From: Streptomyces sp. DG2A-72
GTDB lineage: Bacteria; Actinomycetota; Actinomycetes; Streptomycetales; Streptomycetaceae
Assembly (NCBI RefSeq): GCF_030499575.1
Contig: NZ_JASTLC010000001.1
Location: forward strand, 7,216,001 to 7,280,000
DNA: 64,000 nucleotides
Direction: 5' to 3'
Made by a program: the position numbers and the translations under genes. The notes under the pieces are model-generated. The model was not told the DNA's origin, searched no databases, and was given only the letters and a program-made list of their open reading frames with translations. Shown piece after piece: positions 1 to 64,000 of this stretch. Numbering within the stretch: position 1 is the stretch's first letter; the number at the start of each line of letters is the position of its first letter.

Positions 1-2
1 TC

Positions 3-440
3 CTGCCTGGCGCCGTGGACGCGCTCAAGGCCGTACACGCGCAACCGGGCTGCGTTCCTACCGTCGTCACGGGAAACCTCAAGCCCAACGCGCTGCTGAA
101 GCTCGAAGCGTTCCACCTCGACGAGTTCCTTGACACGGAGATCGGCGGATACTCCTCGGACAACGACCACCGCCCAGCTCTCGTCGCCGTCGCACAGGAG
201 CGAGCCCAGGCCAAGTACGGGACCACCGCTTTCACCCGCTCCAACACGGTCATCATCGGAGACTCCCTCGAAGACGTCCGTACCGGGCTTGAGGGCGGTG
301 CTCCTGTGATCGGAGTCGCGTCTGGCAAGACCACCGCCGATGAACTTGCTGCGGCCGGCGCAGACCTGGTCCTCGACAGTCTCGAAGGCGTTCCTCGGCT
401 CCTGGACGCGATCGCTGCGACGACCCGCAATCGCGCCTGA
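3..440 (+). CDS. HAD-family hydrolase, 5' end cut by window edge
   Basis: This is the C-terminal 145 residues of a haloacid-dehalogenase-like phosphohydrolase whose start lies left of the window. The frame is open from base 3 and reads LPGAVDAL, the usual segment before the second HAD motif. TVVTGN then gives motif II, the lysine-rich KPNALLK stretch gives motif III, and VIIGDSLEDV gives motif IV with its acidic metal ligands. The catalytic DxD of motif I must be upstream. Substrate cannot be told; most relatives dephosphorylate small phosphometabolites in the cytosol. Confidence 0.85.
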   Translation: MPGAVDALKAVHAQPGCVPTVVTGNLKPNALLKLEAFHLDEFLDTEIGGYSSDNDHRPALVAVAQERAQAKYGTTAFTRSNTVIIGDSLEDVRTGLEGGAPVIGVASGKTTADELAAAGADLVLDSLEGVPRLLDAIAATTRNRA

Positions 441-547
441 TGGCGGCTGCCCCGTAGAAGGCCTCAACTGCCCGTATTACATGAGTGATACCGGCACGCG
501 TATACCCCCGCCTACGCTGTCGGGCGCAGACGAGAAACGGGGGTGCG

Positions 548-2026
548 ATGCCAAGGCACGCTCGCGTATGCGCTGACTGCGGATGCCGCTTAAGCCAGTA
601 CAACGACGAAGACCGGTGTGCCACGTGCGCACGCGACAGACGTCTCGACATCCGCCTTCAACACCGCGTTCCGGACACGGTCTGGCACGATCCGGAAGTT
701 CAGGCTGCACTCGCCGCCTGGGACTTCGGGCGGGCGAGCCGTCTCATCCGCGAGCGGGCGAAGCTCCGCCAGGAGGACATGGCCCACATGACGGGGCTCA
801 GCCAGGGTTTCCTGTCCATGCTCGAAGCAGGAACGCGCCGGCTGACGAACCTCGACAAGGTCGCGAGGTTCCTCAACGGCATCGAAACACCTGACGCCTT
901 GCTCCCCCCACCGTTCCGTGAGCATCACGCAGTTCTCACGCCACTGCCGTTGCCGCACCCAGGCCCACCCGCCGTCGATCTCCAGGTCGCGAGCGGCGAG
1001 CAGGCAGCGGACCTCTACGAACTCGCGACACAAGCTGCGGCCCAGTCACTGCAGTTCGCGGAAGTGGCCACGAAGAGCAACGTGAGCGACGTCGAGCTTC
1101 AGGGGCTGGAATCCAGGATCACCCGGATCGCGACGGACTACGTCCACGCTCCGCTGTACCCGCTCTTCCACGACCTGCTGTCGACGAGAGACCAACTCTT
1201 CTCGCTGCTGAGCGGCCACCAACCCCCGGGCCAAACCCGCGAGCTGTACCTCCTCGCCGGCACGAGTTGCCTGCTCCTCGCCCACGCGTCACAGAATCTC
1301 GGCGACCAGGACGCCGCTGTCGCCCAACTACAGACGGCCGGGACCCTCGCCGAGCACGCCGACCACGACGATCTCCGGGCATGGGTCAAGGGCACAGCCG
1401 CACTGATCGCGGAGTGGTCAACCCACCGGTACACGGCCCTCGAGTACACACAACAGGCGATCCGGTTCGCCCCCGTCGGCGAGACCCGGGTCAGAACCGC
1501 GGCGATCGGGGCCAGGGCCGCGGCACGCATCGGAGACCGGAACACGGCACTGGCAGCGCTCAAGGAGCTTGAGCATGCCCGCGAGGAGCAGACAGACCCC
1601 AACGGACTCACCAGATTCGGAGGGTTGCTCACCTTCCCGGAAGCCAAGCAGGAGTACTACATCGGCGGAACGTACGCCCTCCTCGGCGAACACGAGAGGG
1701 CCGAGCAGCACGCCGCCGCAGCGATCGATCTGTACGAGATGGGCCCGAAGGAGCAGCGGTCGTACGGCGACGAAGCACTGGCGCGCCTCGACATCGTCAC
1801 CGCGCGCATCGCCGCTGGGGAGATCGAGGGAGCTGGCGAGCAACTCCAGCCCATACTGGAACTGCCGGTCGACCGTCGTATCCGACAGCTCGGCGACGCC
1901 GTGCAGGGAGTAGCTAGGCTTCTCGAAGAACCACGGTTCGCCCGGAGCCGGGTTGTTCGCGAGATCGCCGACGCCACTCGCGGCTATCAGGTGATCGACA
2001 CGAGAGCGAAGGCCCTCACCTCATGA
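548..2026 (+). CDS. Zinc-ribbon/HTH regulator with TPR-like C-terminal region (paralogue A)
   Basis: The protein begins with a small Cys4 ribbon (C8, C11, C24, C27, with CRLSQYN between the pairs). A helix-turn-helix follows at roughly residues 65-115, containing LRQEDM and GLSQGFLSMLE. About 350 residues of Ala/Leu-rich helical repeats resembling TPRs complete it. It is the only one of five paralogues in the window that carries this long sensor-like region. The start at 548 is chosen because the ribbon begins seven residues later; the frame is also open from 485. Its stop overlaps the next gene by ATGA, so the two are probably co-translated. It likely regulates this locus in response to an unknown ligand. 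Confidence 0.8.
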   Translation: MPRHARVCADCGCRLSQYNDEDRCATCARDRRLDIRLQHRVPDTVWHDPEVQAALAAWDFGRASRLIRERAKLRQEDMAHMTGLSQGFLSMLEAGTRRLTNLDKVARFLNGIETPDALLPPPFREHHAVLTPLPLPHPGPPAVDLQVASGEQAADLYELATQAAAQSLQFAEVATKSNVSDVELQGLESRITRIATDYVHAPLYPLFHDLLSTRDQLFSLLSGHQPPGQTRELYLLAGTSCLLLAHASQNLGDQDAAVAQLQTAGTLAEHADHDDLRAWVKGTAALIAEWSTHRYTALEYTQQAIRFAPVGETRVRTAAIGARAAARIGDRNTALAALKELEHAREEQTDPNGLTRFGGLLTFPEAKQEYYIGGTYALLGEHERAEQHAAAAIDLYEMGPKEQRSYGDEALARLDIVTARIAAGEIEGAGEQLQPILELPVDRRIRQLGDAVQGVARLLEEPRFARSRVVREIADATRGYQVIDTRAKALTS

Positions 2027-2898
2027 CAATGACGGTCTCTCCCGAGTCCGCCGCCCGCATGGCCTGCCGGGCGTCAGGTCTGACAGACCACTCCCTCGTC
2101 CCGCTTCACCACCACGCCACCTCCGTGTTCCTTCTTGCTGCAGAGGGAGTTGTGGTCCGCGTCAGTCCCGTCTCGCAGCAGCGGCGCCTGACCACGGCCG
2201 TCTCTCTCACGCGCTGGCTCGTCGCGAACGGCTTTCCGGCGACGGAGCCCGTCGACGTGTCCCAGCCGGTGGCATACGAGCCGTACGTCGTCACGTTCTG
2301 GCGGCACTACCCGCAACCCGAACACGGGGCGCCTCCGGCTGGAGGGTTGGGCGATCTACTGAGAACTCTGCATTCTCTACCGTCGCCGCCGGTGACACTG
2401 CCGAGGTACCAACCGCTTGCCTCGCTCAAGACCGCCGTGGAATCCAGCACCTACCTGGCACCGAACCAACGGGCGTGGCTCATGGAGAGCGGGCAAGAAC
2501 TCCTCCACGCTTACGGAGAGCTCGATTTCCCCTTGGGGCACGGGCACATCCACGGCGACGCCTATCCGGGCAACACGCTCTGGGACGAGCAGGACGTCAG
2601 GCTTGGAGACTGGGATGAGGCGGCGTCCGGCCCGCGAGAGATTGACTTGGCCAACACCTTTCAAGGAGTGCGCTTCGGTCGCACCTCCGCAGAGCTGGAT
2701 GACTTCAGCTTTCGGTACGGCTACGACATCCGGCGTTGGCCTGGTCTTCCGGTCCTGTGTGGCATTCGGGACCTACATACACTCGGCTCCTTCATTCGGC
2801 GTGCGGATCGTGGGGACACCGCTGCTGCGGAGCAGCTGTCTTATCGCATCGAGACGCTCAGGAACATGGACACCCGAGCAAAATGGGCTGCGGCGTGA
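2023..2898 (+). CDS. Aminoglycoside phosphotransferase-fold protein
   Basis: A 291-residue APH/choline-kinase-fold protein. The catalytic loop is HGDAYPGNT at about residue 185, with the conserved Asp and Asn, and LGDWDEA about 20 residues later supplies the metal-binding Asp. RDLH near the C-terminus is typical of the family. It overlaps the upstream regulator by four bases. Family members phosphorylate hydroxyls of antibiotics or small metabolites; the substrate here is unknown. It may be self-resistance or tailoring for the neighbouring glycan operon, but nothing in the sequence proves that. Confidence 0.85.
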   Translation: MTMTVSPESAARMACRASGLTDHSLVPLHHHATSVFLLAAEGVVVRVSPVSQQRRLTTAVSLTRWLVANGFPATEPVDVSQPVAYEPYVVTFWRHYPQPEHGAPPAGGLGDLLRTLHSLPSPPVTLPRYQPLASLKTAVESSTYLAPNQRAWLMESGQELLHAYGELDFPLGHGHIHGDAYPGNTLWDEQDVRLGDWDEAASGPREIDLANTFQGVRFGRTSAELDDFSFRYGYDIRRWPGLPVLCGIRDLHTLGSFIRRADRGDTAAAEQLSYRIETLRNMDTRAKWAAA

Positions 2899-3125
2899 GG
2901 ACTCCATGACTGCGCCGGAAGCCAGCTGCCTGTTCCCAGCACAGCTGTAGCGGCTGCCAACAGGACGACCTCGCGTGCTCTGCCACTGAATGGCACACTC
3001 GTTTGGCGCGACCAGGCGAACACGTTCAGTCACGATCCAGATCCGTGTAACCTGCTGGGTGCCCGTCGCCGTGTTCCACCTGGGACGACCGGGTTCGCAA
3101 CAATCAACTTCGGTTTGGAGGACGG

Positions 3126-3956
3126 GTGGCAGTGCAGCGGATCACGACCCGCAATGCCCGTTTCCAGCAGCTGCAGACGCTGCTAAATAACCGCACCAAG
3201 CGAGGCCGTGCCAAGGAGTTCCTGGTCCAGGGCGTACGGCCGATCACGATGGCCGTGGAGCACGGCTGGACCGTTCGTTCCCTGCTCTACGACGCCAGCC
3301 GCCCGCTCTCCCGATGGGCCGAGGATCTCCTCCGCGGTGTCGGTACCGAGCGCGTCGCGATGGCACCGCAACTGCTCGCCGAACTCAGCGAGAAGGCCGA
3401 CGGGGCTGCGGAGGTCCTGGCGGTGGTCGAGATGGCGCCGGACAGCCTGTCGCGGATCAAGGTTCGCGACGACTTCCTCGGTCTGGTCTTCGACCGGCCG
3501 ACGCAGCCTGGCAACATCGGAAGCATCGTGCGGTCGGCCGACGCCTTCGGCGCCGACGGGCTCATCGTGACGGGGCACGCGGCGGACCCCTACGATCCCA
3601 AGTCGGTACGTGCCTCCACGGGATCCTTCTTCGCCATGCCCGTGGTGCGCAGCCAGTCGCACCACGAGGTCATGGAGTGGCTGGAGAAGGAGCGCGCTCA
3701 GGGCCGACCGGTGGCCGTCGTCGGCACGGACGAGGACGGTGACGCCGACGTCTCGGAGTTCGACCTGGCCCAGCCCGTCCTGCTGCTCATCGGCAATGAG
3801 ACCGCGGGCCTCAGCGCGGCCTGGCGTGAGGTCTGCGACCACGTAGTCAGCATTCCGATGACGGGCTCGGCCAGCTCCCTGAACGCGTCGAACGCCGCCT
3901 CCGTCGTCCTCTACGAGGCGCGCCGCCAGCGTCTGGCGAAGCAGCGCACGACGTGA
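3126..3956 (+). CDS. TrmH/SpoU-family rRNA 2'-O-methyltransferase, AviRb-like
   Basis: A 276-residue SPOUT methyltransferase. Motif 1 is RPTQPGNIGSIVRSADAFGA around residue 125. Motif 2 is LLIGNETAGLS, and motif 3 is SSLNASNAAS near the C-terminus, forming the trefoil-knot AdoMet site. The N-terminal substrate-binding segment (RNARFQQ, then FLVQGVRPI) resembles AviRb, the avilamycin-resistance enzyme that methylates a 23S rRNA uridine 2'-hydroxyl. The GTG start has a GGAGG ribosome site. It converges on the glycan operon and could be its resistance gene; an ordinary housekeeping SpoU role is the alternative. Confidence 0.88.
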   Translation: MAVQRITTRNARFQQLQTLLNNRTKRGRAKEFLVQGVRPITMAVEHGWTVRSLLYDASRPLSRWAEDLLRGVGTERVAMAPQLLAELSEKADGAAEVLAVVEMAPDSLSRIKVRDDFLGLVFDRPTQPGNIGSIVRSADAFGADGLIVTGHAADPYDPKSVRASTGSFFAMPVVRSQSHHEVMEWLEKERAQGRPVAVVGTDEDGDADVSEFDLAQPVLLLIGNETAGLSAAWREVCDHVVSIPMTGSASSLNASNAASVVLYEARRQRLAKQRTT

Positions 3957-3966
3957 CCTGCCGAGT

Positions 3967-4968
3967 TCACCTCCAGACCTCGCCGCTTACCGCTCTCCTG
4001 TAGACCAACAGGTACTGGCGGGCGATGGTGTGGTGGCCCCATCGGTCCACCGCTGTTTCGCGCACGGACTGAGCCTTGGGTAGTGATGCCAACACGCGCT
4101 TCGCGTCACTGGGTGTGATCTCCCGCCCGACCGGCAGCACCGTCCCGACGCCGGGGACGATCTCGGGCAGGCATCCGTTGTCGCTGGCGATCACCGGGGT
4201 GCCGCTGGCTGCGGCCTCCGAGACCACGGTGGCGCCGGGCTCGATCCATCGTCCGCCGAACGGTCCTCCCCACGGCTGGGACAGCACGAGTTGCGCTCGG
4301 GCGCGTGCGATGAGTCGGGTACGCGTGTCACCGCCGACTTCGCCTATGTAGTGGACGGTGTTCGGGAAGTCGGCCAGCAGGGCGTCCAGGTAGTCCTTCT
4401 CCCAGGCCGGTCCGGCGACCGTCAGCGGTACGCCGGCGGCGTGCGCGAACGCTGCCGCTTCGCGCACGCCCTTGTGTACGGAGACTCGGCCCAGGAAGAG
4501 GAAGTAGTCGTCCTTCGCCTCTTGGAATGGATATCGCGAAGGGTTGACCGGCAACCGGATCACGGGGGCGGATAGGGACCCCGCGGCGGTACGTTGTGCG
4601 CGGGAGAGGTAGATGCCGTTGATCTGGCGCTCAGGCACGCCGTTGAGGTGGTGTGTGCTCACCGTTGGCCTGAGATCGCAGGCCGGCAGTGCGTCGTTGT
4701 TTGAGTGGTCGTGGATGATGTCCGGGCCGAACGTCTCGATGGCCTCGTGGATGTCGGCCGTCTCGACAGCAGCAGACACCGTGACACCCTCCTGGACGGG
4801 GCTTCCCGGCGCTCCGAGGAGCAGGATCTCGCAACCGGCCGCCAGCAGTCCGTCCATGAGCGTGGCGACGACCCACTGGATCCCGCCGTAGCCCTGGGGT
4901 GGCACAGTGATCCATTGGCTGGGGTCGGCTCCGTAGCGGTGCGGCGGAATCACCATGGCCACCTTCAT
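3967..4968 (-). CDS. Glycosyltransferase family 4
   Basis: A 333-residue GT-B glycosyltransferase. The N-terminus carries the GT4 loop PPQGYGGIQWV, and the C-terminal domain has FLFLGRVSVHKGVREA followed by EAAASGTPVIASDNGCLPEIV, the EX7E-type nucleotide-sugar site. It is the last gene of a tightly coupled nine-gene minus-strand operon and overlaps the upstream GT2 gene by ATGA. It should transfer a hexose or pentose from a nucleotide sugar in the cytoplasm. Donor and acceptor are unknown. Confidence 0.9.
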   Translation of the reverse strand: MKVAMVIPPHRYGADPSQWITVPPQGYGGIQWVVATLMDGLLAAGCEILLLGAPGSPVQEGVTVSAAVETADIHEAIETFGPDIIHDHSNNDALPACDLRPTVSTHHLNGVPERQINGIYLSRAQRTAAGSLSAPVIRLPVNPSRYPFQEAKDDYFLFLGRVSVHKGVREAAAFAHAAGVPLTVAGPAWEKDYLDALLADFPNTVHYIGEVGGDTRTRLIARARAQLVLSQPWGGPFGGRWIEPGATVVSEAAASGTPVIASDNGCLPEIVPGVGTVLPVGREITPSDAKRVLASLPKAQSVRETAVDRWGHHTIARQYLLVYRRAVSGEVWR

Positions 4969-5864
4969 CGGTCACTCCCGGTCTCGGCATCGGTGGCGCT
5001 GGCCCGGCTCCGCGTGATGGCCTCCCAGCAGACTCCGAGGAGAACGCTGGAGGTGTAGAACAGGGCGAGGGCGGTCAGTACTGGGCGAGCGCCGTCTCCT
5101 GAGCGGTTGCGGTTCCATTCCTTCCCGATGCCTCGCCGCGCGTCGTCGCGCCGTGCTTCGCTGCGCCCCTGCCAGAAGGCGCGGCGCAGCAGGTAGGACA
5201 AGGTCAACCGGTGAGCGGGGATCAGGTGTTGGACCTCGGCGTCGTGCAGGATCGTCGCGGTGGCGCCGCGCGCGATCATCTCCCGCACAAAGGTGGTGTC
5301 CTCGGCGGAGGTGAGGGAGCTGCCGATCCGGCCGAGGCGTTCGTCGAAGCCGACTCCGAGCAAGCGGGCGTGCTCGGAGTCGATGGCGAAGCTGCCGCCC
5401 CAGATTGACGCCGGCCGGGATGGAGCGTGGGACCCGAGGTAGTGCAACTGTCCCGAAGTGAGGAACCAAGGGCGGCGGTGCCCCTGAAGATGGGCGGAGA
5501 TCCTCGTCCCTGTGACCTGTGCGCCGGCGGTCAGAGCGGCCCGTATCTGCGTCAGAGCCTCGACGGTGGGGACGATGTCGTCGTCGAGGAAGACGAGGTG
5601 CCGTGTCGTGGCTTCCTTCATGGCCTTGTTGCGGCTGTGGGCGAGTCCCTGGTTTCCCGCGTTGCAGATGACGCGGATGCGTGACGGAGGCGGCGAGGCG
5701 CTCGTGGGCAGTGTGGGAACGTGCTGGGCGGGCATGTCCGCGATGATCAGCAGGCGGTCCCGGGCGCCCATCGCCGCGGCGGTACGGACGACGGCTCCCG
5801 GCAGGCTGTCGGGGCGGTTGCTGCAGATGGCGATGGTGAGGGGCAGGTCGGCGCCGAGGGTCAC
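4965..5864 (-). CDS. Glycosyltransferase family 2
   Basis: A GT-A glycosyltransferase of 299 residues. The nucleotide site is seen in ICNAGNQGLAHSRNKAM, and the metal-binding DxD is FLDDDIVP near residue 105. A hydrophobic stretch near the C-terminus (LTALALFYTSSVLLGV) may anchor it to the membrane. The frame is open far upstream, but GTG at 5864 is chosen because it overlaps the upstream stop (GTGA) and follows an AGGAGGT ribosome site. It is one of four glycosyltransferases in the operon. Confidence 0.88.
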   Translation of the reverse strand: MTLGADLPLTIAICSNRPDSLPGAVVRTAAAMGARDRLLIIADMPAQHVPTLPTSASPPPSRIRVICNAGNQGLAHSRNKAMKEATTRHLVFLDDDIVPTVEALTQIRAALTAGAQVTGTRISAHLQGHRRPWFLTSGQLHYLGSHAPSRPASIWGGSFAIDSEHARLLGVGFDERLGRIGSSLTSAEDTTFVREMIARGATATILHDAEVQHLIPAHRLTLSYLLRRAFWQGRSEARRDDARRGIGKEWNRNRSGDGARPVLTALALFYTSSVLLGVCWEAITRSRASATDAETGSDR

Positions 5865-6616
5865 GGACGCACCTCCTGGCTCGGCTGTGGGCTGCGCTCT
5901 TTGCAGCCGATCGCCAGCAGCACGTCGGCCAGGTCCCCGAGGGCGGCGATGGCCCAGTAACCCGTGCTCCCCTCGGTTGTGTGGCCGCGCCGGGCCTTCA
6001 GTTCGCGATAGGTGGTCACGATCTCGGGATCGACCCCGGCAGGCGCGCTCCATCCGCTGTCGAGGTTGATGATCGCCACCGAGCAGCCGAGAGCGAGTGC
6101 CGGAGCAGCGTCGTGGTCGGTCCGGTCGCCGACAACCGTGGTGTGCTCCGGCTTCCAGCCCAGCCGGTCCAGGGCCCACTTGAAGAGGCGGGGGTCGGGT
6201 TTGGCGTAGCCGACAAGGGAGTCGAGTGCGACGAGTTGGACCCGTTGCTCGATGCCGAGAACACGCAGGGCGGCGAGGCATTCCGGGGGCTGGTTGGCGA
6301 CGATGCACACCTGGTACTCCCTGGCGAGGTCGCTGAGCGCGTCGACGGCTCCCGGAATGGGCTGGATGAGCGAGGTCCAGCGTTCGCGGATGCGCTGCCA
6401 ACTCTTCGTGCCGTTGGGCGGGAAGAGGCTGGGCGGGGGTGTTCCGGGCGCGCGGTCCTGGTAGAAGTTGCGCATCGCATGGAGGAAAGAGTCCATGGTG
6501 AGGGCGGGGTTGTCCGCCTGCGCGAGCTCCCAGACGCCCTGGAGCCAGGCGAGGTCGAACGGCTCGTCGTAGTAGAGGATGCCGCCGACGTCGACGGCGA
6601 GGGTGCGGCCGGTCAT
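5861..6616 (-). CDS. HAD-family hydrolase
   Basis: A 251-residue HAD protein. Motif I is degenerate (LAVDVGGILY, with Asp then Gly in place of the second Asp). Motif II is IVANQPP, motif III includes YAKPDPRLFKWAL, and motif IV is VVGDRTDHD. Loss of the second motif-I Asp, which acts as the general acid in phosphatases, makes plain phosphatase activity less certain. The ATG at 6616 overlaps the upstream SDR stop. In the operon it may dephosphorylate a sugar phosphate or have another HAD chemistry. Confidence 0.82.
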   Translation of the reverse strand: MTGRTLAVDVGGILYYDEPFDLAWLQGVWELAQADNPALTMDSFLHAMRNFYQDRAPGTPPPSLFPPNGTKSWQRIRERWTSLIQPIPGAVDALSDLAREYQVCIVANQPPECLAALRVLGIEQRVQLVALDSLVGYAKPDPRLFKWALDRLGWKPEHTTVVGDRTDHDAAPALALGCSVAIINLDSGWSAPAGVDPEIVTTYRELKARRGHTTEGSTGYWAIAALGDLADVLLAIGCKERSPQPSQEVRP

Positions 6617-7635
6617 GCCGTGGCCGCCCGACCAGCGGCCCAGGTGAACCACTCGGGCTTCTCCGCGGTGTCGTTCTCGATGCTGAGTGTGCTCGTGGGC
6701 TCCACGGGTCCGTGCTCGCGGGCCCAGGTTGCGGTGCGTCGCAGTCCGTCTGCGAGCGGGGTGTCGGTCCAGTCGCCGAGCGTCCTACGGGCGAGGCTGT
6801 TGTCGGTGTACGCGGCGTGGACTTCGTCGCGGGTCGCCAGGTGCTTGATCGGGTGGTCGGGGACGCCCATCGCGGTGCGCGCGGCGTGTGCCATCTCCAG
6901 CACGGTGGTGGTCTGCGAGGAGCCGACGTTGAAGACCTGGCCCCAGGCGGCCGGCTGGCCGGCCGCGGCGAGGAAGGTGCCGACGATGTCCGGGGCGTAG
7001 GTGAAGGCCCGGATCTGGCTGCCGTCGCCGTACACGCTGATCGGTTCGCCGCGCATGATCTGGTTGAGGAAGATGGCAACGGCGTTGCGGTAGGGGTCGC
7101 CCATGCTCTGCCGCTCACCGTAGACGTTGTGCATGCGCAGGGCGAAGTACGGCATGCCCTGCAGCTTCATGGTGACGGCGAGTTCGCGCTCCACGGTGAG
7201 TTTCGCGTTGCCGTAGCTGTCGGCGGGGATGGGCTGCTCGTCCTCGCGCATGGGGACGTGTCCGTGGCCGTACACGGCGACCGACGAGGCGAAGCCGAAT
7301 AACCTGACCTCGGCGGCCAGCGAGGCGTTGATCAGGTTGATGCTGCCGAGCAGGTTGACGGAGTAGTTATGGTGCTTGACGGCGTGACTGATGCCTTCGG
7401 CCGCGAAGGCGGCCAGGTGGTAGACGCCGTCGAAGCGGTACGAGGCGAAGACATCGGCGACAGCGGCTTGGTCGGCGACCGAGCCGACGACGAGGGTCGC
7501 GCCGTCGGGCACGTTCTCGGTCTTGCCGCCGTCGAGGTTGTCCAGGACGACGACCTCATCGCCGCGCTCGATCAGGGCTGCGACGAGGTGGGACCCGATG
7601 AAACCGGCGCCGCCGGTCACCAGATGCGTGGGCAT
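6613..7635 (-). CDS. NAD-dependent epimerase/dehydratase (extended SDR, GalE-like)
   Basis: A 340-residue extended short-chain dehydrogenase. TGGAGFIGSH at the N-terminus is the NAD-binding loop, FASSVAVYG carries the catalytic Ser, and SYGNAKL is the YxxxK pair. The second half has the sugar-nucleotide-binding NVYGERQSMGDPYRN pattern seen in UDP-sugar 4-epimerases. The ATG at 7635 follows an AAGGGAGA ribosome site. It lies 108 bp after the pyruvyl-transferase gene, the only real gap in the operon. The likely role is epimerising or dehydrating a UDP-sugar. Confidence 0.9.
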   Translation of the reverse strand: MPTHLVTGGAGFIGSHLVAALIERGDEVVVLDNLDGGKTENVPDGATLVVGSVADQAAVADVFASYRFDGVYHLAAFAAEGISHAVKHHNYSVNLLGSINLINASLAAEVRLFGFASSVAVYGHGHVPMREDEQPIPADSYGNAKLTVERELAVTMKLQGMPYFALRMHNVYGERQSMGDPYRNAVAIFLNQIMRGEPISVYGDGSQIRAFTYAPDIVGTFLAAAGQPAAWGQVFNVGSSQTTTVLEMAHAARTAMGVPDHPIKHLATRDEVHAAYTDNSLARRTLGDWTDTPLADGLRRTATWAREHGPVEPTSTLSIENDTAEKPEWFTWAAGRAATA

Positions 7636-7743
7636 GTGTGTCTCCCTTGCGTGAGTGGGGTCGCGCTGCGGCCCCAAAGCGGGCCGCAGCAGGTCGTGCG
7701 AGATGCGGTGCGATCGGCCGACCGTGTTGCGGGGCTGGAGGGC

Positions 7744-8967
7744 TCAGGCTCCGAGGAGCCCGTTGATCTGCGCGAAATCGCCACGGGCCCGTTCCATGAT
7801 CAGCGGGAGGCGTTGCCGCAGAGTGGCACGCAGCCCGGCCGCGTCGGTGTCGTTGACGAGCCGGTCGATGACGGTGGCGTCCTGGACGAAGGCCCGGACG
7901 TCTGCGTGGATGTCGTCGACGTCGACGGTCTCGCCGTAGGTTTCGGCGAGCACCCCGTTGAACTTGTGCGAGTGGCCGATCGCGATCGCCGGGACGCCGC
8001 TGGACAGTGCGCCGATCGCGGCGTGCAGGCGTTCGGAGATGACGAGTTCGGCGTGGGAGAGCACGCCCTTGTAGTCGGAAGCCGTCAGCACGCCGGGCAG
8101 CGCCATGACCTGGGGCATGCCGGCGGCCTCGGCGATGCGGGCGGCGAGGATCCGGTCGTCGTTGTGGGACCGGGAGTCGTGGCAGTGCGGCACGAGGACG
8201 ACCGGCATCTTCCGAGTGCGGACGAGGGAGATGGCCAGTCGTGTCAGTGCGGTTGCGTGCTGCGCCTCCTCCACGGCGCTGAAGCGGGTGATGCCCTGGC
8301 TGGGTGCGAGGCATATGTAGGTGTCTTCGGGAGTTAGCCCCAGGGGACTGAGCGCGGCCGATGTCCGCTCGCCGGTGGCTGTCGGCAGGAGGAAGGCAGG
8401 GTTGGAAGACAGTTGCACACGGTGCTCGGGGAGGCCGAGCTTACCCACGAGGTAGCCGTGGGAGGCGCTCTCCCGGACGGTGAGCAGATGGCACCGGTTG
8501 GCGACCGCGAGCCATGCCTCAGCGTCGGCCGGGTCGTCGAAGGGGCCGACGGACTGGCCGATCATGACCGTCGGGATGTCCCTCTCTTGCGCGGCGATGA
8601 GGGCACGCAGGTACGGCGTGGATACCCCGTAATCCGAGGTGTGCAGGTCGCCCCCGGTGGCGATGACCAGGTCGGTTTCGGCGAGCAGTTGTTCGCGGCG
8701 TGCGGTCAGTTCGGCAGGGCTCTCCTGAGGACGCATCTGCTGCCAGGAGCGGGAGACGACGAAGGGATCGGCCACACAGAGGGCACCAGTGGGGGCGAGG
8801 GCTTCCGCGTCGAGCACCGGGGTCTGGGTAAGGACGGTGACCTTGTTGCCTCCTTCGGTGTTCAGTTGCTCGGCGATGGCGCGGGCCAGGGCCTCGACGC
8901 CTCGGCTCTCGCAACTGGTGATGCCGGTGATCAGGACGTTGGACACAGCGGACCTCGCAAGGGTCAT
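7744..8967 (-). CDS. Polysaccharide pyruvyl transferase family protein
   Basis: A 407-residue member of the polysaccharide pyruvyl transferase (CsaB/ExoV-type) family. It has a GT-B-like fold with GITSCESRGVEAL at the N-terminus, LVIATGGDLHTSDY in the middle and the family signature SERLHAAIGALSSGVPAIAI near residue 310. Relatives add ketal-linked pyruvate to a sugar, giving an acidic glycan. It overlaps the upstream glycosyltransferase by four bases. Confidence 0.88.
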   Translation of the reverse strand: MTLARSAVSNVLITGITSCESRGVEALARAIAEQLNTEGGNKVTVLTQTPVLDAEALAPTGALCVADPFVVSRSWQQMRPQESPAELTARREQLLAETDLVIATGGDLHTSDYGVSTPYLRALIAAQERDIPTVMIGQSVGPFDDPADAEAWLAVANRCHLLTVRESASHGYLVGKLGLPEHRVQLSSNPAFLLPTATGERTSAALSPLGLTPEDTYICLAPSQGITRFSAVEEAQHATALTRLAISLVRTRKMPVVLVPHCHDSRSHNDDRILAARIAEAAGMPQVMALPGVLTASDYKGVLSHAELVISERLHAAIGALSSGVPAIAIGHSHKFNGVLAETYGETVDVDDIHADVRAFVQDATVIDRLVNDTDAAGLRATLRQRLPLIMERARGDFAQINGLLGA

Positions 8968-10019
8968 CGGGTGAACCGCATGAGTTCGGCCAGAACGGCG
9001 TGATAGCTGAAGCGCTCGTGGACTCGACGCTGGATGGTCGCCAGGCGCTCGCGATATCGGGCTGGCTCGCGCATCATTCGGGCGAGGGCATCAGCCGGAT
9101 CATCGTCGAGCAGGAACAGCTCCACGTCGTTGCCGTAGAGCGCGGAGAGGTAGCCCAGGTCCGGCCAGAGCGCGGGAATGCTGCCCGAGGCCAGGGTTTC
9201 GAACATCCGGGGGGTCAGCAGTTCCATCTGCGCGAGCAGCGGTCGGACAAGCACCGGCGTGATCGCCGCCTGGGACATGGCGGAGACCACGTGCCCGAAC
9301 GGAACGGGCGGCGCCACCTCGACGCCGTGATCCTGCATCCAGCCGGGCTCGTTCGCGGTGGCGGTCACATGGCCGGGGTGCGGATCGCCGGTCCACCAGC
9401 GTCCGCACACCCGGATGCGCCCGATTGGCGGCTGGGCGGCGGCAGCGGCTCGGATTAGGTTGGTCATCTCGTTCCAGCGCCACCAGTTCGCGCCGACGTA
9501 CTGCAACTGGTACGGCAGTGCCTGCGGGTGTGGGAGGTCGGTGGCGAGCCGGTGGATGTCCGGCATTCCGAAGTAGCTGAAGAAATCGGCTCCGTCGGGG
9601 AGTTGTTCGTTCAGGCGTGGCTGCAGGATCAGATCGCTGAGGTCGGCATACAGCTTGTGCCAGGACTCGATGGTGTCCGCGCCCGCGTTGTCATCCACGC
9701 CGGCGGTGACGTACGGGCCCCAGTGGCCGTCGGGGTCGAGGATGATGCGTCGCTGGCGAGGCACGGCCTCACACAGTTCACGCTGTTGGGTCGAGAGGAA
9801 CTGCCTGCTCTCGAATACGAGGACGAGGTGGGTGGCCCAGGTGATGTCGTCCACGAGCGGCAGGTGGACGTTCACCGTGCCATCCAGGCGCGACAGTTGG
9901 CTGGAGACGCCGATCTCGCATCCGGCAGTCGAGGCGGCTCGGCTGTACTCGGCGATCATGTGGCTGGAGCCCGCGTTCCAGTGGAAGACGCCGGCGAACA
10001 GAATCCGGGGTCTGGTCAT
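8964..10019 (-). CDS. Glycosyltransferase, GT-B (CgeB/GT1-like)
   Basis: A 351-residue protein beginning RILFAGVFHWNAGSSHMIAEY. The C-terminal domain has PRMFETLASGSIPALWPDLGYL and a typical Asp-rich segment before the end, as in spore-coat CgeB-like and related GT-B transferases. The ATG at 10019 overlaps the upstream GT2 stop. The donor is not predictable. It is probably one of the enzymes building the operon's oligosaccharide. Confidence 0.78.
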   Translation of the reverse strand: MTRPRILFAGVFHWNAGSSHMIAEYSRAASTAGCEIGVSSQLSRLDGTVNVHLPLVDDITWATHLVLVFESRQFLSTQQRELCEAVPRQRRIILDPDGHWGPYVTAGVDDNAGADTIESWHKLYADLSDLILQPRLNEQLPDGADFFSYFGMPDIHRLATDLPHPQALPYQLQYVGANWWRWNEMTNLIRAAAAAQPPIGRIRVCGRWWTGDPHPGHVTATANEPGWMQDHGVEVAPPVPFGHVVSAMSQAAITPVLVRPLLAQMELLTPRMFETLASGSIPALWPDLGYLSALYGNDVELFLLDDDPADALARMMREPARYRERLATIQRRVHERFSYHAVLAELMRFTR

Positions 10020-11059
10020 CGCGCGCTCCCTGCCTGCGGGCGGGCGGGACCGCCCGCCTGTGGGCCGAGCCGGCGGTGGGCGTGGCGCCGGGCCCGGATC
10101 AGTCGTGCCCGGCACACAAGCCAGCCCACGGCCTCGGTGGTCTCCCAGGCCCCGCACCACCAGGTGGTAACTCCGCCCACGCCACGTCCGCGCAGATCGT
10201 CCTTCAGCCACCGGGCTGCCAACCGCAGCATGGGCAGGGGACGCCAGTCGATGTCGGTGAGGAGGTAGTAGTAGCGGTTGCGCCGCATCTGGATGCGCCG
10301 GTAGCTGCTACCCGTGGTTCCTCCGCCGCCGAAGTGCTGTATCCCGACGTCGAGCAGGAGGGCGACGCGCCACCCGGCCCAGCGGGTGCGACGGCACAGA
10401 TCGGTCTCCTCGTAGTACGTGTGGAAGACCTTGTCGAAGAGTCCGACGGTGCGCAGCAGCGCGGCGCGGACGAAGAAGGCCGCCCCCTGGACGTAGGCGT
10501 GCTCCAGGGTGTTCGGAGCCCGCCCGAAGGGCGAGCTGGCAGGTGAGGGGTGGTTCGGCCAGTCTCCGGCGAAGGCGTGCTGCTCGCCCCAGCGCAGAGC
10601 GGTTTTCGACCAGTCGTTGTACGCGCCCAGAGCGGTACTGCCCGACTCGTCGTACTCGTACTGCATGGGACCGACGACGCCGTAGTCGGTCCAGGTCTCC
10701 ATGAACTCGGCCAGCTCGCGCACCAGCGACTTCGGGGTCTGGGTGTCCGGGTTGACGAGGAACACGTAGTCAGCGCCGTCGTCGAGCGCCGCCCGCATGC
10801 CGATGTTGTTGGCACAGGCGAAGCCGACGTTGCTCTGGTTCTGGATGACCCGCACGTCGGGAAATCGGTCCTCGACGAAGGCCGTGCTGCCGTCGTGGGA
10901 GTCGTTGTCGATGTACCAGACCGTCAGGTCGATCTCGGGGGTGTCGCTGTCCAGGAGTGTTGCGAGACAGGGCTCCAGCCACCTGCGCTCGTTGGTGCCC
11001 ACCGTGATAGTCGCCACCCGCACCTTGGGGCTCTGGCCAGTGGGGTTGGGACTGGTCAC
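10016..11059 (-). CDS. Glycosyltransferase family 2, rhamnosyltransferase-like
   Basis: A 347-residue GT-A protein. It shows VWYIDNDSHDGS, QNQSNVGFACANNIG and FLVNPDTQTP (the DxD region) in the first 120 residues, then VQGAAFFVRAALL and FHTYYEETDLCRRTR, the motif set of the rhamnosyltransferase-like GT2 group. The start is GTG at 11059, overlapping the previous stop as GTGA; the frame upstream is arginine-rich read-through. The C-terminal 70 residues are basic and may contact membrane or acceptor. Confidence 0.9.
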   Translation of the reverse strand: MTSPNPTGQSPKVRVATITVGTNERRWLEPCLATLLDSDTPEIDLTVWYIDNDSHDGSTAFVEDRFPDVRVIQNQSNVGFACANNIGMRAALDDGADYVFLVNPDTQTPKSLVRELAEFMETWTDYGVVGPMQYEYDESGSTALGAYNDWSKTALRWGEQHAFAGDWPNHPSPASSPFGRAPNTLEHAYVQGAAFFVRAALLRTVGLFDKVFHTYYEETDLCRRTRWAGWRVALLLDVGIQHFGGGGTTGSSYRRIQMRRNRYYYLLTDIDWRPLPMLRLAARWLKDDLRGRGVGGVTTWWCGAWETTEAVGWLVCRARLIRARRHAHRRLGPQAGGPARPQAGSAR

Positions 11060-11766
11060 GGCAGCTCCAGCTCGGCGGGGGCGAACTCGATGACGATGCT
11101 GCGCCGGATCCGGGGGGAGGTGTTGCGGCGCGAGGCGTGGGCGATGCGCACGTCGTGTACGGCGACGTCGCCGGCCGCGAGCGGGAGAGCGCGGACCGGG
11201 CCCTGCGCCTGGAGCGCCTCGGCCTCCTCCGCACCGGACGTTAAGTGGGACCCGGGGACGAATTCGAGGCATCCGTTGCCCCCATCGGAGTCGTCGAGGA
11301 AGACGCTCAGGTTGCACACGGTGTGCGGCGGAACATTGGTCCGGTCTCGGTGCCAGGGCACCGGGGCGGCCACCCCCGGCAGTTTGACGATCATGGCGCA
11401 GGCAGTGGCGCGTACGGGCACGCCCAGGATGGAAGCGGCCATCGGGTGCAGGGGGCCTTCGTCGGCGTAGAGGCGTGCCGCCGTCGGGGAGCCTTGGCTC
11501 TCCAGGTTGTGGATGCGGTAGAGAACGGGCGCGTGCGTGCCCGCGGGCGTGAAGTGCCAGTAGTCGTCCGAACGGAACCCGTCCTGGGTGAAGCGCCGGA
11601 TAAGGCCATCAGCCTCGGCCCGGAGAGCCTCGAGCGCGCCCTCCGCGATCCTCTGGGGCAAGACGGCGTAGCCGTCCGTTCGGAAGCCTTGGAGCCCGTC
11701 ATCAGGTAGGTGCGTCTGTAACGGCGCCTCTGCGGTCTCTGTCTGTCGCCGTGCGTGTCGCGTCAT
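11056..11766 (-). CDS. Phytanoyl-CoA dioxygenase (PhyH)-family 2OG-Fe(II) oxygenase
   Basis: A 236-residue non-haem iron oxygenase. PWHRDRTN provides the HxD iron ligands at about residue 145, AHASRRN supplies the distal His, and a nearby Arg should bind 2-oxoglutarate. FVPGSH between them is a PhyH hallmark. Start and stop both overlap neighbours by ATGA or GTGA. In orthosomycin and hygromycin-type pathways PhyH enzymes close orthoester or methylenedioxy bridges between sugars. That precedent makes this gene the most informative clue to the operon's chemistry. Confidence 0.88.
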   Translation of the reverse strand: MTRHARRQTETAEAPLQTHLPDDGLQGFRTDGYAVLPQRIAEGALEALRAEADGLIRRFTQDGFRSDDYWHFTPAGTHAPVLYRIHNLESQGSPTAARLYADEGPLHPMAASILGVPVRATACAMIVKLPGVAAPVPWHRDRTNVPPHTVCNLSVFLDDSDGGNGCLEFVPGSHLTSGAEEAEALQAQGPVRALPLAAGDVAVHDVRIAHASRRNTSPRIRRSIVIEFAPAELELP

Positions 11767-12761
11767 CGTTCCCTCGCTGCGGTGTCGTCGAGCTGCGTGG
11801 TGAACCAGTCGATGGTGGCGCTCAGTCCCTTGCGGGGATCGGTCTCCGGCTTCCAGCCGAACTGCTCCCAGGCGAGGGTTATGTCGGGCCTGCGACGCCC
11901 CGGGTCGTCGGCCGGCCGGTCGATGAACTCGATCGGCGCGGCGGACCGACTCAGTTCCCGCACCAGGCGCGCGAGCTCCAGGACCGTGGTCTCGGCGGGA
12001 TTGCCCAGGTTGACCGGGCCAGGATGGCTGCTGGCGGCGACGGCGAGGATGGCGCGGACGGTGTCGTCGACGTAGCACAGCGACCGCGTCTGCGATCCGT
12101 CGCCGGTGACGGTAAGCGGCTCACCAGCCAGCGCCTGGCGGATGAAGGTCGGAACCGCTCGTCCGTCCTCCGCGCGCATCCGCGGCCCGAACGTGTTGAA
12201 GATCCGCACGATTGCGGTGTCGACACCGTGCTTGGCGCGGTAGGCAGTGGTGGCCGCCTCCGCGAAGCGCTTGGCCTCGTCGTACACGCTGCGCGGCCCC
12301 ACCGGATTGACGTTGCCCCAGTACGACTCCCGCTGCGGGTGCTGCAGCGGGTCGCCGTAGACCTCAGAGGTGGATGCGAGCACGAAGCGGGCCTGCTTCT
12401 CCCGAGCCAGTTCCAGCGCGCTGAAGGTTCCGACGGAACCGGCCTGCAGCGTCTCGACCGGCAAACGCAGGTAGTCCAGCGGGGAGGCCGGCGAGGCAAG
12501 GTGGAGTACGAGGTCGACCTTCCCTGGTATCGAGATCGGATCCGTGACGTCGTGAACCAGTAACTCGAACCGATCGTCCGGCTGACGGTGCACGACGTTG
12601 TCCGCCGTGCCCGTGAGGAAGTTGTCGACGCACACCACCTCGACACCACTGTCGAGCAGCAGATCGCACAGGTGCGAGCCGACGAACCCACAGCCGCCGG
12701 TGACGACGGCGCGCCGGAAGGGGGCCGAGCCTGGGCCGCACCCCGGTAAAGAGACTTTCAT
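11763..12761 (-). CDS. UDP-glucuronate decarboxylase-like SDR
   Basis: A 332-residue extended SDR with the nucleotide loop VTGGCGFVGSHLCDLLL. The segment STSEVYGDP, then YWGNVNPVGPRSVYDEAKR, is the characteristic UDP-xylose synthase (UXS) signature containing YxxxK. The expected reaction is UDP-glucuronate to UDP-xylose, or a relative such as a dTDP-sugar dehydratase. It is the first gene of the operon, so it likely supplies the pentose donor. The ATG has a weak GAGG ribosome site. Confidence 0.9.
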   Translation of the reverse strand: MKVSLPGCGPGSAPFRRAVVTGGCGFVGSHLCDLLLDSGVEVVCVDNFLTGTADNVVHRQPDDRFELLVHDVTDPISIPGKVDLVLHLASPASPLDYLRLPVETLQAGSVGTFSALELAREKQARFVLASTSEVYGDPLQHPQRESYWGNVNPVGPRSVYDEAKRFAEAATTAYRAKHGVDTAIVRIFNTFGPRMRAEDGRAVPTFIRQALAGEPLTVTGDGSQTRSLCYVDDTVRAILAVAASSHPGPVNLGNPAETTVLELARLVRELSRSAAPIEFIDRPADDPGRRRPDITLAWEQFGWKPETDPRKGLSATIDWFTTQLDDTAARER

Positions 12762-12838
12762 AGTGCCTCAATTTTCGTAATTAGGACGATAGGCGGCATG
12801 GCTGTACTACGGGCAGCACGTGACAAGAAGTGGTGGGC
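12762..12838 (-). promoter_or_regulatory. AT-rich leader of the glycan operon
   Basis: The 77 bp between the UXS start and the next gene include an AT-rich patch (AATTTTCGTAATTAGG on the plus strand near 12770) in otherwise GC-rich DNA. Because all nine downstream genes are coupled, the operon promoter most likely lies here or just beyond. I cannot assign -10 and -35 boxes with confidence. Confidence 0.35.
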
Positions 12839-13198
12839 TTAGCAGCGTTCGGCTGGTCGGGGCTCCGCGACGGCACGGCCGTCAAACTTCGTACAGTTGA
12901 GCGCGCACACGGCCTTGCCGCCCGGGATCTGAGTCCATCCCCAGTTCCGAGTGAGTTCAGTGACCAACGCCAGCCGCCAGCTGGTCTCGGAGGCTTCGGC
13001 GCCATCCCTCAGCGGCACTTCGCCGGCCTGATGGATCGCCTCAACGACGACATCCTCGTCATCAACCGGCCGGTGGCCGTCGACATGGCCACGCGCAAGG
13101 CGACGCGCCTCGTTGGCAGCCATCGGTTCGACGGTCAGGGTGCACAGCAGTCGAGATGCGCTCATTGGCTGCTCGGTGTTGAGCGTCAAGGTCATCAT
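12839..13198 (-). CDS. Degenerate ATP-binding (anti-sigma-like) protein
   Basis: A small frame of 119 residues. Its end, WGWTQIPGGKAVCAL, matches the C-terminal strand of Streptomyces HATPase_c anti-sigma-like proteins. The early segment MAANEARRLARGH fits their N-terminal helix. The N-box and G-box in between, which bind ATP, are not visible, so it is either decayed or not catalytic. The start at 13198 (ATGATG) is a guess. It lies 142 bp downstream of the operator at 13340, matching the arrangement at 49.8-50.5 kb. Confidence 0.45.
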   Translation of the reverse strand: MMTLTLNTEQPMSASRLLCTLTVEPMAANEARRLARGHVDGHRPVDDEDVVVEAIHQAGEVPLRDGAEASETSWRLALVTELTRNWGWTQIPGGKAVCALNCTKFDGRAVAEPRPAERC

Positions 13199-13339
13199 CG
13201 GCCCTTCGCCAGACGTGGTCCCTTGGTTGAGCACGGCTTCAACTCCGCGGAAGCCGCTGTGCGTTCGTCCTTCAAATGGCGTGCTCACATAACGCGTTGA
13301 GCACCTCCCCAGAGTGCTCGTCGAGCTCAACCGCCGCAC

Positions 13340-13367
13340 ATATCGGGGGTGATATCACCGGGGTGAT
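13340..13367. promoter_or_regulatory. Tandem-dyad operator, copy 1
   Basis: Two abutting 14-bp dyads of the form ATCAC-N4-GTGAT share the perfect core GTGATATCAC (13349-13358). On the minus strand the first dyad is perfect (ATCACCCCGGTGAT) and the second is degenerate. It faces the small ATP-binding gene. The rest of the gap from 13199 to 13574 shows no gene. Confidence 0.7.
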
Positions 13368-13574
13368 GCGGACGTTTGAGTCAGTTCCGAGATGCGGAGG
13401 GCGTCTGCGCCGACCGTCAGTTTGCTCGGACCCTGGGATAAGAGACGGAATCGAAGCCAGCTCAGCGAGGATTCACGGAGGCACTCGTGAAGATTGGCCA
13501 TGGTGGTACTCGGGATGGGTGAGGCCGAGCGCCATGCGTTACAACCGCCGATAGACACTGGAGATTCCAACGTG

Positions 13575-14231
13575 CTATGACGACCGTGCGCCCTGCCACC
13601 AATCAGGCTCGTCCGTCAAGCCTGGCATTCGGAGCATGGGGCCGGTAAGTTCTGCCGGAGCATCGAGTCCGGCTAGCAGTTCGACGATCTTGTCGATGTT
13701 TGTCAGCCGTCGAGCACCTGACTCCAGCATCGATAAGAAGGCCTGGCTTAACCCTGTGAGCTCGGCCATGTCGCTCTGTCGCAGACTGCTTGCCTCACGA
13801 ACCAAGTGGCACAGCATGCCAAAGTCGCGGGCGCACAGGGCTTCTTGAACATCAGTACGCTCCCATACTGCGATCGGCACACTCGGTACAGGATCGGGCC
13901 GATGCCGCACCCTGCGTGAACAAGTACTGCAATATGTATCCTCGTTATATCGACTGAGGACACATTGACACCTTTGGCACTGACGGCCGAGGCACTCTAT
14001 ATCTGCTTCTGCAGTGCGATCGGCTACGCGGGTGTATTCCCAATGCCTGGATTCCCTTGTCGCGGTGCCTTCACCGGCGGGCTCACGATTGGCTGGCGCA
14101 TCGGCAGCGAGGGCGGTCAAGTTGCGCCCCCGATGGTCAGTCGGAATCGCATCATCGCCCCGAGAATGCGCGTCCAGTTGGACCTGCCCCTGAACGTGCC
14201 TCGAGTCGACGATCATGACGCCAAAACCCAC
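13575..14231 (-). CDS. Zinc-ribbon/HTH regulator (paralogue B)
   Basis: A 218-residue protein with a poorly conserved N-terminal tail of about 80 residues. Next come a Cys4 ribbon (CQRCQCVLSRYNE, then CSTC) and an HTH with LRQSDMAELTGLSQAFLSML. It ends in the family tail LTNIDKIVELL and LTGPMLR. It is close to paralogue D at 36.8 kb in both protein and DNA sequence. The start is uncertain because no good ribosome site is seen upstream. It lacks the TPR-like region of paralogue A, so any ligand would have to bind the tail or ribbon. Confidence 0.75.
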   Translation of the reverse strand: MGFGVMIVDSRHVQGQVQLDAHSRGDDAIPTDHRGRNLTALAADAPANREPAGEGTATRESRHWEYTRVADRTAEADIECLGRQCQRCQCVLSRYNEDTYCSTCSRRVRHRPDPVPSVPIAVWERTDVQEALCARDFGMLCHLVREASSLRQSDMAELTGLSQAFLSMLESGARRLTNIDKIVELLAGLDAPAELTGPMLRMPGLTDEPDWWQGARSS

Positions 14232-14379
14232 GTACGCAGGTCGGACGGCAGGCGACTTGGCCTGCAGGCGCGGCCTTCACCCGCGGTCTGCGCTCGCACG
14301 TTCCACGACAGGTTGAGCCCAGTAACGAATGGCATCTACAGCTCCGGCGAGAGACGAGACGGACTCGGGACGCAGGACA

Positions 14380-14820
14380 TCAAGTGGTGGGTTCCTCCGC
14401 AGGGCCCTGCCGCTCCCTACGTGCTCTGCTCAGCGCGCGGCGTAGGGCGTCCGGTCGAGTCAGCAAGCGCGGCCCGCCGGGGAAGACGTGCCAGTGCATC
14501 CCAGGAGATGCCGTGCTGTCAGCGGACGGCACAACGACGTGGCACGTCTGCCCGAGCGCAACCGTTCCCGGTTCCTCCCAGCGGGCTGCGGTACCCACGG
14601 GGACCAGGAAATACAGGCGGGGCTCGGGGCCCTCGTGATCCAGGATCACCGGGCCGACCGGTTCGTCGCCCTCGTTGAGCATCTCGATCGCGCGCCGGCC
14701 TACGGCTTCCACGACGCGGACGGCGTCCCACCACTCGCCCGCCGAGCACAGCTCGGGCTCTTCGCCGATGGGCATCCAGCGCGGCGGGAGCGGACGAGCT
14801 GCTCGATTGGCGTCGGACAT
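14380..14820 (-). CDS. Conserved hypothetical protein paired with an XRE regulator
   Basis: A 146-residue soluble protein with no motif I can name with certainty. The middle (EPRLYFLVPVGTAARW, then LGQTCHVVVPS) resembles small Streptomyces proteins encoded next to XRE regulators and distantly recalls prim-pol-type domains. The start has a GGAGG ribosome site. The gene lies directly downstream of the XRE-TPR gene, with a GGACA-N3-TGTCC dyad in its upstream gap. It is probably the regulator's target or partner. Confidence 0.65.
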   Translation of the reverse strand: MSDANRAARPLPPRWMPIGEEPELCSAGEWWDAVRVVEAVGRRAIEMLNEGDEPVGPVILDHEGPEPRLYFLVPVGTAARWEEPGTVALGQTCHVVVPSADSTASPGMHWHVFPGGPRLLTRPDALRRALSRARRERQGPAEEPTT

Positions 14821-14879
14821 GGAAAAGGCCTCCTCACCACTGCGTGTGAAGAGACCATTCCACTCAGCGAGTTCTGTGC

Positions 14880-14896
14880 GCGGACAGATTGTCCGC
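14880..14896. promoter_or_regulatory. GGACA-N3-TGTCC inverted repeat, copy 1
   Basis: A perfect 7-bp inverted repeat, GCGGACA-GAT-TGTCCGC, lies 60 bp upstream of the hypothetical gene and 33 bp past the stop of the XRE-TPR regulator. Similar dyads occur at 16417 and 44520, each near an XRE-TPR gene, which suggests an operator rather than a terminator. Confidence 0.55.
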
Positions 14897-14928
14897 GGGG
14901 TCCGTTCCCCAAAGGCCTTGACAGGAAA

Positions 14929-16167
14929 TCAAGTTGTGCTAATGCCGGTCCAACTGCCGAACGCTGAGAGCTCGTTGGAGGGGTGCGCGTCGATCCTCAG
15001 CAACGCCGTAGTCGTCTCGCGGACGGAGGGGTGGAACCGCGTGTGGTTCGGCGCGACCTTTCGCGCCTGCTTGAGATCGGCGAACGCGCCGGTCCGGTCA
15101 CCCATGGCGAGCTTCGCGGAAGCTACGTCGATGAAGTGGTGACTGGACCGCTCGCCGACGGTCGTGGCGGGCGGAGCCCACTCGCCGGCAGAAACGGGGG
15201 ACCACTCGGTGAGACGGGCGAGCGCCTGCTCGGTGTCACCCATGTCGATCAAGGTGTGTACCTCGTGGATGCGGATGTTCGTCGGACCGAACGACATCTC
15301 GTACGCCAACGAGTCGCGGTTGCCCGCCAAACTGGCCACCTGCTCCGCCTCGCGCAGGTACGAGTCCGCGCGATCCGGATTGTTCTCGCGGGCCTCAAGT
15401 ACTGCCAGCTTCAGCAACAGCGCACCGTCGACGGCGAGCGCATCGTCGGAGAAGGAGCGTTCCGGCTGTAGCCGCTCCAACTCGGTCCGCAGTGCGACAA
15501 GCTTGCGGCGTGCGGACGAGTAGGCGCCCTGGCGAAGCATCGCGCCCGCCACCAGATAGCCAGCTGTGAACTGCAACAGTGGGTCCCCAGAGCGGTCAGC
15601 CGCCCACCGCACCCGCTCCAGGGCCGTGTTTGACAGGTCGTGGTGGCCCATCTTGTGAGCCAGCGAGTTCACGGCTCGGTAGGCGCGGGCCAGATGCCAG
15701 AACGCCTTGGTCTGACCCCCATTGCGGCCGCCGAGGGCCACGTGCGTCAGCTCGGTGATGATGGGGGGCAGCAAGGGGCCCATCGGGGCGTAGCGCGCGT
15801 CGCGGCGCAGGGCGGCAACCTGGTCGACTTCGGAGGCGAGAACGGGAAGCGCACGGGGGGCGATGTCCAAGTCATCGGGGCTGTCGTAGCACAGCAGGAG
15901 GCGACGCAGTTCCGGGATGACAGCGTGCACGCGGTCTTCCGCCTCCGGCTCGCCGTAGTACGGCTGACCGGTCAGAACCTCGGGGCCGAAGTGCAGCGCC
16001 TTGGCGAGCGACAGCACCAGCGAGGGTGAAGCCTTCCGTGCACCGGACTCCAGTTTCTGTATGTAGCTCGCGGACACGGCGACCTTTTGCGCCAGTTGAG
16101 CGGTCGACAGGTTCCGTGTCCTGCGTGCAACACGGAGACGGTCTCCCAGCGTCAGGTTTTCACTCAT
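14929..16167 (-). CDS. XRE-family regulator with TPR-like C-terminal region
   Basis: A 412-residue regulator. The N-terminal HTH reads LGDRLRVARRTRNLSTAQLAQKVAVSASYIQKLESGARK in overlapping segments, a standard Cro/C1-type fold at residues 5-60. The remainder is helical repeats of the TPR type. It is distantly related to the regulator at 44.7 kb. ATG at 16167 is chosen because it fits the HTH and has AAGGGA upstream; the frame is open to 16197. Dyads flank it on both sides, consistent with autoregulation. Confidence 0.85.
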   Translation of the reverse strand: MSENLTLGDRLRVARRTRNLSTAQLAQKVAVSASYIQKLESGARKASPSLVLSLAKALHFGPEVLTGQPYYGEPEAEDRVHAVIPELRRLLLCYDSPDDLDIAPRALPVLASEVDQVAALRRDARYAPMGPLLPPIITELTHVALGGRNGGQTKAFWHLARAYRAVNSLAHKMGHHDLSNTALERVRWAADRSGDPLLQFTAGYLVAGAMLRQGAYSSARRKLVALRTELERLQPERSFSDDALAVDGALLLKLAVLEARENNPDRADSYLREAEQVASLAGNRDSLAYEMSFGPTNIRIHEVHTLIDMGDTEQALARLTEWSPVSAGEWAPPATTVGERSSHHFIDVASAKLAMGDRTGAFADLKQARKVAPNHTRFHPSVRETTTALLRIDAHPSNELSAFGSWTGISTT

Positions 16168-16416
16168 CGGCTGATCTGTCCCTTCGCGATGGAGCACTTG
16201 GATCAGAGTACGGAAAACGCTCTGACTCGCGCCCCTGGTCGCGAAGTGTTAACAGAGCTGGCAGCCCTGCGACGGGGAGTTGAAGCCGCCTTGGTGCATA
16301 CCCAGGGCGTTTTACACCCGTTGGCTAGTTGATTGAAATGCGGCCCAAAGGCGCAAATCGGCCACATTCTGGACGGTATGCTTGCTTGAAAGTCAAGAGC
16401 TCACGGCGAAATGCCT

Positions 16417-16433
16417 ACGGACAAATTGTCCGT
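16417..16433. promoter_or_regulatory. GGACA-N3-TGTCC inverted repeat, copy 2
   Basis: A perfect dyad, ACGGACA-AAT-TGTCCGT, sits in the divergent gap between the XRE-TPR gene (start 16167, minus) and the GNAT gene (start 16581, plus). It could control either or both. The rest of this 413-bp gap shows no gene. Confidence 0.55.
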
Positions 16434-16580
16434 GCCCTCCTTGCGCTCGTGGCCATCATCAACCCAGTTCTGTCACGGACAGTGATCGGATGTCGTGGTC
16501 AGAGCGGCTACCTGAGTGCAGTGCCCATACTCTCGTGAACCAGGACGTCGGCGCGGGCCTGTGCGGAAAAGGAGGCAAGA

Positions 16581-17120
16581 GTGGCTGAGACTGAACGTCT
16601 CCCAGCGGCATCTCACCACCGCATTCGGCGCCGGCTCGACCGCGATCTCGACGCATGCGTCCTCGTCCTCGCAGCCGTTCATGAGCAGGACGGATACCCG
16701 CTGAACTGGCCTGCCAACCCGCACAGTTGGCTCACCCGCCGCGCCCTACTCGCCGCCTGGGTTGCCGAGCAGAACGGACAGATCGTCGGCCACATCGGTC
16801 TATCACGAGGCACGGAGCACGATGCAGCGGCAGCCCTCTGGAGTGCCCGCGAGGGCCAGGACCCTGACGGGACCGCAGTGATCAGTCGACTCTTCGTCTG
16901 TCCGGCAGCACGGGGACACGGGCTGGGCGCCGCCCTACTGGACAGAGCCCTGAGCGAAGCGCGCTCTCGTGAACTCCAGCCGGTGCTCGACGTCGTTGCC
17001 TCCGACACCTCGGCGGTAGCCCTCTACGAGCGGTCCGGCTGGCGACTCCTCGCGACCGTCGACCAACAATGGGACCCACACCAGACCGTGACGCTCCACT
17101 GCTACACGGCGAGAGCCTGA
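16581..17120 (+). CDS. GNAT-family N-acetyltransferase
   Basis: A 179-residue acetyltransferase. GQIVGHIGLS is beta-4, ISRLFVCPAARGHGLGAALL is the acetyl-CoA-binding motif A (R/Q-x-x-G-x-G/A form) at about residue 100, and VALYERSGW is motif B. It starts with GTG after a GGAGG site. Substrate unknown; small-molecule or aminoglycoside-type amines are common in this family. Confidence 0.88.
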   Translation: MAETERLPAASHHRIRRRLDRDLDACVLVLAAVHEQDGYPLNWPANPHSWLTRRALLAAWVAEQNGQIVGHIGLSRGTEHDAAAALWSAREGQDPDGTAVISRLFVCPAARGHGLGAALLDRALSEARSRELQPVLDVVASDTSAVALYERSGWRLLATVDQQWDPHQTVTLHCYTARA

Positions 17121-17136
17121 TAGGCCCGCTCTGCGT

Positions 17137-18105
17137 CTACCGAGCCTCTCGCAAGGTGGCACTCACCAACCGAACGATCTCGCCAGCGCAGCCCCAGGAC
17201 AACGTGACGCCTGCGCCACCATGCCCGTAGTTGTGGAACAGGGGAACGCCGTTCTCCCCGGGCTCGGCTCCGACCCGCACCTCGGCTCGCGTGGGCCGTA
17301 CTCCCACCCGATGCTCAAGGACCGTGGCATCCGCGAGCCGAGGCTCGATCGCGGCACACCGCTCCAGAATCGCTCTGGCCGCAGTAGCGTCGACGTGGAA
17401 GCTCCCATCGTGATCGATTGCCGTACCACCGAGGACCACGGTCTTGCCGTGCGGATAGAAGCACATCAGGTCAGGCGACAACCCCGTGTCCTCGGAGAAG
17501 AACTCCGTGATGCCGGGGTTCTCCACGACCACGTGCTGACCCCGGATCGGTCGGACATCGGGATCCCCGGAGAGTTCTCCGCCTGCCAGGCCGGCACAGT
17601 TAACGATCACGTATGCATCTTCGACCCCGTCCAGTGAACCGACCGTCGTGTGCTGCACTGTCCCTCCGGCCTTCTTGAAGCGGCGGAGCAGGTACTGCAG
17701 GTAGACCGGCATGTCGATGAGAGGCACTGTGAACCGGTAGCCGCTTGCGAAACCGGCGGGCAACTCGTCCGGTTCGCACATGCGGAAGTCAGGCAGCAGT
17801 GTGCTCCATTCGGGCGCTTGCGTGAGGTTGCGGGCTGCCTCGATCCCGCTGACCAGGCGCACGCCCGTCGTGGGGTCGCCTGCGAGGCTTCGGAATTCGC
17901 CGAGGGAGGTGAGACTCCACTCGCGTACTCGCGCCCACGGTTCGACAAGGTACGGCCCCCACATTGCCCCAGCAGCGAGGGACGTAGGACCCGGGACCTC
18001 GGCCGCCACCAGGCGTACGGGCAGCCCTGCATTGAGGAGGGCAACACCTGTGGTCAGACCAGAGACGCCTCCACCGACAATCACGATTCTCCTACCTACA
18101 GACAT
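17137..18105 (-). CDS. FAD-dependent D-amino-acid oxidase-like protein
   Basis: A 322-residue flavoprotein of the DAO family. It opens with the dinucleotide fold RIVIVGGGVSGLTTGVALL. NCAGLAGGEL and the C-terminal HNYGHGGAGVTLSWGCAGE, which closes over FAD, are diagnostic. VGVRPTRAEVR is near the substrate site. Length matches D-amino-acid oxidases. It should deaminate a D-amino acid or related amine with peroxide release. Convergent with the GNAT gene by 16 bp. ATG at 18105 chosen because the fold begins four residues later. Confidence 0.88.
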   Translation of the reverse strand: MSVGRRIVIVGGGVSGLTTGVALLNAGLPVRLVAAEVPGPTSLAAGAMWGPYLVEPWARVREWSLTSLGEFRSLAGDPTTGVRLVSGIEAARNLTQAPEWSTLLPDFRMCEPDELPAGFASGYRFTVPLIDMPVYLQYLLRRFKKAGGTVQHTTVGSLDGVEDAYVIVNCAGLAGGELSGDPDVRPIRGQHVVVENPGITEFFSEDTGLSPDLMCFYPHGKTVVLGGTAIDHDGSFHVDATAARAILERCAAIEPRLADATVLEHRVGVRPTRAEVRVGAEPGENGVPLFHNYGHGGAGVTLSWGCAGEIVRLVSATLREAR

Positions 18106-18163
18106 AGATCGACCGTAGCCTGCCGTCGGGTGCGGTTTCCTCTGCCGCGAGGTGGACCGGCAC

Positions 18164-18829
18164 TCAGGACCGATCCGCATCTTCCGGCACGAGTCGGCTC
18201 GTGAAGCCGTCGCTGCGCAACCGTTCGAAAGCCCCCGCCACGTCGCCGGGAATCGCCTGCTCGATCATGAACCCTTGCCGTGGATACACCATGAGCCGAT
18301 GTTGGGCCCCCACCAGCATGTCGATGACTAGACGGGCGTCCTGGATCGAATCGACGTACTCGGTCAGCGTCATGGGCGTGGAGGCGCTCACCCATTCGAC
18401 ATCCGGCCAGAGCATTCGCGCCGTTGCGTAGGCCCGTCGCTCCTCGTATGGCTTGCTGACCAGCAGAACCGACGAGACGGGAACACGCTGTTCTTCGAGC
18501 AGAGCGTGGGAGAAGCGGATGTTCTCGCCTGTGTTCCGGGCCTTGGGTTCGACGATGATGTCGCTCTCAGGGACCCCAAGAGCCACCGCGCGGTCTCGAT
18601 AGTGTTCGGCTTCACCACGGGGCATCCGCTCTCGCGTCGTACGGCTGGTTGCTCCCGTGAAGACGATGAGCGGTGCCATGCCGCGGTGGTACAGGTCTGC
18701 GGTGGTGTCGGCCACTCCGAGGTCGTGGCTGCCGAGTCCCATCGCCACGGAGCAGGAGTGCAGCTCGTGGCCCATCTGCTGGAAGTCCCACAGCCGCCGA
18801 GCGTCGGCCCAGACCTGCGTTGAGATCAC
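18164..18829 (-). CDS. YdcF/DUF218-family protein
   Basis: A 221-residue protein of the YdcF-like (DUF218) family. It shows MGLGSHDLGVADTTADLYHRG, LIVFTGATSRTT, ARNTGENIRFS and LLVSKPYEERRA, the last two being the family signature. It lacks membrane segments, so it is the cytosolic form. Relatives are Rossmann-like and some bind nucleotides; enzymatic role is unclear. GTG at 18829 has GAGGGCGAG upstream. Codons further upstream in the same frame belong to a kinase remnant. Confidence 0.8.
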   Translation of the reverse strand: MISTQVWADARRLWDFQQMGHELHSCSVAMGLGSHDLGVADTTADLYHRGMAPLIVFTGATSRTTRERMPRGEAEHYRDRAVALGVPESDIIVEPKARNTGENIRFSHALLEEQRVPVSSVLLVSKPYEERRAYATARMLWPDVEWVSASTPMTLTEYVDSIQDARLVIDMLVGAQHRLMVYPRQGFMIEQAIPGDVAGAFERLRSDGFTSRLVPEDADRS

Positions 18830-18855
18830 TAACTCTCGCCCTCCATGATCGGGCG

Positions 18856-18990
18856 AGGACAGTTCCCCGCCACAGCGTGGACTGTATTGGCGATCACGCC
18901 CATCTGTCGGAAGAACGTCAGCCAGAAAGTGCAGGGGCCGGGGCGAGGGATCCGGGGCGGGGATCCTTCGAGGGGGCTCTGGAGCATCCA
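18856..18990 (-). pseudogene. Fragment of an aminoglycoside phosphotransferase-like gene
   Basis: Read on the minus strand this stretch gives TFWLTFFRQMGVIANTVHAV. It matches ALWPAFFRQMGTIARDVHAV in the intact phosphotransferase at 35.5-36.5 kb, and DNA similarity extends on both sides. Only about 45 codons remain, with no start or catalytic loop. The rest of the gap to 19250 shows nothing I recognise. Confidence 0.7.
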
Positions 18991-19250
18991 TGAGCCTGAT
19001 CCCCGCAGAGTCGCTCGTTGTCCAGCACGTCAGCAGATCGCTGGCCCACTGCGTTGCTTGCCATTGCCCGACGTCGGAACACTGCTCAGGATGCAGCGGC
19101 GTTCACGGCCAAGCTGTTGCACTCGGGTTTCTCCCCTGACTGCACGACCCAAGGGGAGGGCCACTGGGCGCCGCCCGCTGCCCGGCCACATCGTATCGAA
19201 GCGGTGGCGGCAGCAGTGAGGGCCCCTGCGCTCTCCCATGCGCCATGCGA

Positions 19251-19697
19251 TCAGTCGAGGCCCCCGGTCTCCTCGACGTGCGCCACAAAGGCGGCAACGA
19301 TTCGCGGCGGAGGTGCGTCAGGAACGGGCGTCGGCCGCAAGCCGGCCTCCAGACCCCACTCAGTGTTGAACATGACCTCCATGCCGGTCGGCACCACGTT
19401 GTTCCTGAGCCACCGAGCGAACTCGGCCGCCAAGTGGGCGTTGCAGTCCAGCACGGCCACACCCTCGGGCGACAGCAGGGCCATGCCCTCCAGCTGCTCA
19501 TCGTCAAGGGTGAAGCCGAAATGCATCGACGAGCCTCTGACCGGCCCGTCGGAGCCGTCGTCGATACCGATGAACTCGTCGGGGTTCCGCTCTCGCAGCT
19601 TCGCTTCCAGGCCCTCGTACGTCAGGCCCCAGCTCTCGCCCTCCGGCGACGTGAAGACGTACATGGTGCGGAGTTCTGCGATCTCTTCCGGTTCCAT
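19251..19697 (-). CDS. Candidate immunity protein for the upstream toxin
   Basis: A 148-residue acidic soluble protein with no family I can name. It ends the two-gene unit begun by the toxin at 21277, 41 bp after the toxin stop. Small acidic proteins directly downstream of polymorphic toxins are usually their immunity proteins. TSPEGESWGLTYEGLEAKL and GSSMHFGFTLDDEQL are its more structured segments. Function is inferred from position only. Confidence 0.6.
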   Translation of the reverse strand: MEPEEIAELRTMYVFTSPEGESWGLTYEGLEAKLRERNPDEFIGIDDGSDGPVRGSSMHFGFTLDDEQLEGMALLSPEGVAVLDCNAHLAAEFARWLRNNVVPTGMEVMFNTEWGLEAGLRPTPVPDAPPPRIVAAFVAHVEETGGLD

Positions 19698-19738
19698 CGT
19701 GGCGGGATGCTTCCTATGCGGCGGAGTACTAGCGGTGG

Positions 19739-21277
19739 TCAGGGAACGTAGCGGGCGTGGCCCTGGACTCCGTAGGCGGCCATCATGATGCGCCAGTACT
19801 GGACTGCATCCTGGTTGTTGGTGACGGTTTCGACGCCTCGCATCTCCGTGTTCCGCGGGTCATTGAGCGCGGACGCGTACTTGCGGAGCTCCCGTCGGTC
19901 CTTGTCGTAGAGGAAATGTCTGTCACCGTTGTCATGGTTCTTGCGGAGATCTTCCAGGGAGCGGTAGCAACGCTGGTCCGGCTTGTTGACGTACTTCGCC
20001 TCGACGGCCATCCCGTCGACGTCGCGGAACCCATCCACCATCAGCGTGTTTCCGGGACTGATCCCGGGCGGGATGTGGACTTCGTACTCGGGATAGCCGG
20101 CCACGCGCTTCTGATAGGCGATCTCAACGGGCTTGCCACCGGAGAAGCCGCCCTGCCGGAGGGAGTTCAGCCAAGTCTGGAAGTTCTTCCGCCCGCCGGG
20201 CGTGAGCGGCGGGAAGCGCGGGTCAGGTGGTGTCTCCGGAGGTACCGGCTGGACACGTGGGCCGTTGGCCGGACGGTAGGCGACCGGGACCAGGGTGGGA
20301 AGGCGGATGATCGGCGCCAGGAACGAGGGCAGCCCGGGCACGGGGCTGTCGTTGTCCGGCCGCGGCATCTTCACCCGAGCCTTGGAGCTGTCCAAAGCGG
20401 GCGGGATGTTCCCGAGCGCGTTGATCCGCATGTCGTTCGCGACAAGTTCGTGCAGACCACCGTCATGACCGTCCCCTCCGAACCGCGGCTGCTCCCACGG
20501 CCAGAGGACCTCACCGGTGGGGGACGTCTCCTCGTAGGGCAGCCGCTGCTTGGCGGTCTCTATGTGATCGGCGTAGGCGTCGCAGGCGTTGGCGATCATC
20601 CTGCAGGCGGTCGGCAGGTTTGCCATGAGGGTCTCGTCCTCGCTCACCGCACTGGGTGGCGGGTGCTTACCGACGAACTTCCTGAAGAACCCCTCGACCG
20701 CGTCGGCGGTCTGACCGACCTCGTCGAGGGTGGCCTTCTTCCACGCGGTCTCGGAGTCCCAGTACGCGTCTTCAAGGATCTTGGCTGCGTGCCGCCAGGT
20801 CAGGGCCACGGTCCGGAGCTTGCCTGGTTGCCCGAGGAAACGCTCGTTGAAAAGGTACTGGTCAACGCCGCTGGTCTCGCCGATCACCTCGGGGAGGTCT
20901 TCGGCCTGGTGACTGGCGCGTGGGGTGCAGTCAAGGCCCGACGGTTGCGCACCGATTTCCAGACCTTGAGGGCTCTGGCCGAGAAGCTCTGCCGCGATCT
21001 TGCTTTCCTGCCTCAGGAACGCCTCGGCCGACTTGAGCAGCGCGCCCGCACCGTTGGCCATCACCTGATGGGCGAATCCGGCCTTGTCGAAAACCGTCTT
21101 CACGGCCTCCATGTACACGATGGCGAACGCCCGGCCCGCCTCGTCGTCGCCTGCCATGCCCCCGTTCTCGCCAAGTTCCGCGGAGAGCAGGCCCAACATG
21201 TTGTAGATCAGGTCACGCAGATCCACCATTGACCAGGACGCGTTGACGAAGTTCGCGGTCTGATGCTGAAGATCCAA
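19739..21277 (-). CDS. Polymorphic toxin with C-terminal restriction-endonuclease-like domain
   Basis: A 512-residue protein in two parts. The first 250 residues are helical and WXG/ESX-like (MVDLRDLIYNMLGLLSAEL at the start). A proline-rich linker follows, then a C-terminal domain of about 150 residues. That domain contains LMVDGFRDVDGMAVEAKYV: an Asp, then ExK about ten residues on, the nuclease core of Tox-REase-type toxins. It probably cleaves nucleic acid in competitor cells after ESX-type export. TTG at 21277 is chosen because AGGAGGAGGGA lies just upstream; the frame is open to 21307. Confidence 0.72.
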   Translation of the reverse strand: MDLQHQTANFVNASWSMVDLRDLIYNMLGLLSAELGENGGMAGDDEAGRAFAIVYMEAVKTVFDKAGFAHQVMANGAGALLKSAEAFLRQESKIAAELLGQSPQGLEIGAQPSGLDCTPRASHQAEDLPEVIGETSGVDQYLFNERFLGQPGKLRTVALTWRHAAKILEDAYWDSETAWKKATLDEVGQTADAVEGFFRKFVGKHPPPSAVSEDETLMANLPTACRMIANACDAYADHIETAKQRLPYEETSPTGEVLWPWEQPRFGGDGHDGGLHELVANDMRINALGNIPPALDSSKARVKMPRPDNDSPVPGLPSFLAPIIRLPTLVPVAYRPANGPRVQPVPPETPPDPRFPPLTPGGRKNFQTWLNSLRQGGFSGGKPVEIAYQKRVAGYPEYEVHIPPGISPGNTLMVDGFRDVDGMAVEAKYVNKPDQRCYRSLEDLRKNHDNGDRHFLYDKDRRELRKYASALNDPRNTEMRGVETVTNNQDAVQYWRIMMAAYGVQGHARYVP

Positions 21278-21534
21278 CGTCCCTCCTCCTAGAGGCCTGA
21301 CAGGCACTCAGAGAACCGTACACGATTGCGAATACGTGCTCCATTGAGAGGCTGATGGGCGCTCGATCTTCGGCGGCCGGAGCAAGTGCTCGTCGACCGT
21401 GAGGCCCTCCGGTAGAGGCTCGCGTTCGCCCGCTACCTGCAATCCGACGGCAGGGGGCTCATTCCTCCTTGGGGATGTCGAAGCTTTAGCCAGCAGGCTC
21501 AAATCCGATTGTCGGTGCTGCATGATCCCGCTGG

Positions 21535-21562
21535 ATCACCCGAGTGATATCACGGCCGTGAT
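21535..21562. promoter_or_regulatory. Tandem-dyad operator, copy 2
   Basis: The best copy of the element: ATCACCCGAGTGAT directly followed by ATCACGGCCGTGAT, both perfect ATCAC-N4-GTGAT dyads. It lies 302 bp upstream of the 64-residue peptide gene and 258 bp upstream of the divergent toxin gene, so either could be the target. The remainder of 21278-21863 shows no gene; a possible -35 hexamer (TTGACG) occurs near 21627. Confidence 0.75.
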
Positions 21563-21863
21563 GTGCGAAGTCCCCCTGCCAGAAGCAGGGTTAAGACCGA
21601 TGGACGAGCAGCCCACAAGTCCGCGTTGACGCGCCGAAGAGCGAATCGTTCAGCAGTGCAGGCCCGTCATGCCCGCACAACCGCGACGCACCGCGCCGCC
21701 GACGAGCACCGCCCCTGCACCACCCGATACGCCTCGGACACCGGGGGCGGTTTCTGGCGCCCACCGCGCCAGATTGCACCACCACTCAGCGGCTGCACCT
21801 CCGCAGCCGCAGGATCCCCGGGCCGCTCGCTTTGCCGAAAGGTCCCGATGAGAGGAGTGCCGA

Positions 21864-22058
21864 GTGACCACGACCGCGAAAGGCACGAAGGCCAAGAAGG
21901 AGGGCGGCGGCGGGACCAGCGTCAGCCTGCTTGTCGCCGTCGAGCAGCTCGCCGTGGCCCACGACCGCAGCGAGGCTGAGCGGTCCGACATCACCAGCTC
22001 GCAGAACAGCGCGGGCGATGACGGTGACAACCGCGACCTGAACCTTCCCAAGGAGTAG
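21864..22058 (+). CDS. Small peptide, candidate RiPP precursor
   Basis: A 64-residue peptide with no domain. The first 17 residues are Lys/Gly/Thr-rich, the middle (SLLVAVEQLAVAHDRSEAE) looks like an amphipathic leader helix, and the C-terminal third is polar (SSQNSAGDDGDNRDLNLPKE) with many Ser, Asn and Asp. It has a GTG start seven bases after GAGGAG and lies 9 bp before a JmjC-type oxygenase gene. Size, leader-like helix and neighbours fit a RiPP precursor; it has no Cys, so lanthionines are excluded. I do not recognise the family. Confidence 0.65.
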   Translation: MTTTAKGTKAKKEGGGGTSVSLLVAVEQLAVAHDRSEAERSDITSSQNSAGDDGDNRDLNLPKE

Positions 22059-22067
22059 GAGGAACCC

Positions 22068-23258
22068 ATGGAGCACCGGCTCGTCACAGGTATCGAGAAG
22101 GCGCTCGGCTGGGGCGGGCCGGGGCCCGTGGGCACCGCGTTCACTCGCGGGCACCTCGCCGACCCGGACCTCGTCACCCGGCTGATGACCCCGAACCGGC
22201 TGCTGGAGACCATCCGGCACCGCCACCTCGCCAACCCCCAACTGCGCTGCTATGCCGAAGGCGACGAGGTACACCCCTCGCTCTTCCTGTCCACCAACGT
22301 CAACCGGCGCAGGCAGGCTGTCAGCCAGGCCGACATGGCGGCCCTCGGCCGGATCCTCAACGGCGGCGGAACCGTGGTCCTGGACCACGTCGACTCTTTC
22401 GACCCGACGCTGGAAGTCGCCTGCCGCGCCCTGGGCTGGTGGTCTGGCGAGCTCACCTCCGCCAACGCCTACCTGGCCGTCGGCGACACGGACGGCTTCA
22501 ACCTGCACTGGGACGACCACGACGTGATCGCCGTCCAGCTCTCCGGCGAGAAATCCTGGGAGGTTCGAGGTCCTTCCCGGCCCGCGCCCATGTACCGGGA
22601 CGCCGAACGCAACCTCACTCCGTCGGAGGAAGTGCTCTGGAAGGGCACCATGCGGGCCGGCGACGTAATGCACATACCCCGCGGCTTCTGGCACACCGCA
22701 ACGAGGATTGGCTCCGGCGACAACGGTCACTCCCTCCACGTTACCTTCGGCCTCACGAAGCGCACCGGGGTGACCTGGGCCAACTTCCTGTCCGACGCCG
22801 CGCGCGCCAACGAGAACTTCCGTACGGACCTGGAGCGCAACGACGACGCGATCGACGGAGACGTGCTCGCCGCGAAGCTTTCCGACCTCGCCCGCGAGTA
22901 CGACCCCATGCGGTACCTCGCGGAACTCCGTGCGAACACCCCGCCCGCTCGACACATGCCCCACATCCCGGTGGTCGGCCCGCTCGAATACACCGCAGCC
23001 GTCACCGAGTTCGAACCCGTCATCACACCTTCTGGCGAAACCGTCCAGGTGGTCGGCGGCGGCAGGCGCCTCACCTTCCATGGCCGCGCCGAACCCGCCC
23101 TCCGCAGGCTCCTGTCCGGGCACCCGGTGCACCTCACAGAGGACGACCAAGATCTGACCACGCTCGCCGAGCACCTGATCCAGGAGGGATTGTGCGCACC
23201 GCTGACCGCCGAATCGCTCTCGGCCTATACCGGACTGGTCACACCCGACACCTTCTAG
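22068..23258 (+). CDS. JmjC/cupin-type 2OG-Fe(II) oxygenase
   Basis: A 396-residue oxygenase related to bacterial ribosomal-oxygenase-type (ROXA/cupin_4) JmjC proteins. FNLHWDDHDVIAVQLSG supplies the HxD iron ligands at about residue 145. GDVMHIPRGFWHTA supplies the distal His about 65 residues later. A C-terminal winged-helix-like part (residues 290-390) is as in that family. Such enzymes hydroxylate His, Arg or other residues in proteins. With a small peptide immediately upstream, the likely substrate is that peptide. AGGAGG precedes the start. Confidence 0.82.
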   Translation: MEHRLVTGIEKALGWGGPGPVGTAFTRGHLADPDLVTRLMTPNRLLETIRHRHLANPQLRCYAEGDEVHPSLFLSTNVNRRRQAVSQADMAALGRILNGGGTVVLDHVDSFDPTLEVACRALGWWSGELTSANAYLAVGDTDGFNLHWDDHDVIAVQLSGEKSWEVRGPSRPAPMYRDAERNLTPSEEVLWKGTMRAGDVMHIPRGFWHTATRIGSGDNGHSLHVTFGLTKRTGVTWANFLSDAARANENFRTDLERNDDAIDGDVLAAKLSDLAREYDPMRYLAELRANTPPARHMPHIPVVGPLEYTAAVTEFEPVITPSGETVQVVGGGRRLTFHGRAEPALRRLLSGHPVHLTEDDQDLTTLAEHLIQEGLCAPLTAESLSAYTGLVTPDTF

Positions 23259-24025
23259 AGGGTGCCCTGGAGCGCGGTGTTACCGACCTCGACACCGCGT
23301 TCAACTACCACCACTTCACCTCCCACCGGACCCTCGCGGCTATCGCCGACGACCTGATCCCCGCCTTCACCATCTCGACGAAGGTCGGCTACTTCCCCGA
23401 CGGCCACGACCTCGACCCGGCGCGGCTTCGCGCTGCGGTCGAGCAATCGGCCCAGGAACTCGGCCGTACCCCGGACACAGTGCTCCTGCACAACCCCGAG
23501 TCCTCGGTCGACGGCTTCGCGACCGCCTGCGCCACGCTCCTGGAGATGCGAGAGGCGGGACTTTGCAGGAACTGGGGGCTCTCCACCTGGGACCCTCGGT
23601 CCCTTCTCGACGCCGACTGGGAGATCCCACGTCCGGACGTGGCGATGGTCCGCGCCGGCCTCACCGTCTCCGCCGGGATCCTCAGCGCGGTGGACGAACT
23701 CGTCGACCGGGCAAGGATCGCTGAGCTGTGGGGAATGGCTCCCTTCGCGGGAAACGCGGACGACTCGATCTGGCAGACCGTGGACACCTCCACGTTTCTC
23801 GCCTCGGGCCAGCAGTGCAGCCCGCTTCAGGCAGGCGTCGCCGCAGCGTTCGCCATACCCGAAGTCACCCGTCTCGCGGTCGGCACCTCCCGAGTCGAGC
23901 ACCTCGCTGAAGCTGTCGGTGGCTCGCGACTTGAGGTCAACACCGAGACGGTGACGGTGTATCGGGCACTGCTGCGCGAGAGGGCTACCGTGAGCGCAGG
24001 AGCCCCGTCCAGGAAGGACCAATAA
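23192..24025 (+). CDS. Aldo/keto reductase
   Basis: A 277-residue AKR with all four catalytic residues visible: Asp and Tyr in DTAFNYHHF, Lys in STKVGYF, His in LLHNPE. GTG at 23192 is chosen over the long open frame upstream because AGGAGG lies five bases before it and the first beta strand (RIALGLYRTG) begins there. This makes it overlap the oxygenase gene by 67 bases. It should reduce or oxidise a carbonyl/alcohol, possibly one made by the JmjC enzyme on the peptide. Confidence 0.85.
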   Translation: MRTADRRIALGLYRTGHTRHLLEGALERGVTDLDTAFNYHHFTSHRTLAAIADDLIPAFTISTKVGYFPDGHDLDPARLRAAVEQSAQELGRTPDTVLLHNPESSVDGFATACATLLEMREAGLCRNWGLSTWDPRSLLDADWEIPRPDVAMVRAGLTVSAGILSAVDELVDRARIAELWGMAPFAGNADDSIWQTVDTSTFLASGQQCSPLQAGVAAAFAIPEVTRLAVGTSRVEHLAEAVGGSRLEVNTETVTVYRALLRERATVSAGAPSRKDQ

Positions 24026-24859
24026 GTGCAAGCCACCTTGGATGACCTCTCGACAGTTCCGCTCGACGACGTCCTCGACGACGTCGAGCGGCGGCTCGGA
24101 CGTCAGCTCAAGCGCGAGGACGGCCACTTCAGCAAATACAACGGCACCGCCGGATTCCGAACCGACGAAGGCACATGGGTCCGGCTCGCCTGGCGACGTA
24201 CAGAGAAGATCGACACTCAGGCCTGGACCGGCTTCGAGGCTGCAGCCGCCATTGACGGCGTGCCTCGGCCCGAATGGTCGGCAGCGGCCCTCTGGACCGA
24301 CCAGACACGCGGCGTGGTGTGGCGTGCGGACGAGATGACGCTCGTGGAAGACGGGGCCCTCTCCACCACCGGCGACATCACTGAGGACCCTGGACTGCCC
24401 GAGCAGTGGTGGATCGACCTCCGGACCGCCCTCACCAATCTCGCTGAGCACTCCACGGATCGCGTGTCCATGGGGCAATCTCACTTGACCCGACGGATCC
24501 ACGAGGTGTACGGCGACGACATCGATACCACGATCACCGACTGGGTCTGCGCCCACGGCGACCTCGGCTTCGCCAACCTGTGCGGGCCCCGCCTGTCGAT
24601 CATCGACTGGGAGAGCTGGGGCATGGGGCCGGTGGGCTGGGATGCTGCCTGTCTGTGGTCCGCAAGTTTGGCCGTGCCGGCCTATGCAGGGCGAGTCCTG
24701 TCCCTGTTCTCCGACGAGCTGTCCAGCCGTAGCGGCAAGCTGTCTCGCCTGCTGCTGTGCGCCAACGTCGAGCGTGCATACCGGCGGACGGGCAGGAAGG
24801 CGCCGCTGACGGACACCATGGCCACGATCGCCGAGTCGCTCTTGCGTGAACTGCGATAG
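24026..24859 (+). CDS. Kinase-fold (APH-like) phosphotransferase
   Basis: A 277-residue APH-like protein. CAHGDLGFANLCG at about residue 170 is the catalytic loop with Asp and Asn, and SIIDWESWGMGP is the metal-binding Asp. It begins with GTG on the base after the reductase stop, so the four genes from 21864 form one transcription unit. In RiPP pathways kinase-fold proteins can phosphorylate Ser/Thr before elimination. Alternatively it acts on a small molecule or gives self-resistance. Confidence 0.8.
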   Translation: MQATLDDLSTVPLDDVLDDVERRLGRQLKREDGHFSKYNGTAGFRTDEGTWVRLAWRRTEKIDTQAWTGFEAAAAIDGVPRPEWSAAALWTDQTRGVVWRADEMTLVEDGALSTTGDITEDPGLPEQWWIDLRTALTNLAEHSTDRVSMGQSHLTRRIHEVYGDDIDTTITDWVCAHGDLGFANLCGPRLSIIDWESWGMGPVGWDAACLWSASLAVPAYAGRVLSLFSDELSSRSGKLSRLLLCANVERAYRRTGRKAPLTDTMATIAESLLRELR

Positions 24860-24896
24860 ACCTGTCAGCGCCTGGTCTCGACAGGGGCCTGTTCGA

Positions 24897-24914
24897 AAGT
24901 GCGTTTCTGCACTT
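24897..24914 (+). terminator. Weak hairpin after the candidate RiPP operon
   Basis: AAGTGC and GCACTT pair around a 6-nt loop 37 bp after the kinase stop. There is no U-tract, so it is at best a weak terminator. Confidence 0.3.
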
Positions 24915-25054
24915 CGGGATGGGGTTCTGGCGCGCTCTCAGAACGGCGGTGCCGCCTGGTGGGAACGCGTGAAGCTGTCACCATGCCCTGGGCATGGGAG
25001 CATCAACTAACGGGATCGTAGAACCCAGACAGAAAGCAGAGGCAGGCTCCTCGC

Positions 25055-25444
25055 ATGAACCGATTCCCCCTGGACGAACCAGTACACCGCGACGTCGCGC
25101 TCACCTTCCGTCGTGACTCAAGCGGGTTCGTTTCACGGAGTGACGGCGGTCTCCTTTCGTGCCCGCCCTACATCATTGCCCGCTGTGCAGCCCGCCGCGT
25201 CCCGCCCGAGTCTCTGAAACTGCCTGACGGCTATGACCAAGAAGCGCTTGACCAGATCATGGCGATCACTGGATTCGTGGACCGGGACGTACGAGTCACG
25301 AGCAGGCAGGCTGAGGAACTCGCACAGATCGGCGCGCAACTCCTGGAAATGCAGGCCCACGGTAAGGTGCAGCCTCCGCTGGACCACTTTGAGCACCAGT
25401 CCGTCGCGCACCTTGTCCGCATCGTGTCAGCGTCACGCAAGTAG
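25055..25444 (+). CDS. Hypothetical protein
   Basis: A 129-residue soluble protein with no recognised domain. It contains SCPPYIIARCAARRVPP and a C-terminal helix (QAEELAQIGAQLLEMQAHG). Coding character fits the neighbourhood, and a purine-rich sequence precedes the ATG. It stands alone between the candidate RiPP operon and a regulator remnant. Confidence 0.5.
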   Translation: MNRFPLDEPVHRDVALTFRRDSSGFVSRSDGGLLSCPPYIIARCAARRVPPESLKLPDGYDQEALDQIMAITGFVDRDVRVTSRQAEELAQIGAQLLEMQAHGKVQPPLDHFEHQSVAHLVRIVSASRK

Positions 25445-25730
25445 ACGGCGAGGCGATGAGTGCGGCGTACCCAGCGTGCCGTTACTTAAGACGGCCACCT
25501 GTCCCCAGGCCACGATCTGACCACTGCCGCTCCCCGGACATGGAGTTCCGACCAACGTTTCGCACACGCCCCTCTCGACAGTGCCGGGTCCTGATCACGA
25601 GCCGCCCTGTCCTTCGGCCTCCCCGTAGCCGGAGGGCAGGGCTTCGTCACGATGCTCGCTAAGACGGCAGGTTCAAGTAGTTGATGGCTGGACCAAGCGG
25701 TCACTCGTGTCTGCCATGCCATCCGTTGAG

Positions 25731-25818
25731 CTGATCGACAGATCGTCCGGCTGCTCGATGGTCTCGATGTGCCGGTTGGGCTCATTGGGCCCATGCTGCG
25801 ACCTCCAGATGGCTTCAG
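25731..25818 (+). pseudogene. Remnant of a sixth zinc-ribbon/HTH regulator
   Basis: Allowing for one missing base near 25740, this stretch reads IVRLLDGLDVP then LIGPMLRPP, the C-terminal tail of the regulator family in this window (compare IIILLDGLGTP and LTGPMLRSS at 27.8 kb). The ribbon and HTH are gone. No other gene is visible in 25445-25905. Confidence 0.7.
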
Positions 25819-25905
25819 CTCACTCCTCGCGAAGCCCCCCGGGGTCATTCGAACACCCATCGCTGTAGGGCTCGGTGGACGACCGCCCGGTATCCCTTCG
25901 AAAGC

Positions 25906-27138
25906 TCAGCGGGAGTGCAGAGTGCGCATGTGTTGGACGAACTCGCGCGCCTCTCGATCGCCGACGTACTGCTGGGTGAGGACTGCGCTGAGATCACTGG
26001 CCACCATCATCAGCGAAGGCAGGGACTGCCGGTCACCTTGGAGGGCCTGCGCGCCGTAAGCGAGGGCGGCTCCGAGGTCACCGCCTCGGGCAGCGACTAC
26101 GCCCAGGGTGATCCGGGCCTCGGCGTTGCGCATGGGTGAACGCTCCGTACCGTCGAAGTCCATGCCAGTTCGAAGGACTTCGCGGGCCAGGTTCTCGGAG
26201 AGCTGGTTGTCGCCGACCTTGCGATAGCAGTCCATGGAGTAGAAGTCCCACTTGCCAGGGTCCACCACGAAGTGATTCTGCACGTTCTCCGGGTAAGGCA
26301 GAGCCTCCAGGAGGCGGCGCCCGGCGTCGAGGGCAACCTCCGTCTGCCGCCGGTCCCCAACCCTCGCCCAGGCCTTGGCTTTCTGAGCCAGCAACTGCAC
26401 TGCTACGGACTGGTTGGGGGCTATGGCGAGCCCGTCGTCGGCCGCGGCGAGGACGCCGCGCATGTCTCCGTTCGTGAGTGCGAACCAGGCGCGTATCTCG
26501 TGCGCCCACCCTTGAATTCCTGAGTGGCCGACCTCGCGCCCGATCGACAGTGCGGCCTGCCGAGTGGCCTCCGCGTGGGTGCGGGTTGCACCTCCGTTGT
26601 CGTACTCGACGCAGCCCACAAGCAAGGTGAGCATGCCTGCAAGGGCGAGGACGTCTCGGTGCTGTCCGAGTGTGAGGCGCTGGGGCTGCATGCCGACGAC
26701 TCGGTGGAGCCAGGCTCTGCCCTCGACCAGCAGCTGGTCGCCGGGCATGTAGGCGTACTCCGAGCAGAGCCGGTCCACGGTGATACGGAGCGCATCCAAG
26801 GTGGCCTCGTCGACGTCTGAGGCGCGCAGCCGGGCGACGATCTCTACGGTGTCCATGCCGGAGACGTCCCGCACCTCCGCATTCCCGTCCCGGCGATGGT
26901 CTACCGGGAAGAACGCGTGGGTCGTTGTGCCGAAGACGGCCGCGATCAGCGCCTTATGGTCCCGGGGCTCGACTGCCCCGGACTCCCAGCGGCGCCAGGA
27001 TCGCGCGAGCGTCCGCTCATCGGGCAGATCGTGGCTTGAGTGGGCGCGCATGGCACGGGCTGCATCGAGGGGACTCCAGCTGCGGGCGGCGCGCTCGGAC
27101 TCCATGCGCCTTGACCAGACGGGGCGGTCGTCGATCAT
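25906..27138 (-). CDS. HTH regulator with TPR-like region
   Basis: A 410-residue protein. The N-terminal 75 residues form an HTH-like domain (DERTLARSWRRWESGAVEP), as in Streptomyces XRE/TPR regulators. The rest is helical repeats (for example NGDMRGVLAAADDGLAIAP). The ATG follows a GGAGGG ribosome site. It is divergent from paralogue C and may control it or the pentapeptide locus. Confidence 0.78.
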   Translation of the reverse strand: MIDDRPVWSRRMESERAARSWSPLDAARAMRAHSSHDLPDERTLARSWRRWESGAVEPRDHKALIAAVFGTTTHAFFPVDHRRDGNAEVRDVSGMDTVEIVARLRASDVDEATLDALRITVDRLCSEYAYMPGDQLLVEGRAWLHRVVGMQPQRLTLGQHRDVLALAGMLTLLVGCVEYDNGGATRTHAEATRQAALSIGREVGHSGIQGWAHEIRAWFALTNGDMRGVLAAADDGLAIAPNQSVAVQLLAQKAKAWARVGDRRQTEVALDAGRRLLEALPYPENVQNHFVVDPGKWDFYSMDCYRKVGDNQLSENLAREVLRTGMDFDGTERSPMRNAEARITLGVVAARGGDLGAALAYGAQALQGDRQSLPSLMMVASDLSAVLTQQYVGDREAREFVQHMRTLHSR

Positions 27139-27391
27139 GCCGTGCCCTCCATCTCATCCGTCTGGCGGTCTCTACGAGACGAGTCTTGCACGCAGAATCG
27201 CCCCCCGCGGGCGGACAGCGGGGACATCGTAGGGGCGCTTGAAGTGACCCCCATGTCCACCCTTTCGACGGTAACCGTCCGCATACAGAGTGTCGATCGC
27301 GTGGTGGCGTTGGGGCTCTATGGCGTTGGTCGCCGAGGGGCCTGGGTGGAATGAGCGGCACAGCGGCATCCATGGGTGCGGACAAATCAGC

Positions 27392-27853
27392 ATGACCGAC
27401 GGCGACGAGGGGATAGCGGTGCTGAAAGAGGGCTATGCCGGGGCGAGTGCGATCACCGAACGCTACCGCCGCTGTTCTCGGTGCGGCTGCCGCCTCAGCC
27501 GCTACAACAGTGATTCACGCTGCGGTGGATGTCAGCGAGTCCCCGCGGGTTTACCCCCGAGGCAACCGCGAGTGTTGCCCGAGGTGTGGGCGGATGCGGG
27601 TGTTCAGGCGGCGCTTGCCGCCAGAGACTTCGGGAGGCTGTGCACTCTGGTACGGGAAGCCAGCGGCCTACGTCAAGATGACATGGTCACGCTGACCGGG
27701 CTGAGTCAGCCGTTCCTGTCGATGCTGGAAACGGGTGCGCGCCGTCTGACGAACATCGACAAGATCATCATTCTCCTCGATGGGCTGGGTACGCCAGCCG
27801 AACTCACCGGTCCGATGCTGCGCTCCTCGGCTGCAGAACCAGATGACTACTAG
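27392..27853 (+). CDS. Zinc-ribbon/HTH regulator (paralogue C)
   Basis: A 153-residue protein: Cys4 ribbon (CSRCGCRLSRYNS, then CGGC), a linker with VWADAGVQAALAARDFGRL, HTH (LRQDDMVTLTGLSQPFLSML) and the tail LTGPMLR. It is the most compact member of the family. ATG at 27392 is the most plausible start, although the frame is open to 27290 and no strong ribosome site is seen. It lies 41 bp before operator copy 3 and about 0.45 kb before the MSYDH pentapeptide gene, so it is a good candidate regulator of that locus. Confidence 0.78.
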   Translation: MTDGDEGIAVLKEGYAGASAITERYRRCSRCGCRLSRYNSDSRCGGCQRVPAGLPPRQPRVLPEVWADAGVQAALAARDFGRLCTLVREASGLRQDDMVTLTGLSQPFLSMLETGARRLTNIDKIIILLDGLGTPAELTGPMLRSSAAEPDDY

Positions 27854-27893
27854 ACATGCGGAACAACGCTGATCACGCGGCGCGCCGTCGAGT

Positions 27894-27921
27894 ATCACCC
27901 CCGTGATATCACCGCCGAGAT
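27894..27921. promoter_or_regulatory. Tandem-dyad operator, copy 3
   Basis: ATCACCCCCGTGAT directly followed by ATCACCGCCGAGAT, with the core GTGATATCAC at 27903-27912. It lies between the end of regulator C and the pentapeptide gene, 382 bp upstream of the latter. The stretch 27922-28302 has no other convincing gene and is probably a long leader. Confidence 0.72.
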
Positions 27922-28302
27922 GTGCCCTTCCGGTGATTCCAGAGCACCCTCAAGTACAGGGCAACACGTCAGCGGGTGCCAGCACGTCAGCCGGGGCTCG
28001 CGTGCGTCCGGGCCTACAACGACTGGATGGTTGAGGCGCCGTGCGGCGACAGCGGAGGCGAGCTGGGCCGGCGGCAGACCTGATCCGGTTGTTCGTGCCG
28101 CCGCGCTGGCCGACACCGCCCGCACCGACACCCTCCGTTGGGGCAGAAGGAGCTGGGCCCAGCTGTGCATTACCACAGCAGACCAGCTTATGAACCGCGC
28201 GCCCACTCAGGACTCCGGCCCCGTCCAGGGGGCCGGACGCCCGGGGATGCCTCGGGCCCGTTGCACCGCCGCCAACCGGCAACAAGGAGAAGGAGGACGG
28301 CC

Positions 28303-28320
28303 ATGTCGTACGACCACTGA
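28303..28320 (+). CDS. Five-codon gene MSYDH, candidate biarylitide-like precursor
   Basis: ATG-TCG-TAC-GAC-CAC-TGA encodes Met-Ser-Tyr-Asp-His. A near-perfect Shine-Dalgarno (AAGGAGG, 28290-28296) ends six bases before the ATG. The stop is 80 bp before a cytochrome P450 gene. Known biarylitide precursors are pentapeptides of the form M-x-Y-x-H, whose P450 cross-links Tyr3 to His5; this peptide has the same Tyr3/His5 spacing. The same frame is open upstream, from GTG at 28165 (51 residues) or TTG at 28138. A longer precursor with a C-terminal YDH core is therefore the alternative, but those starts lack a well-placed ribosome site. Confidence 0.75.
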   Translation: MSYDH

Positions 28321-28333
28321 TCCCCAGCGTCGG

Positions 28334-28361
28334 GCCGGGGCCGGCACCCACTGGCCCCGGC
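28334..28361 (+). terminator. Hairpin between pentapeptide and P450 genes
   Basis: A perfect 9-bp stem, GCCGGGGCC with GGCCCCGGC, and a 10-nt loop begin 13 bases after the pentapeptide stop. There is no clean U-tract. It may attenuate transcription or stabilise the upstream message, so that precursor is made in excess of enzyme, as in many RiPP operons. Confidence 0.6.
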
Positions 28362-28400
28362 TTGCTTTGGACACTCCGCCCTGATTCGCGAGGAGAGCCC

Positions 28401-29594
28401 ATGCCACCCTCGATCCCCATACTCACGTATGACCCCCTGGATCCGGCGACGCTCGCCGACCCCTACCCGCATCTTGCCGCGCTGCGGGAGACCACGCCGG
28501 TGTTCTGGCATGAGGGCATGCGGTCCTGGGCCCTGACCCGGTACGCGGATTGTGTCGCCGTGCTCCGCGACCACACCCGGTTCGCCCGCGACCGGCGGCG
28601 TGCGGGCGCCGAGGTGCCGGAGCCGTCCTTGAGCGTGCAGTCGCTGGACCCGCCACAACAGGCGCCGGTGCGCTCACTGTTCATGAACGCGCTGCGAGCC
28701 CAGGACCTCGATGCCATCGAGGTGCGTGCCCGACAACTGCTGGCCGCCCGGTTCGACCAGCTCTCCGGCCGCGCGGAGTTTGACGTGATGGCGGAGGTCG
28801 CGGCGCCACTGTCGGTGGCAGTCATCTCGGACCTGCTGGGCGTCGACGAGCCCGATCACGGCTCCTTCGCCCAGCTGTCGGACGCCATCATGAGGAGCAT
28901 GGACGGCGGCCTCGATCCATCCGTCGTCGAGCCGGGTCGGATCGCCCGGCAGGAGCTGAGCGAGCTGGTGGAGTCGTGGTTCCTCACCAGCGGCCGACCT
29001 GGGCTGTTATCGCACGTCCGCGAGCACGCCCGCCATGCCACCGATGCCGGCCTCGACCGTTTCGTACGCAATACCGCCCGGGTGATGTTCCAGGGCGGCT
29101 ACAGCACGATGGTCGTGGCCATCGGCAACGTCGTGCACTCTCTGCTGCAGAACCCCCACGCCCTTCAGCGAATGCGTGATCAGGTCCTGCTCCGCAGCGG
29201 CGTCGACGAACTCATTCGCTACGACGGGCCGGTGCAGGGCACGAGCCGGATCGCAACCGAGACCTGCCATATCGGCGGCGTCACGGTGACGGCGGGCGAG
29301 ACCGTGACGGTCCTGTTCGTCGCTGCCAACCACGACCCGGCCCAGTTCCCCGACCCCAGCCGGCTGCTGCTGGACCGTTCGCCGAACCGCCACCTCGGCT
29401 ACGGCTGGGGCACCCACGCCTGCATCGGCACAGTGCCCGCCCAGACGGCCCTGCGCGCCCTGGTGTCCAGCCTGCTGGAGCACCCGGCGCCCCTGAAAGC
29501 GGCTGGTGAGCCGCAGCGCCGCCGCACCGCGACCATGCGCGCCTTCGACGCACTGCCCGCCGCCTTCCGCCCCGAGATGGGAGTACACAATTGA
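28401..29594 (+). CDS. Cytochrome P450, candidate peptide cross-linking enzyme
   Basis: A 397-residue bacterial class I P450. The K-helix ExxR is ELIR near residue 270, and the haem loop is GYGWGTHACIG with Cys341 as iron ligand (Tyr replaces the usual Phe). The I-helix reads GGYSTMVVAIG, lacking the normal acid-Thr pair, a change known in P450s doing coupling rather than hydroxylation. ATG at 28401 follows GAGGAG. Given the MSYDH gene upstream, the inferred job is Tyr-His coupling; nitration or hydroxylation of Tyr are alternatives. Redox partners are not encoded here. Confidence 0.9.
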   Translation: MPPSIPILTYDPLDPATLADPYPHLAALRETTPVFWHEGMRSWALTRYADCVAVLRDHTRFARDRRRAGAEVPEPSLSVQSLDPPQQAPVRSLFMNALRAQDLDAIEVRARQLLAARFDQLSGRAEFDVMAEVAAPLSVAVISDLLGVDEPDHGSFAQLSDAIMRSMDGGLDPSVVEPGRIARQELSELVESWFLTSGRPGLLSHVREHARHATDAGLDRFVRNTARVMFQGGYSTMVVAIGNVVHSLLQNPHALQRMRDQVLLRSGVDELIRYDGPVQGTSRIATETCHIGGVTVTAGETVTVLFVAANHDPAQFPDPSRLLLDRSPNRHLGYGWGTHACIGTVPAQTALRALVSSLLEHPAPLKAAGEPQRRRTATMRAFDALPAAFRPEMGVHN

Positions 29595-30988
29595 GGATCC
29601 TGATCGGCAATCACATCGACCCCGCCATCCGCGACCGCGGCGACCTGCGGGCCTGGACACAGCGTGTGCTGTGGTTCGCCCGCGCAGGCGACGTGGTTGT
29701 GCTGTGCGACGGGCCCGACCCTCAGTTCCTCACCTACCAGGCCTCGTTCACGGGCGTGGACCCGGCCAGCCTGCATATCGTGGTGCCTCCGGTCGGCCGC
29801 CACGGCGGCCGTCTGATGGACCCCGAGAGCCTCACCAGTGACAAATTCGTCCGTACCGTCCGCGACGTACTCGGCGAGCGCGGGCTGGACGGCGTCGAGG
29901 AGGTCTTCGCTCTGTGGCCATCGGCGCACGTGGCCCGTTTTGCCGCCGCGCTGGGCATCAGGGACCGGTTCCCAGGGGCGGACTTCTTCGCTCAGGGCGG
30001 TGGGGAGCTGGGCAACAACAAGGCGACCTTCCGGGCCCTCGCGGCCGGAGCCGGGGTACCGATCCCCGCCGGAGCCGTTGCCCGCAGCGAACGCGAGGCC
30101 ATCGACGCCACCACCACTCTGCTGGACGAGGTCGGCGCGATCATGGTCAAGCAGGCTCACAACGGGGCGGGTGTGGGCAACCAGCTCGTGGTGCGCGATG
30201 CCTCCCTCGCGTCCGACCACGTCGGCGCGCGCCACCTCCACCACCTCGACAGCGGGGGCAGGGAGGCGATCGAGGCGTACTGGAAGGAACGCTGGGACTG
30301 GGCTTCAGCATCCGGCCGGTTCCCAGCCGTCATTGAGGAGTTCGTCCCTGACGCGGAGTCCGTGTACTCCGAGCACTACGCCGCCGACGACGGAACGCGG
30401 CCGACGGAGATGGGGACGCTGCAGTACGTCGGGCGGCGCCTGAGCCACCAGATCGTGCCCCTGCGCGGGGTGGACGAGAACGTCCGTTTGCAACTGTTGG
30501 AGGGCGGGACACGGCTGGCGGAGGCTTACCGGACGCTCGGCTATCGCGGGCACCTGAGCGCGGACGCGATCGCCTCGCCGGACGGGCGGGTGGTGTTCAC
30601 CGAGGTCAACGCTCAGGTCTCGGGAAGCCTGCACATCTACCAGGCCATCGCCCACCACATCGTCGATACCGCAGCTGCCCCCGAGCGGTCGGTGGTGGAG
30701 TATCACGTCCACCCGACTTGGGCAGTCCCCGACTTCGACGCCTTTCTCGAGGCCGCCCATGAGCTCGGCTGCGGCTACGACCCGGCCACGCGCACCGGCG
30801 TCATCGTCTCCATGCCGGTGATCCCCATCGAACCCGGGCGCGCCCAGTTCGTGTTCTGCCTCGCCTACGCCACCGATGCCGATCGCCAGGCGGTGTGGGA
30901 CGCGCTCGACCAGCGGTTCGCGGCCGTGCCTGCGGACACGTACGCCGCGAGTGACCACGTCGGCGTACCGGCCCGGTCCCGCTGCTGA
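29591..30988 (+). CDS. ATP-grasp peptide ligase, PGM1-like
   Basis: A 465-residue protein with a pre-ATP-grasp N-terminal domain, then the ATP-grasp fold (IMVKQAHNGAGVGNQLVV for the nucleotide loop, VVFTEVNAQVSGSLHIY for the metal-binding Glu/Asn). A C-terminal domain (CGYDPATRTGVIVSMPVI) follows. This layout resembles PGM1 of pheganomycin, which ligates a non-proteinogenic guanidino acid to a ribosomal peptide. It starts with TTG overlapping the P450 stop. The likely role is forming an amide bond to the N-terminus of the processed peptide. Confidence 0.82.
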   Translation: MRILIGNHIDPAIRDRGDLRAWTQRVLWFARAGDVVVLCDGPDPQFLTYQASFTGVDPASLHIVVPPVGRHGGRLMDPESLTSDKFVRTVRDVLGERGLDGVEEVFALWPSAHVARFAAALGIRDRFPGADFFAQGGGELGNNKATFRALAAGAGVPIPAGAVARSEREAIDATTTLLDEVGAIMVKQAHNGAGVGNQLVVRDASLASDHVGARHLHHLDSGGREAIEAYWKERWDWASASGRFPAVIEEFVPDAESVYSEHYAADDGTRPTEMGTLQYVGRRLSHQIVPLRGVDENVRLQLLEGGTRLAEAYRTLGYRGHLSADAIASPDGRVVFTEVNAQVSGSLHIYQAIAHHIVDTAAAPERSVVEYHVHPTWAVPDFDAFLEAAHELGCGYDPATRTGVIVSMPVIPIEPGRAQFVFCLAYATDADRQAVWDALDQRFAAVPADTYAASDHVGVPARSRC

Positions 30989-31011
30989 TCCCGGACCTGG
31001 AGAGGGAATCC

Positions 31012-31986
31012 GTGATGAGCACACCCGAACGCACCCAGCCCGCACCGCTCGTCGAGGCGGCTCGGCTCGCCTGTTCGTTCGACGCCGACCGTCTCCAAAG
31101 TGAGCTGGCCAAGGTCAGCGGCCACCGCTGGAAGCCTCAGCGCATCCACGCCCCCGGCGGAAGCATCGGCCAGACGGCCGCCATCGACTGGCGGGTGCTG
31201 CCGCTGCGCAGCCCTGGCGGCGACCCGGACCGCACCGACCCCGGCGGCCCCGGCCCGGTCGACTTCGCGCCCACCGTCTGGATGGAGCGGCTGCCGTATC
31301 TGCGCGAGCTACTCGATGGAATTCCGGCGCCGCTGAACGCCGTACGGCTGATGGCGCTCGGCCCGGGAGCCGCCTCCCGGCCCCACCGCGATCCGAAGTA
31401 CGCCCTGCACCGCGGCTTCATGCGCCTGCACATCCCGCTCGTCACCCACCCCGGCGCGGTCCTCGTCCTCGATGGCGTGGAGCACTGCTGGCAGCCGGGC
31501 GAGTTCTGGTACGGGGACTTTTCCCGGGAGCACCTCGTGCGCAACACGGGGCCGGCGACCCGGGTGCACGCAGTCATCGACGCCCTGCTCACCCGCGAGT
31601 TGGCCGAGCTGTTCCCTGTCGATTGGCAGATCGCCCTCGCCCGTGCCGGCGTGCTGTTCAACCAGCCCGCCCCTGCAGCCGCGGCCTGCCCCATCGCTCT
31701 CCCATACCCCGCCAGCCTTCCGAGCGGTCTCACCGACTTCGATCACGACCAGCCGCTGGACGGTCCCCTTCAGCCCGTCCAGCTAAGTGAGGCTGACGGA
31801 CATCTCAGCCTTACCACCGCCGACCGGGCCTTCGCCCTTGTCCCAGTCGGACAGAGCGAGTTCCGCTTCGCCGGGTGGAGTGAGCAGCGCACCCTCCAGC
31901 TCACCGACGACGGCGTGGTGCTGCGTGCCCGCCACGGCCGCCAGCTCACTGAACGCCGCCTGCCGGCCGCGGCGAGAACCCGGTGA
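31012..31986 (+). CDS. Aspartyl/asparaginyl beta-hydroxylase-domain oxygenase
   Basis: A 324-residue non-haem iron oxygenase. RLMALGPGAASRPHRDPKY contains the HxD-type ligands around residue 125. FWYGDFSREHLVRNTG and RVHAVIDA supply the distal His region, the Asp/Arg-hydroxylase pattern. A C-terminal extension of about 120 residues is of unknown role. GTG (31012) and ATG (31015) starts are both possible after GGAGAGG. The pentapeptide contains an Asp between Tyr and His, so beta-hydroxylation of that residue is an obvious possibility; a free amino acid is the alternative. Confidence 0.82.
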   Translation: MMSTPERTQPAPLVEAARLACSFDADRLQSELAKVSGHRWKPQRIHAPGGSIGQTAAIDWRVLPLRSPGGDPDRTDPGGPGPVDFAPTVWMERLPYLRELLDGIPAPLNAVRLMALGPGAASRPHRDPKYALHRGFMRLHIPLVTHPGAVLVLDGVEHCWQPGEFWYGDFSREHLVRNTGPATRVHAVIDALLTRELAELFPVDWQIALARAGVLFNQPAPAAAACPIALPYPASLPSGLTDFDHDQPLDGPLQPVQLSEADGHLSLTTADRAFALVPVGQSEFRFAGWSEQRTLQLTDDGVVLRARHGRQLTERRLPAAARTR

Positions 31987-33173
31987 CCGCCCTGCCGAAT
32001 CCCGTCCCGTCGCAGATGAGGAACCCCATGCAGCTGACCAGCTACGACGACTTCACGACCCTGCGCGAGATCATCGTCGGCTCCGCCGAGAACTACCTGT
32101 CCCACGAGCGTGACGTCACCTTCGAGCTGTTCCACCACGAGAACCTGACCGGCTTCCGCTCCGACTGGGCCTACCCCCGCCTGGCCGCCGCAGGCGGCGG
32201 CACGGCGCAGAACTGGAGCGTCAAGCGGCGCTTCACCGAGGAACTCCACCAGGACGTCGAGGCCCTGGCCGCGACGCTCGCCGGTCTCGGCGTTACCGTG
32301 CACCGGCCTCTGCCGCTGCCGCCGGACGCTGCGCCCATCGCCGGGCTGGGCTGGCAGGCCGCTCCCACTCCGGCCCTGAACATCCGCGACAACACGTTGA
32401 TCCTCGGCGACGAGATCATCGAGACGCCGCCGGCGATCCGCTCCCGCTACCTGGAGACCCGCCTCCTGGCCCCGGTTTTCCGCCGCTACTACGAGGCAGG
32501 TGCCCGGTGGACGACGATGCCACGCCCCACCCTCACCGATCTCTCCTTCGACCTGTCCTACGCCAGGGATGCCGCGACAACTCTGGGTGGCCCCACCGAG
32601 CCGGTCGCCGACCCACAGCCGAGCCCGTACGATGTCGGCTTCGAGATGATGCTCGACGGCGCCCAGATCCTTCGCCTGGGCCGCGACCTGGTGGTCAACA
32701 TCGCCCAAGACAACCACCGCCAGGGCGTGGACTGGTTGGAGCGGCACCTCGGCGACCGATACCGCATCCATCGGGTGCACCGGATGGCCGACAACCACAT
32801 CGATTCCATGCTGCTGGCGCTGCGACCTGGGGTGTTCCTCGCCCGGCACGACGGCATCCGCGACCTGCTGCCCGGGGCCCTGCAGGCGTGGAAGTTCATC
32901 GTCCCGCCCGAGCCCGACCCGGGGGCGTTCCCCGCCTACGACGACGCCGACCTGGTCCTCACCAGCCCGTACATCGACCTCAACGTCCTGTCTCTCGACG
33001 AAGAAACGGTGCTCGTCAACGAAGACTGCACTGGTCTGATCAAAACCCTCGAAACCGAGGGTTTCACCGTAGTGCCCGTACGGCACCGGCACCGGCGGCT
33101 GTTCGGCGGCGGCTTCCACTGCTTCACCCTCGACACGGTCCGTGAAGGCGCCTGCCTGGACTACCTGTCGTGA
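31983..33173 (+). CDS. Amidinotransferase (glycine/inosamine amidinotransferase family)
   Basis: A 396-residue enzyme of the AGAT/StrB1 family. The catalytic Asp lies in FEMMLDGAQILRLGRD, the His/Asp pair in MADNHIDS, and the nucleophile Cys380 in GGGFHCFTLD. It should move the amidino group of arginine onto an amine to make a guanidine. GTG at 31983 overlaps the previous stop; ATG at 32028, with GAGGA upstream, is an equally good start. In this operon it would make a guanidino acid for the ATP-grasp ligases, as in pheganomycin- and resorcinomycin-type pathways. Confidence 0.9.
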   Translation: MTALPNPVPSQMRNPMQLTSYDDFTTLREIIVGSAENYLSHERDVTFELFHHENLTGFRSDWAYPRLAAAGGGTAQNWSVKRRFTEELHQDVEALAATLAGLGVTVHRPLPLPPDAAPIAGLGWQAAPTPALNIRDNTLILGDEIIETPPAIRSRYLETRLLAPVFRRYYEAGARWTTMPRPTLTDLSFDLSYARDAATTLGGPTEPVADPQPSPYDVGFEMMLDGAQILRLGRDLVVNIAQDNHRQGVDWLERHLGDRYRIHRVHRMADNHIDSMLLALRPGVFLARHDGIRDLLPGALQAWKFIVPPEPDPGAFPAYDDADLVLTSPYIDLNVLSLDEETVLVNEDCTGLIKTLETEGFTVVPVRHRHRRLFGGGFHCFTLDTVREGACLDYLS

Positions 33174-34486
33174 GACCGCCCTGCGTCCTGTTGCTGGAGG
33201 CGGCCGGCCCCGAGTCCGGCGCGATCGCAGCGACAGCAGCCGCCTCCGGCTACCAGGTCCATGCCGTCACCGATCTGGCCACGCATGCCACCTACAGCGC
33301 CGACCTCCAACAGGTGCTGTCCGGCTGCCTGCTCACTGACTTCTCCCAGCCCGAGATGGCCCTGAAGGACATCGTGGGCTACGCCCGCCGGATCGGCGCC
33401 GATGCCGTGGCCACCACCAACGAGTACCTCACCGAACTGCTCGCTCAGGCGTGCGCCGCCCTCGACCTGCCAGGCAACGACCCGGGCCGCGCGGCTGCCG
33501 CCCGCAACAAGGCGGACATGGCCGAGGCATTCGCCCGCCACGGCGTCACCGCGCCCCGCACCCGCATCATCGACGACGCTGACGAGTTGCTGCGCCGGTG
33601 CGCGGCCGGGCAGATCACCTTCCCGTCCGTCATCAAGCCCGCCGACGGCGCGGGCTCCGCCGGAGTCACCGTCGTGACCGACCCTGGCCGTGCGGCCGAC
33701 GCCTGGCGGGCGGCGGGCGCCCCGCGCGGCATGTATGGCATGCCGCGCGATCCACGCGTCCTAGTCCAGGACTACGCCAACGGCACCGAGTACAGCGTCG
33801 AATCACTCACCCACCACGGCCGGACGACGCATCTGTGTGCCACACGCAAGACGCTCACCCCCGGCGCGCACCGGGTTGAGGTCGGTCACAGCCTGCCCGC
33901 CGCTCTACCGCCGGGCGCCGAGCGGCCCGTGCAGCAGGAGGTGGAGCGCGCGATCGCCGCGGTGGGGATCCGCAACGGGGCCTCCCATACGGAGGTGATC
34001 GTCACCGATGACGGCCGCTGCACGGTCATCGAGATCGGTGCCCGACTCGGCGCCGGACACATCGGTGTTCTCCTTCAGCACGCGCTGGGCATCGATCCGT
34101 GGGCGGCGCTCCTCGACACCGCCCTTGGCCGCCCCGCCGACCTGACTCCAGCCCGCCACGAGCACGCCACCGTACGTTTCCTGACCAGCCCGCGCGCCGG
34201 CCGCCTGGTCGCGGTGATCGGCCTGCCGCAGGCGGGCCCCGGCGTGCCCTCGGTCCGGCTGCGCACAGCCGTCGGCGAGACCGTTGGGCAGGCACAGGCC
34301 AACCGCGGACGCCTCGGCCACCTCATCGTCACCGGCCCGGACGCCGCCACCGTAGAGCGCCAAGCCGAGCGACTGCTCTCCCAGATCACCATCGTGGTCA
34401 CCCCGGGAACCCCGGCGCAGACCACACTGGACCGCCCGCCGCAGCCGAGCCGGGACCCGGGAAGGGACGTAAAGCGTGCACCGTGA
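33170..34486 (+). CDS. ATP-grasp ligase (amino-acid/dipeptide ligase type)
   Basis: A 438-residue ATP-grasp of the biotin-carboxylase/L-amino-acid ligase type. It shows FPSVIKPADGAGSAGVTVV (ATP loop), LVQDYANGTEYSVES, and CTVIEIGARLGAGHI (metal-binding Glu and Arg/Gly). GTG at 33170 overlaps the amidinotransferase stop by GTGA. It differs from the PGM1-like enzyme, so two separate amide bonds may be formed in this pathway. The substrate cannot be read from sequence. Confidence 0.87.
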   Translation: MRPPCVLLLEAAGPESGAIAATAAASGYQVHAVTDLATHATYSADLQQVLSGCLLTDFSQPEMALKDIVGYARRIGADAVATTNEYLTELLAQACAALDLPGNDPGRAAAARNKADMAEAFARHGVTAPRTRIIDDADELLRRCAAGQITFPSVIKPADGAGSAGVTVVTDPGRAADAWRAAGAPRGMYGMPRDPRVLVQDYANGTEYSVESLTHHGRTTHLCATRKTLTPGAHRVEVGHSLPAALPPGAERPVQQEVERAIAAVGIRNGASHTEVIVTDDGRCTVIEIGARLGAGHIGVLLQHALGIDPWAALLDTALGRPADLTPARHEHATVRFLTSPRAGRLVAVIGLPQAGPGVPSVRLRTAVGETVGQAQANRGRLGHLIVTGPDAATVERQAERLLSQITIVVTPGTPAQTTLDRPPQPSRDPGRDVKRAP

Positions 34487-35281
34487 GCCGAGCACCCCAT
34501 ACGCCAGGCAAGAGAAGTACCCGGCGACACCGGCAGGCGAATTCGACGCGCTGTTCCAGGGCGAGGCCCGCGCTGGCGGCTTCAGCCGGGTGGCCCGGAT
34601 CGTGGATCCGCCGCTGACGCCGGAGATTGAGCCGTTCCCCATCCTCTCCTCCGATCTGCTGCACCACCTCGCCGCTGCCCTGAGGCAGGAGGAGAGTGAC
34701 GTCCTAGCTGCCCTCGGGTGTGGGCGCGGCGGCCCCGGCCTTTGGCTGGCCCACTCAGCCCACGCCGACCTGGTCGGAGTCGACTTCTCGCCGGTCGCGG
34801 TGGCCCAGCTCGGCAACGAGCCGCCGCGCTTGCGATGGCAGGTAGGGCCCACTTCGTGGTGAACGACCTGACCAGCACCGGACTTCGGGATACGAGCGTG
34901 TCAGCGGCCGTCTCCATCGACGCACTTCAATACGCCGACCATCGCGCGCCGGCAGCCGACGGGACACGCCGGATTCTTCGTCGGGGTGGACGTCTCGTTG
35001 TCACTGGTTGGCACCCGCTCAGCTTCGGCGACTCACGGTTGCCCGAGCGGCATCGTCACACCGACTGGCCCACCGTGCTGAGCGCCGCCAATTTCACCGC
35101 TGTGGAATGCCAGGCCCGGCCCGCTGGACCGACACCTACCAGTGCATCTACCGCGTCGCGCTCCAGCTGGGCGACCCGGGCGCGGAACGCCGCGCTCGCC
35201 GGTCTACAGAGCGAAGCCCTGTGGCGGCTACCCACCGCCCACCTCCTGAGCCGGATTGCCGCTACCGCAATCGCCAGCTGA
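34476..35281 (+). pseudogene. SAM-dependent methyltransferase broken by frameshifts
   Basis: Three frames are needed to follow one class I methyltransferase. The first carries the fold to ALGCGRGGPGLWLAHSA and LVGVDFSPVAVAQ. Near 34840 it passes to HFVVNDLTSTGLRD and VSAAVSIDALQYAD. Near 35115 it passes to WTDTYQCIYRVALQLGDPG, then back to LAGLQSEALWRL. At least three shifts are required, so it is inactive unless the assembly has errors. It is the last gene of the pentapeptide operon and overlaps the ATP-grasp gene by 11 bp. Confidence 0.8.
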
Positions 35282-35474
35282 AGTCGGGTAACACCATGAG
35301 CTGATCTAGCGTGACGAGCTCGACCGGGCGCCGTCGGAAGGAGTACTGCGAGACGGTGTACGCAGTGCGCTCGCTGGTTTCCGGATGTCCGTTCATGGTC
35401 GCGTCAGAGCCGCCACCGCGAGACGCCTTCACCGAACGACAATGGCCTGGTGCGAGCTGGTGGCGTGAGCCGTC

Positions 35475-36461
35475 TCAGGTCAGGCTGGCCAACACCGCCC
35501 TCATCGCGGAGTAGCTCTCGCGTACCCCGTCGGTGTTGGAAAGGCGGTGGCGCTCCAGGCGGATGGCGCCGAGGTGCCGGGCTTCGTAGATCCGCGAGCG
35601 CCACATCGCTGCGGCAGAGCGATCCGGCAGGCCGTAGCTCTCCCAGAACGCCTCCCGTTCGTCAGGCTTCGCCATCGCCATCCGGATCGTCCAGTCAGCG
35701 GGCCTGTCCCCCCACCACGTGCGGTCCATGTCGAGTACTCCGGTGATCTCCGGCTCCAGCGAGGTCCCGTCGAGCATCACGTTGACGGTCCAGAGGTCGC
35801 CGCTCAAAAGCCGGGGTTCGGTGATCTCGTCGAGGACGGCACGCTCATGCTCGGCCACGGCGGCGACCTTGCGCAGATCGGCGGCGTCCAGACCGACGCT
35901 GTCCAGGTCGGTGGCGATCTCCTCCAAGGACGCGATCACCGCCTCGCTCCAGGTGCCGTACGCCGGACCGGCGACGGGCCCGAAGTGCGGGCCGCGTACA
36001 GCGTGCACGTCGCGGGCGATCGTGCCCATCTGCCGGAAGAACGCGGGCCAGAGTGCGCGGGGATAGTCGCCGAGGCGGTCCGGGGCGGGGACACCGTCGA
36101 GGAGAGTCTGGACCATGTAGTCCCGGCCGATCACCTCATGCGACCAGTCCGCAGCGATCACCTGCGGCATGAGCGGTGCGATCACCGCGAGCCACGGCAC
36201 GCTGGCGTACTCGTTGCGCATCAGCTGGTGCTCGGAGCGGAACTGCCGCCCTGGCTCCGGGGCAACCCGCAGGATGACTGGCCGCTCCTGGCCTTCGAGT
36301 TCGATCCGGTAGGTGTTGTTGTACATGCCCGCGCCCAACTCGGTGGCAGACAGGACCCGGGCGTCGGCACCGAAGACTCGTCGGCAGATCCCCCGGACCT
36401 CGTTGATGGTCACCGACTGCTGGAACGCCCCAGAAGCGCGCTCAATCGGCCGGAAGTCCAT
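35475..36461 (-). CDS. Aminoglycoside phosphotransferase-fold protein
   Basis: A 328-residue APH-family protein. LSGDLWTVNVML is the catalytic loop (the usual His before Gly-Asp is Ser) and VLDMDRTWWGDRPAD is the metal site. ATG at 36461 has GGGAG six bases upstream. A fragment of a close relative survives at 18.86 kb. It converges on the broken methyltransferase and may give resistance or act on an unrelated metabolite. Confidence 0.85.
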   Translation of the reverse strand: MDFRPIERASGAFQQSVTINEVRGICRRVFGADARVLSATELGAGMYNNTYRIELEGQERPVILRVAPEPGRQFRSEHQLMRNEYASVPWLAVIAPLMPQVIAADWSHEVIGRDYMVQTLLDGVPAPDRLGDYPRALWPAFFRQMGTIARDVHAVRGPHFGPVAGPAYGTWSEAVIASLEEIATDLDSVGLDAADLRKVAAVAEHERAVLDEITEPRLLSGDLWTVNVMLDGTSLEPEITGVLDMDRTWWGDRPADWTIRMAMAKPDEREAFWESYGLPDRSAAAMWRSRIYEARHLGAIRLERHRLSNTDGVRESYSAMRAVLASLT

Positions 36462-36477
36462 ACTGCTCCCCATCACT

Positions 36478-36827
36478 CGGCTTCCCTGGTCCTGTCCCAG
36501 GGCACATTACGACGGAAGCCTCAGAGGGTGGGCAGGAACGCGTCGAGGGTATCCGTTTGAGACAATCGTGGTTCGCAGAGTTGGAGAGGCGGACAGCGAA
36601 CTTGCCGTCACGCTGACGGAGAGGTCCGACCCCTTCAGTGAGCTGCATGAGCATCTCCGTTGGCCACCATGGACGTGATGGCGCCGGCCCTGTGATCCAC
36701 CGACAACATGGCCCACCCCCGCGATACTTGGCGGAGGAGTGCAGGGCCGTTCACATGACGTTGTCAGTTCTCTCCTGTGACTATTGGCGATGCGCTGGCC
36801 ACGGACGGATAGCAGTTCAGCATCCAA
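36478..36827. other. Intergenic stretch without a supported gene
   Basis: Short frames exist on both strands, but none has a ribosome site or recognisable domain. A plus-strand stretch ending HEHLRWPPWT near 36678 could be a gene remnant; I cannot identify it. Confidence 0.4.
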
Positions 36828-37391
36828 TCATTCGCGCATGCCACGCCATCCGTCGGGCCCGTCCGTCCAGGTCGGCATTCGGAGCATGGGCCCAGTGAAT
36901 TCCTCTGGCGTATTGAGTCCGTTAAGGAGTTCGACAATCTTGTCGATATTCGTCAGCCTCCGCGCGCCAGACTCCAGCATGGATAAGAAAGCCTGGCTTA
37001 ACCCGGTGAGGTCGGCCATGTCGCTTTGGCGCAGACCACCTGCCGTGCGAACCAGGTGACACAGTCGGCCAAAGTCGCGGGCGTACAGGGCTTCCTGAAC
37101 GTCAATACGTGCCCATACTTCCGTCGGCACGGTGGGTGCGGGCTCAGCCTGGTGCCGCACGATGCGCGAACAACCGCTGCAATATGGCTCCTCGTTGTAC
37201 CGGCTAAGGACACATCGACACCGTTGGCACCGACGGTTGTGACGCTCCAGATCCGCTTCTGTGGCGCTGTCACGTACGTGGGTGTGCTCCCAAGGCCTGG
37301 AGGTCAAGGTGCGCCCCGCAGCGAGAGGGTCTAGTCCCTTGCTCTGCTGGGAGACGGACGTCCGCATGACCAACACTGTGGAGTCCTTCAT
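36828..37391 (-). CDS. Zinc-ribbon/HTH regulator (paralogue D)
   Basis: A 187-residue family member with a Cys4 ribbon (CQRCRCVLSRYNE, then CSGC), VWARIDVQEALYARDFGRL, HTH (LRQSDMADLTGLSQAFLSML) and the tail FTGPMLR. It is the nearest relative of paralogue B, similar also at DNA level, so one is probably a recent copy of the other. Starts at 37391 (ATG AAG) and 37367 (ATG CGG) are both possible, neither with a clear ribosome site; the frame is open to 37736. It is divergent from the regulator at 37542. Confidence 0.75.
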   Translation of the reverse strand: MKDSTVLVMRTSVSQQSKGLDPLAAGRTLTSRPWEHTHVRDSATEADLERHNRRCQRCRCVLSRYNEEPYCSGCSRIVRHQAEPAPTVPTEVWARIDVQEALYARDFGRLCHLVRTAGGLRQSDMADLTGLSQAFLSMLESGARRLTNIDKIVELLNGLNTPEEFTGPMLRMPTWTDGPDGWRGMRE

Positions 37392-37541
37392 CGTGAGGAG
37401 TATGGGACTCCACCGAAGCGGACCAACTCCCTTGGTCCCAGAGCAGATTTGAAGCACATGCGATGCATCCATGTGGCACCGACGGGCATGACCTGGGTGT
37501 CTGTCCGGTACACGACGTCGAGGAAACTGGGGGTGCAGGTA

Positions 37542-38708
37542 ATGGCACGCAGGCGGCAGCGGCTGGCCGAGCGGCGCCAAGGGGTGGGCCTTACACAGGA
37601 AGCTCTCGCTGAACTGCTGGGCGTCGACCGCTCTACCGTCGTGCGCTGGGAGTCGGGCACGGCTTCTCCTCAGCCGTGGATGCGCCCGCGTCTCGCCTGC
37701 GCCCTCCAGATCTCGATTGATGAACTCGGCCTCCACTTACAGGAAGACATCGGGCAATCAAGCCGTCGGTCCGCGGACAGGGAATCCCTGATCTCGGATG
37801 CCGCCCAAGTGGATCTGATGACGACAGCTGACCTGCGCCGCACATTCGATGAACTCGCGACCAAATACGATGGAGCGCCGTCCTCCAGCCTGCTCGCCAA
37901 GGGCGGAGAGCAGCTCAGCCTGATCACCCTCATGGCACGAAGGGCTTCGCATGGACGAGCGGAGCGAGAGATCCTTGCGCTCCAGGCCGACGCACTGACG
38001 CTCATGGGGCAACTCGTCTGGGATGCTTCACAGCGGCGCGACCATGCCACAGCACGTGACTATTACGACGAAAGCGTCCTGGTCGCCCGCCGTCTTCGCG
38101 ATCCCACGCTCGAAGGACGTGCGCTTCTACGGAACTGCTACGTCGCCCTCTACGGAGCCCAGGACCCACGCAGCGGGTTGAACCTAGCCCTGCACGCCGC
38201 CGACACGGCTCGGTTGACCAGCCCCGCCGTGACTGGCCTGGCGCTCCTTCACGCCGGCGAGGCTCACGCCATGCTTGGTGAGGCGAGGGAGTGCGAGCGG
38301 GCTCTCGCCCAAGCGCAGCGGCAGTTGGAGCAGACAGACGGGATGGACGCGGCAGCCGACCTCGTGTCCACGACGCAGTTCGGCCGTCTGGCGGGGTCGT
38401 GCTATCTGTCGCTCGGACAGCACCGGCGTGCACAGAAGTTCCTTGAGGCAACCGCAGCACAACTGCAAGATCGACGAAAGTCACGCGCGATCGTGCTCGG
38501 GAACCTTACGCTCGCTTACATCCGTCAGCGCGAGATCGATGCAGCCGTGACTACGCTGACCGAGGCCATTGCGGAGTTGGAGGAGACTCGGGGCGGAGGA
38601 GGATTGAACGTGGTCTTCAGCGCGGCACGCGAACTAAGAGCTTGGCGGCAGGAACACATCGTCGCCGATGTCCACGACCGGCTGTTTGCGCTCATGGCAA
38701 CGACGTAG
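37542..38708 (+). CDS. HTH (XRE) regulator with TPR-like region
   Basis: A 388-residue protein. The HTH is at the N-terminus (LAERRQGVGLTQEALAELL, then VDRSTVVRWESGTASP), followed by a linker and helical repeats from about residue 100. It precedes the formyl-THF cyclo-ligase gene by 17 bp and may be co-transcribed with it. The start is set at the ATG directly before the HTH; the frame is open to 37449. Confidence 0.82.
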   Translation: MARRRQRLAERRQGVGLTQEALAELLGVDRSTVVRWESGTASPQPWMRPRLACALQISIDELGLHLQEDIGQSSRRSADRESLISDAAQVDLMTTADLRRTFDELATKYDGAPSSSLLAKGGEQLSLITLMARRASHGRAEREILALQADALTLMGQLVWDASQRRDHATARDYYDESVLVARRLRDPTLEGRALLRNCYVALYGAQDPRSGLNLALHAADTARLTSPAVTGLALLHAGEAHAMLGEARECERALAQAQRQLEQTDGMDAAADLVSTTQFGRLAGSCYLSLGQHRRAQKFLEATAAQLQDRRKSRAIVLGNLTLAYIRQREIDAAVTTLTEAIAELEETRGGGGLNVVFSAARELRAWRQEHIVADVHDRLFALMATT

Positions 38709-38725
38709 ATATGAGGAGAACCTGG

Positions 38726-39451
38726 GTGCCCCCGATGCACGACGACGCCAAGCAACTCGTACGAACCCAGGTCTGGAGGGCCCTCGACGCGGCCGGCGCT
38801 GTCCACGACGACACCGCCTATGGCCGAATCCCCAACTTCAAGGGCTCCGAGCAAGCCGCCGCTCGGCTCGCCGAACTTGACAGGTGGATTACTGCTGACG
38901 TCATCAAATCCGTCCCGGACAAAGCACAGCTTCCTGTTCGCGCGCGTGCTTTGGAAGATGGCAAGCTGGTCTACATGGCGGTGCCGAAGCTGGCCACACC
39001 CAAACCGTTCTACCTGCTTGACCCTGCCGCGCTCGACGTACCGCCGACCGAAGCGGCAACCAGCCGGATTGCCGCGACGATCGCACCGACCGTCGAGGTC
39101 GACGCTCTACGACCGGTGGACGTCGTAGTACTCGGCAGCGTCGCGGTCAACCGCAGCGGTGCTCGCATCGGCAAGGGAGCCGGCTACTCGGACCTCGAAT
39201 TCGCGCTCCTGACAGAGGCCGGACTCGTCGGACCTGACACACTGGTAGTCACGACCGTTCACTCAATACAGGTAATCGACACGCCGATTCCGGTCACCGA
39301 GCACGATGTGAACGTCGACTTGGTCATCACACCCGACGAAGTCATCGAGTGCACTGCTCCGCACAGGCCCAAGGGGATCTTCTGGGACCACCTTGACGGG
39401 GCGAAGATCGCTGCGATTCCGGCCCTGCAAGCGCGCGTGAGCCGCTCGTAG
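38726..39451 (+). CDS. 5-formyltetrahydrofolate cyclo-ligase family protein
   Basis: A 241-residue MTHFS-family protein. The ATP/folate signature RIGKGAGYSDLEFALL lies near residue 155 and NVDLVITPDEVIEC near the end. The family makes 5,10-methenyl-THF from 5-formyl-THF, but several actinobacterial relatives are paralogues of unclear substrate. GTG at 38726 is chosen for GAGGAG seven bases upstream. The 3' end abuts a truncated HEAT-repeat reading frame. Confidence 0.85.
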   Translation: MPPMHDDAKQLVRTQVWRALDAAGAVHDDTAYGRIPNFKGSEQAAARLAELDRWITADVIKSVPDKAQLPVRARALEDGKLVYMAVPKLATPKPFYLLDPAALDVPPTEAATSRIAATIAPTVEVDALRPVDVVVLGSVAVNRSGARIGKGAGYSDLEFALLTEAGLVGPDTLVVTTVHSIQVIDTPIPVTEHDVNVDLVITPDEVIECTAPHRPKGIFWDHLDGAKIAAIPALQARVSRS

Positions 39452-40392
39452 TTGAACTGCAACGGTCAGCAGAAGCGCGGTGCGGCGCGAGCGTTGGGGG
39501 GATCGGGCACACCGTCCTGGCGCTGCTGACCGTCCTTGCTGACGACACGGCCCCGACGGCGGTGCGCACGTCCGCCGCGGACGCGCTCGGCGCCCTGTGG
39601 CACCCGGAGGCCGCTGCGCCCCTCGCGGCCCTGGCTGAGGACGAGGAGCAACCCGGCACCGTGCGCGCCCGCGCCGTGCGGGCCCTCGGCCTGATCGGCG
39701 CGCCGGACACCCTTCCGGTTGTGCTCGCCTGCGCGCGGTCCCCGCACGAGGCGGTACGGGCGCAGGCGGTGACGGCCTTGGGCGCGTTCTCCGTGGCGGA
39801 GGCCGCCCAGGTGCTCGGGGAGTTCGTCACGCACAGCGTGGCGCCGCACGGCACCGAACCCGACATCGCCCGCGCCGCCGTGCACGCCCTAGGCCGGATC
39901 GGCGCCCCAGCCCTGCCCCTCCTTGGCGCGCTCGCCGACGGCGTGGACGATCTGAGCGAGGACCTGGCCGACCGGCTCGTCATGGCGCTCGCCGCCCGCC
40001 CCGAAGCCGAGGCGACCACCGTCCTGGGCCGGCTCGCCGCGTCACCACCCCCGACACTGAAGGCCAGTTACGCCGCTCCCGTCGGAGGACGGCTCGCCAC
40101 GTCACGCCCGGCGCGGGAGGCTGCGTCCGCCGCGCTGACCGAGCGGGGCACACCTGAGCGCCTCACGCCCCTGACGTCGCTCCTCGGCCCCGGCTCGTGG
40201 TCGGGCGCCCACGAGGCTGCCTTACGTTCCCTGCTGAGGATCGGCACTGCAGAGGCGCACGAGCACGTGCTGGCGTACTGCCGCACGATGACGTACCTCT
40301 ACGACTGGCAAGTCGAGGCGCTGGACGCGGTCGCCGAGGCCCGGGGGGTCCGCCTCGGCCGTAGGTCGACAGGTCCCCGCGGCCGTACCTAA
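39451..40392 (+). pseudogene. HEAT-repeat protein lacking its N-terminus
   Basis: The frame carries four or more HEAT-like repeats (for example VRTSAADALGALWHPEA and VRARAVRALGLIGAPD) and is open right back to the stop of the upstream gene without a good start or ribosome site. GTG at 39562 is the first usable start but would begin inside a repeat. It looks like the 3' part of a longer gene joined here by deletion or recombination. It may still be expressed as a short scaffold-like protein. Confidence 0.6.
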
Positions 40393-40472
40393 GCACCACC
40401 TCGGGTCCGAGAAGAGCGAGCGGATATGCCTGTGGATCCGATGGCTCTTAGCCTCCCGTAGGGTCTGCTTCT

Positions 40473-40619
40473 ATGCAGCGGCTGGTGATCTTCGACCTTG
40501 ACTGTCGGTGTGACACGTCATCTCGATGGCTGCTCGCCTTCTGTCCCGTTCCGTCGGAGGCCGAGGTCTCGGAGGAACTGCAACAGAGAATCGTCATGGC
40601 GCACACTCGCGGGCCGTGA
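40473..40619 (+). pseudogene. Possible HAD-hydrolase start fragment
   Basis: A 48-codon frame starts MQRLVIFDLD, the exact look of HAD motif I, then departs from the family after the second Asp. It is probably the 5' stub of a hydrolase cut by rearrangement. Nothing else is seen in 40393-40668. Confidence 0.35.
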
Positions 40620-40668
40620 GCACCGAGTATGACCGTGCGGACTGTTCGAGGGCTTCAGCCACGGGTGA

Positions 40669-41133
40669 TCAATCGACCGGGGGTGGCAGGTCGGCGGCCA
40701 GCAGGCGCTCGTGCAACTCGCCGAGAGCGGTGCGATTGCTGTCGAACCGGAGCACATCGTGGGCCGCTTGGTAGTCCAGCCATTGGATGTCGGTGTGCTC
40801 GTGGGAGATTTTGATCTTCACGTCGGTCAGGTCGGTGGCGAACGAGTGCTCTCGTACGACGTAGGTTCCGACGGGCCAGTTGCCGCGCTCGGCGATGAGC
40901 CGTGCTGGGATGCTGGCTGTGCTCTGCAGCGGATACAGCGGTACGGGCCCGTCGAAGCCGAGTTCTTCACGGGCCTCGCGCGCTGCGGCTTCCTCCGGGC
41001 TCTCGCCGACTTCACCACCTCCAGCCACGGCTTGCCAGACGCTCATGTCCGCGCGTCGCAGAACGGCGAACTCGACCTGATCGCCGACTCGGCGGAACGG
41101 TACGACTAGGACTTGGAAGGGTGCTCGGGGCAC
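40669..41133 (-). CDS. Nudix hydrolase
   Basis: A 154-residue Nudix protein. The Nudix box GGGEVGESPEEAAAREAREE, followed by LGF, matches GX5EX7REUXEE. Short length and surroundings are of the nucleotide or small-molecule pyrophosphatase type. GTG at 41133 has AAGGAG eight bases upstream. It lies 260 bp downstream of the accessory serS on the same strand. Confidence 0.88.
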   Translation of the reverse strand: MPRAPFQVLVVPFRRVGDQVEFAVLRRADMSVWQAVAGGGEVGESPEEAAAREAREELGFDGPVPLYPLQSTASIPARLIAERGNWPVGTYVVREHSFATDLTDVKIKISHEHTDIQWLDYQAAHDVLRFDSNRTALGELHERLLAADLPPPVD

Positions 41134-41392
41134 GCAGGAACTCCTTGGTCGGCGATTGGACGAAGCGTGGATCTGGTCGAGCAGACGCAGATCTTGGCGC
41201 AGATGGTGTCGGTTCTCATGAAGTTCCTCCACGGCCCGAATGACATCGGCGAGATCCGTTGGCTCCCAAAGCAGCAGCCCTGACCCAGCTGCCTGAGCGA
41301 GCAGAATCTGCCTGGAACAGGCCGCGCCGGCCCGTGCGGCGAGGCCTGTCCGAGAGCCGGGCGAGGTCCCGGCTGGACACGCCCGGCCTGAG

Positions 41393-42682
41393 TCACTGTG
41401 AGTTCAGCGCGGCGGTGAGGACGCCGCTAGGGATCCACCTCCGCAGGGCTTCCGGGACCGCCACGGTGCCGTCGGCCCGCTGGTGCTGTTCCAGGAGCGC
41501 CGGCACCAGACGGCTGGTGGCGAGCCCTGAGGCGTTGAGCGTGTGGAGATACGCCGACCTTCCTTGCCCGGGTCGGTAACGGATGTTGCCGCGCCGGGCC
41601 TGATAGTCGCGGGCGTTCGATACCGAGCTGACCTCGACGTACGCTCCGACGCTGGGCAGCCACACCTCGACGTCGTATGTCTTCGCCATTGCTGGGCTCG
41701 TGTCCTGGGCCGCGAGCCGCGTGATCTGGTAGTGCAGATCCAGTTCTGCAACCAACTGCTCCGCTCTGCCGAGGAGTTCTTCGTGGGCGGCGTCCGAGGC
41801 ATCGGGGTGGGTGAACTGGAACAGCTCGACCTTGTTGAACTGGTGCCCGCGCAGGGTCCCCCGCTCGGCCGTTCGGTATCCGCCGGCCTCCTTGCGGTAG
41901 CACGGCGTGTACGCGACGTACCGCTTCGGCAGTTCGGCCTCGGGTAGCGTCTCCTCCCGGTGCAGATTGACCAGCGCCGTCTCCGCGGTCGGCAGCAGGA
42001 ACCGCTCCGGACCTTGCTCGCCCTCCTCCAGGACGAAGACCTCGTCAGCGAACTTTGGGAACTGGCCCGCCGTGTACCCGGCTGCGAACGTCAGCACGTG
42101 CGGTGGCAGCACGAACTCGTAGCCGTCCCGCACATGGGCCTCGACGAAGTAGTTCAGCAGCGCCCATTCGAGGAGCGCGCCGTTTCCCCGGTAGAGCCAG
42201 AAGCCGCTGCCGCCGAGCTTCGTACCCCGTTCGTAGTCGACCAGCCCGAGCGTACGGGCGAGCTCCACGTGGTCCTTCGGTACGAAGCCGAACTTCGGGC
42301 GCTGGCCGATTTCACGGACGACCTCGTTGTTCTCCTTGCCACCGGACGGTACGTCCGCGTCGGGTAGATTCGGCAGCGGATCAAGAAATGACTGCCGTGC
42401 CTCTTCCAGTTCGTCGAGCCGGGTCTCGGCGGCGGTCAACTGTTTGCCGAGGGCGGTCGCCTCTGCGTGCAGGCCTGCCGCATCCTCACCGGCCCTCTGC
42501 CACTTCGCGATCTTGCCCGAGACCTTCTTTCGGTCCCCGCGCAGGCGCTCCACCTCGGTGCGCACCTGCCGGTAGTCATCGTCCAGGCGCAGGAACCCAT
42601 CGAGGTCGACGTGAATTGCCCGCTTGGCCAGCGCCTGCTGGACGTAGACCAGATTCTGGCGAATCAGGGTGACATCGATCAT
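41393..42682 (-). CDS. serS: Seryl-tRNA synthetase, accessory copy
   Basis: A full-length 429-residue class II SerRS. The N-terminal coiled-coil tRNA-binding arm spans roughly residues 30-105. Motif 2 is PCYRKEAGGYRTAERGTLRGHQFNKVE in overlapping parts, and motif 3 is GLATSRLVPALLEQHQ. Streptomyces normally has its housekeeping serS elsewhere, so this copy in accessory DNA is probably special. It could be an inhibitor-resistant variant, as in albomycin producers, or a supplier of seryl-tRNA for biosynthesis, as VlmL does for valanimycin. It is preceded by a T-box leader, and decayed pieces of another SerRS lie at 47.4 kb. Confidence 0.93.
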   Translation of the reverse strand: MIDVTLIRQNLVYVQQALAKRAIHVDLDGFLRLDDDYRQVRTEVERLRGDRKKVSGKIAKWQRAGEDAAGLHAEATALGKQLTAAETRLDELEEARQSFLDPLPNLPDADVPSGGKENNEVVREIGQRPKFGFVPKDHVELARTLGLVDYERGTKLGGSGFWLYRGNGALLEWALLNYFVEAHVRDGYEFVLPPHVLTFAAGYTAGQFPKFADEVFVLEEGEQGPERFLLPTAETALVNLHREETLPEAELPKRYVAYTPCYRKEAGGYRTAERGTLRGHQFNKVELFQFTHPDASDAAHEELLGRAEQLVAELDLHYQITRLAAQDTSPAMAKTYDVEVWLPSVGAYVEVSSVSNARDYQARRGNIRYRPGQGRSAYLHTLNASGLATSRLVPALLEQHQRADGTVAVPEALRRWIPSGVLTAALNSQ

Positions 42683-42714
42683 CCCGGTGCTCCATTCGAT
42701 CAGTCGTCATGACG

Positions 42715-42955
42715 TGATCCCTTGGGAGCGCGGGCGAGAAGGGGCAACTCGCGGTGCCACCGCACCTTCGCCACCACCAGGTAGTGGCCTCATTCACGAC
42801 CCGGTCACGGGGGTCAACCGGCGGGGCATTGGGCCATCCGTGAGGCCGTTCCTCCCCGCACTCGGGAGGGGATTCACCCTGGGGCGCGAGGCTGCCTTCT
42901 CAGCTGCCAGCAGCTCTCTCGGCTCGCGTGATCCCGGGCTACTCGTCTCCGTCAT
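42715..42955 (-). promoter_or_regulatory. T-box riboswitch upstream of accessory serS
   Basis: On the minus strand the leader has GACGGAGACGAGTAGC and CCGAGAGAGCTGCTGG (Stem I landmarks, 42955 to about 42900). The T-box core GGTGGCACCGCG follows at 42750-42762, then a TCTCGCCC-type 3' segment. The variable T-box base is C, which pairs with the G discriminator of bacterial tRNA-Ser, matching the downstream gene. It should sense uncharged tRNA-Ser and raise serS expression. I could not assign the specifier codon. No protein gene is visible in 42683-43183. Confidence 0.75.
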
Positions 42956-43183
42956 TGCGTTGACAGAGAGGTTAGGACGTCAGCCTCGACGTCGGTACCG
43001 AATATCAGCACCGCCCCCTATCCATAGCCTGTGGGTAGAGGGCTTTGGTTCAACACCAGTCGCTGCGCCGGGCACGAATCCTTGCCCGTTTCTCCTGTGA
43101 CCACTGATCGACATGAGGGTGGCTCGGCGTCCATACGGTAGACAGTGGGCCGTGCCGAGTCGCGCACCTCGACAGTAGAAAGA

Positions 43184-44347
43184 TCACCCCGATGTCCTGC
43201 TTGCGGCACGCCATGCGTAGGTGAGGGCTTTGACCGAAGCGAATCGGTCGGCCGGATCATCGGCTGTGGCACGTTCTGTGATCGCCAGCTGTGAAGGCGA
43301 GCCCCGCCACTCCTGCTCCTCATCGCCGGCGTCCAGCAGCAGACGAAGCGCACGGCCAAGCTCAAACACGGTCGTCCGGATATCGATGGTCGAGCCCCTG
43401 ATGAACTCCTCGGGGGCCATGAAGCGCCTCGACCCCGGCAACCTATCGGCCTCCAGGATGAACGGACCGGGACGGTACTCGTCCAAGTCGCAGAGCATCA
43501 TGCGGTCGCAGTCGAAGTCGTACAACAGGCAGCCGTCGTAGAAGTCGACAGCGACGAGCCCCGCTCGCTCGACGGCTAGGTGCGCATCGAGGACTTGCTC
43601 CAGGACTCGGAGGGCCACCGGTACCGGGAGCCTGCGGAACCGGGCCATCGCACTGTCGGGAGCAGTACGGCCACCGTGGTGGGAGACGGTGGGGTGGTAC
43701 AGGACTGTGCCGTCCACCCATGGATAGACGAGAGCCAATCCACCGGCAATGTCGAAGGAGTGTTGGAGGGGCACGATCACCGGATGCTGGACGGCGGCAT
43801 GTACCTTCACTGCGCGGCGCAGCGAGACTGTCGCCTCCGACTCGGTCGCGCCCTTCACGAACCACTGCTCGTCACCGACGGTGACCCCGTATGACACGCA
43901 GCCGGAGTCCTGCTCCCGGAAGGCATGAAAGATGGTGCCTACCTCTTCAAGATAGGGCTCCAACGCGTCGACGGATTCAGCATTCAGCAGTGGGTGCGGT
44001 GGCATGACGCACGATCCTGCCAGCCCGGACGCATGACGGTGTGCGGCGCACGGTGGAAGAGCGAGCGACTCCCGGATGTCCTCGATCACCGCGAACAACG
44101 TCTTGGCGTTGATACTGGCCGTGCCTGGCCGGGAACCGTGCTCTTGACTGCACGACACCGTCACCGGAGGAAGTAAATGCACCGGATAGGCGTCCGCCAT
44201 CTCGTGGGCGATGATGCAGGCGATAGCCGAGTCCGTGATCAACGGCAGGTAGCGGCCGTGCTGCCCGAACGAGCCGACAGGCAGGATAGCCACGCTCGGC
44301 TGCTGCTCCTCGACGTCGGTGCTTGTGGTGGTTGGCAGCAGGTTCAC
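43184..44347 (-). CDS. Creatininase-like fragment fused to a protein-kinase-like domain
   Basis: One 387-residue frame. Residues 17-95 match the start of creatininase-family amidohydrolases (ILPVGSFGQHGRYLPLITD, SCSQEHG) but stop well short of a whole domain. From MPPHPLLNAESVDALEP at residue 115 onward it is kinase-like: WFVKGATESEA (Lys), VAVDFYDGCLLYDF (catalytic Asp region), CDLDEY (DFG position) and MAPEE. The kinase part could start alone at ATG 44005, with the creatininase part a decayed neighbour read in frame. Role unknown; it is divergent from the regulator at 44657. Confidence 0.7.
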   Translation of the reverse strand: MNLLPTTTSTDVEEQQPSVAILPVGSFGQHGRYLPLITDSAIACIIAHEMADAYPVHLLPPVTVSCSQEHGSRPGTASINAKTLFAVIEDIRESLALPPCAAHRHASGLAGSCVMPPHPLLNAESVDALEPYLEEVGTIFHAFREQDSGCVSYGVTVGDEQWFVKGATESEATVSLRRAVKVHAAVQHPVIVPLQHSFDIAGGLALVYPWVDGTVLYHPTVSHHGGRTAPDSAMARFRRLPVPVALRVLEQVLDAHLAVERAGLVAVDFYDGCLLYDFDCDRMMLCDLDEYRPGPFILEADRLPGSRRFMAPEEFIRGSTIDIRTTVFELGRALRLLLDAGDEEQEWRGSPSQLAITERATADDPADRFASVKALTYAWRAASRTSG

Positions 44348-44519
44348 GGAACTCCTGGATGATCAGGACGTCCGTGCGCACTTCGTGATCCGGCGTTGGG
44401 CTCGGCTCGGAGACTTCCACTGCGTTGCGCCGCAACGTAGGTAGTTCCCCACGGCATCGAGCGTTGGCCGTGATGGCGGACGAGTAGAACCCCGGCGCCT
44501 CGTGGACGCGTGGGTGTAG

Positions 44520-44536
44520 CCGGACAAAGTGTCCGG
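44520..44536. promoter_or_regulatory. GGACA-N3-TGTCC inverted repeat, copy 3
   Basis: CCGGACA-AAG-TGTCCGG lies in the divergent gap between the creatininase/kinase gene and the XRE-TPR regulator at 44657. It has the same core as the dyads near 14.9 and 16.4 kb, so it is probably the binding site of this regulator class. Nothing else is seen in 44348-44656. Confidence 0.6.
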
Positions 44537-44656
44537 CCCGTTCTAGGCCCGAAAGCGGATGTTGAGCACGGCACCGCAGCCCGAATCGCTCCCTGATCTC
44601 GCGGCCTGCTCGGCCGCTACCGTGGATGACGGACCAAAGTGGGGGAGGCAGCGCGC

Positions 44657-45889
44657 ATGCGTGGTCTTGGTGATCACCTCAGCATCGGAGAGCGTATCGC
44701 GTTCTACCGCGAGCGCCGGGGCTATACGCAGCCTGTCCTCGCCGGCCTCGTCGGTCACAGCACCGACTGGCTGTCGAAGATCGAGCGAGGCGTGCGGAAG
44801 CCGCCCAGGATCGACAAGCTCGCTGAGCTCGCTCGTGTACTGCGTATCCCGCTCGGTGACTTGATGGGTCAGCCCGTCCTCCTGGAGGACGAGGAAAAGC
44901 ACATGGACGACGTGCCGGCCGTCCGCGATGCGTCGATGAGCCCTCGGCGGCTGTCCAAGCTGCTGTTCGGTCCCACGGCGGAGCGGCAGTTGCCGCGGCC
45001 GGACCAGGCGCAGGTCTTCGTCGAGCGCGGCTGGGGCGACTACCAGGCCGGCGTTCTTGGCGACGTCATCGCCGCCCTGCCCGGCCTGCTGAGGACCGCC
45101 CAGGAGCTGGAAGACCTTCCGCATGGCGATCAGCGGAGACGCGGCCTCGCCGTCTCGGCTCGTACGCATCACCTGGCGGCGACCACCCTCGCCAAGGTCG
45201 GCGAGTCCGACCTGTCGTGGCTCGCGGCCGAGCGAGCCATGCGGGCCGCCGACGAATCCGAGGACCCGCTGTCGCTTGTGTCCGCTGCCCGCTCCGGCAC
45301 GCACGCACTGCTGGCCAACGGGCGCTACGAGGACGCCCTCGAACTCGGCGATACCGCGGCGGCCTGGCTCGCCAGTCAGGTTCACGACGACGACCCGGCC
45401 GCCTTGAGCCTGCTTGGCATGATTCACCTGCGAGCTGCTGTGGCCGCCGCACGTCACCAGGATCGCCCAACCGCCAACTCCCTACTGGAGAAAGCGAAGC
45501 GGCTCGCCGACCGGCTCGGTTCCGACGAGAACCACTGGCAGACCTGCTTCGGTTCGACGAACGTCGAGCTGCACCGCCTGTCGATCGAGCTTGACCTGGA
45601 GAACATCCCGTACGTCGTCGAGCATGGCGGCATCGACGTCTCCCACATGGCGGCGGAACGCGCCGTGTCCCATCGCATCGACTACGCCCGCGGCCTCTGC
45701 CTCAGGGGTCGCGTCGGCGAGTCCTTCAGCGAGCTGCGGGAGGCCGAAGGCACCTCGCCGCAGCTCCTGCGGAACAATCCACGCGTACGCGAGACCCTTC
45801 GCGACCTGAGGAAACAGTCCCCGGTCACCGGCGGCAGCCACTCGTCCGAGCTGCTGACCATGGCCCAACGATGCAGGGCGGTGCAGTGA
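44657..45889 (+). CDS. XRE-family regulator with TPR-like region, flavoprotein-linked
   Basis: A 410-residue regulator. The HTH at residues 8-65 reads GERIAFYRERRGYTQPVLAGLV and STDWLSKIERGVRKP in parts, and helical repeats fill the rest. It is distantly similar to the regulator at 14.9 kb. Its stop overlaps the flavoprotein start, a pairing seen repeatedly in Streptomyces, which implies one functional unit. ATG at 44657 has GGGGAGG upstream. Confidence 0.87.
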   Translation: MRGLGDHLSIGERIAFYRERRGYTQPVLAGLVGHSTDWLSKIERGVRKPPRIDKLAELARVLRIPLGDLMGQPVLLEDEEKHMDDVPAVRDASMSPRRLSKLLFGPTAERQLPRPDQAQVFVERGWGDYQAGVLGDVIAALPGLLRTAQELEDLPHGDQRRRGLAVSARTHHLAATTLAKVGESDLSWLAAERAMRAADESEDPLSLVSAARSGTHALLANGRYEDALELGDTAAAWLASQVHDDDPAALSLLGMIHLRAAVAAARHQDRPTANSLLEKAKRLADRLGSDENHWQTCFGSTNVELHRLSIELDLENIPYVVEHGGIDVSHMAAERAVSHRIDYARGLCLRGRVGESFSELREAEGTSPQLLRNNPRVRETLRDLRKQSPVTGGSHSSELLTMAQRCRAVQ

Positions 45890-46449
45890 GTTCGATGCAG
45901 GGCAAGGTGCTGGGCGTCGTCGGATCGAGCGCCGGCGGGATCGAGGAACTGCGAACAGGGCTCGTGGTCCCGGCACTCGAACGGGGCTGGACCGTCGCGG
46001 TCACGCTCACACCGACCGCAGGTCAGTGGCTCCGCGCGAGCGGGGAGACCACGGAGCTCGAAGGGCCGACCGGCCTTCCCGTACGGGCCGAATCACGCCT
46101 GCCGGGCGACTCCCGGCCGCATCCGCCAGTCGACTGCTACGTCGTCGCCCCGGCGAGTGCCAACACCGTCGCCAAGCTCGCCCTGGGGATCTCAGACAAC
46201 CAGGCGTTGACACAGGTCAACGAAGCCATCGGGACACTGGACGTCCCGGTAGTCGTCTGGCCCCGGGTGAACGCCGCGCATACTCGCCACCCCGCATGGG
46301 AGGGGCACATCAAAGCCCTTCACGATTCCGGGGTGCGGTTGATCTACGGAGACGAGGTGTGGCCGCTCGCCGAGCCGCGGGCAGGGATGCCGGGGCGCCG
46401 GTACCCGTGGGAAGCCGTACTGGATGAGGCCAGCAGGGCTGTCTCCTGA
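45886..46449 (+). CDS. Flavoprotein (HFCD/Dfp-like)
   Basis: A 187-residue flavoprotein of the phosphopantothenoylcysteine decarboxylase-like family. It has VLGVVGSSAGGIEELR, the conserved VVAPASANTVAKLALGISDN near residue 90, and PVVVWPRVNA. It should bind FMN. The His and other decarboxylase residues are not clear, so it may act as a redox or ligand sensor for the adjoining regulator. GTG at 45886 overlaps the previous stop as GTGA. Confidence 0.87.
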   Translation: MSSMQGKVLGVVGSSAGGIEELRTGLVVPALERGWTVAVTLTPTAGQWLRASGETTELEGPTGLPVRAESRLPGDSRPHPPVDCYVVAPASANTVAKLALGISDNQALTQVNEAIGTLDVPVVVWPRVNAAHTRHPAWEGHIKALHDSGVRLIYGDEVWPLAEPRAGMPGRRYPWEAVLDEASRAVS

Positions 46450-46483
46450 CGCTCCTTCAAGGATGCTAAAAACAAGAGGAATT

Positions 46484-46510
46484 GGCCCCGGACAGTCTGT
46501 CCGGGGCCTT
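46484..46510 (+). terminator. Rho-independent-type terminator after the flavoprotein
   Basis: An 11-bp perfect stem, GGCCCCGGACA with TGTCCGGGGCC, closes a 3-nt loop and is followed by TT, 34 bp past the stop. The inner GGACA-N3-TGTCC equals the operator core seen elsewhere, so it might bind the regulator as well. Confidence 0.65.
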
Positions 46511-46561
46511 CGTTGTGGCTGGCGCCAGTCTGAGGGCATCACCGACTACCGGAGGCAACGG

Positions 46562-47182
46562 GTGCCCGATCAGGGATTGAGTACGGCGCTCCCCGACACG
46601 AAGGCCTGGGGTGACGCATCCAGCAGCTGCCCGAGCGCACGCACGGATGGGATGGCCGGCAGTGACTACCCGTCTCGACGCTCGTCAGATGCCGCCCTCT
46701 CGCCGTCGGGCACGGAGCACATCGTCGTGAGCGCCGTGAGAAGCACGCCCACGCCTGCTGGCGTCACCCGCCTCTGCAGCCTCTGCCGGTGCCGTCTGAG
46801 CCGGTACAACAGGGAAGACCTGTGTGCCGGTTGCAGTCGCGACAACCGGCACCAGGAACGGACCGCGTGCAGCGTCCCCATGGGCGTCTGGCAGTTACCC
46901 GATGTCCGGCAAGCCTTGGTCAACCGAGAATTCGGGCGTATGTGCCAGCTGATCAGACAGCACGGTGGGATCCGCCAAGACGACATAGCCGCACTCACCG
47001 GCTTGAGCCAAGCCTTCCTGTCGATGCTCGAGTCCGGAGCCCGCAAGCTGACCAACATCGACAAGATCATTCAACTGCTGGATGGCCTGCAAGCTCCGCC
47101 AGAACTCACCGGGCCGATGCTGCGGCCTAGCATCCATCACCAGCTTCGTGGCTCTGCGTCGACGGCTCTCTCGCGGCGCTGA
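46562..47182 (+). CDS. Zinc-ribbon/HTH regulator (paralogue E)
   Basis: A 206-residue family member with a clear start: GTG six bases after GGAGG, just beyond the terminator. An N-terminal tail of about 70 residues precedes the Cys4 ribbon (CSLCRCRLSRYNR, then CAGC). The HTH (IRQDDIAALTGLSQAFLSML) and tail LTNIDKIIQLL and LTGPMLR follow. The well-placed start supports the long tail being real in this family. Confidence 0.82.
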   Translation: MPDQGLSTALPDTKAWGDASSSCPSARTDGMAGSDYPSRRSSDAALSPSGTEHIVVSAVRSTPTPAGVTRLCSLCRCRLSRYNREDLCAGCSRDNRHQERTACSVPMGVWQLPDVRQALVNREFGRMCQLIRQHGGIRQDDIAALTGLSQAFLSMLESGARKLTNIDKIIQLLDGLQAPPELTGPMLRPSIHHQLRGSASTALSRR

Positions 47183-47419
47183 CCTCGCTGTCTTCGCCGC
47201 CGACCGGGGCCTCCAGGCGTGAGGGGACGTCCAGGTGCGAGTCCACACGGATCCGCGTGGGAGCGTCGTGCTCCGTGGTGTCGGAGAAGAGGAACAGCGT
47301 GAGCAAGCCGACGGCCACGACGCCACCACCCTGTTCGCGGCACATCCCACCGCCCTTGGGGTCGCCGACGAGCAACTCGACGCCGCCCTCGCCGCGCTTA
47401 CTGGCGTCTTCCTGGTCTC

Positions 47420-47605
47420 CGGTGCGCAGCTGCCAGGATGCTCGGGATCCACTTCCGCAGCACGTCCGGCACACCGCTACGGTCCCGTCTGCCTGCTGGT
47501 GCTGCTCCAGGAGTGCGGGCACCAGGCGGCTCGTGGCCAGGCCGGAGGCGGTTGAGCGTGTGGACGAACGCCGACTGGTCCTGGAGGCCGACAGAGGATG
47601 CGGCC
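47420..47605 (-). pseudogene. Decayed C-terminal fragment of a seryl-tRNA synthetase
   Basis: On the minus strand, with frameshifts, one reads SAFVHTLN, then PALLEQHQQADGTVAV, then PDVLRKWIPSI. This matches YLHTLNASGLATSRLV and VPALLEQHQRADGTVAV in the intact SerRS at 41.4 kb. It is clearly a separate, diverged copy. The stretch 47183-47419 has no gene I can support. Confidence 0.8.
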
Positions 47606-47646
47606 CGGCTCACCTGGCAACTACTGGAGTTCGCTGCCGTGTCGCG

Positions 47647-49587
47647 TCACGGGAGACGCCTTCGGGCCCAGCGGTCGAGATGTAGCAAGGTGGCCAGCTT
47701 CCTCAGTTGTGGGGACATCTCCCGGAGTGTCACCGGTCGTGGCGGAGGTACGAGGTCGTCCCGGTTTTTTGACTCCTGGGCGGCTTTGAGCCAGCCCAGG
47801 TAGGCCGCCGAGAGGTCGCCGCCCGCGAGGTCCGCACGCAGGGGGAGGAGTGGCTTGAGCCAGGTGTTGGGCCGTTCCCGCCAGTGGGCGAGTTCGCCGT
47901 CGGCCTCCATGTGATCGAAGCTGACCAGCAGGTCGGCGCCACGCACCCGCGCTGAGAGACCGTGGCCGACGCGGCTGCCGAAGACAAAGGGTGTGACGGC
48001 TTCCAGCCCCAGCCGCGCTGTCGGCAGCCGGAACATCAGGCATCGCAGGCCGTACGCCTGGAACTCCAGGAAGGCATCGAAGGAGGAACACAGCAGCTCG
48101 TCGACTTCCCGCTCACCGAACAGCCGGCCGGGCTCGCTGTCCTCCTCGTCGTCCCAGGGGTCGTGGTCCCACACCATCCTGGTCGGGCTGAGCTTCGCTT
48201 TCGGGTAGCGGTCGGCGAGATCGGCGAGCTGCTCGGCCGAGAGGACCCGGTCCTCGTCCAGGACCTGGAACTCGAAGTACTGCCGATGGATGGAGTGCGT
48301 GGTGCGCGCCGGCTTGCGACGCTTCGGCCCCGGAGTGACCGCCTCGTCAAAGCCGTACTCGGCGTGCGCGTCGGCGATACCCAAGGTGACGCGTGGCTCC
48401 AGCGGATGCTCGCACACAATCGGCTCGAAGCCGTCGTAGTCCACAACCTCCCACGTGCCGCCATCCTGGTCGACGAGGGGACGGGTCAGGTCGTAGACAT
48501 CGCCCGTTGCCGGATCAGTCCAGCTCGCCGGCAACTCGTCGGCAATCCGTACGCGTTCGAGGGAGGCTGTGCGGCGGTGCTCCTCTAGATCCCACACGCG
48601 TATCCGATCACTGCCGTTGACCGCGAGCGCGATGGGGCGGCCGTACAGCGTCCCGCAGGCCAGCGATTCGACCTGGGCAATGTCCCGGCCGTCGAACAGG
48701 GGCGGTCCGACCTGGCGGCCGGTCCGCAGGTCCCACACCCGTACGTCCTCGCCGCCGCTGACGGCGACCGTCCGTCCGGCGACCGTGGTGAGCGCCACGG
48801 CGTCCACGTCCTTGGTGTGACCGTGCAGCGGCATGCCTGCCGGGTCGGGAGCCGCGAGATCCCACAGCCGTAGCGTGCGGTCTCTGCTGCCGGAGACGGC
48901 AATCGGACGCCCGTCGAGCAGTCCACATGCCACCGCCCGGATGGGACCGGTGTGGCCGGTGAGCGTGCGGCCGATCTGTTCGCGCCGCTCCAGGTCCCAG
49001 ACTCGTATGGTCTCGTCCTCGGCGGCCGACAGGGCGATCGGCTGGCCGTGCAGCACTCCACACGCCACCGACCGGATGACGCCGGTATGACCGCACAGCG
49101 GTTCGCCCAGCTGCGTGGCGGTGGCCACGTCCCAGATCCGTACGGTGCAGTCATAGCCGCCGCTCACGGCCACCAGCCGACCGTCCAATTGGGTGCAGGC
49201 CACGGCCCACTGCCCGGCGCCCGCGCGGCGCCCCGGCGGATGGGGCTGGACTTGGGCGCGGCCGAGCTGCCGCCGCTCGCTCAGGTCCCACACCCACAGA
49301 CCGCCACCCACTAGGACCGCGACGTGCCGCCCGTGCAATTCACCGTAGGCCACGCCCCATACCGGATCATGACCGCGGGGCTTGATAGGACGGCCCGTCT
49401 GCCGGTGATCGCCCATGTCCCACACCGCGACCGAGCGATCCTCGTTGCAGGTGAGCGCCACCGGCCGCCTGTCGCCGACCAGCCCGCACACGACCTTGCT
49501 GACGCGGCCCTGGCCCAGGGGCGGGAGGAGTTGCGCACCGAAGCGCACCGGCGTCTGCTGGCCAGCTTCTTGATCGTGCTCGATCAC
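47647..49587 (-). CDS. WD40-repeat protein with a C-terminal domain of unknown function
   Basis: A 646-residue protein. Residues 30-370 form about seven WD40 blades, such as GGYDCTVRIWDVATA, SAAEDETIRVWDLE and SGSRDRTLRLWDLAA, giving a beta-propeller for protein contacts. The last 270 residues form a separate domain (FEFQVLDEDRVLSAEQLADL, LEFQAYGLRCLMFRLP) that I cannot name. GTG at 49587 is chosen for AGGAGA upstream; the frame is open to 49686. It may scaffold a signalling or defence complex. Confidence 0.85.
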   Translation of the reverse strand: MIEHDQEAGQQTPVRFGAQLLPPLGQGRVSKVVCGLVGDRRPVALTCNEDRSVAVWDMGDHRQTGRPIKPRGHDPVWGVAYGELHGRHVAVLVGGGLWVWDLSERRQLGRAQVQPHPPGRRAGAGQWAVACTQLDGRLVAVSGGYDCTVRIWDVATATQLGEPLCGHTGVIRSVACGVLHGQPIALSAAEDETIRVWDLERREQIGRTLTGHTGPIRAVACGLLDGRPIAVSGSRDRTLRLWDLAAPDPAGMPLHGHTKDVDAVALTTVAGRTVAVSGGEDVRVWDLRTGRQVGPPLFDGRDIAQVESLACGTLYGRPIALAVNGSDRIRVWDLEEHRRTASLERVRIADELPASWTDPATGDVYDLTRPLVDQDGGTWEVVDYDGFEPIVCEHPLEPRVTLGIADAHAEYGFDEAVTPGPKRRKPARTTHSIHRQYFEFQVLDEDRVLSAEQLADLADRYPKAKLSPTRMVWDHDPWDDEEDSEPGRLFGEREVDELLCSSFDAFLEFQAYGLRCLMFRLPTARLGLEAVTPFVFGSRVGHGLSARVRGADLLVSFDHMEADGELAHWRERPNTWLKPLLPLRADLAGGDLSAAYLGWLKAAQESKNRDDLVPPPRPVTLREMSPQLRKLATLLHLDRWARRRLP

Positions 49588-49820
49588 CGGCACTCTCCTA
49601 CGACCGTCACCTTCAGCTTCGCCCCGGAGGGGCCCGAAGCCGCCTGACAGGTATGACCAGTTCACGGACTCATCAGTACCCCGCAAAAGGGCGCCCGCTT
49701 GCCCAAGCTACCGACTCCATACCCGGGTGCGGCGGAATTTTGAGGATCTTGTACTGGCCGACGCCGTAGGTGTGCCAACAGCGGTGCGTAAGGGTGGATG
49801 CCGGCCTGGGTTGGGGCAGC

Positions 49821-50318
49821 TCAGGCTGCTTGATGCTCGATCCGTGTGGATGCACCGGTTATTGGCGCGCGATCCTCATCAGCGTGTGAGGCGGTTACGG
49901 CTGCGGTCTCCTCTACGGAAGCGTGGATTGCCAGTTCGAACCAAGTCTTCTTCCCCGCTGTACAAGGCTGTGAGCCCCACTCGGTTGCCAATGCGTCAAC
50001 GAGGAAGAGACCCCGCCCGCTTTCGTCCATCGCCTCGGCCTGGGACGGACGTACCAAGTTGGGGTCAACGTCAGTGACTTCCACACGCAGCCGCTCTCCG
50101 GTCCACTGCACGGATACCACGCACGCGGCCTGCGTGTGCTTGACCGAGTTCGCGACCACTTCCCCAGTGAGCAACCGCAAGTCATTGCTCAGTTCCTCAT
50201 CCAGGGCCAGCCCAAGCCGCTGCGCGCGGTTGACAACACGGTCTCGCGCCGCTGGCACCGCCTCGACCGAGGGCAGGACAGTGAACGCATAGGGCGAATC
50301 TCCGGACAACCGGGGCAT
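49821..50318 (-). CDS. ATP-binding anti-sigma/HATPase_c-like protein
   Basis: A 165-residue Streptomyces-type RsbW-like protein. LLTGEVVANSVKHT is the N-box region (Glu and Asn), VEVTDVDPNLV is the G1 region and ESGRGLFLVDALATEWG is the G2 region. It ends in a short polar tail. It could phosphorylate or hold an anti-anti-sigma factor, though none is adjacent. It lies 168 bp downstream of operator copy 4. Confidence 0.85.
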   Translation of the reverse strand: MPRLSGDSPYAFTVLPSVEAVPAARDRVVNRAQRLGLALDEELSNDLRLLTGEVVANSVKHTQAACVVSVQWTGERLRVEVTDVDPNLVRPSQAEAMDESGRGLFLVDALATEWGSQPCTAGKKTWFELAIHASVEETAAVTASHADEDRAPITGASTRIEHQAA

Positions 50319-50486
50319 AGCTGTGACCTCTCGCGGGCGGGAGAGCTAGGGCATCGACGCGATCTCCCATAACTGAACGGATCGCTCGCCGACTTCACCG
50401 GGCGCATCCACAGGTACCCAAGCAATCCGACAGCAGCCCAGCAGGTGGCGGAGGACCACCATGGACCACAGGCGGCCTGACTCCCT

Positions 50487-50514
50487 ATCCCTGAGGTGAT
50501 ATCACTGCCGCAAT
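50487..50514. promoter_or_regulatory. Tandem-dyad operator, copy 4
   Basis: The core GTGATATCAC is intact (50496-50505) but the outer half-sites are degenerate. On the minus strand it faces the ATP-binding protein gene at a distance close to that of copy 1 from its gene. Nothing else is seen between 50319 and 50599. Confidence 0.6.
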
Positions 50515-50599
50515 TGTCATTGGAGCACGCTCAATGGCAGATCCGTTTGGAAGCAGACGGGGCGTCCTCTCCCGTCGGCTATAAGCCCCGATCGCTGCC

Positions 50600-51157
50600 C
50601 TACCGTTCCGCCTCAGCGAGCCGGGCTTCGACTCTGTGCACGGCAGCGCGTAGGTCTGCTTCGGCACGGCGGATGAAGCGGCCGACGGCGCTGTCGCGGC
50701 CGTACCGACTGAGGATCTCCGCCAAACGGGTATCAACCGTGGTCGGCACGCCGGTCGGCGCGGTCGTCATGTCGCAGTAGACCAACGCGTCCACCAACTC
50801 ACCGCGCTCGAGGACTGGGAACTCGGCTTCCAGCTCTTCCCGCAGCCCTCGCTCTTCGGCCTCCAGCACAGCGCACGAGTGATTGGCGACCAGCCGTACT
50901 AGACGTTCCTCCGCAGCCGAGTTGTCGCGGAGGCAGCGAGCCCCGTCGAGCGGATGGAACCCGGTCACGGCCAGCGACGGCGCATAGCCAATATCGTGCA
51001 GCATCGCAGCCGCCCACAAGAGCTCGGCATCCTCACCGAGGATTGCCGCCAGAGACTCCGCCCTTGCGGCAACGCCCTGAGAATGTGCCCAGCGGCGCGG
51101 TAGGGGGTCAGCCAGGAGAGACTCGGCCAGGTCGTGCGCCCACACCGTGAGGTCCAT
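50600..51157 (-). CDS. HD-domain phosphohydrolase
   Basis: A 185-residue HD-superfamily protein. WAHSQGVAARAESLA gives the first His, LLWAAAMLHDIGYAP the HD pair and HPLDGARCLRD the following His, with Asp in LVDALVYCDM. Such small HD proteins hydrolyse phosphoester bonds in nucleotides or act in tRNA/stringent-type metabolism; the substrate is unknown. Confidence 0.87.
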   Translation of the reverse strand: MDLTVWAHDLAESLLADPLPRRWAHSQGVAARAESLAAILGEDAELLWAAAMLHDIGYAPSLAVTGFHPLDGARCLRDNSAAEERLVRLVANHSCAVLEAEERGLREELEAEFPVLERGELVDALVYCDMTTAPTGVPTTVDTRLAEILSRYGRDSAVGRFIRRAEADLRAAVHRVEARLAEAER

Positions 51158-51311
51158 GCTCGGCAGACTATGGCGCAGAGTGAGGCAGCCGAGTGGTGAT
51201 CAGCAGAAGCACGGTAAAAACGTCGGCACGTGCCCAGCTCCCACGCGCAAGGCCAGCTCACCGGAGCGGCGTCGACGGTGCAGGTCATGCGGTGTCTCTG
51301 GGGCTGGTTGC

Positions 51312-52307
51312 CTATTGGGGGCAGTTCGACAACGCGGCGAAGGTGCCAGCGATCATTTCCCGGTCAGCCTCCTGGGCGAGCAGGGCGTGCAGCAGGAGCC
51401 GTGACTGGTACGGACCGAGGTCGCCGGCCGGGATGAGGCCGCGGCCGATCAAGTCCTTCTCCGAACCTGAGAAGCCGTACGTCTCGGTCAGGACAGGGCC
51501 GTTGCCGATGCGCGAGGCAAGGACCACAGGGATAGATGCAGCGAATCGCTCAAGTGTTTCCACAAGCCGTTGGGGGACGTGGCCGACACCGAAGGCGGCG
51601 ATGACGAGTCCGTCGCAACGACCGTCCCACGCTGCGAGCAGCGTGCCGTCGTCTCCGAGGCTGATCGTGTACAGGCCCACGCGTACCTTGCGGCCGGGAG
51701 GCTTTAGGACTCCGAGACGTCGGGGCGGGGGCGAAAGCAGCCGCACGTGATCCTCCGCAACGCGGCCGATGGGGCCCGCCCCCGGCGAGATGAACGCCGC
51801 AGGACTGGTGGTGTGGGATTTGCGGACATGCCGTGCCGCGTGGACCTCGTCGTTCAGGACGACTAGCGCCCCGGCTCCGCGCAGCCGCGGGTCAGCGGCC
51901 GTGATGACGGCCGCGTACAGGTTCGCGGGTCCGTCAGGGCCGGCCATGGTCGGGTTGCGCATAGCGCCGGTGACGACGACCGGCTCGTCGTGGCCGTGAC
52001 GCAGGTCGAGGAAGAAGGCGGTCTCCTCGATGGTGTCGGTGCCCTGCGTGATCACGATTCCGTCGACGTCGCCACGGTTGAGGATCTCGTCGATCGCGGT
52101 GCCGAGTTCAGTGAGGTCGTCGAAGGTGAGTGAGGCGCCGGGTACCCGGCGGAAGTCATGGACTCGCAATTCGATACCGCGCGCGTCCAGACCGGGGACT
52201 GCGGTGAGGAGATCGTGCGCGGACAGGGCTGGCACGACCCCACCAGTCGCGGGATCGGTGGTCATGGCGATCGTGCCGCCCAGCGAGTAGACCGCCACCG
52301 TTCTCAT
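51312..52307 (-). CDS. L-asparaginase/glutaminase family protein
   Basis: A 331-residue amidohydrolase. YSLGGTIAM carries the first catalytic Thr, VITQGTDTIEETAFFLDL the second Thr with its Asp, and TGAMRNPTMAGPDGP follows; all are asparaginase signatures. There is no signal peptide, so it is cytosolic (type I-like). It should release ammonia from asparagine. ATG at 52307 chosen because the first strand begins at once. Confidence 0.9.
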   Translation of the reverse strand: MRTVAVYSLGGTIAMTTDPATGGVVPALSAHDLLTAVPGLDARGIELRVHDFRRVPGASLTFDDLTELGTAIDEILNRGDVDGIVITQGTDTIEETAFFLDLRHGHDEPVVVTGAMRNPTMAGPDGPANLYAAVITAADPRLRGAGALVVLNDEVHAARHVRKSHTTSPAAFISPGAGPIGRVAEDHVRLLSPPPRRLGVLKPPGRKVRVGLYTISLGDDGTLLAAWDGRCDGLVIAAFGVGHVPQRLVETLERFAASIPVVLASRIGNGPVLTETYGFSGSEKDLIGRGLIPAGDLGPYQSRLLLHALLAQEADREMIAGTFAALSNCPQ

Positions 52308-52927
52308 TGCACCCACCATGTCCCCCAGCCTCGTGTCGGTACCCGGTCAGGTCCGGATCCTATGCGGGGAGTGTCGTGGATTCCGTAGGCGGAGATCGGC
52401 TCGTACGGGATATCTGGTCGCTCCACCGTGAGCGCCGGCCTCGGGCTGCGGCGCCACCGCGAAGTACGCGAATGCGATGTGCAGCGCGCCGTGTCAGACG
52501 GTGATGCAGCCCGAGGCCGGCGGTGCCCTCCGCGGCGAAGTATCAGCTAGGAGAGCCGGCATCGAGATAGTCAGCCGTGGGCCACCGGATGCCGAGGGAC
52601 CAAGGGACCGGTTTGCGCGGGGCTGGGCCGGGGCGCCCCCAGAGGGGAGGCATCGGCTGATGCAGTCATCCAGCAACTGCTCGACCAGAGCGCCGAGGAA
52701 CTGATCCAAGGGGATAGTTCGGCGCAGCCACCAGGTGTCCCGTCCTTACCTTGCTGAGGCAATGACCGATCCCCGTGCCGCCGTCCTCGCCTTTTACGAA
52801 AGCGCCTACCGGGCCGGGGCCGGACGCGCCGGATGGGACATCGCGGCGCTCGCGTGCCCCGGAGGCACCATGGACCCGGTCCGGCAGATCTGACTCCCGG
52901 ACCGGAGAGTCCAACGATCGAGCGCGG
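52308..52927. other. Gene-poor gap
   Basis: No recognised gene lies here. A 43-codon plus-strand frame (52762-52893, MTDPRAAVLAFYESAYR at its start) has a plausible coding look but no strong ribosome site. Another plus-strand stretch ends near 52752 in QQLLDQSAEELIQG and may be a gene remnant. Confidence 0.4.
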
Positions 52928-53287
52928 TCAGTGGAGCTGCCGCTCCCAGTCCCCAGGGACCTTGTCCCGGGGGCCCGGAGTGGGCTGCGAGGCCGGGTGC
53001 GCGGTGGGCGGGGCCAGCTCCGGCCCCTGGTAGTACTGATCGGTCTCGATGTTCCAGAACCAGTCCTCACCCGGTTCGAAGCTGGTCAGCAGGGGGTGTC
53101 CGGCCTCGCGTGCGTGTTTCGTGCCGTGCTGCGCAGGCGAGGAGTCGCAGCATCCGATGTGCCCGCAGGCGGCGCAGCGCCGCAGGTGGAACCACCACCC
53201 CGGTCCGTCCCCCGCCAAGCACTCCACGCACCCGGTTCCGCTGGGCGTCGCGGCCGGATCGAGACCTGGGATCTGCTGGTGTGCCAT
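52928..53287 (-). CDS. UBP-type zinc-finger protein
   Basis: A 119-residue protein with a ZnF-UBP domain. GCVECLAGDGPGWWFHLRRC, then CAACGHIGCCDSSP, then HAREAGHPLLTSFEPGEDW supply the Cys/His zinc ligands and the Trp-rich pocket. These small bacterial proteins are common in actinobacteria; function is unclear since ubiquitin is absent. It is 28 bp from the VOC gene upstream and probably co-transcribed. Confidence 0.9.
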   Translation of the reverse strand: MAHQQIPGLDPAATPSGTGCVECLAGDGPGWWFHLRRCAACGHIGCCDSSPAQHGTKHAREAGHPLLTSFEPGEDWFWNIETDQYYQGPELAPPTAHPASQPTPGPRDKVPGDWERQLH

Positions 53288-53315
53288 GAGGGATGCCTCT
53301 CTCGTGAGGCGCCGT

Positions 53316-53795
53316 TCAGCGGTCAGGTTCGGTGCCGGTGCGCGCCAGGATGCCTTTGAGCAGCCCGGTGGCCTGGCCCACCTCGATGAGGTAGCCGTCC
53401 GGGTCGCGCATGTAGCAGCGCAGCTCGGCGCGGCAGTCGATGGGCGGGGTGAGGAACTCGGCCCCTTTGGCGCTCGCCGTGGCGTAGAAGTCGTGGATGT
53501 CCGCCACCCGTACGTTCAGGAAGCTGGAGACGGTGTGGGGGTCCTCCGGTGTGCGCAGGACGACCTCGGGTTTGTCGTCGGTGGGCCCGCCGCCGGGGTT
53601 CATGATGATCCAGCTGTTGGCGACCTTGATGATGCAGGGGTTCTCGTCCAGCACCACCTGCCCGCCCAGCACATCGGCGTAGAACGCCCGCGAGCGAGGG
53701 ACGTCGCCGACCGTGAGGAAGTGCGTGAGCAGCAGGCCCTCGGCCGGTGCGGGAAGATCCTCGGCTGACGCGCCTGCGGAGATGAAATCGGACAT
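53316..53795 (-). CDS. VOC-family (glyoxalase-like) protein
   Basis: A 159-residue vicinal-oxygen-chelate protein with LLTHFLTVGDVPRSRAFYAD at the start of the first module and MRDPDGYLIEVGQATGLL at the end of the second, including the usual metal-binding His/Glu positions. It could be a dioxygenase, a lyase or a drug-binding resistance protein. ATG at 53795 chosen by alignment to the fold. Confidence 0.87.
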   Translation of the reverse strand: MSDFISAGASAEDLPAPAEGLLLTHFLTVGDVPRSRAFYADVLGGQVVLDENPCIIKVANSWIIMNPGGGPTDDKPEVVLRTPEDPHTVSSFLNVRVADIHDFYATASAKGAEFLTPPIDCRAELRCYMRDPDGYLIEVGQATGLLKGILARTGTEPDR

Positions 53796-53918
53796 ATGCT
53801 GAGCGTATGGCGCGGTCGGCCGCCCGGCATGGTCAGCCTTGGGATCCGATGCGGTCATGGGGCCAGTCTGCCGCTCGCGCGATCTTTGTCCACAGCCTCT
53901 TCAACCGCTCGCGGCGAA

Positions 53919-53986
53919 CCAGATCATCTGACACGACGAGCGAATCGGACCAGATCACTTGAGACAGGGCCCAGATCGACAGAGAC
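53919..53986. repeat. Three phased direct repeats, CCAGATC-N4-GASAC
   Basis: CCAGATCATCTGACAC (53919), CCAGATCACTTGAGAC (53950) and CCAGATCGACAGAGAC (53971) are spaced 31 and 21 bp apart, three and two helical turns, so all face the same side of the helix. They lie about 1.1 kb before the excisionase gene, in a gap without genes. They look like binding sites for one protein. Confidence 0.45.
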
Positions 53987-54062
53987 GGGACAAGCAGTGA
54001 GTGAGTGTCTGCCGGAAAGCTTCATGTCCTTGGACAGCGAATCCAGTCGTCCGCCCTGCGCT

Positions 54063-54141
54063 GACCTGCGGCGACTAACTTGATTGGCAAGGGCGTTGGT
54101 GAGGCCGTCCCCGCTCACCAACGCCGTGACCTGCGACGACT
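54063..54141. repeat. Inverted repeat flanked by direct repeats
   Basis: A perfect 12-bp inverted repeat, GGCGTTGGTGAG (54092-54103) and CTCACCAACGCC (54114-54125), is framed by near-identical 14-bp direct repeats, GACCTGCGGCGACT (54063) and GACCTGCGACGACT (54128). It could be a recombination or transfer site, or a terminator. The rest of 53796-54503 shows no recognised gene. Confidence 0.45.
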
Positions 54142-54503
54142 GCGCTGGATGGCAAGGAACTCCACGGACTGGGTTCGATGTCGGCGGACACTTCAGCTCA
54201 CGGCAGACGAGAAAGAGCCCCAACGGACTGGACCCTCCTCTGGGATCATGTCAACGTACAACGTCCCCGAAAAGACCAGGTCAGCGAAGGGGCGCGGGTA
54301 TTCGTGGCTCTGGCGAACGCAGTCGCGCCTCGTGCGCTGACGCTAGCTGGCCTGCATGCTGACCCCTGCCTCCCTGAGGTCCGACCAATGGAGCCCACCT
54401 GTCCAACGGCACACTTCGATCCCTGCGGTTCACCGCCCCGATCCTCTTCACTCTCGGCGCCCTCAACGCCTTCACCGCTCAGCAACGCCAGGACCACGCT
54501 GCC

Positions 54504-54767
54504 TTGGCTACCGCGCTGTGCCTTTGTGTCTGCGCGGCCGGACTCCTTGCCGAAGACCTGCTGCAACGCGACTTCCGTCGTGACCGAGCCGTTCTCGCGC
54601 ATGTCGCTGTCCACCCCGGCGCGGCCACGCGGCACATTGCCCGCGCCCTCGGTGCCCGTGAGCGAGTTGTGGAGCGCAGCCTCAGCCGACTCACCGAGGA
54701 GAGGCTCCTCATGCTGGAAACGGACGGCGTCACACCCGCCCTCCGCGTGTACCGGGTGGCTCGCTGA
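54504..54767 (+). CDS. Small winged-helix-like protein
   Basis: An 87-residue frame whose second half resembles a winged helix (HVAVHPGAATRHIARALG, then RVVERSLSRLTEERLLML). The first half is hydrophobic (LCLCVCAAGLLAEDLL) and the frame is open about 40 codons further upstream without a good start. TTG at 54504 is the only start I can offer. It may be a truncated regulator. A strong hairpin follows. Confidence 0.5.
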   Translation: MATALCLCVCAAGLLAEDLLQRDFRRDRAVLAHVAVHPGAATRHIARALGARERVVERSLSRLTEERLLMLETDGVTPALRVYRVAR

Positions 54768-54803
54768 CGGCACGTTCCCACCGGGCCGCAGGGCGATATA
54801 TAG

Positions 54804-54840
54804 CCGACGATCCCCGGTTAGCGAAACCGGGGATCGTCGG
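54804..54840 (+). terminator. Strong 16-bp hairpin
   Basis: CCGACGATCCCCGGTT and AACCGGGGATCGTCGG pair perfectly around a 5-nt loop 36 bp after the winged-helix gene. No U-tract follows, but the stem is long enough to act as a bidirectional terminator. No gene is visible from here to 55036. Confidence 0.7.
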
Positions 54841-55036
54841 GACTATTGATGGTGTTCGCTCTGGCTGCTTGGCGGTGGACATGAAGCGAACAGCCTCCTT
54901 GGTGCCCTAGCTGCGGCTAGCACCTGGTAACCCGCCCGGACCAACCTCACGACCTGAAGGACCCCACGCCTGATCCACCCACCCCCGCTCACCGCAGTCC
55001 GTCTCCGTTTCTGTACCACCCTGTAAGGAATCCTGC

Positions 55037-55261
55037 ATGCGCCTTTCCGGGATACCCCATGCGCAAAAACATAAGGGCGATGAGCTAATGACTGTTCCGG
55101 AGATCCTGGACGCGCTAAAAGGGACGTCCCGACGGACCTTTTACAGGTGGCGAGAGATGGGCACCGGTCCTGCTGCCCTGAAGCTCCCGAACGGGGAGTT
55201 GCGTGTATGGCGGAGCGTGTTCATGGAATGGCTGCAAGAAAGAGAGGAAAACGCAGCTTGA
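55037..55261 (+). CDS. Excisionase-like HTH protein
   Basis: A 74-residue AlpA/MerR-type HTH: MTVPEILDALKGTSRRTFYR, then LKLPNGELRVWRSVFMEWL. Such proteins sit directly before integrases of actinobacterial integrative elements and act as Xis. ATG at 55037 has AAGGAA six bases upstream. Its stop overlaps the integrase start by TTGA. Confidence 0.8.
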   Translation: MRLSGIPHAQKHKGDELMTVPEILDALKGTSRRTFYRWREMGTGPAALKLPNGELRVWRSVFMEWLQEREENAA

Positions 55262-56634
55262 AGACCAGCGACGTTCGAATATGGGGTGTCCGGCCCAAGC
55301 GGCGCCAAGGCAAAGATGCCTACGAGTTGCGCTGGAGTGTGGGAGGTCGCCCATTCTCGCGTACACGGCGCACGCAAGGTCTCGCCAACAAACTGCGTTC
55401 ACAGCTGGCTATGGCCCAGGAGTCCGGCGAGCTGTTCGATGATGAGACAGGCTTTCCTCCTTCTATGGAAGAAAAGCCGCCTGCTCTCACTTGGTATGCC
55501 TTCGCGCTGGAATACCTGCGCATGAAGTGGCCGCACGCGGCACCCAATTATCGGGATGACATCAGCGAAGGCTTGACCGCGGTCACGAAGGCGCTCATGC
55601 CCAAGAGACCGGGACGTCCGGCGGATATAGCCATGCAGCGGGCCTTGCGGGACTGGGCATTCGTCCTTCCCGGTCCAGGTGAGCGAGATGTTCCGCCAGA
55701 GGCGCGAGTCGTCATCGACTGGGTGGCGGAGAATTCTCCCCCACTTTCCGATCTGGCCCAGCCTGCGGTCATGCGCGGCGTGCTGGACGCACTCAAACTG
55801 AAACTCGACGGTAAAGCGGCTGCGGGTGAAACGGTCAAGCGCAAGCGCAAGATCCTCGTCAATGCCCTCAACTACGCCACGGAGCGCGGCGAGTTCGAGG
55901 ACAACCCCGTCCACGCCGTCCCTTGGGAGACACCGGCGAGGATTGTGCCTGTCGACCCCAGGGTAGTGGCCAACCCGAAGCAGGCCAGCAATCTGATCGA
56001 CGCCGTCTCCTACATAGGCGGCTACGACCGGGCCAGGGGCAGGCGCCTGGTCGGAATGTTCGCCGGCATGTACTACGCCGGAATGCGTCCGGCCGAAACC
56101 GTCGGCGTCGCGATCCAGGATTGCCACCTACCCAAGAAGGGCTGGGGCGTGGCGAACCTCCACCGGACCCGGCCGACGGCAGGGAAAAAGTGGACCAAGA
56201 CGGGTGAGGTGCACGACGACCGCGGACTGAAGAACCGCGATCCCAGAGTCGTGCGGCCGACGCCGCTGCCGCCCGGTCTCGTGGCGATCTGGCAGGACAG
56301 CATCGACACCTTCGGTACAGCCGACGACGGCAGACTCTTCTTCAACGAGCGCGGCGGACTCGTCGGCTCCTCGACCTACTCGCGTGTCTGGGCGGAAGCC
56401 CGCGAGTTCGGCCTGCCGCCGGAACTCGTCGCGAGCCCCCTCGCCGACCGCCCGTACGACCTGCGCCACTCGGCGCTGTCCACGTGGCTGAATGCTGGCG
56501 TCGATCCCACAGAGGTCGCCGAGCGGGCCGGCAACACCGTGGAGGTGCTACTGGCCCGATATGCGAAGTGTCTGCATGGAAGGCACGCCGTGGCCAACAA
56601 ACGAATCGAGGATCTGCTGCTCGAATACGAGTGA
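55258..56634 (+). CDS. int: Tyrosine recombinase/integrase of an integrative element
   Basis: A 458-residue phage-type integrase. The N-terminal arm and core-binding domains span roughly residues 1-210. The catalytic domain shows Arg in YYAGMRPAETVG, the HxxR box in YDLRHSALSTWLNAG and Tyr in LLARYAKCLHG. TTG at 55258 is chosen for overlap with the excisionase and AGAGGA upstream; ATG at 55228 is an alternative. A terminator and a tRNA-Arg follow, its 3' end toward the integrase, the classical layout of site-specific integration into a tRNA. Confidence 0.9.
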   Translation: MKTSDVRIWGVRPKRRQGKDAYELRWSVGGRPFSRTRRTQGLANKLRSQLAMAQESGELFDDETGFPPSMEEKPPALTWYAFALEYLRMKWPHAAPNYRDDISEGLTAVTKALMPKRPGRPADIAMQRALRDWAFVLPGPGERDVPPEARVVIDWVAENSPPLSDLAQPAVMRGVLDALKLKLDGKAAAGETVKRKRKILVNALNYATERGEFEDNPVHAVPWETPARIVPVDPRVVANPKQASNLIDAVSYIGGYDRARGRRLVGMFAGMYYAGMRPAETVGVAIQDCHLPKKGWGVANLHRTRPTAGKKWTKTGEVHDDRGLKNRDPRVVRPTPLPPGLVAIWQDSIDTFGTADDGRLFFNERGGLVGSSTYSRVWAEAREFGLPPELVASPLADRPYDLRHSALSTWLNAGVDPTEVAERAGNTVEVLLARYAKCLHGRHAVANKRIEDLLLEYE

Positions 56635-56650
56635 CGATGATCACACCGAA

Positions 56651-56680
56651 CGCCCCGAGGTGCACACCTCGGGGCGTTTC
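56651..56680 (+). terminator. Integrase terminator
   Basis: CGCCCCGAGGTG and CACCTCGGGGCG pair 16 bp after the integrase stop and are followed by TTTC. The stem is long with a very small loop. Confidence 0.8.
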
Positions 56681-56845
56681 TTATGTGGCGGATTGACCGA
56701 ATTGTGGTCCGATGTCCGAACCCACAAATAGCCCACAGTGCGTGTCCTACGGCAGCTTTCGCTGGCGTAAGACTGCGCATGGCTGCAGTCGTTCCGAATT
56801 GGCATCTGCGCTGGTCAGGTGCTGTTTTTAGCCTCTGACCTGCAG

Positions 56846-56917
56846 TGCCCCCGGCAGGATTCGAACCTGCGCACACGGCTCCGGAGGCCGTTGCTCTATC
56901 CCCTGAGCTACGGGGGC
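56846..56917 (-). tRNA. tRNA-Arg (anticodon CCG), integration site
   Basis: A complete 72-nt cloverleaf on the minus strand. Acceptor GCCCCCG pairs with CGGGGGC, the anticodon stem ACGGC/GCCGT encloses CTCCGGA (anticodon CCG), and the T-arm GCAGG-TTCGAAT-CCTGC is perfect. The discriminator is A and CCA is not encoded. The 3' end faces the integrase, so it likely forms one attachment site. No second copy of its 3' end is visible in the window. Confidence 0.96.
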
Positions 56918-57068
56918 GTGTCGGGCGCGTTGCGCGGCGACGGGTAGAACCCTATCAGCTCCTTCGGGGTGTTCATGAACGGTTTCCGCGGGGGGAGGAC
57001 GTCGCCCGCACGGGGTGGAAGTGGGGAAAACCCGGACGCGGTGGCCGGTCCGGACCTACTCTCGAGTT

Positions 57069-57536
57069 GTGCCAGGCGCATCGGGCCGGGTGCTTGTTGT
57101 CGACGACAACAAGGTCATCCGGCAGCTGATCAGGGTCAATCTCGAGCTGGAGGGCATCGAGGTCGTGACCGCGGCCGACGGTGCCGAGTGTCTGGATGTC
57201 ATTCATCAGGTGCGGCCCGATGTGGTCACCCTGGATGTCGTCATGCCGCGACTCGACGGGCTGCGGACCGCTGCCCGGCTGCGTGCCGATCCGCGGACCC
57301 GTGATCTGCCGCTGGCCATCGTCAGCGCCTGTACACAGCACGAGGTCGACGGCGGCCTCGACATCGGCGTCGACGCCTTCCTCGCCAAACCCTTCGAACC
57401 CGCCGAACTCGTAGCGCTCGTACGTCAGTTGATCGAGCGGAAGCGGAGCGGGCGAGCGCAGGGGGAGGGCGGGCCCCTGTTCGGGAACGTCCTCGGTATG
57501 GGGGAGACCGAGCGGGCCGGGCGGGCCGGCGGCTGA
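57069..57536 (+). CDS. Response-regulator receiver protein
   Basis: A 155-residue protein made almost only of a receiver domain. It has VLVVDDNKVIRQL (acidic pair), VVTLDVVMPRLDG (phospho-acceptor Asp), VSACTQH (Thr/Ser position) and FLAKPFEPAEL (Lys). There is no output domain; the last 35 residues are Gly/Arg-rich. It marks the start of chromosomal core sequence right of the tRNA. GTG at 57069 directly precedes the first strand. Confidence 0.9.
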   Translation: MPGASGRVLVVDDNKVIRQLIRVNLELEGIEVVTAADGAECLDVIHQVRPDVVTLDVVMPRLDGLRTAARLRADPRTRDLPLAIVSACTQHEVDGGLDIGVDAFLAKPFEPAELVALVRQLIERKRSGRAQGEGGPLFGNVLGMGETERAGRAGG

Positions 57537-57730
57537 TCGAAGGGGCGGCAGGTGTGGCTCTCGGCTCCGTCCCAACGCCGGCCGACTCTGTCCCACCGTC
57601 ATCCCCTGCATCCCACTTCCGTCCCACCGCCATCCCCCTCCATCTCACCTCCGTCCCACCCCCGTCCACATCCCGGACCCTCCCCAAACCGCCTCGCCTA
57701 CCCACCCCCCTCCTCCCATACGCTTGTCCC

Positions 57731-58771
57731 GTGACCCCCGTCGAGCTCTCCCGCACCGTGCTGCGCGCAGTGCGTCGTGCTGTCGATGAGGGGGAACTGA
57801 GCGTGACCGTGCCGGAGCGGGCTGTCGTGACGGCTCCCGGTGCCGGTGGCTGTGGTGACTACGCCACCAACATCGCCCTTCAGCTCGCCCGCCCGGCCGG
57901 GCAGCCGCCGCTGCGGGTCGCCGAGATCCTTCGGCCGTACCTCATCGATACGGCCGCCGTCTCCGATGTCGTCGTCACCGGGCCCGGGTTCCTCAACATC
58001 AGCCTGCGCAGTGCCGCGCCCGTGGCCCTCGTCGAGGAGATCCTGCGGCGCGGGCAGCGTTATGGGCACGCCGAGGGGCCTGACCATCAGCCACTCCTGC
58101 CGCTGCACGCCCCGCACGAGGTCCGTGCCGTCGTCGTCATGGACGCCACCGCCCGCATCCTCCGTTCGCAGGGTGCCGTCGTCCGCACCGGCTGCGAGGC
58201 CCGCCCCGAGCCCGAGTGGAGCGACATCCTCGACGTACGCGTCGACGGCGTGGGCAGCCCCGGGTCACCGGCCTGCTTCGTGCGCCCGGTCCCCGCCCCC
58301 GCCGACCCCCTCCCCCTCGGCCCCGACGCCGCCCGCTGGGCGCTGCTGCACCCCGCCGCCCACGACCGGCCCCGGATCACCGACGAGCATCTGGTCCAGC
58401 GCGAGGGCAACCCCCTCTTCCGCGTCCGTTACGCGCACGCCCGCACCCGGGCGCTCAGCCGCAACGCCGCCGACCTCGGGTTCAGCGCCGAACCCGGGCC
58501 GACCCCCGACGTCACCCGCCTTCTCAGTACGCTCGCGGACCACCCCCGCATCCTCGCCGCAGCCGCCGAGGACCGCGCCCCCGACCGTCTCGCCCGGCAC
58601 CTCGTCACCGTCGCCGATGCTGTCCTCGCCCTTGTGCCCACCGTGCTGCCGATCGGTGAGGAGAAACCCTCGGCCGCCCACCGTGCCCGGCTCGCGCTCG
58701 CCGAAGCCGCCGGGGCGGTGCTGGCCGGCGGCCTGTCCCTGCTCGGTATCGACGCACCCGACCACCTCTGA
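57731..58771 (+). CDS. nrtL: ArgS-related anticodon-binding protein NrtL
   Basis: A 346-residue protein related to arginyl-tRNA synthetase parts. The N-terminal Add1-like domain (ELSRTVLRAVRRAVDEG, CGDYATNIALQLA) is followed by a C-terminal DALR-type anticodon-binding domain (RVRYAHARTRALSRNAAD). The class I catalytic motifs are missing, so it is not a synthetase. It sits 12 bp before lysA, its usual place in Streptomyces. A pyrimidine-rich tract lies just upstream. Confidence 0.9.
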   Translation: MTPVELSRTVLRAVRRAVDEGELSVTVPERAVVTAPGAGGCGDYATNIALQLARPAGQPPLRVAEILRPYLIDTAAVSDVVVTGPGFLNISLRSAAPVALVEEILRRGQRYGHAEGPDHQPLLPLHAPHEVRAVVVMDATARILRSQGAVVRTGCEARPEPEWSDILDVRVDGVGSPGSPACFVRPVPAPADPLPLGPDAARWALLHPAAHDRPRITDEHLVQREGNPLFRVRYAHARTRALSRNAADLGFSAEPGPTPDVTRLLSTLADHPRILAAAAEDRAPDRLARHLVTVADAVLALVPTVLPIGEEKPSAAHRARLALAEAAGAVLAGGLSLLGIDAPDHL

Positions 58772-58783
58772 AAGAAACGCGAC

Positions 58784-60175
58784 ATGAGCCGTTCCGCACA
58801 CCCCGCCGGGCCCCGTCACGCCGACGTCCTTCCCGAGGGCCACTACACCGCGCCGCCCACCGACCTCAACGCCCTCGACTCCAAGGTGTGGGCACAGACC
58901 GTCGGACGTAACGTCGAAGGCACAGTCACCGTCGGCGGCATCGACGTGAAGACCCTCGCCGAACAGCACGGCACCCCCGCCTACATCCTCGACGAGGCCG
59001 ACTTCCGTGCACGCGCGCGTGCCTGGCGTACCGCCTTCGGCCATGACGCCGACGTCTTCTACGCCGGTAAGGCCTTCCTCTCCCGGGCCGTCGTGCGCTG
59101 GCTGCACGAGGAGGGGCTCAACCTCGACGTCTGCTCCGGCGGTGAGCTCGCCACGGCCCTCTCCGCCGGCATGCCCGCCGACCGCATCGCCTTCCACGGC
59201 AACAACAAGTCCACGGACGAGATCCACCGGGCCATCGAGGCAGGCGTCGGCCGTATCGTCCTCGACTCCTTCCAGGAGATCGTCCGCGTCGCCCACATCG
59301 CGCAGGAACTCGGCAAGCGGCAGCGCGTGCAGATCCGTATCACCGTCGGCGTGGAAGCGCACACGCACGAGTTCATCGCTACGGCCCATGAAGACCAGAA
59401 GTTCGGGATTCCGCTCGCCGGGGGACAGGCAGCCGAGGCCGTACGGCGTGCCCTTCAGCTCGACGGGCTCGAACTCATCGGGATTCACTCGCACATCGGG
59501 TCGCAGATCTTCGACATGTCCGGCTTCGAGGTCGCCGCCCACCGGGTGGTGGGTCTGCTGAAGGACATCCGTGACGAGCACGACGTCGAGCTGCCCGAGA
59601 TCGATCTCGGGGGTGGGCTCGGCATCGCGTACACGAGTGACGACGATCCGCGCGAACCGCACGAGATCGCCAAGGCGCTGACCGAGATCGTCACCCGTGA
59701 GTGCGAGGCCGCCCGCCTCAGCACCCCCCGTATCTCCGTCGAGCCCGGGCGGGCCATCGTCGGGCCCACCGCCTTCACGCTGTACGAAGTCGGCACCGTC
59801 AAGCCCCTGGACGGGCTGCGTACGTACGTCTCCGTCGACGGCGGTATGTCCGACAACATCCGCACGGCCCTGTACGACGCGGAGTACAGCGTCGCCCTGG
59901 TCTCCCGCACGAGCGACGCCGAGCCCATGCTCGCCCGCGTCGTCGGCAAGCACTGCGAGAGCGGCGACATCGTCGTGAAGGACGCGTTCCTGCCGTCCGA
60001 CCTGGCACCGGGTGACCTGATCGCGGTCCCCGCCACCGGCGCGTACTGCCGTTCCATGGCCAGCAACTACAACCACGTGCTCCGCCCGCCGGTCGTCGCC
60101 GTGCAGGACGGCGAGGCCCGGGTGATCGTCCGCCGGGAGACGGAGGAGGACCTCCTGCGTCTCGACGTCGGCTGA
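58784..60175 (+). CDS. lysA: Diaminopimelate decarboxylase
   Basis: A 463-residue fold-III PLP enzyme that makes lysine from meso-diaminopimelate. YAGKAFLS holds the PLP Lys, LDVCSGGELATAL and FHGNNKS follow, IGSHIGSQIFD and DLGGGLGIAY bind phosphate, and ISVEPGRAIVG and GAYCRSMASNYN complete the active site. Length and order match Streptomyces LysA. It is part of the Asp-family cluster with hom, thrC and thrB. Confidence 0.97.
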   Translation: MSRSAHPAGPRHADVLPEGHYTAPPTDLNALDSKVWAQTVGRNVEGTVTVGGIDVKTLAEQHGTPAYILDEADFRARARAWRTAFGHDADVFYAGKAFLSRAVVRWLHEEGLNLDVCSGGELATALSAGMPADRIAFHGNNKSTDEIHRAIEAGVGRIVLDSFQEIVRVAHIAQELGKRQRVQIRITVGVEAHTHEFIATAHEDQKFGIPLAGGQAAEAVRRALQLDGLELIGIHSHIGSQIFDMSGFEVAAHRVVGLLKDIRDEHDVELPEIDLGGGLGIAYTSDDDPREPHEIAKALTEIVTRECEAARLSTPRISVEPGRAIVGPTAFTLYEVGTVKPLDGLRTYVSVDGGMSDNIRTALYDAEYSVALVSRTSDAEPMLARVVGKHCESGDIVVKDAFLPSDLAPGDLIAVPATGAYCRSMASNYNHVLRPPVVAVQDGEARVIVRRETEEDLLRLDVG

Positions 60176-60322
60176 GCAGCGCAGAGCCGGGGGCGGAAGA
60201 TCTCCTGTGATCCGCCCCTGGAAAAATGAAATAGATGTCTCAGGATCCGGACGATGCATAGAAACTCCATTCCGGTGAGTGAGACTGGTCCAACCGAAGA
60301 CGGTATGAGGAAACGAGGTCGG

Positions 60323-61615
60323 ATGATGCGTACGCGTCCGCTGAAGGTGGCGCTGCTGGGCTGTGGAGTGGTCGGCTCAGAGGTGGCGCGCATCATGACG
60401 ACGCACGCCGACGACCTCGCCGCCCGCATCGGAGCCCCGGTGGAGCTGGCGGGAGTCGCTGTACGGCGGCCCTCCAAGGTCCGTGAAGGGATTCCCGCCG
60501 AGCTGATCACCACCGACGCCACCGCCCTCGTCAAACGCGGCGACATTGATGTCGTCGTCGAGGTGATCGGCGGGATCGAGCCCGCCCGGAGCCTCATCAC
60601 CACCGCCTTCGAGCACGGCGCCTCCGTCGTCTCCGCCAACAAGGCCCTCCTCGCCCAGGACGGCGCCGATCTGCACGCCGCGGCGGAGGCGAGCAACAAG
60701 GACCTCTACTACGAGGCCGCCGTCGCCGGCGCCATCCCCCTGATCCGCCCGCTGCGCGAGTCCCTCGCCGGCGACAAGGTCAACCGGGTGCTCGGGATCG
60801 TCAACGGCACGACCAACTTCATCCTCGACAAGATGGACTCCACGGGGGCCGGCTATCAGGAGGCCCTCGACGAGGCCACCGCCCTGGGATACGCCGAGGC
60901 TGACCCGACCGCCGACGTCGAGGGCTTCGACGCCGCCGCCAAGGCCGCCATCCTCGCCGGAATCGCCTTCCACACGCGCGTGCGCCTCGACGACGTCTAC
61001 CGCGAGGGCATGACCGAGGTCACCGCCACCGACTTCGCCGCCGCCAAGCAGATCGGCTGCACCATCAAGCTGCTCGCCATCTGCGAGCGGGCCGCGGACG
61101 GCGGCTCGGTCACCGCGCGCGTTCACCCCGCGATGATCCCGCTCACCCACCCGCTCGCCTCCGTGCGCGGCGCGTACAACGCCGTGTTCGTCGAGTCGGA
61201 CGCCGCCGGGCAGTTGATGTTCTACGGCCCCGGCGCCGGCGGCTCCCCGACCGCCTCCGCCGTCCTCGGCGACCTCGTCGCCGTCTGCCGCAACCGGATC
61301 AACGGCGCCACCGGGCCCGGCGAGTCGGCGTACGCCGCACTGCCCGTGTCGTCCATGGGCGAGGTCGTCACGCGCTACCACATCAGCCTCGACGTCGCCG
61401 ACAAACCGGGTGTTCTCGCCCAGGTGGCCACCGTGTTCGCCGAGCACGGTGTCTCGATCGATACGGTTCGGCAGCAGGGGAAGGACGGCGAGGCCTCTCT
61501 CGTCGTCGTCACCCATCGTGCGTCCGACGCGGCCCTCGGCGGAACCGTCGAGGCGTTGCGCAAGCTCGACACCGTGCGGGGTGTCGCCAGCATCATGCGG
61601 GTTGAAGGAGAGTAA
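60323..61615 (+). CDS. hom: Homoserine dehydrogenase
   Basis: A 430-residue enzyme reducing aspartate semialdehyde to homoserine. KVALLGCGVVGSEVARIM is the nucleotide fold, VNGTTNFILDKM and GYAEADPTADVEGFDAAAK are the catalytic signatures, and an ACT domain at the end (VLAQVATVFAEHGVSIDT) should give threonine feedback. ATG at 60323 matches the usual MMRTRPLKV start; the frame is open to 60254. Confidence 0.97.
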   Translation: MMRTRPLKVALLGCGVVGSEVARIMTTHADDLAARIGAPVELAGVAVRRPSKVREGIPAELITTDATALVKRGDIDVVVEVIGGIEPARSLITTAFEHGASVVSANKALLAQDGADLHAAAEASNKDLYYEAAVAGAIPLIRPLRESLAGDKVNRVLGIVNGTTNFILDKMDSTGAGYQEALDEATALGYAEADPTADVEGFDAAAKAAILAGIAFHTRVRLDDVYREGMTEVTATDFAAAKQIGCTIKLLAICERAADGGSVTARVHPAMIPLTHPLASVRGAYNAVFVESDAAGQLMFYGPGAGGSPTASAVLGDLVAVCRNRINGATGPGESAYAALPVSSMGEVVTRYHISLDVADKPGVLAQVATVFAEHGVSIDTVRQQGKDGEASLVVVTHRASDAALGGTVEALRKLDTVRGVASIMRVEGE

Positions 61616-61621
61616 CCAGCA

Positions 61622-62680
61622 ATGACCCACCAGTGGCGCGGCATCATCGAGGAGTACCGGGACCGCCTCCCGGTGTCCGACACCACGCCGGTCGTGACGC
61701 TCCGCGAGGGCGGCACCCCCCTCGTGCCCGCGCAGGTGCTCTCCGAGCGCACCGGCTGCGAGGTCCACCTCAAGGTGGAGGGCGCGAACCCCACCGGGTC
61801 CTTCAAGGACCGCGGTATGACCATGGCCATCAGCAAGGCCAAGGAGGAGGGCGCGAAGGCCGTCATCTGCGCCTCCACGGGCAATACGTCCGCCTCCGCG
61901 GCCGCGTACGCCGTACGGGCGGGGATGGTTTCGGCCGTTCTTGTGCCGCAGGGCAAGATCGCGCTCGGCAAGATGGGCCAGGCGCTCGTCCACGGCGCGA
62001 AGATCCTCCAGGTCGACGGCAACTTCGACGACTGCTTGACGCTCGCTCGAGCCCTGAGCGAGAACTACCCGGTGGCGCTGGTCAATTCGGTCAACCCGGT
62101 ACGGATCGAGGGGCAGAAGACGGCCGCGTTCGAGATTGTGGACATGCTGGGCGACGCCCCTGATATTCACGTCCTCCCAGTGGGCAACGCGGGCAACATC
62201 ACCGCGTACTGGAAGGGCTACAGGGAGTACGCGGCCGACGGTGTCTCGAAGCAGACCCCGCGCATGTGGGGTTTCCAGGCCTCCGGGTCCGCGCCCATCG
62301 TGCGCGGCGAGATCGTCAAGGACCCCTCGACCATCGCCACCGCGATCCGTATCGGCAACCCCGCGTCCTGGCAGTACGCCCTGGCCGCGCGGGACGAGTC
62401 GGGCGGGTTCATCGACGAGGTGACGGACCGTGAAATCCTGCGCGCCTACCGGCTGTTGGCAGCTCAGGAGGGCGTTTTCGTCGAGCCCGCCTCGGCCGCG
62501 TCCGTGGCCGGCCTGCTGAAGGCGGCCGAGCAGGGCAAGGTCGACCCGGGGCAGACGATCGTCTGCACGGTCACCGGCAACGGCCTGAAGGACCCCGACT
62601 GGGCCGTCGCCGGCGCCCCGCAGCCCGTCACCGTCCCGGTCGACGCGGCGACGGCGGCCGAGCGTCTCGGTCTCGCCTGA
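61622..62680 (+). CDS. thrC: Threonine synthase
   Basis: A 352-residue PLP enzyme converting phosphohomoserine to threonine. [14 protein letters not shown] contains the PLP Lys, [15 protein letters not shown] binds phosphate and [10 protein letters not shown] closes the site. It starts 6 bp after hom and is surely co-transcribed. Confidence 0.97.
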
Positions 62681-62963
62681 TCAGCGGCCCGGAGGGGTAA
62701 CCCGACAGGGGGTGCACAAGGGGCTTACGACACGCATCGTGCGCCTCCTGTGCGCCCTATGTCGCCACAGAACCTTCCTTCGATAGGCTGTACTGAACCC
62801 GCCTGCCGCATATGCCGCCCATCGGCACGGTGCCGCGCCGTCTCCGTGGCCCGACAGCGGCGTCGGAAGCGTCCGTCCGTCAGGCCGGGAGCAGCCCGCA
62901 GGGTTCCTCGTACGTCATCGAATGTCTTCGACAATCACGCAGCTCAAGGAGAGTCATCGAGCG

Positions 62964-63881
62964 ATGGCCGGTCCAGCCTTCCGCGCCGCCGCCGTGAGGG
63001 TGCGCGTCCCCGCCACCAGCGCCAACCTCGGCCCGGGCTTCGATGCCTTCGGCCTGTCGCTGGGGCTCTACGACGACGTCGTCGTCCGGGTGGCCGACTC
63101 CGGGCTGCACATCGACATCGCGGGTGAGGGCAGCGAGACACTCCCGCGTGACGAAAGCCACCTTCTCGTACGGTCCCTGCGCACCGCCTTCGATCTGCTC
63201 GGCGGGCAGCCGCGCGGCCTGGAGATCGTCTGCGCCAACCGCATTCCGCACGGCCGTGGCCTGGGCTCCTCGTCGGCCGCCATCTGCGCCGGCATCGTCG
63301 CGGCACGCGCCGTGACCATAGGCGGGGACTCCAAGCTCGACGACCCGGCCCTCCTGGAGCTCGCCACCGAGATCGAGGGCCACCCCGACAATGTGGCCGC
63401 CTGTCTGCTCGGCGGATTCACGCTCTCCTGGATGGAGGCGGGATCCGCGCGCGCGATCAGGATGGAGCCCGCCGATTCCATCGTTCCGGTGGTTTTCGTG
63501 CCCGGTAAGCCGGTCCTCACCGAGACCGCGCGCGGTCTGCTCCCGCGCGCCGTGCCGCACGTCGACGCCGCCACCAACGCGGGCCGAGCGGCCCTGCTCG
63601 TCGAGGCCCTGACCAGGCGCCCCGAGCTGCTGCTGCCCGCCACCGAGGACCGCCTCCACCAGGAGTACCGCGCACCGGCCATGCCGGAGAGCGCGGCGCT
63701 GGTGGAGCGGCTGCGGGCCGATGGGATCCCCGCGGTGATCTCCGGAGCGGGCCCCACCGTGCTGGCGCTGGCCGATGACGACAGCGCCGACAAGGTGGCC
63801 GATCTGGCAGGCGAGGGCTGGGCCGCGAACCGGCTGGAGCTCGACGCCCAGGGAGCGAGCGTGCTGCCGCTTGCGACCTGA
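62964..63881 (+). CDS. thrB: Homoserine kinase
   Basis: A 305-residue GHMP kinase. VRVPATSANLGPGFDAFG is the first signature, PHGRGLGSSSAAICAG the ATP loop and ISGAGPTVLAL the third motif. It phosphorylates homoserine for ThrC. ATG at 62964 gives the length usual for Streptomyces; the frame is open to 62922. The 283-bp gap before it shows no gene. Confidence 0.97.
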   Translation: MAGPAFRAAAVRVRVPATSANLGPGFDAFGLSLGLYDDVVVRVADSGLHIDIAGEGSETLPRDESHLLVRSLRTAFDLLGGQPRGLEIVCANRIPHGRGLGSSSAAICAGIVAARAVTIGGDSKLDDPALLELATEIEGHPDNVAACLLGGFTLSWMEAGSARAIRMEPADSIVPVVFVPGKPVLTETARGLLPRAVPHVDAATNAGRAALLVEALTRRPELLLPATEDRLHQEYRAPAMPESAALVERLRADGIPAVISGAGPTVLALADDDSADKVADLAGEGWAANRLELDAQGASVLPLAT

Positions 63882-64000
63882 CACACGGTTGCCGGATTTC
63901 GAGAGGGGGAATGTTTGTTGGATCCGGTAGTGTTAACCTCAAGTCTGCACCCGACCCCACCATGGCGAGGTGCTTCGTGTCCCCGTCCGGGACAGACATC
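63882..64000 (+). promoter_or_regulatory. Probable rho leader/promoter region
   Basis: In Streptomyces the gene after thrB is normally rho. This stretch has an AT-richer patch (TTTGTTGG, then GTAGTGTTAACC near 63935) that could be a promoter, followed by a C-rich leader. The coding start lies outside the window, so the assignment rests on gene order. Confidence 0.5.

Follow-up and report, generated by a model that had tools for sequence, protein, structure and literature searches.

A conserved five-codon gene before a biarylitide-type P450 in Streptomyces sp. DG2A-72, predicted to feed a biarylitide-guanidinotide hybrid

The locus and its pentapeptide gene

The window, that is, the whole stretch of 64,000 nucleotides analysed here, contains a five-codon gene, MSYDH, followed by a hairpin, a cytochrome P450 gene and a run of peptide-tailoring genes. 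The features of the locus, with the matches on which each assignment is based, are the following.

27368 to 27853, plus strand: helix-turn-helix regulator, role uncertain (HTH_31, 1.3e-07)
28290 to 28296, plus strand: ribosome-binding site AAGGAGG of the pentapeptide gene, six bases before its ATG (sequence)
28303 to 28320, plus strand: likely precursor gene MSYDH, ATG-TCG-TAC-GAC-CAC-TGA (read from the sequence; conserved in relatives)
28329 to 28366, plus strand: hairpin right after the precursor gene, 15 pairs of 16, loop of 6 (above the shuffle expectation)
28401 to 29594, plus strand: cytochrome P450, biarylitide type (PF00067, 9e-15; RufO, 3e-88; P450Blt, 3e-76; tree)
29591 to 30988, plus strand: PGM1-type ATP-grasp peptide ligase (PDB 3wvq, PGM1, 1.6e-79 over residues 1-407; PreAtp-grasp)
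31012 to 31986, plus strand: aspartyl/asparaginyl beta-hydroxylase-like oxygenase (PF05118, 9e-15)
31983 to 33173, plus strand: amidinotransferase (1bwd, 4.8e-44; SxtG, 6u1r, 1.6e-43; arginine:glycine amidinotransferase, 1jdw, 2.2e-42)
33170 to 34486, plus strand: second ATP-grasp ligase, L-amino acid ligase type (LAL_C2, 6.9e-19; ATP-grasp_4, 3.9e-18; BacD, 6.3e-20)
34476 to 35281, plus strand: methyltransferase pieces in two overlapping frames, apparently interrupted (Methyltransf_25 below cut-off, Methyltransf_11 above)
35475 to 36476, minus strand: APH-type kinase, a conserved convergent gene (own matches below cut-off; homologues score APH)

A further protein family, initially taken as a neighbour, was dropped because it overlaps the second ligase on the opposite strand. 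Apart from this cluster and unrelated to it, a protein with a Tox-REase-2 domain and a WXG100-like region below cut-off is encoded at 19739-21307 on the minus strand of the window.

The ATG of the P450 gene stands 80 bp past the MSYDH stop codon and behind a GAGGAG run. Direct reading of the window thus bore out what the first-pass annotation had described, namely the MSYDH frame, its AAGGAGG, the stem-loop and the P450 gene at this distance. The two aromatic residues of biarylitides, Tyr3 and His5, are both present in this five-codon precursor close to a P450 gene. The pattern of an MxYxH pentapeptide followed by a stop codon, ATGNNNTAYNNNCAYTRA, had a single occurrence in the window, where shuffles gave an expectation of 0.01. 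With GGAGG placed 4-10 bases before the start it was found once in the genome of 10,575,821 bases, where the reversed control pattern had 0 occurrences. The window shuffles, these genome-wide counts and the survey of 394 genomes described below rule out a chance reading frame.

The P450 was searched against 394 genomes of the family and the best 30 loci were inspected; among the 350 genomes with listed P450 matches, most had ordinary P450s near 35% identity only. All six of the loci with a P450 at least 60% identical to that of the window (the window included, among the best 30 loci) contained MSYDH, located 72-118 bases before the P450 gene. An alignment of these six P450s was scanned against a genome-contig collection, using P450 words taken from MSYDH-type enzymes, and 26 loci were obtained. 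In 22 of them (L045-L066, P450 identity 59-93%) an x-YDH pentapeptide was present in every case; it was mostly MSYDH, and also MTYDH, MFYDH, MRYDH and one FYDH with a GTG start. The hosts of these 22 loci were Streptomyces, Actinacidiphila, Actinokineospora, Saccharothrix, Catelliglobosispora, Frankia, Kineosporia, Streptomonospora and one Streptomycetaceae metagenome assembly. The other four loci of the scan were two Lysinibacillus with MQWNY and two distant P450s (29-30% identity). Homologous loci therefore keep the pentapeptide, which was the check that had been proposed for it.

Over 29 sites, residue 2 was Ser in 22 (by three different codons), Phe in 4, Thr in 2 and Arg in 1. Considering that the pattern used for this codon table demanded YDH, the invariance of Y, D and H rests on the locus counts obtained with the looser pattern. 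Two loci whose P450s are the same as those of L047 and L059 (L031 and L033) were left out of the hairpin and codon counts, and L097, judging by its length (20414), was treated as the L050 contig. A G-rich run lies within 20 bases before the start codon in 31/31 loci rows; it is farther off in L035, L061 and L065.

In the survey by pattern, MxYDH-stop occurred in 13/394 genomes of the family, once in each. Nine of these sites were within 2 kb of a P450 among the matches listed (G000, G021, G022, G118, G134, G177, G185, G254 and G296); the other four (G089, G210, G250 and G392) had no listed P450 near, and the surrounding 1.8-3.0 kb gave no match to the window's P450. The G210 site (L098:9906-9923) codes for MSYDH with a ribosome site and a hairpin of 15 pairs, and behind it stand genes for an MFS protein and a pyroglutamyl peptidase; within about 10 kb of this site, nothing matched the window's P450. 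In L040 the enzymes are present and the pentapeptide was not found. Judging from the sequence, MSYDH at 28303-28320 is likely a biarylitide-type minimal precursor.

The P450 and its peptide pocket

The nearest solved structures of the P450 were 9m47 and 22yx (labelled only cytochrome P450), RufO (8spp, 9duj and 9eby) and P450Blt (8u2m, labelled P450-SU1), the identities of the last two being taken from the account in PMC12186263. A tree of 59 rows was built with two distant P450s, L069 and L070, as outgroups, and L047 and L059 were dropped; P450Blt itself is absent from it and RufO is represented by the near-identical L029. The biarylitide-type P450s were set apart from the two distant ones with support of 100/99. 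The structure matches and the tree agree in grouping the window enzyme with the biarylitide-type enzymes, a placement on which the first-pass annotation depended. Within this group, the window P450 belongs to a clade of 26 MxYDH rows (99/95). A second clade of nine rows with other I-helix residues (L007, L009, L012, L013, L014, L021, L067, L068 and L011) has the precursors MSYDH, MTYDH, MDYSH, MRYDHCL, MSYNH or MQWNY, with L011 lacking a known one, and the MRYND enzymes (L008 and L010) branch just outside both clades; support is weak at several forks of the tree, and some of its long branches are uncertain. The rows labelled without precursor were L011, L019 and L023-L028, with MSYDY found later for L019 and MKYWH for L023, and the tag for NO synthase on L022 and L029 was assumed from their likeness to RufO.

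Some of these related loci have unusual precursors. MRYND, which has no aromatic residue 5, is located some 150-200 bases before a P450 52-53% identical to the window's in L008/L037 (G187) and L010/L039 (G110), and an MFS gene follows; the MRYND pattern was found in 2/394 genomes only, both at such a P450, and G187 also has a copy with a GTG start farther upstream. The published filter, which needs aromatic residues at positions 3 and 5, would miss it. In L014/L043 (G318) a seven-codon frame, MRYDHCL, with a strong ribosome site and a hairpin, precedes a related P450 in which the residue matching RufO Arg231 is Ser. In L015-L018 and L020, MRYAY or MRYDY is found before two tandem P450 genes, the second of which is 33-39% identical to the window's.

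The contacts of RufO with its peptide, as given in PMC12186263, were mapped onto the window P450 through L029. RufO binds the backbone and C-terminus of the peptide through Arg231 and Arg188, which the window enzyme retains as Arg227 and Arg183, and the residue printed as Glu84 in that paper, which is Gln in the alignment, is kept as Gln80. The residues that hold His5, His235 and Glu239, are replaced by Gln231 and Ser235, and Phe69, which stacks on Arg-2, by Arg65. The residues R-V-Q-S-T at positions 227, 228, 231, 235 and 236 were identical in all 26 rows of the MxYDH clade, so the His234 and Glu238 of the P450Blt-type I-helix are Gln231 and Ser235 in each of them. In P450Blt, A231, H234 and E238 are described as setting specificity, and His234 as directing the C-N bond (PMC10929621). 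Position 69 (RufO numbering) was Phe or Trp in 10 of the 12 rows with Arg2 and in none of the 32 rows in which residue 2 is something else. The comparison excludes 15 of the 59 rows, which were outgroups, second copies or rows whose precursor had not yet been found; since the rows are related, the pattern is to be taken as support and not as a statistic.

By homology, the window P450 is predicted to cross-link Tyr3 and His5 of MSYDH. The binding geometry is probably similar to that of RufO, because Arg227 is kept. Nevertheless, with Gln and Ser in place of the His and Glu that hold His5 in RufO, the cross-link may differ, and a Tyr-His link like that of P450Blt cannot be taken for granted. It could be that MSYDH is the precursor and that the P450, its His5 pocket having been rebuilt, forms something other than the C-N link, such as a C-C bond between Tyr and His, or a bond from Tyr to Asp4 or to the backbone. 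The Gln231 and Ser235 of all 26 clade rows point in this direction, as does the neighbouring branch, which has similar I-helix residues and uses a precursor, MRYND, without an aromatic residue 5. Against it, His5 is conserved in the 22 loci L045-L066, and the Arg that in RufO binds the peptide C-terminus is retained. We give this alternative serious weight, somewhat short of an even chance, beside the predicted Tyr3-His5 link.

The hairpin, the upstream frame and nitration

A hairpin of at least 10 pairs within 60 bases after the pentapeptide was found in 25 of 26 loci, when 4.0 were expected from dinucleotide shuffles; the stem letters vary among loci and the pairing is maintained. It was also seen with at least 12 pairs at 13 of 18 sites of other precursor types or other positions. 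It follows pentapeptide genes that are not upstream of the P450 (L036, L041, L042 and L095) and stands behind MRYAY, MRYDY, MRYLH, MRYIY, MRYDHCL and one MSYNH; no such hairpin was found in L037, L038, L039, L096 or the second MSYNH copy of L044. Taking into account these other positions and precursor types, the hairpin seems to go with the precursor gene and not with the P450, and it is likely the transcript end or a 3′ stabiliser of that gene. For myxarylin, a predicted structure between bytA and bytO is presented beside a terminator hairpin in a supplement legend of PMC8708641. Such tiny genes are excluded by current annotation pipelines, according to the main text of PMC13417212; being present for several precursor types, the hairpin is a usable signature for finding five-codon precursor genes.

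A short reading frame with a strong hairpin ahead of an operon resembles an attenuator, and the five codons and the hairpin might then be a regulatory leader of the P450 operon and no product gene. We consider this improbable. The module is mobile and keeps its hairpin when it is downstream of the P450, in L036 and L042, or 1.7 kb upstream, in L041; in L038 it is also downstream of the P450, but without the hairpin. Residue 69 of the P450 tracks the identity of peptide residue 2, and related P450s have been described acting on such pentapeptides (PMC10929621, PMC13417212).

That MSYDH is the precursor itself also has to be weighed against a longer frame, a caveat of the first-pass annotation, by which the precursor would start at GTG 28165 or TTG 28138 and YDH would be its C-terminal core. 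Both starts exist, a third in-frame start stands 14 codons upstream, and the frame is open for 73 codons before MSYDH. The upstream in-frame starts differ from locus to locus, however, and none is present in 5 of 29 loci (L034, L038, L041, L046 and L063). Moreover, the ribosome site stands directly before ATG 28303, and the same pentapeptide is found downstream of the P450 in L036 and L038, between the P450 and the amidinotransferase genes, and as MTYDH at its 1.7 kb distance in L041. Because the upstream starts are unconserved while the placement of MSYDH or MTYDH shifts, the pentapeptide is the unit that is kept, and we discard the longer leader-bearing precursor as highly improbable.

Equally improbable is that the P450 nitrates Tyr3 as RufO does, the pentapeptide serving as a nitrotyrosine carrier, a role suggested by rufomycin-type clusters and by the place of RufO among the nearest solved structures. 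A search of the own genome at E up to 0.001 gave no NO synthase match (as a control, the family was present in 2 of 14 named genomes), which makes RufO-type nitration unlikely. The nitration-linked RufO residues Asp169 and Val240 correspond to Met164 and Thr236 in the window enzyme, and L022 and L029, with a P450 nearly RufO letter for letter and the precursor MRYLH, are elsewhere in the tree.

Neighbouring enzymes and the predicted product

The best of the amidinotransferase matches, 1bwd, is an inosamine-phosphate amidinotransferase. The FHC and H-x-D motifs, which we take to be catalytic, align in the window enzyme, which had no Pfam or NCBIfam match; from its family, arginine is inferred as the donor. 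The gene set was conserved in L045-L066. The PGM1-type ligase, the amidinotransferase and the second ligase were found in 22/22 loci, the hydroxylase in 20/22 (missing in L048 and L062, both of which still have YDH) and the kinase in 21/22 (missing in L053), and methyltransferase homologues were at the same position in 6 of the 22. Homologues of the kinase in L033 and L036 matched PF01636 (APH) at 3.3e-14 and 3.6e-19, and a self-protection role is possible for it. A hydroxylase homologue is present in the MRYAY locus L088. Considering this homologue and the absence of the hydroxylase in L048 and L062, Asp4 may not be the target of the hydroxylase.

Matches to the PGM1-type ligase and to the amidinotransferase were present within about 10 kb in none of 14 loci with other precursors (L037, L039, L042, L044, L067, L068, L088-L094 and L096; MRYND, MDYSH, MSYNH, MRYAY, MRYDY, MRYLH, MRYIY, MKYWH and MQWNY), and in 5/5 further loci with MSYDH, MTYDH, MRYDHCL or MSYDY (L036, L038, L041, L043 and L095). 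Among these five, L043 codes for MRYDHCL with a weak amidinotransferase match (29%) and L095 for MSYDY. In the MSYDH locus L032 the PGM1 is divergent (52%), a ligase of another type is present and the kinase gave no match. The idea of Asp4 as the general partner of PGM1 does not quite hold: two MRYDY loci, L090 and L091, have Asp4 and no PGM1 or amidinotransferase match within that distance, so the tie of PGM1 is closest to YDH.

Two other genes were noted around related P450s. A prolyl aminopeptidase homologue (TIGR01249, over cut-off in L032) is located within about 10 kb of the P450 in L032, L034, L040 and L041; counting L032 itself, it had at least 53% identity in 4 of 14 loci and 33% in a fifth, and no homologue was seen in the window's cluster. 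It is a candidate leader peptidase. A divergent regulator of the NsdA family (NF053720) is located about 1.2-1.7 kb before the P450, for example at L033:16016-17335, with at least 60% identity in 10 of 22 relatives; the window instead has a helix-turn-helix gene with a weak TPR match downstream, at 37449-38708.

The two enzymes of guanidinotides, a PGM1-type ligase and an amidinotransferase, are thus both in the cluster by homology, and the conservation of these two together with the second ligase, hydroxylase and kinase leads us to predict a biarylitide-guanidinotide hybrid. The rest of the cluster had not been visible to the first-pass annotation, and taking it in changes the predicted product. 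In the pathway that we consider probable, the P450 would join Tyr3 and His5 of MSYDH, and a peptidase would remove the Met-Ser leader after cross-linking. The guanidine would most naturally come from the amidinotransferase encoded beside PGM1, an enzyme that would produce a guanidino amino acid. This amino acid would be attached by the PGM1-type ligase to the N-terminal Tyr amine of the cross-linked Tyr-Asp-His core, and the second ligase would append one more residue. Oxidation of a side chain, either of Asp4 or of the appended residue, would fall to the hydroxylase, and protection of the producer to the APH-type kinase. The gene, its conservation, the families of the neighbouring enzymes, the relatives of the P450 and the hairpin are established directly, and the chemical steps and their order we infer. 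Removal of Met by methionine aminopeptidase, following the rule of this enzyme on residue 2 as applied to Ser2, fits Ser and Thr but not the relatives with Phe2 or Arg2, and is not claimed.

A bolder version of this pathway, which we regard as doubtful, would treat MSYDH together with its hairpin as a portable mini-cistron, in which the 18-bp gene has a transcript end of its own, feeding a hybrid antibiotic of the guanidinotide and biarylitide kinds. The P450 with its rebuilt pocket would forge a new Tyr-Asp-His ring, the two ATP-grasp ligases would build a guanidino-acyl arm and the dedicated kinase would silence the compound in the producer.

In known systems, PGM1 joins an amino acid of the guanidinoacetic acid type to a small core peptide, and the guanidinotide pheganomycin resembles the window cluster in that a ribosomal peptide is processed by a PGM1-type ligase and an amidinotransferase (PMC8939145); the difference is that in the window cluster the peptide is a five-residue substrate of a P450. 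Among the 18 ORFs scanned around the cluster, neither genes for making an unusual amino acid were recognised nor a type III polyketide synthase, and because the latter was not seen the capping amino acid must differ from that of pheganomycin. Leader removal in myxarylin has been ascribed to a likely prolyl oligopeptidase (PMC12951456). The rufomycin enzyme RufO is alike in P450 family and in the use of a pentapeptide, and differs in the residues linked to nitration and in the NO synthase, for which the window genome has no match.

The closest likeness is to a class already in print. In 2026, 277 biarylitide clusters were reported, with Pgm1 homologues beside Asp4 precursors in 47 of them, which were called hybrids of biarylitide and pheganomycin machinery (PMC13417212). 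As in the window, a single cluster unites a five-codon Asp4 precursor with a biarylitide P450 and a Pgm1-type ligase; in contrast, the passages of that report consulted here mention neither an amidinotransferase nor a second ligase or kinase in connection with the Asp4 class. The proposal of the first-pass annotation, that MSYDH is a new precursor variant, holds as far as a minimal precursor of the biarylitide type is concerned, but the word new was too strong given those 47 clusters, among which the window's may be; MSYDH has 0 occurrences in the main text of that report. Our literature search for MSYDH found nothing related, and that for biarylitides with an amidinotransferase or with Pgm1 found nothing beyond this report. 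To our knowledge, no product is known for this Asp4/Pgm1 cluster class. The sav cluster of Saccharothrix variisporea (MRYVH), in the same report, also has an amidinotransferase and an Asp/Asn hydroxylase beside the pentapeptide and the P450, and differs in Val4, in Arg2 and in that only these two tailoring enzymes are named; it gave only the plain cross-linked YVH tripeptide with neither modification (PMC13417212), which counts against a tailored product.

The window extends this class by a member whose conserved gene set is fuller, whose P450 pocket is rebuilt and whose precursor and hairpin form a mobile module. Taking into account the conserved ligases, the amidinotransferase and the self-protection-like kinase, the finished product may turn out to be the active compound, of which plain tripeptides give only a hint, and the window cluster supplies the exact genes for testing this idea.
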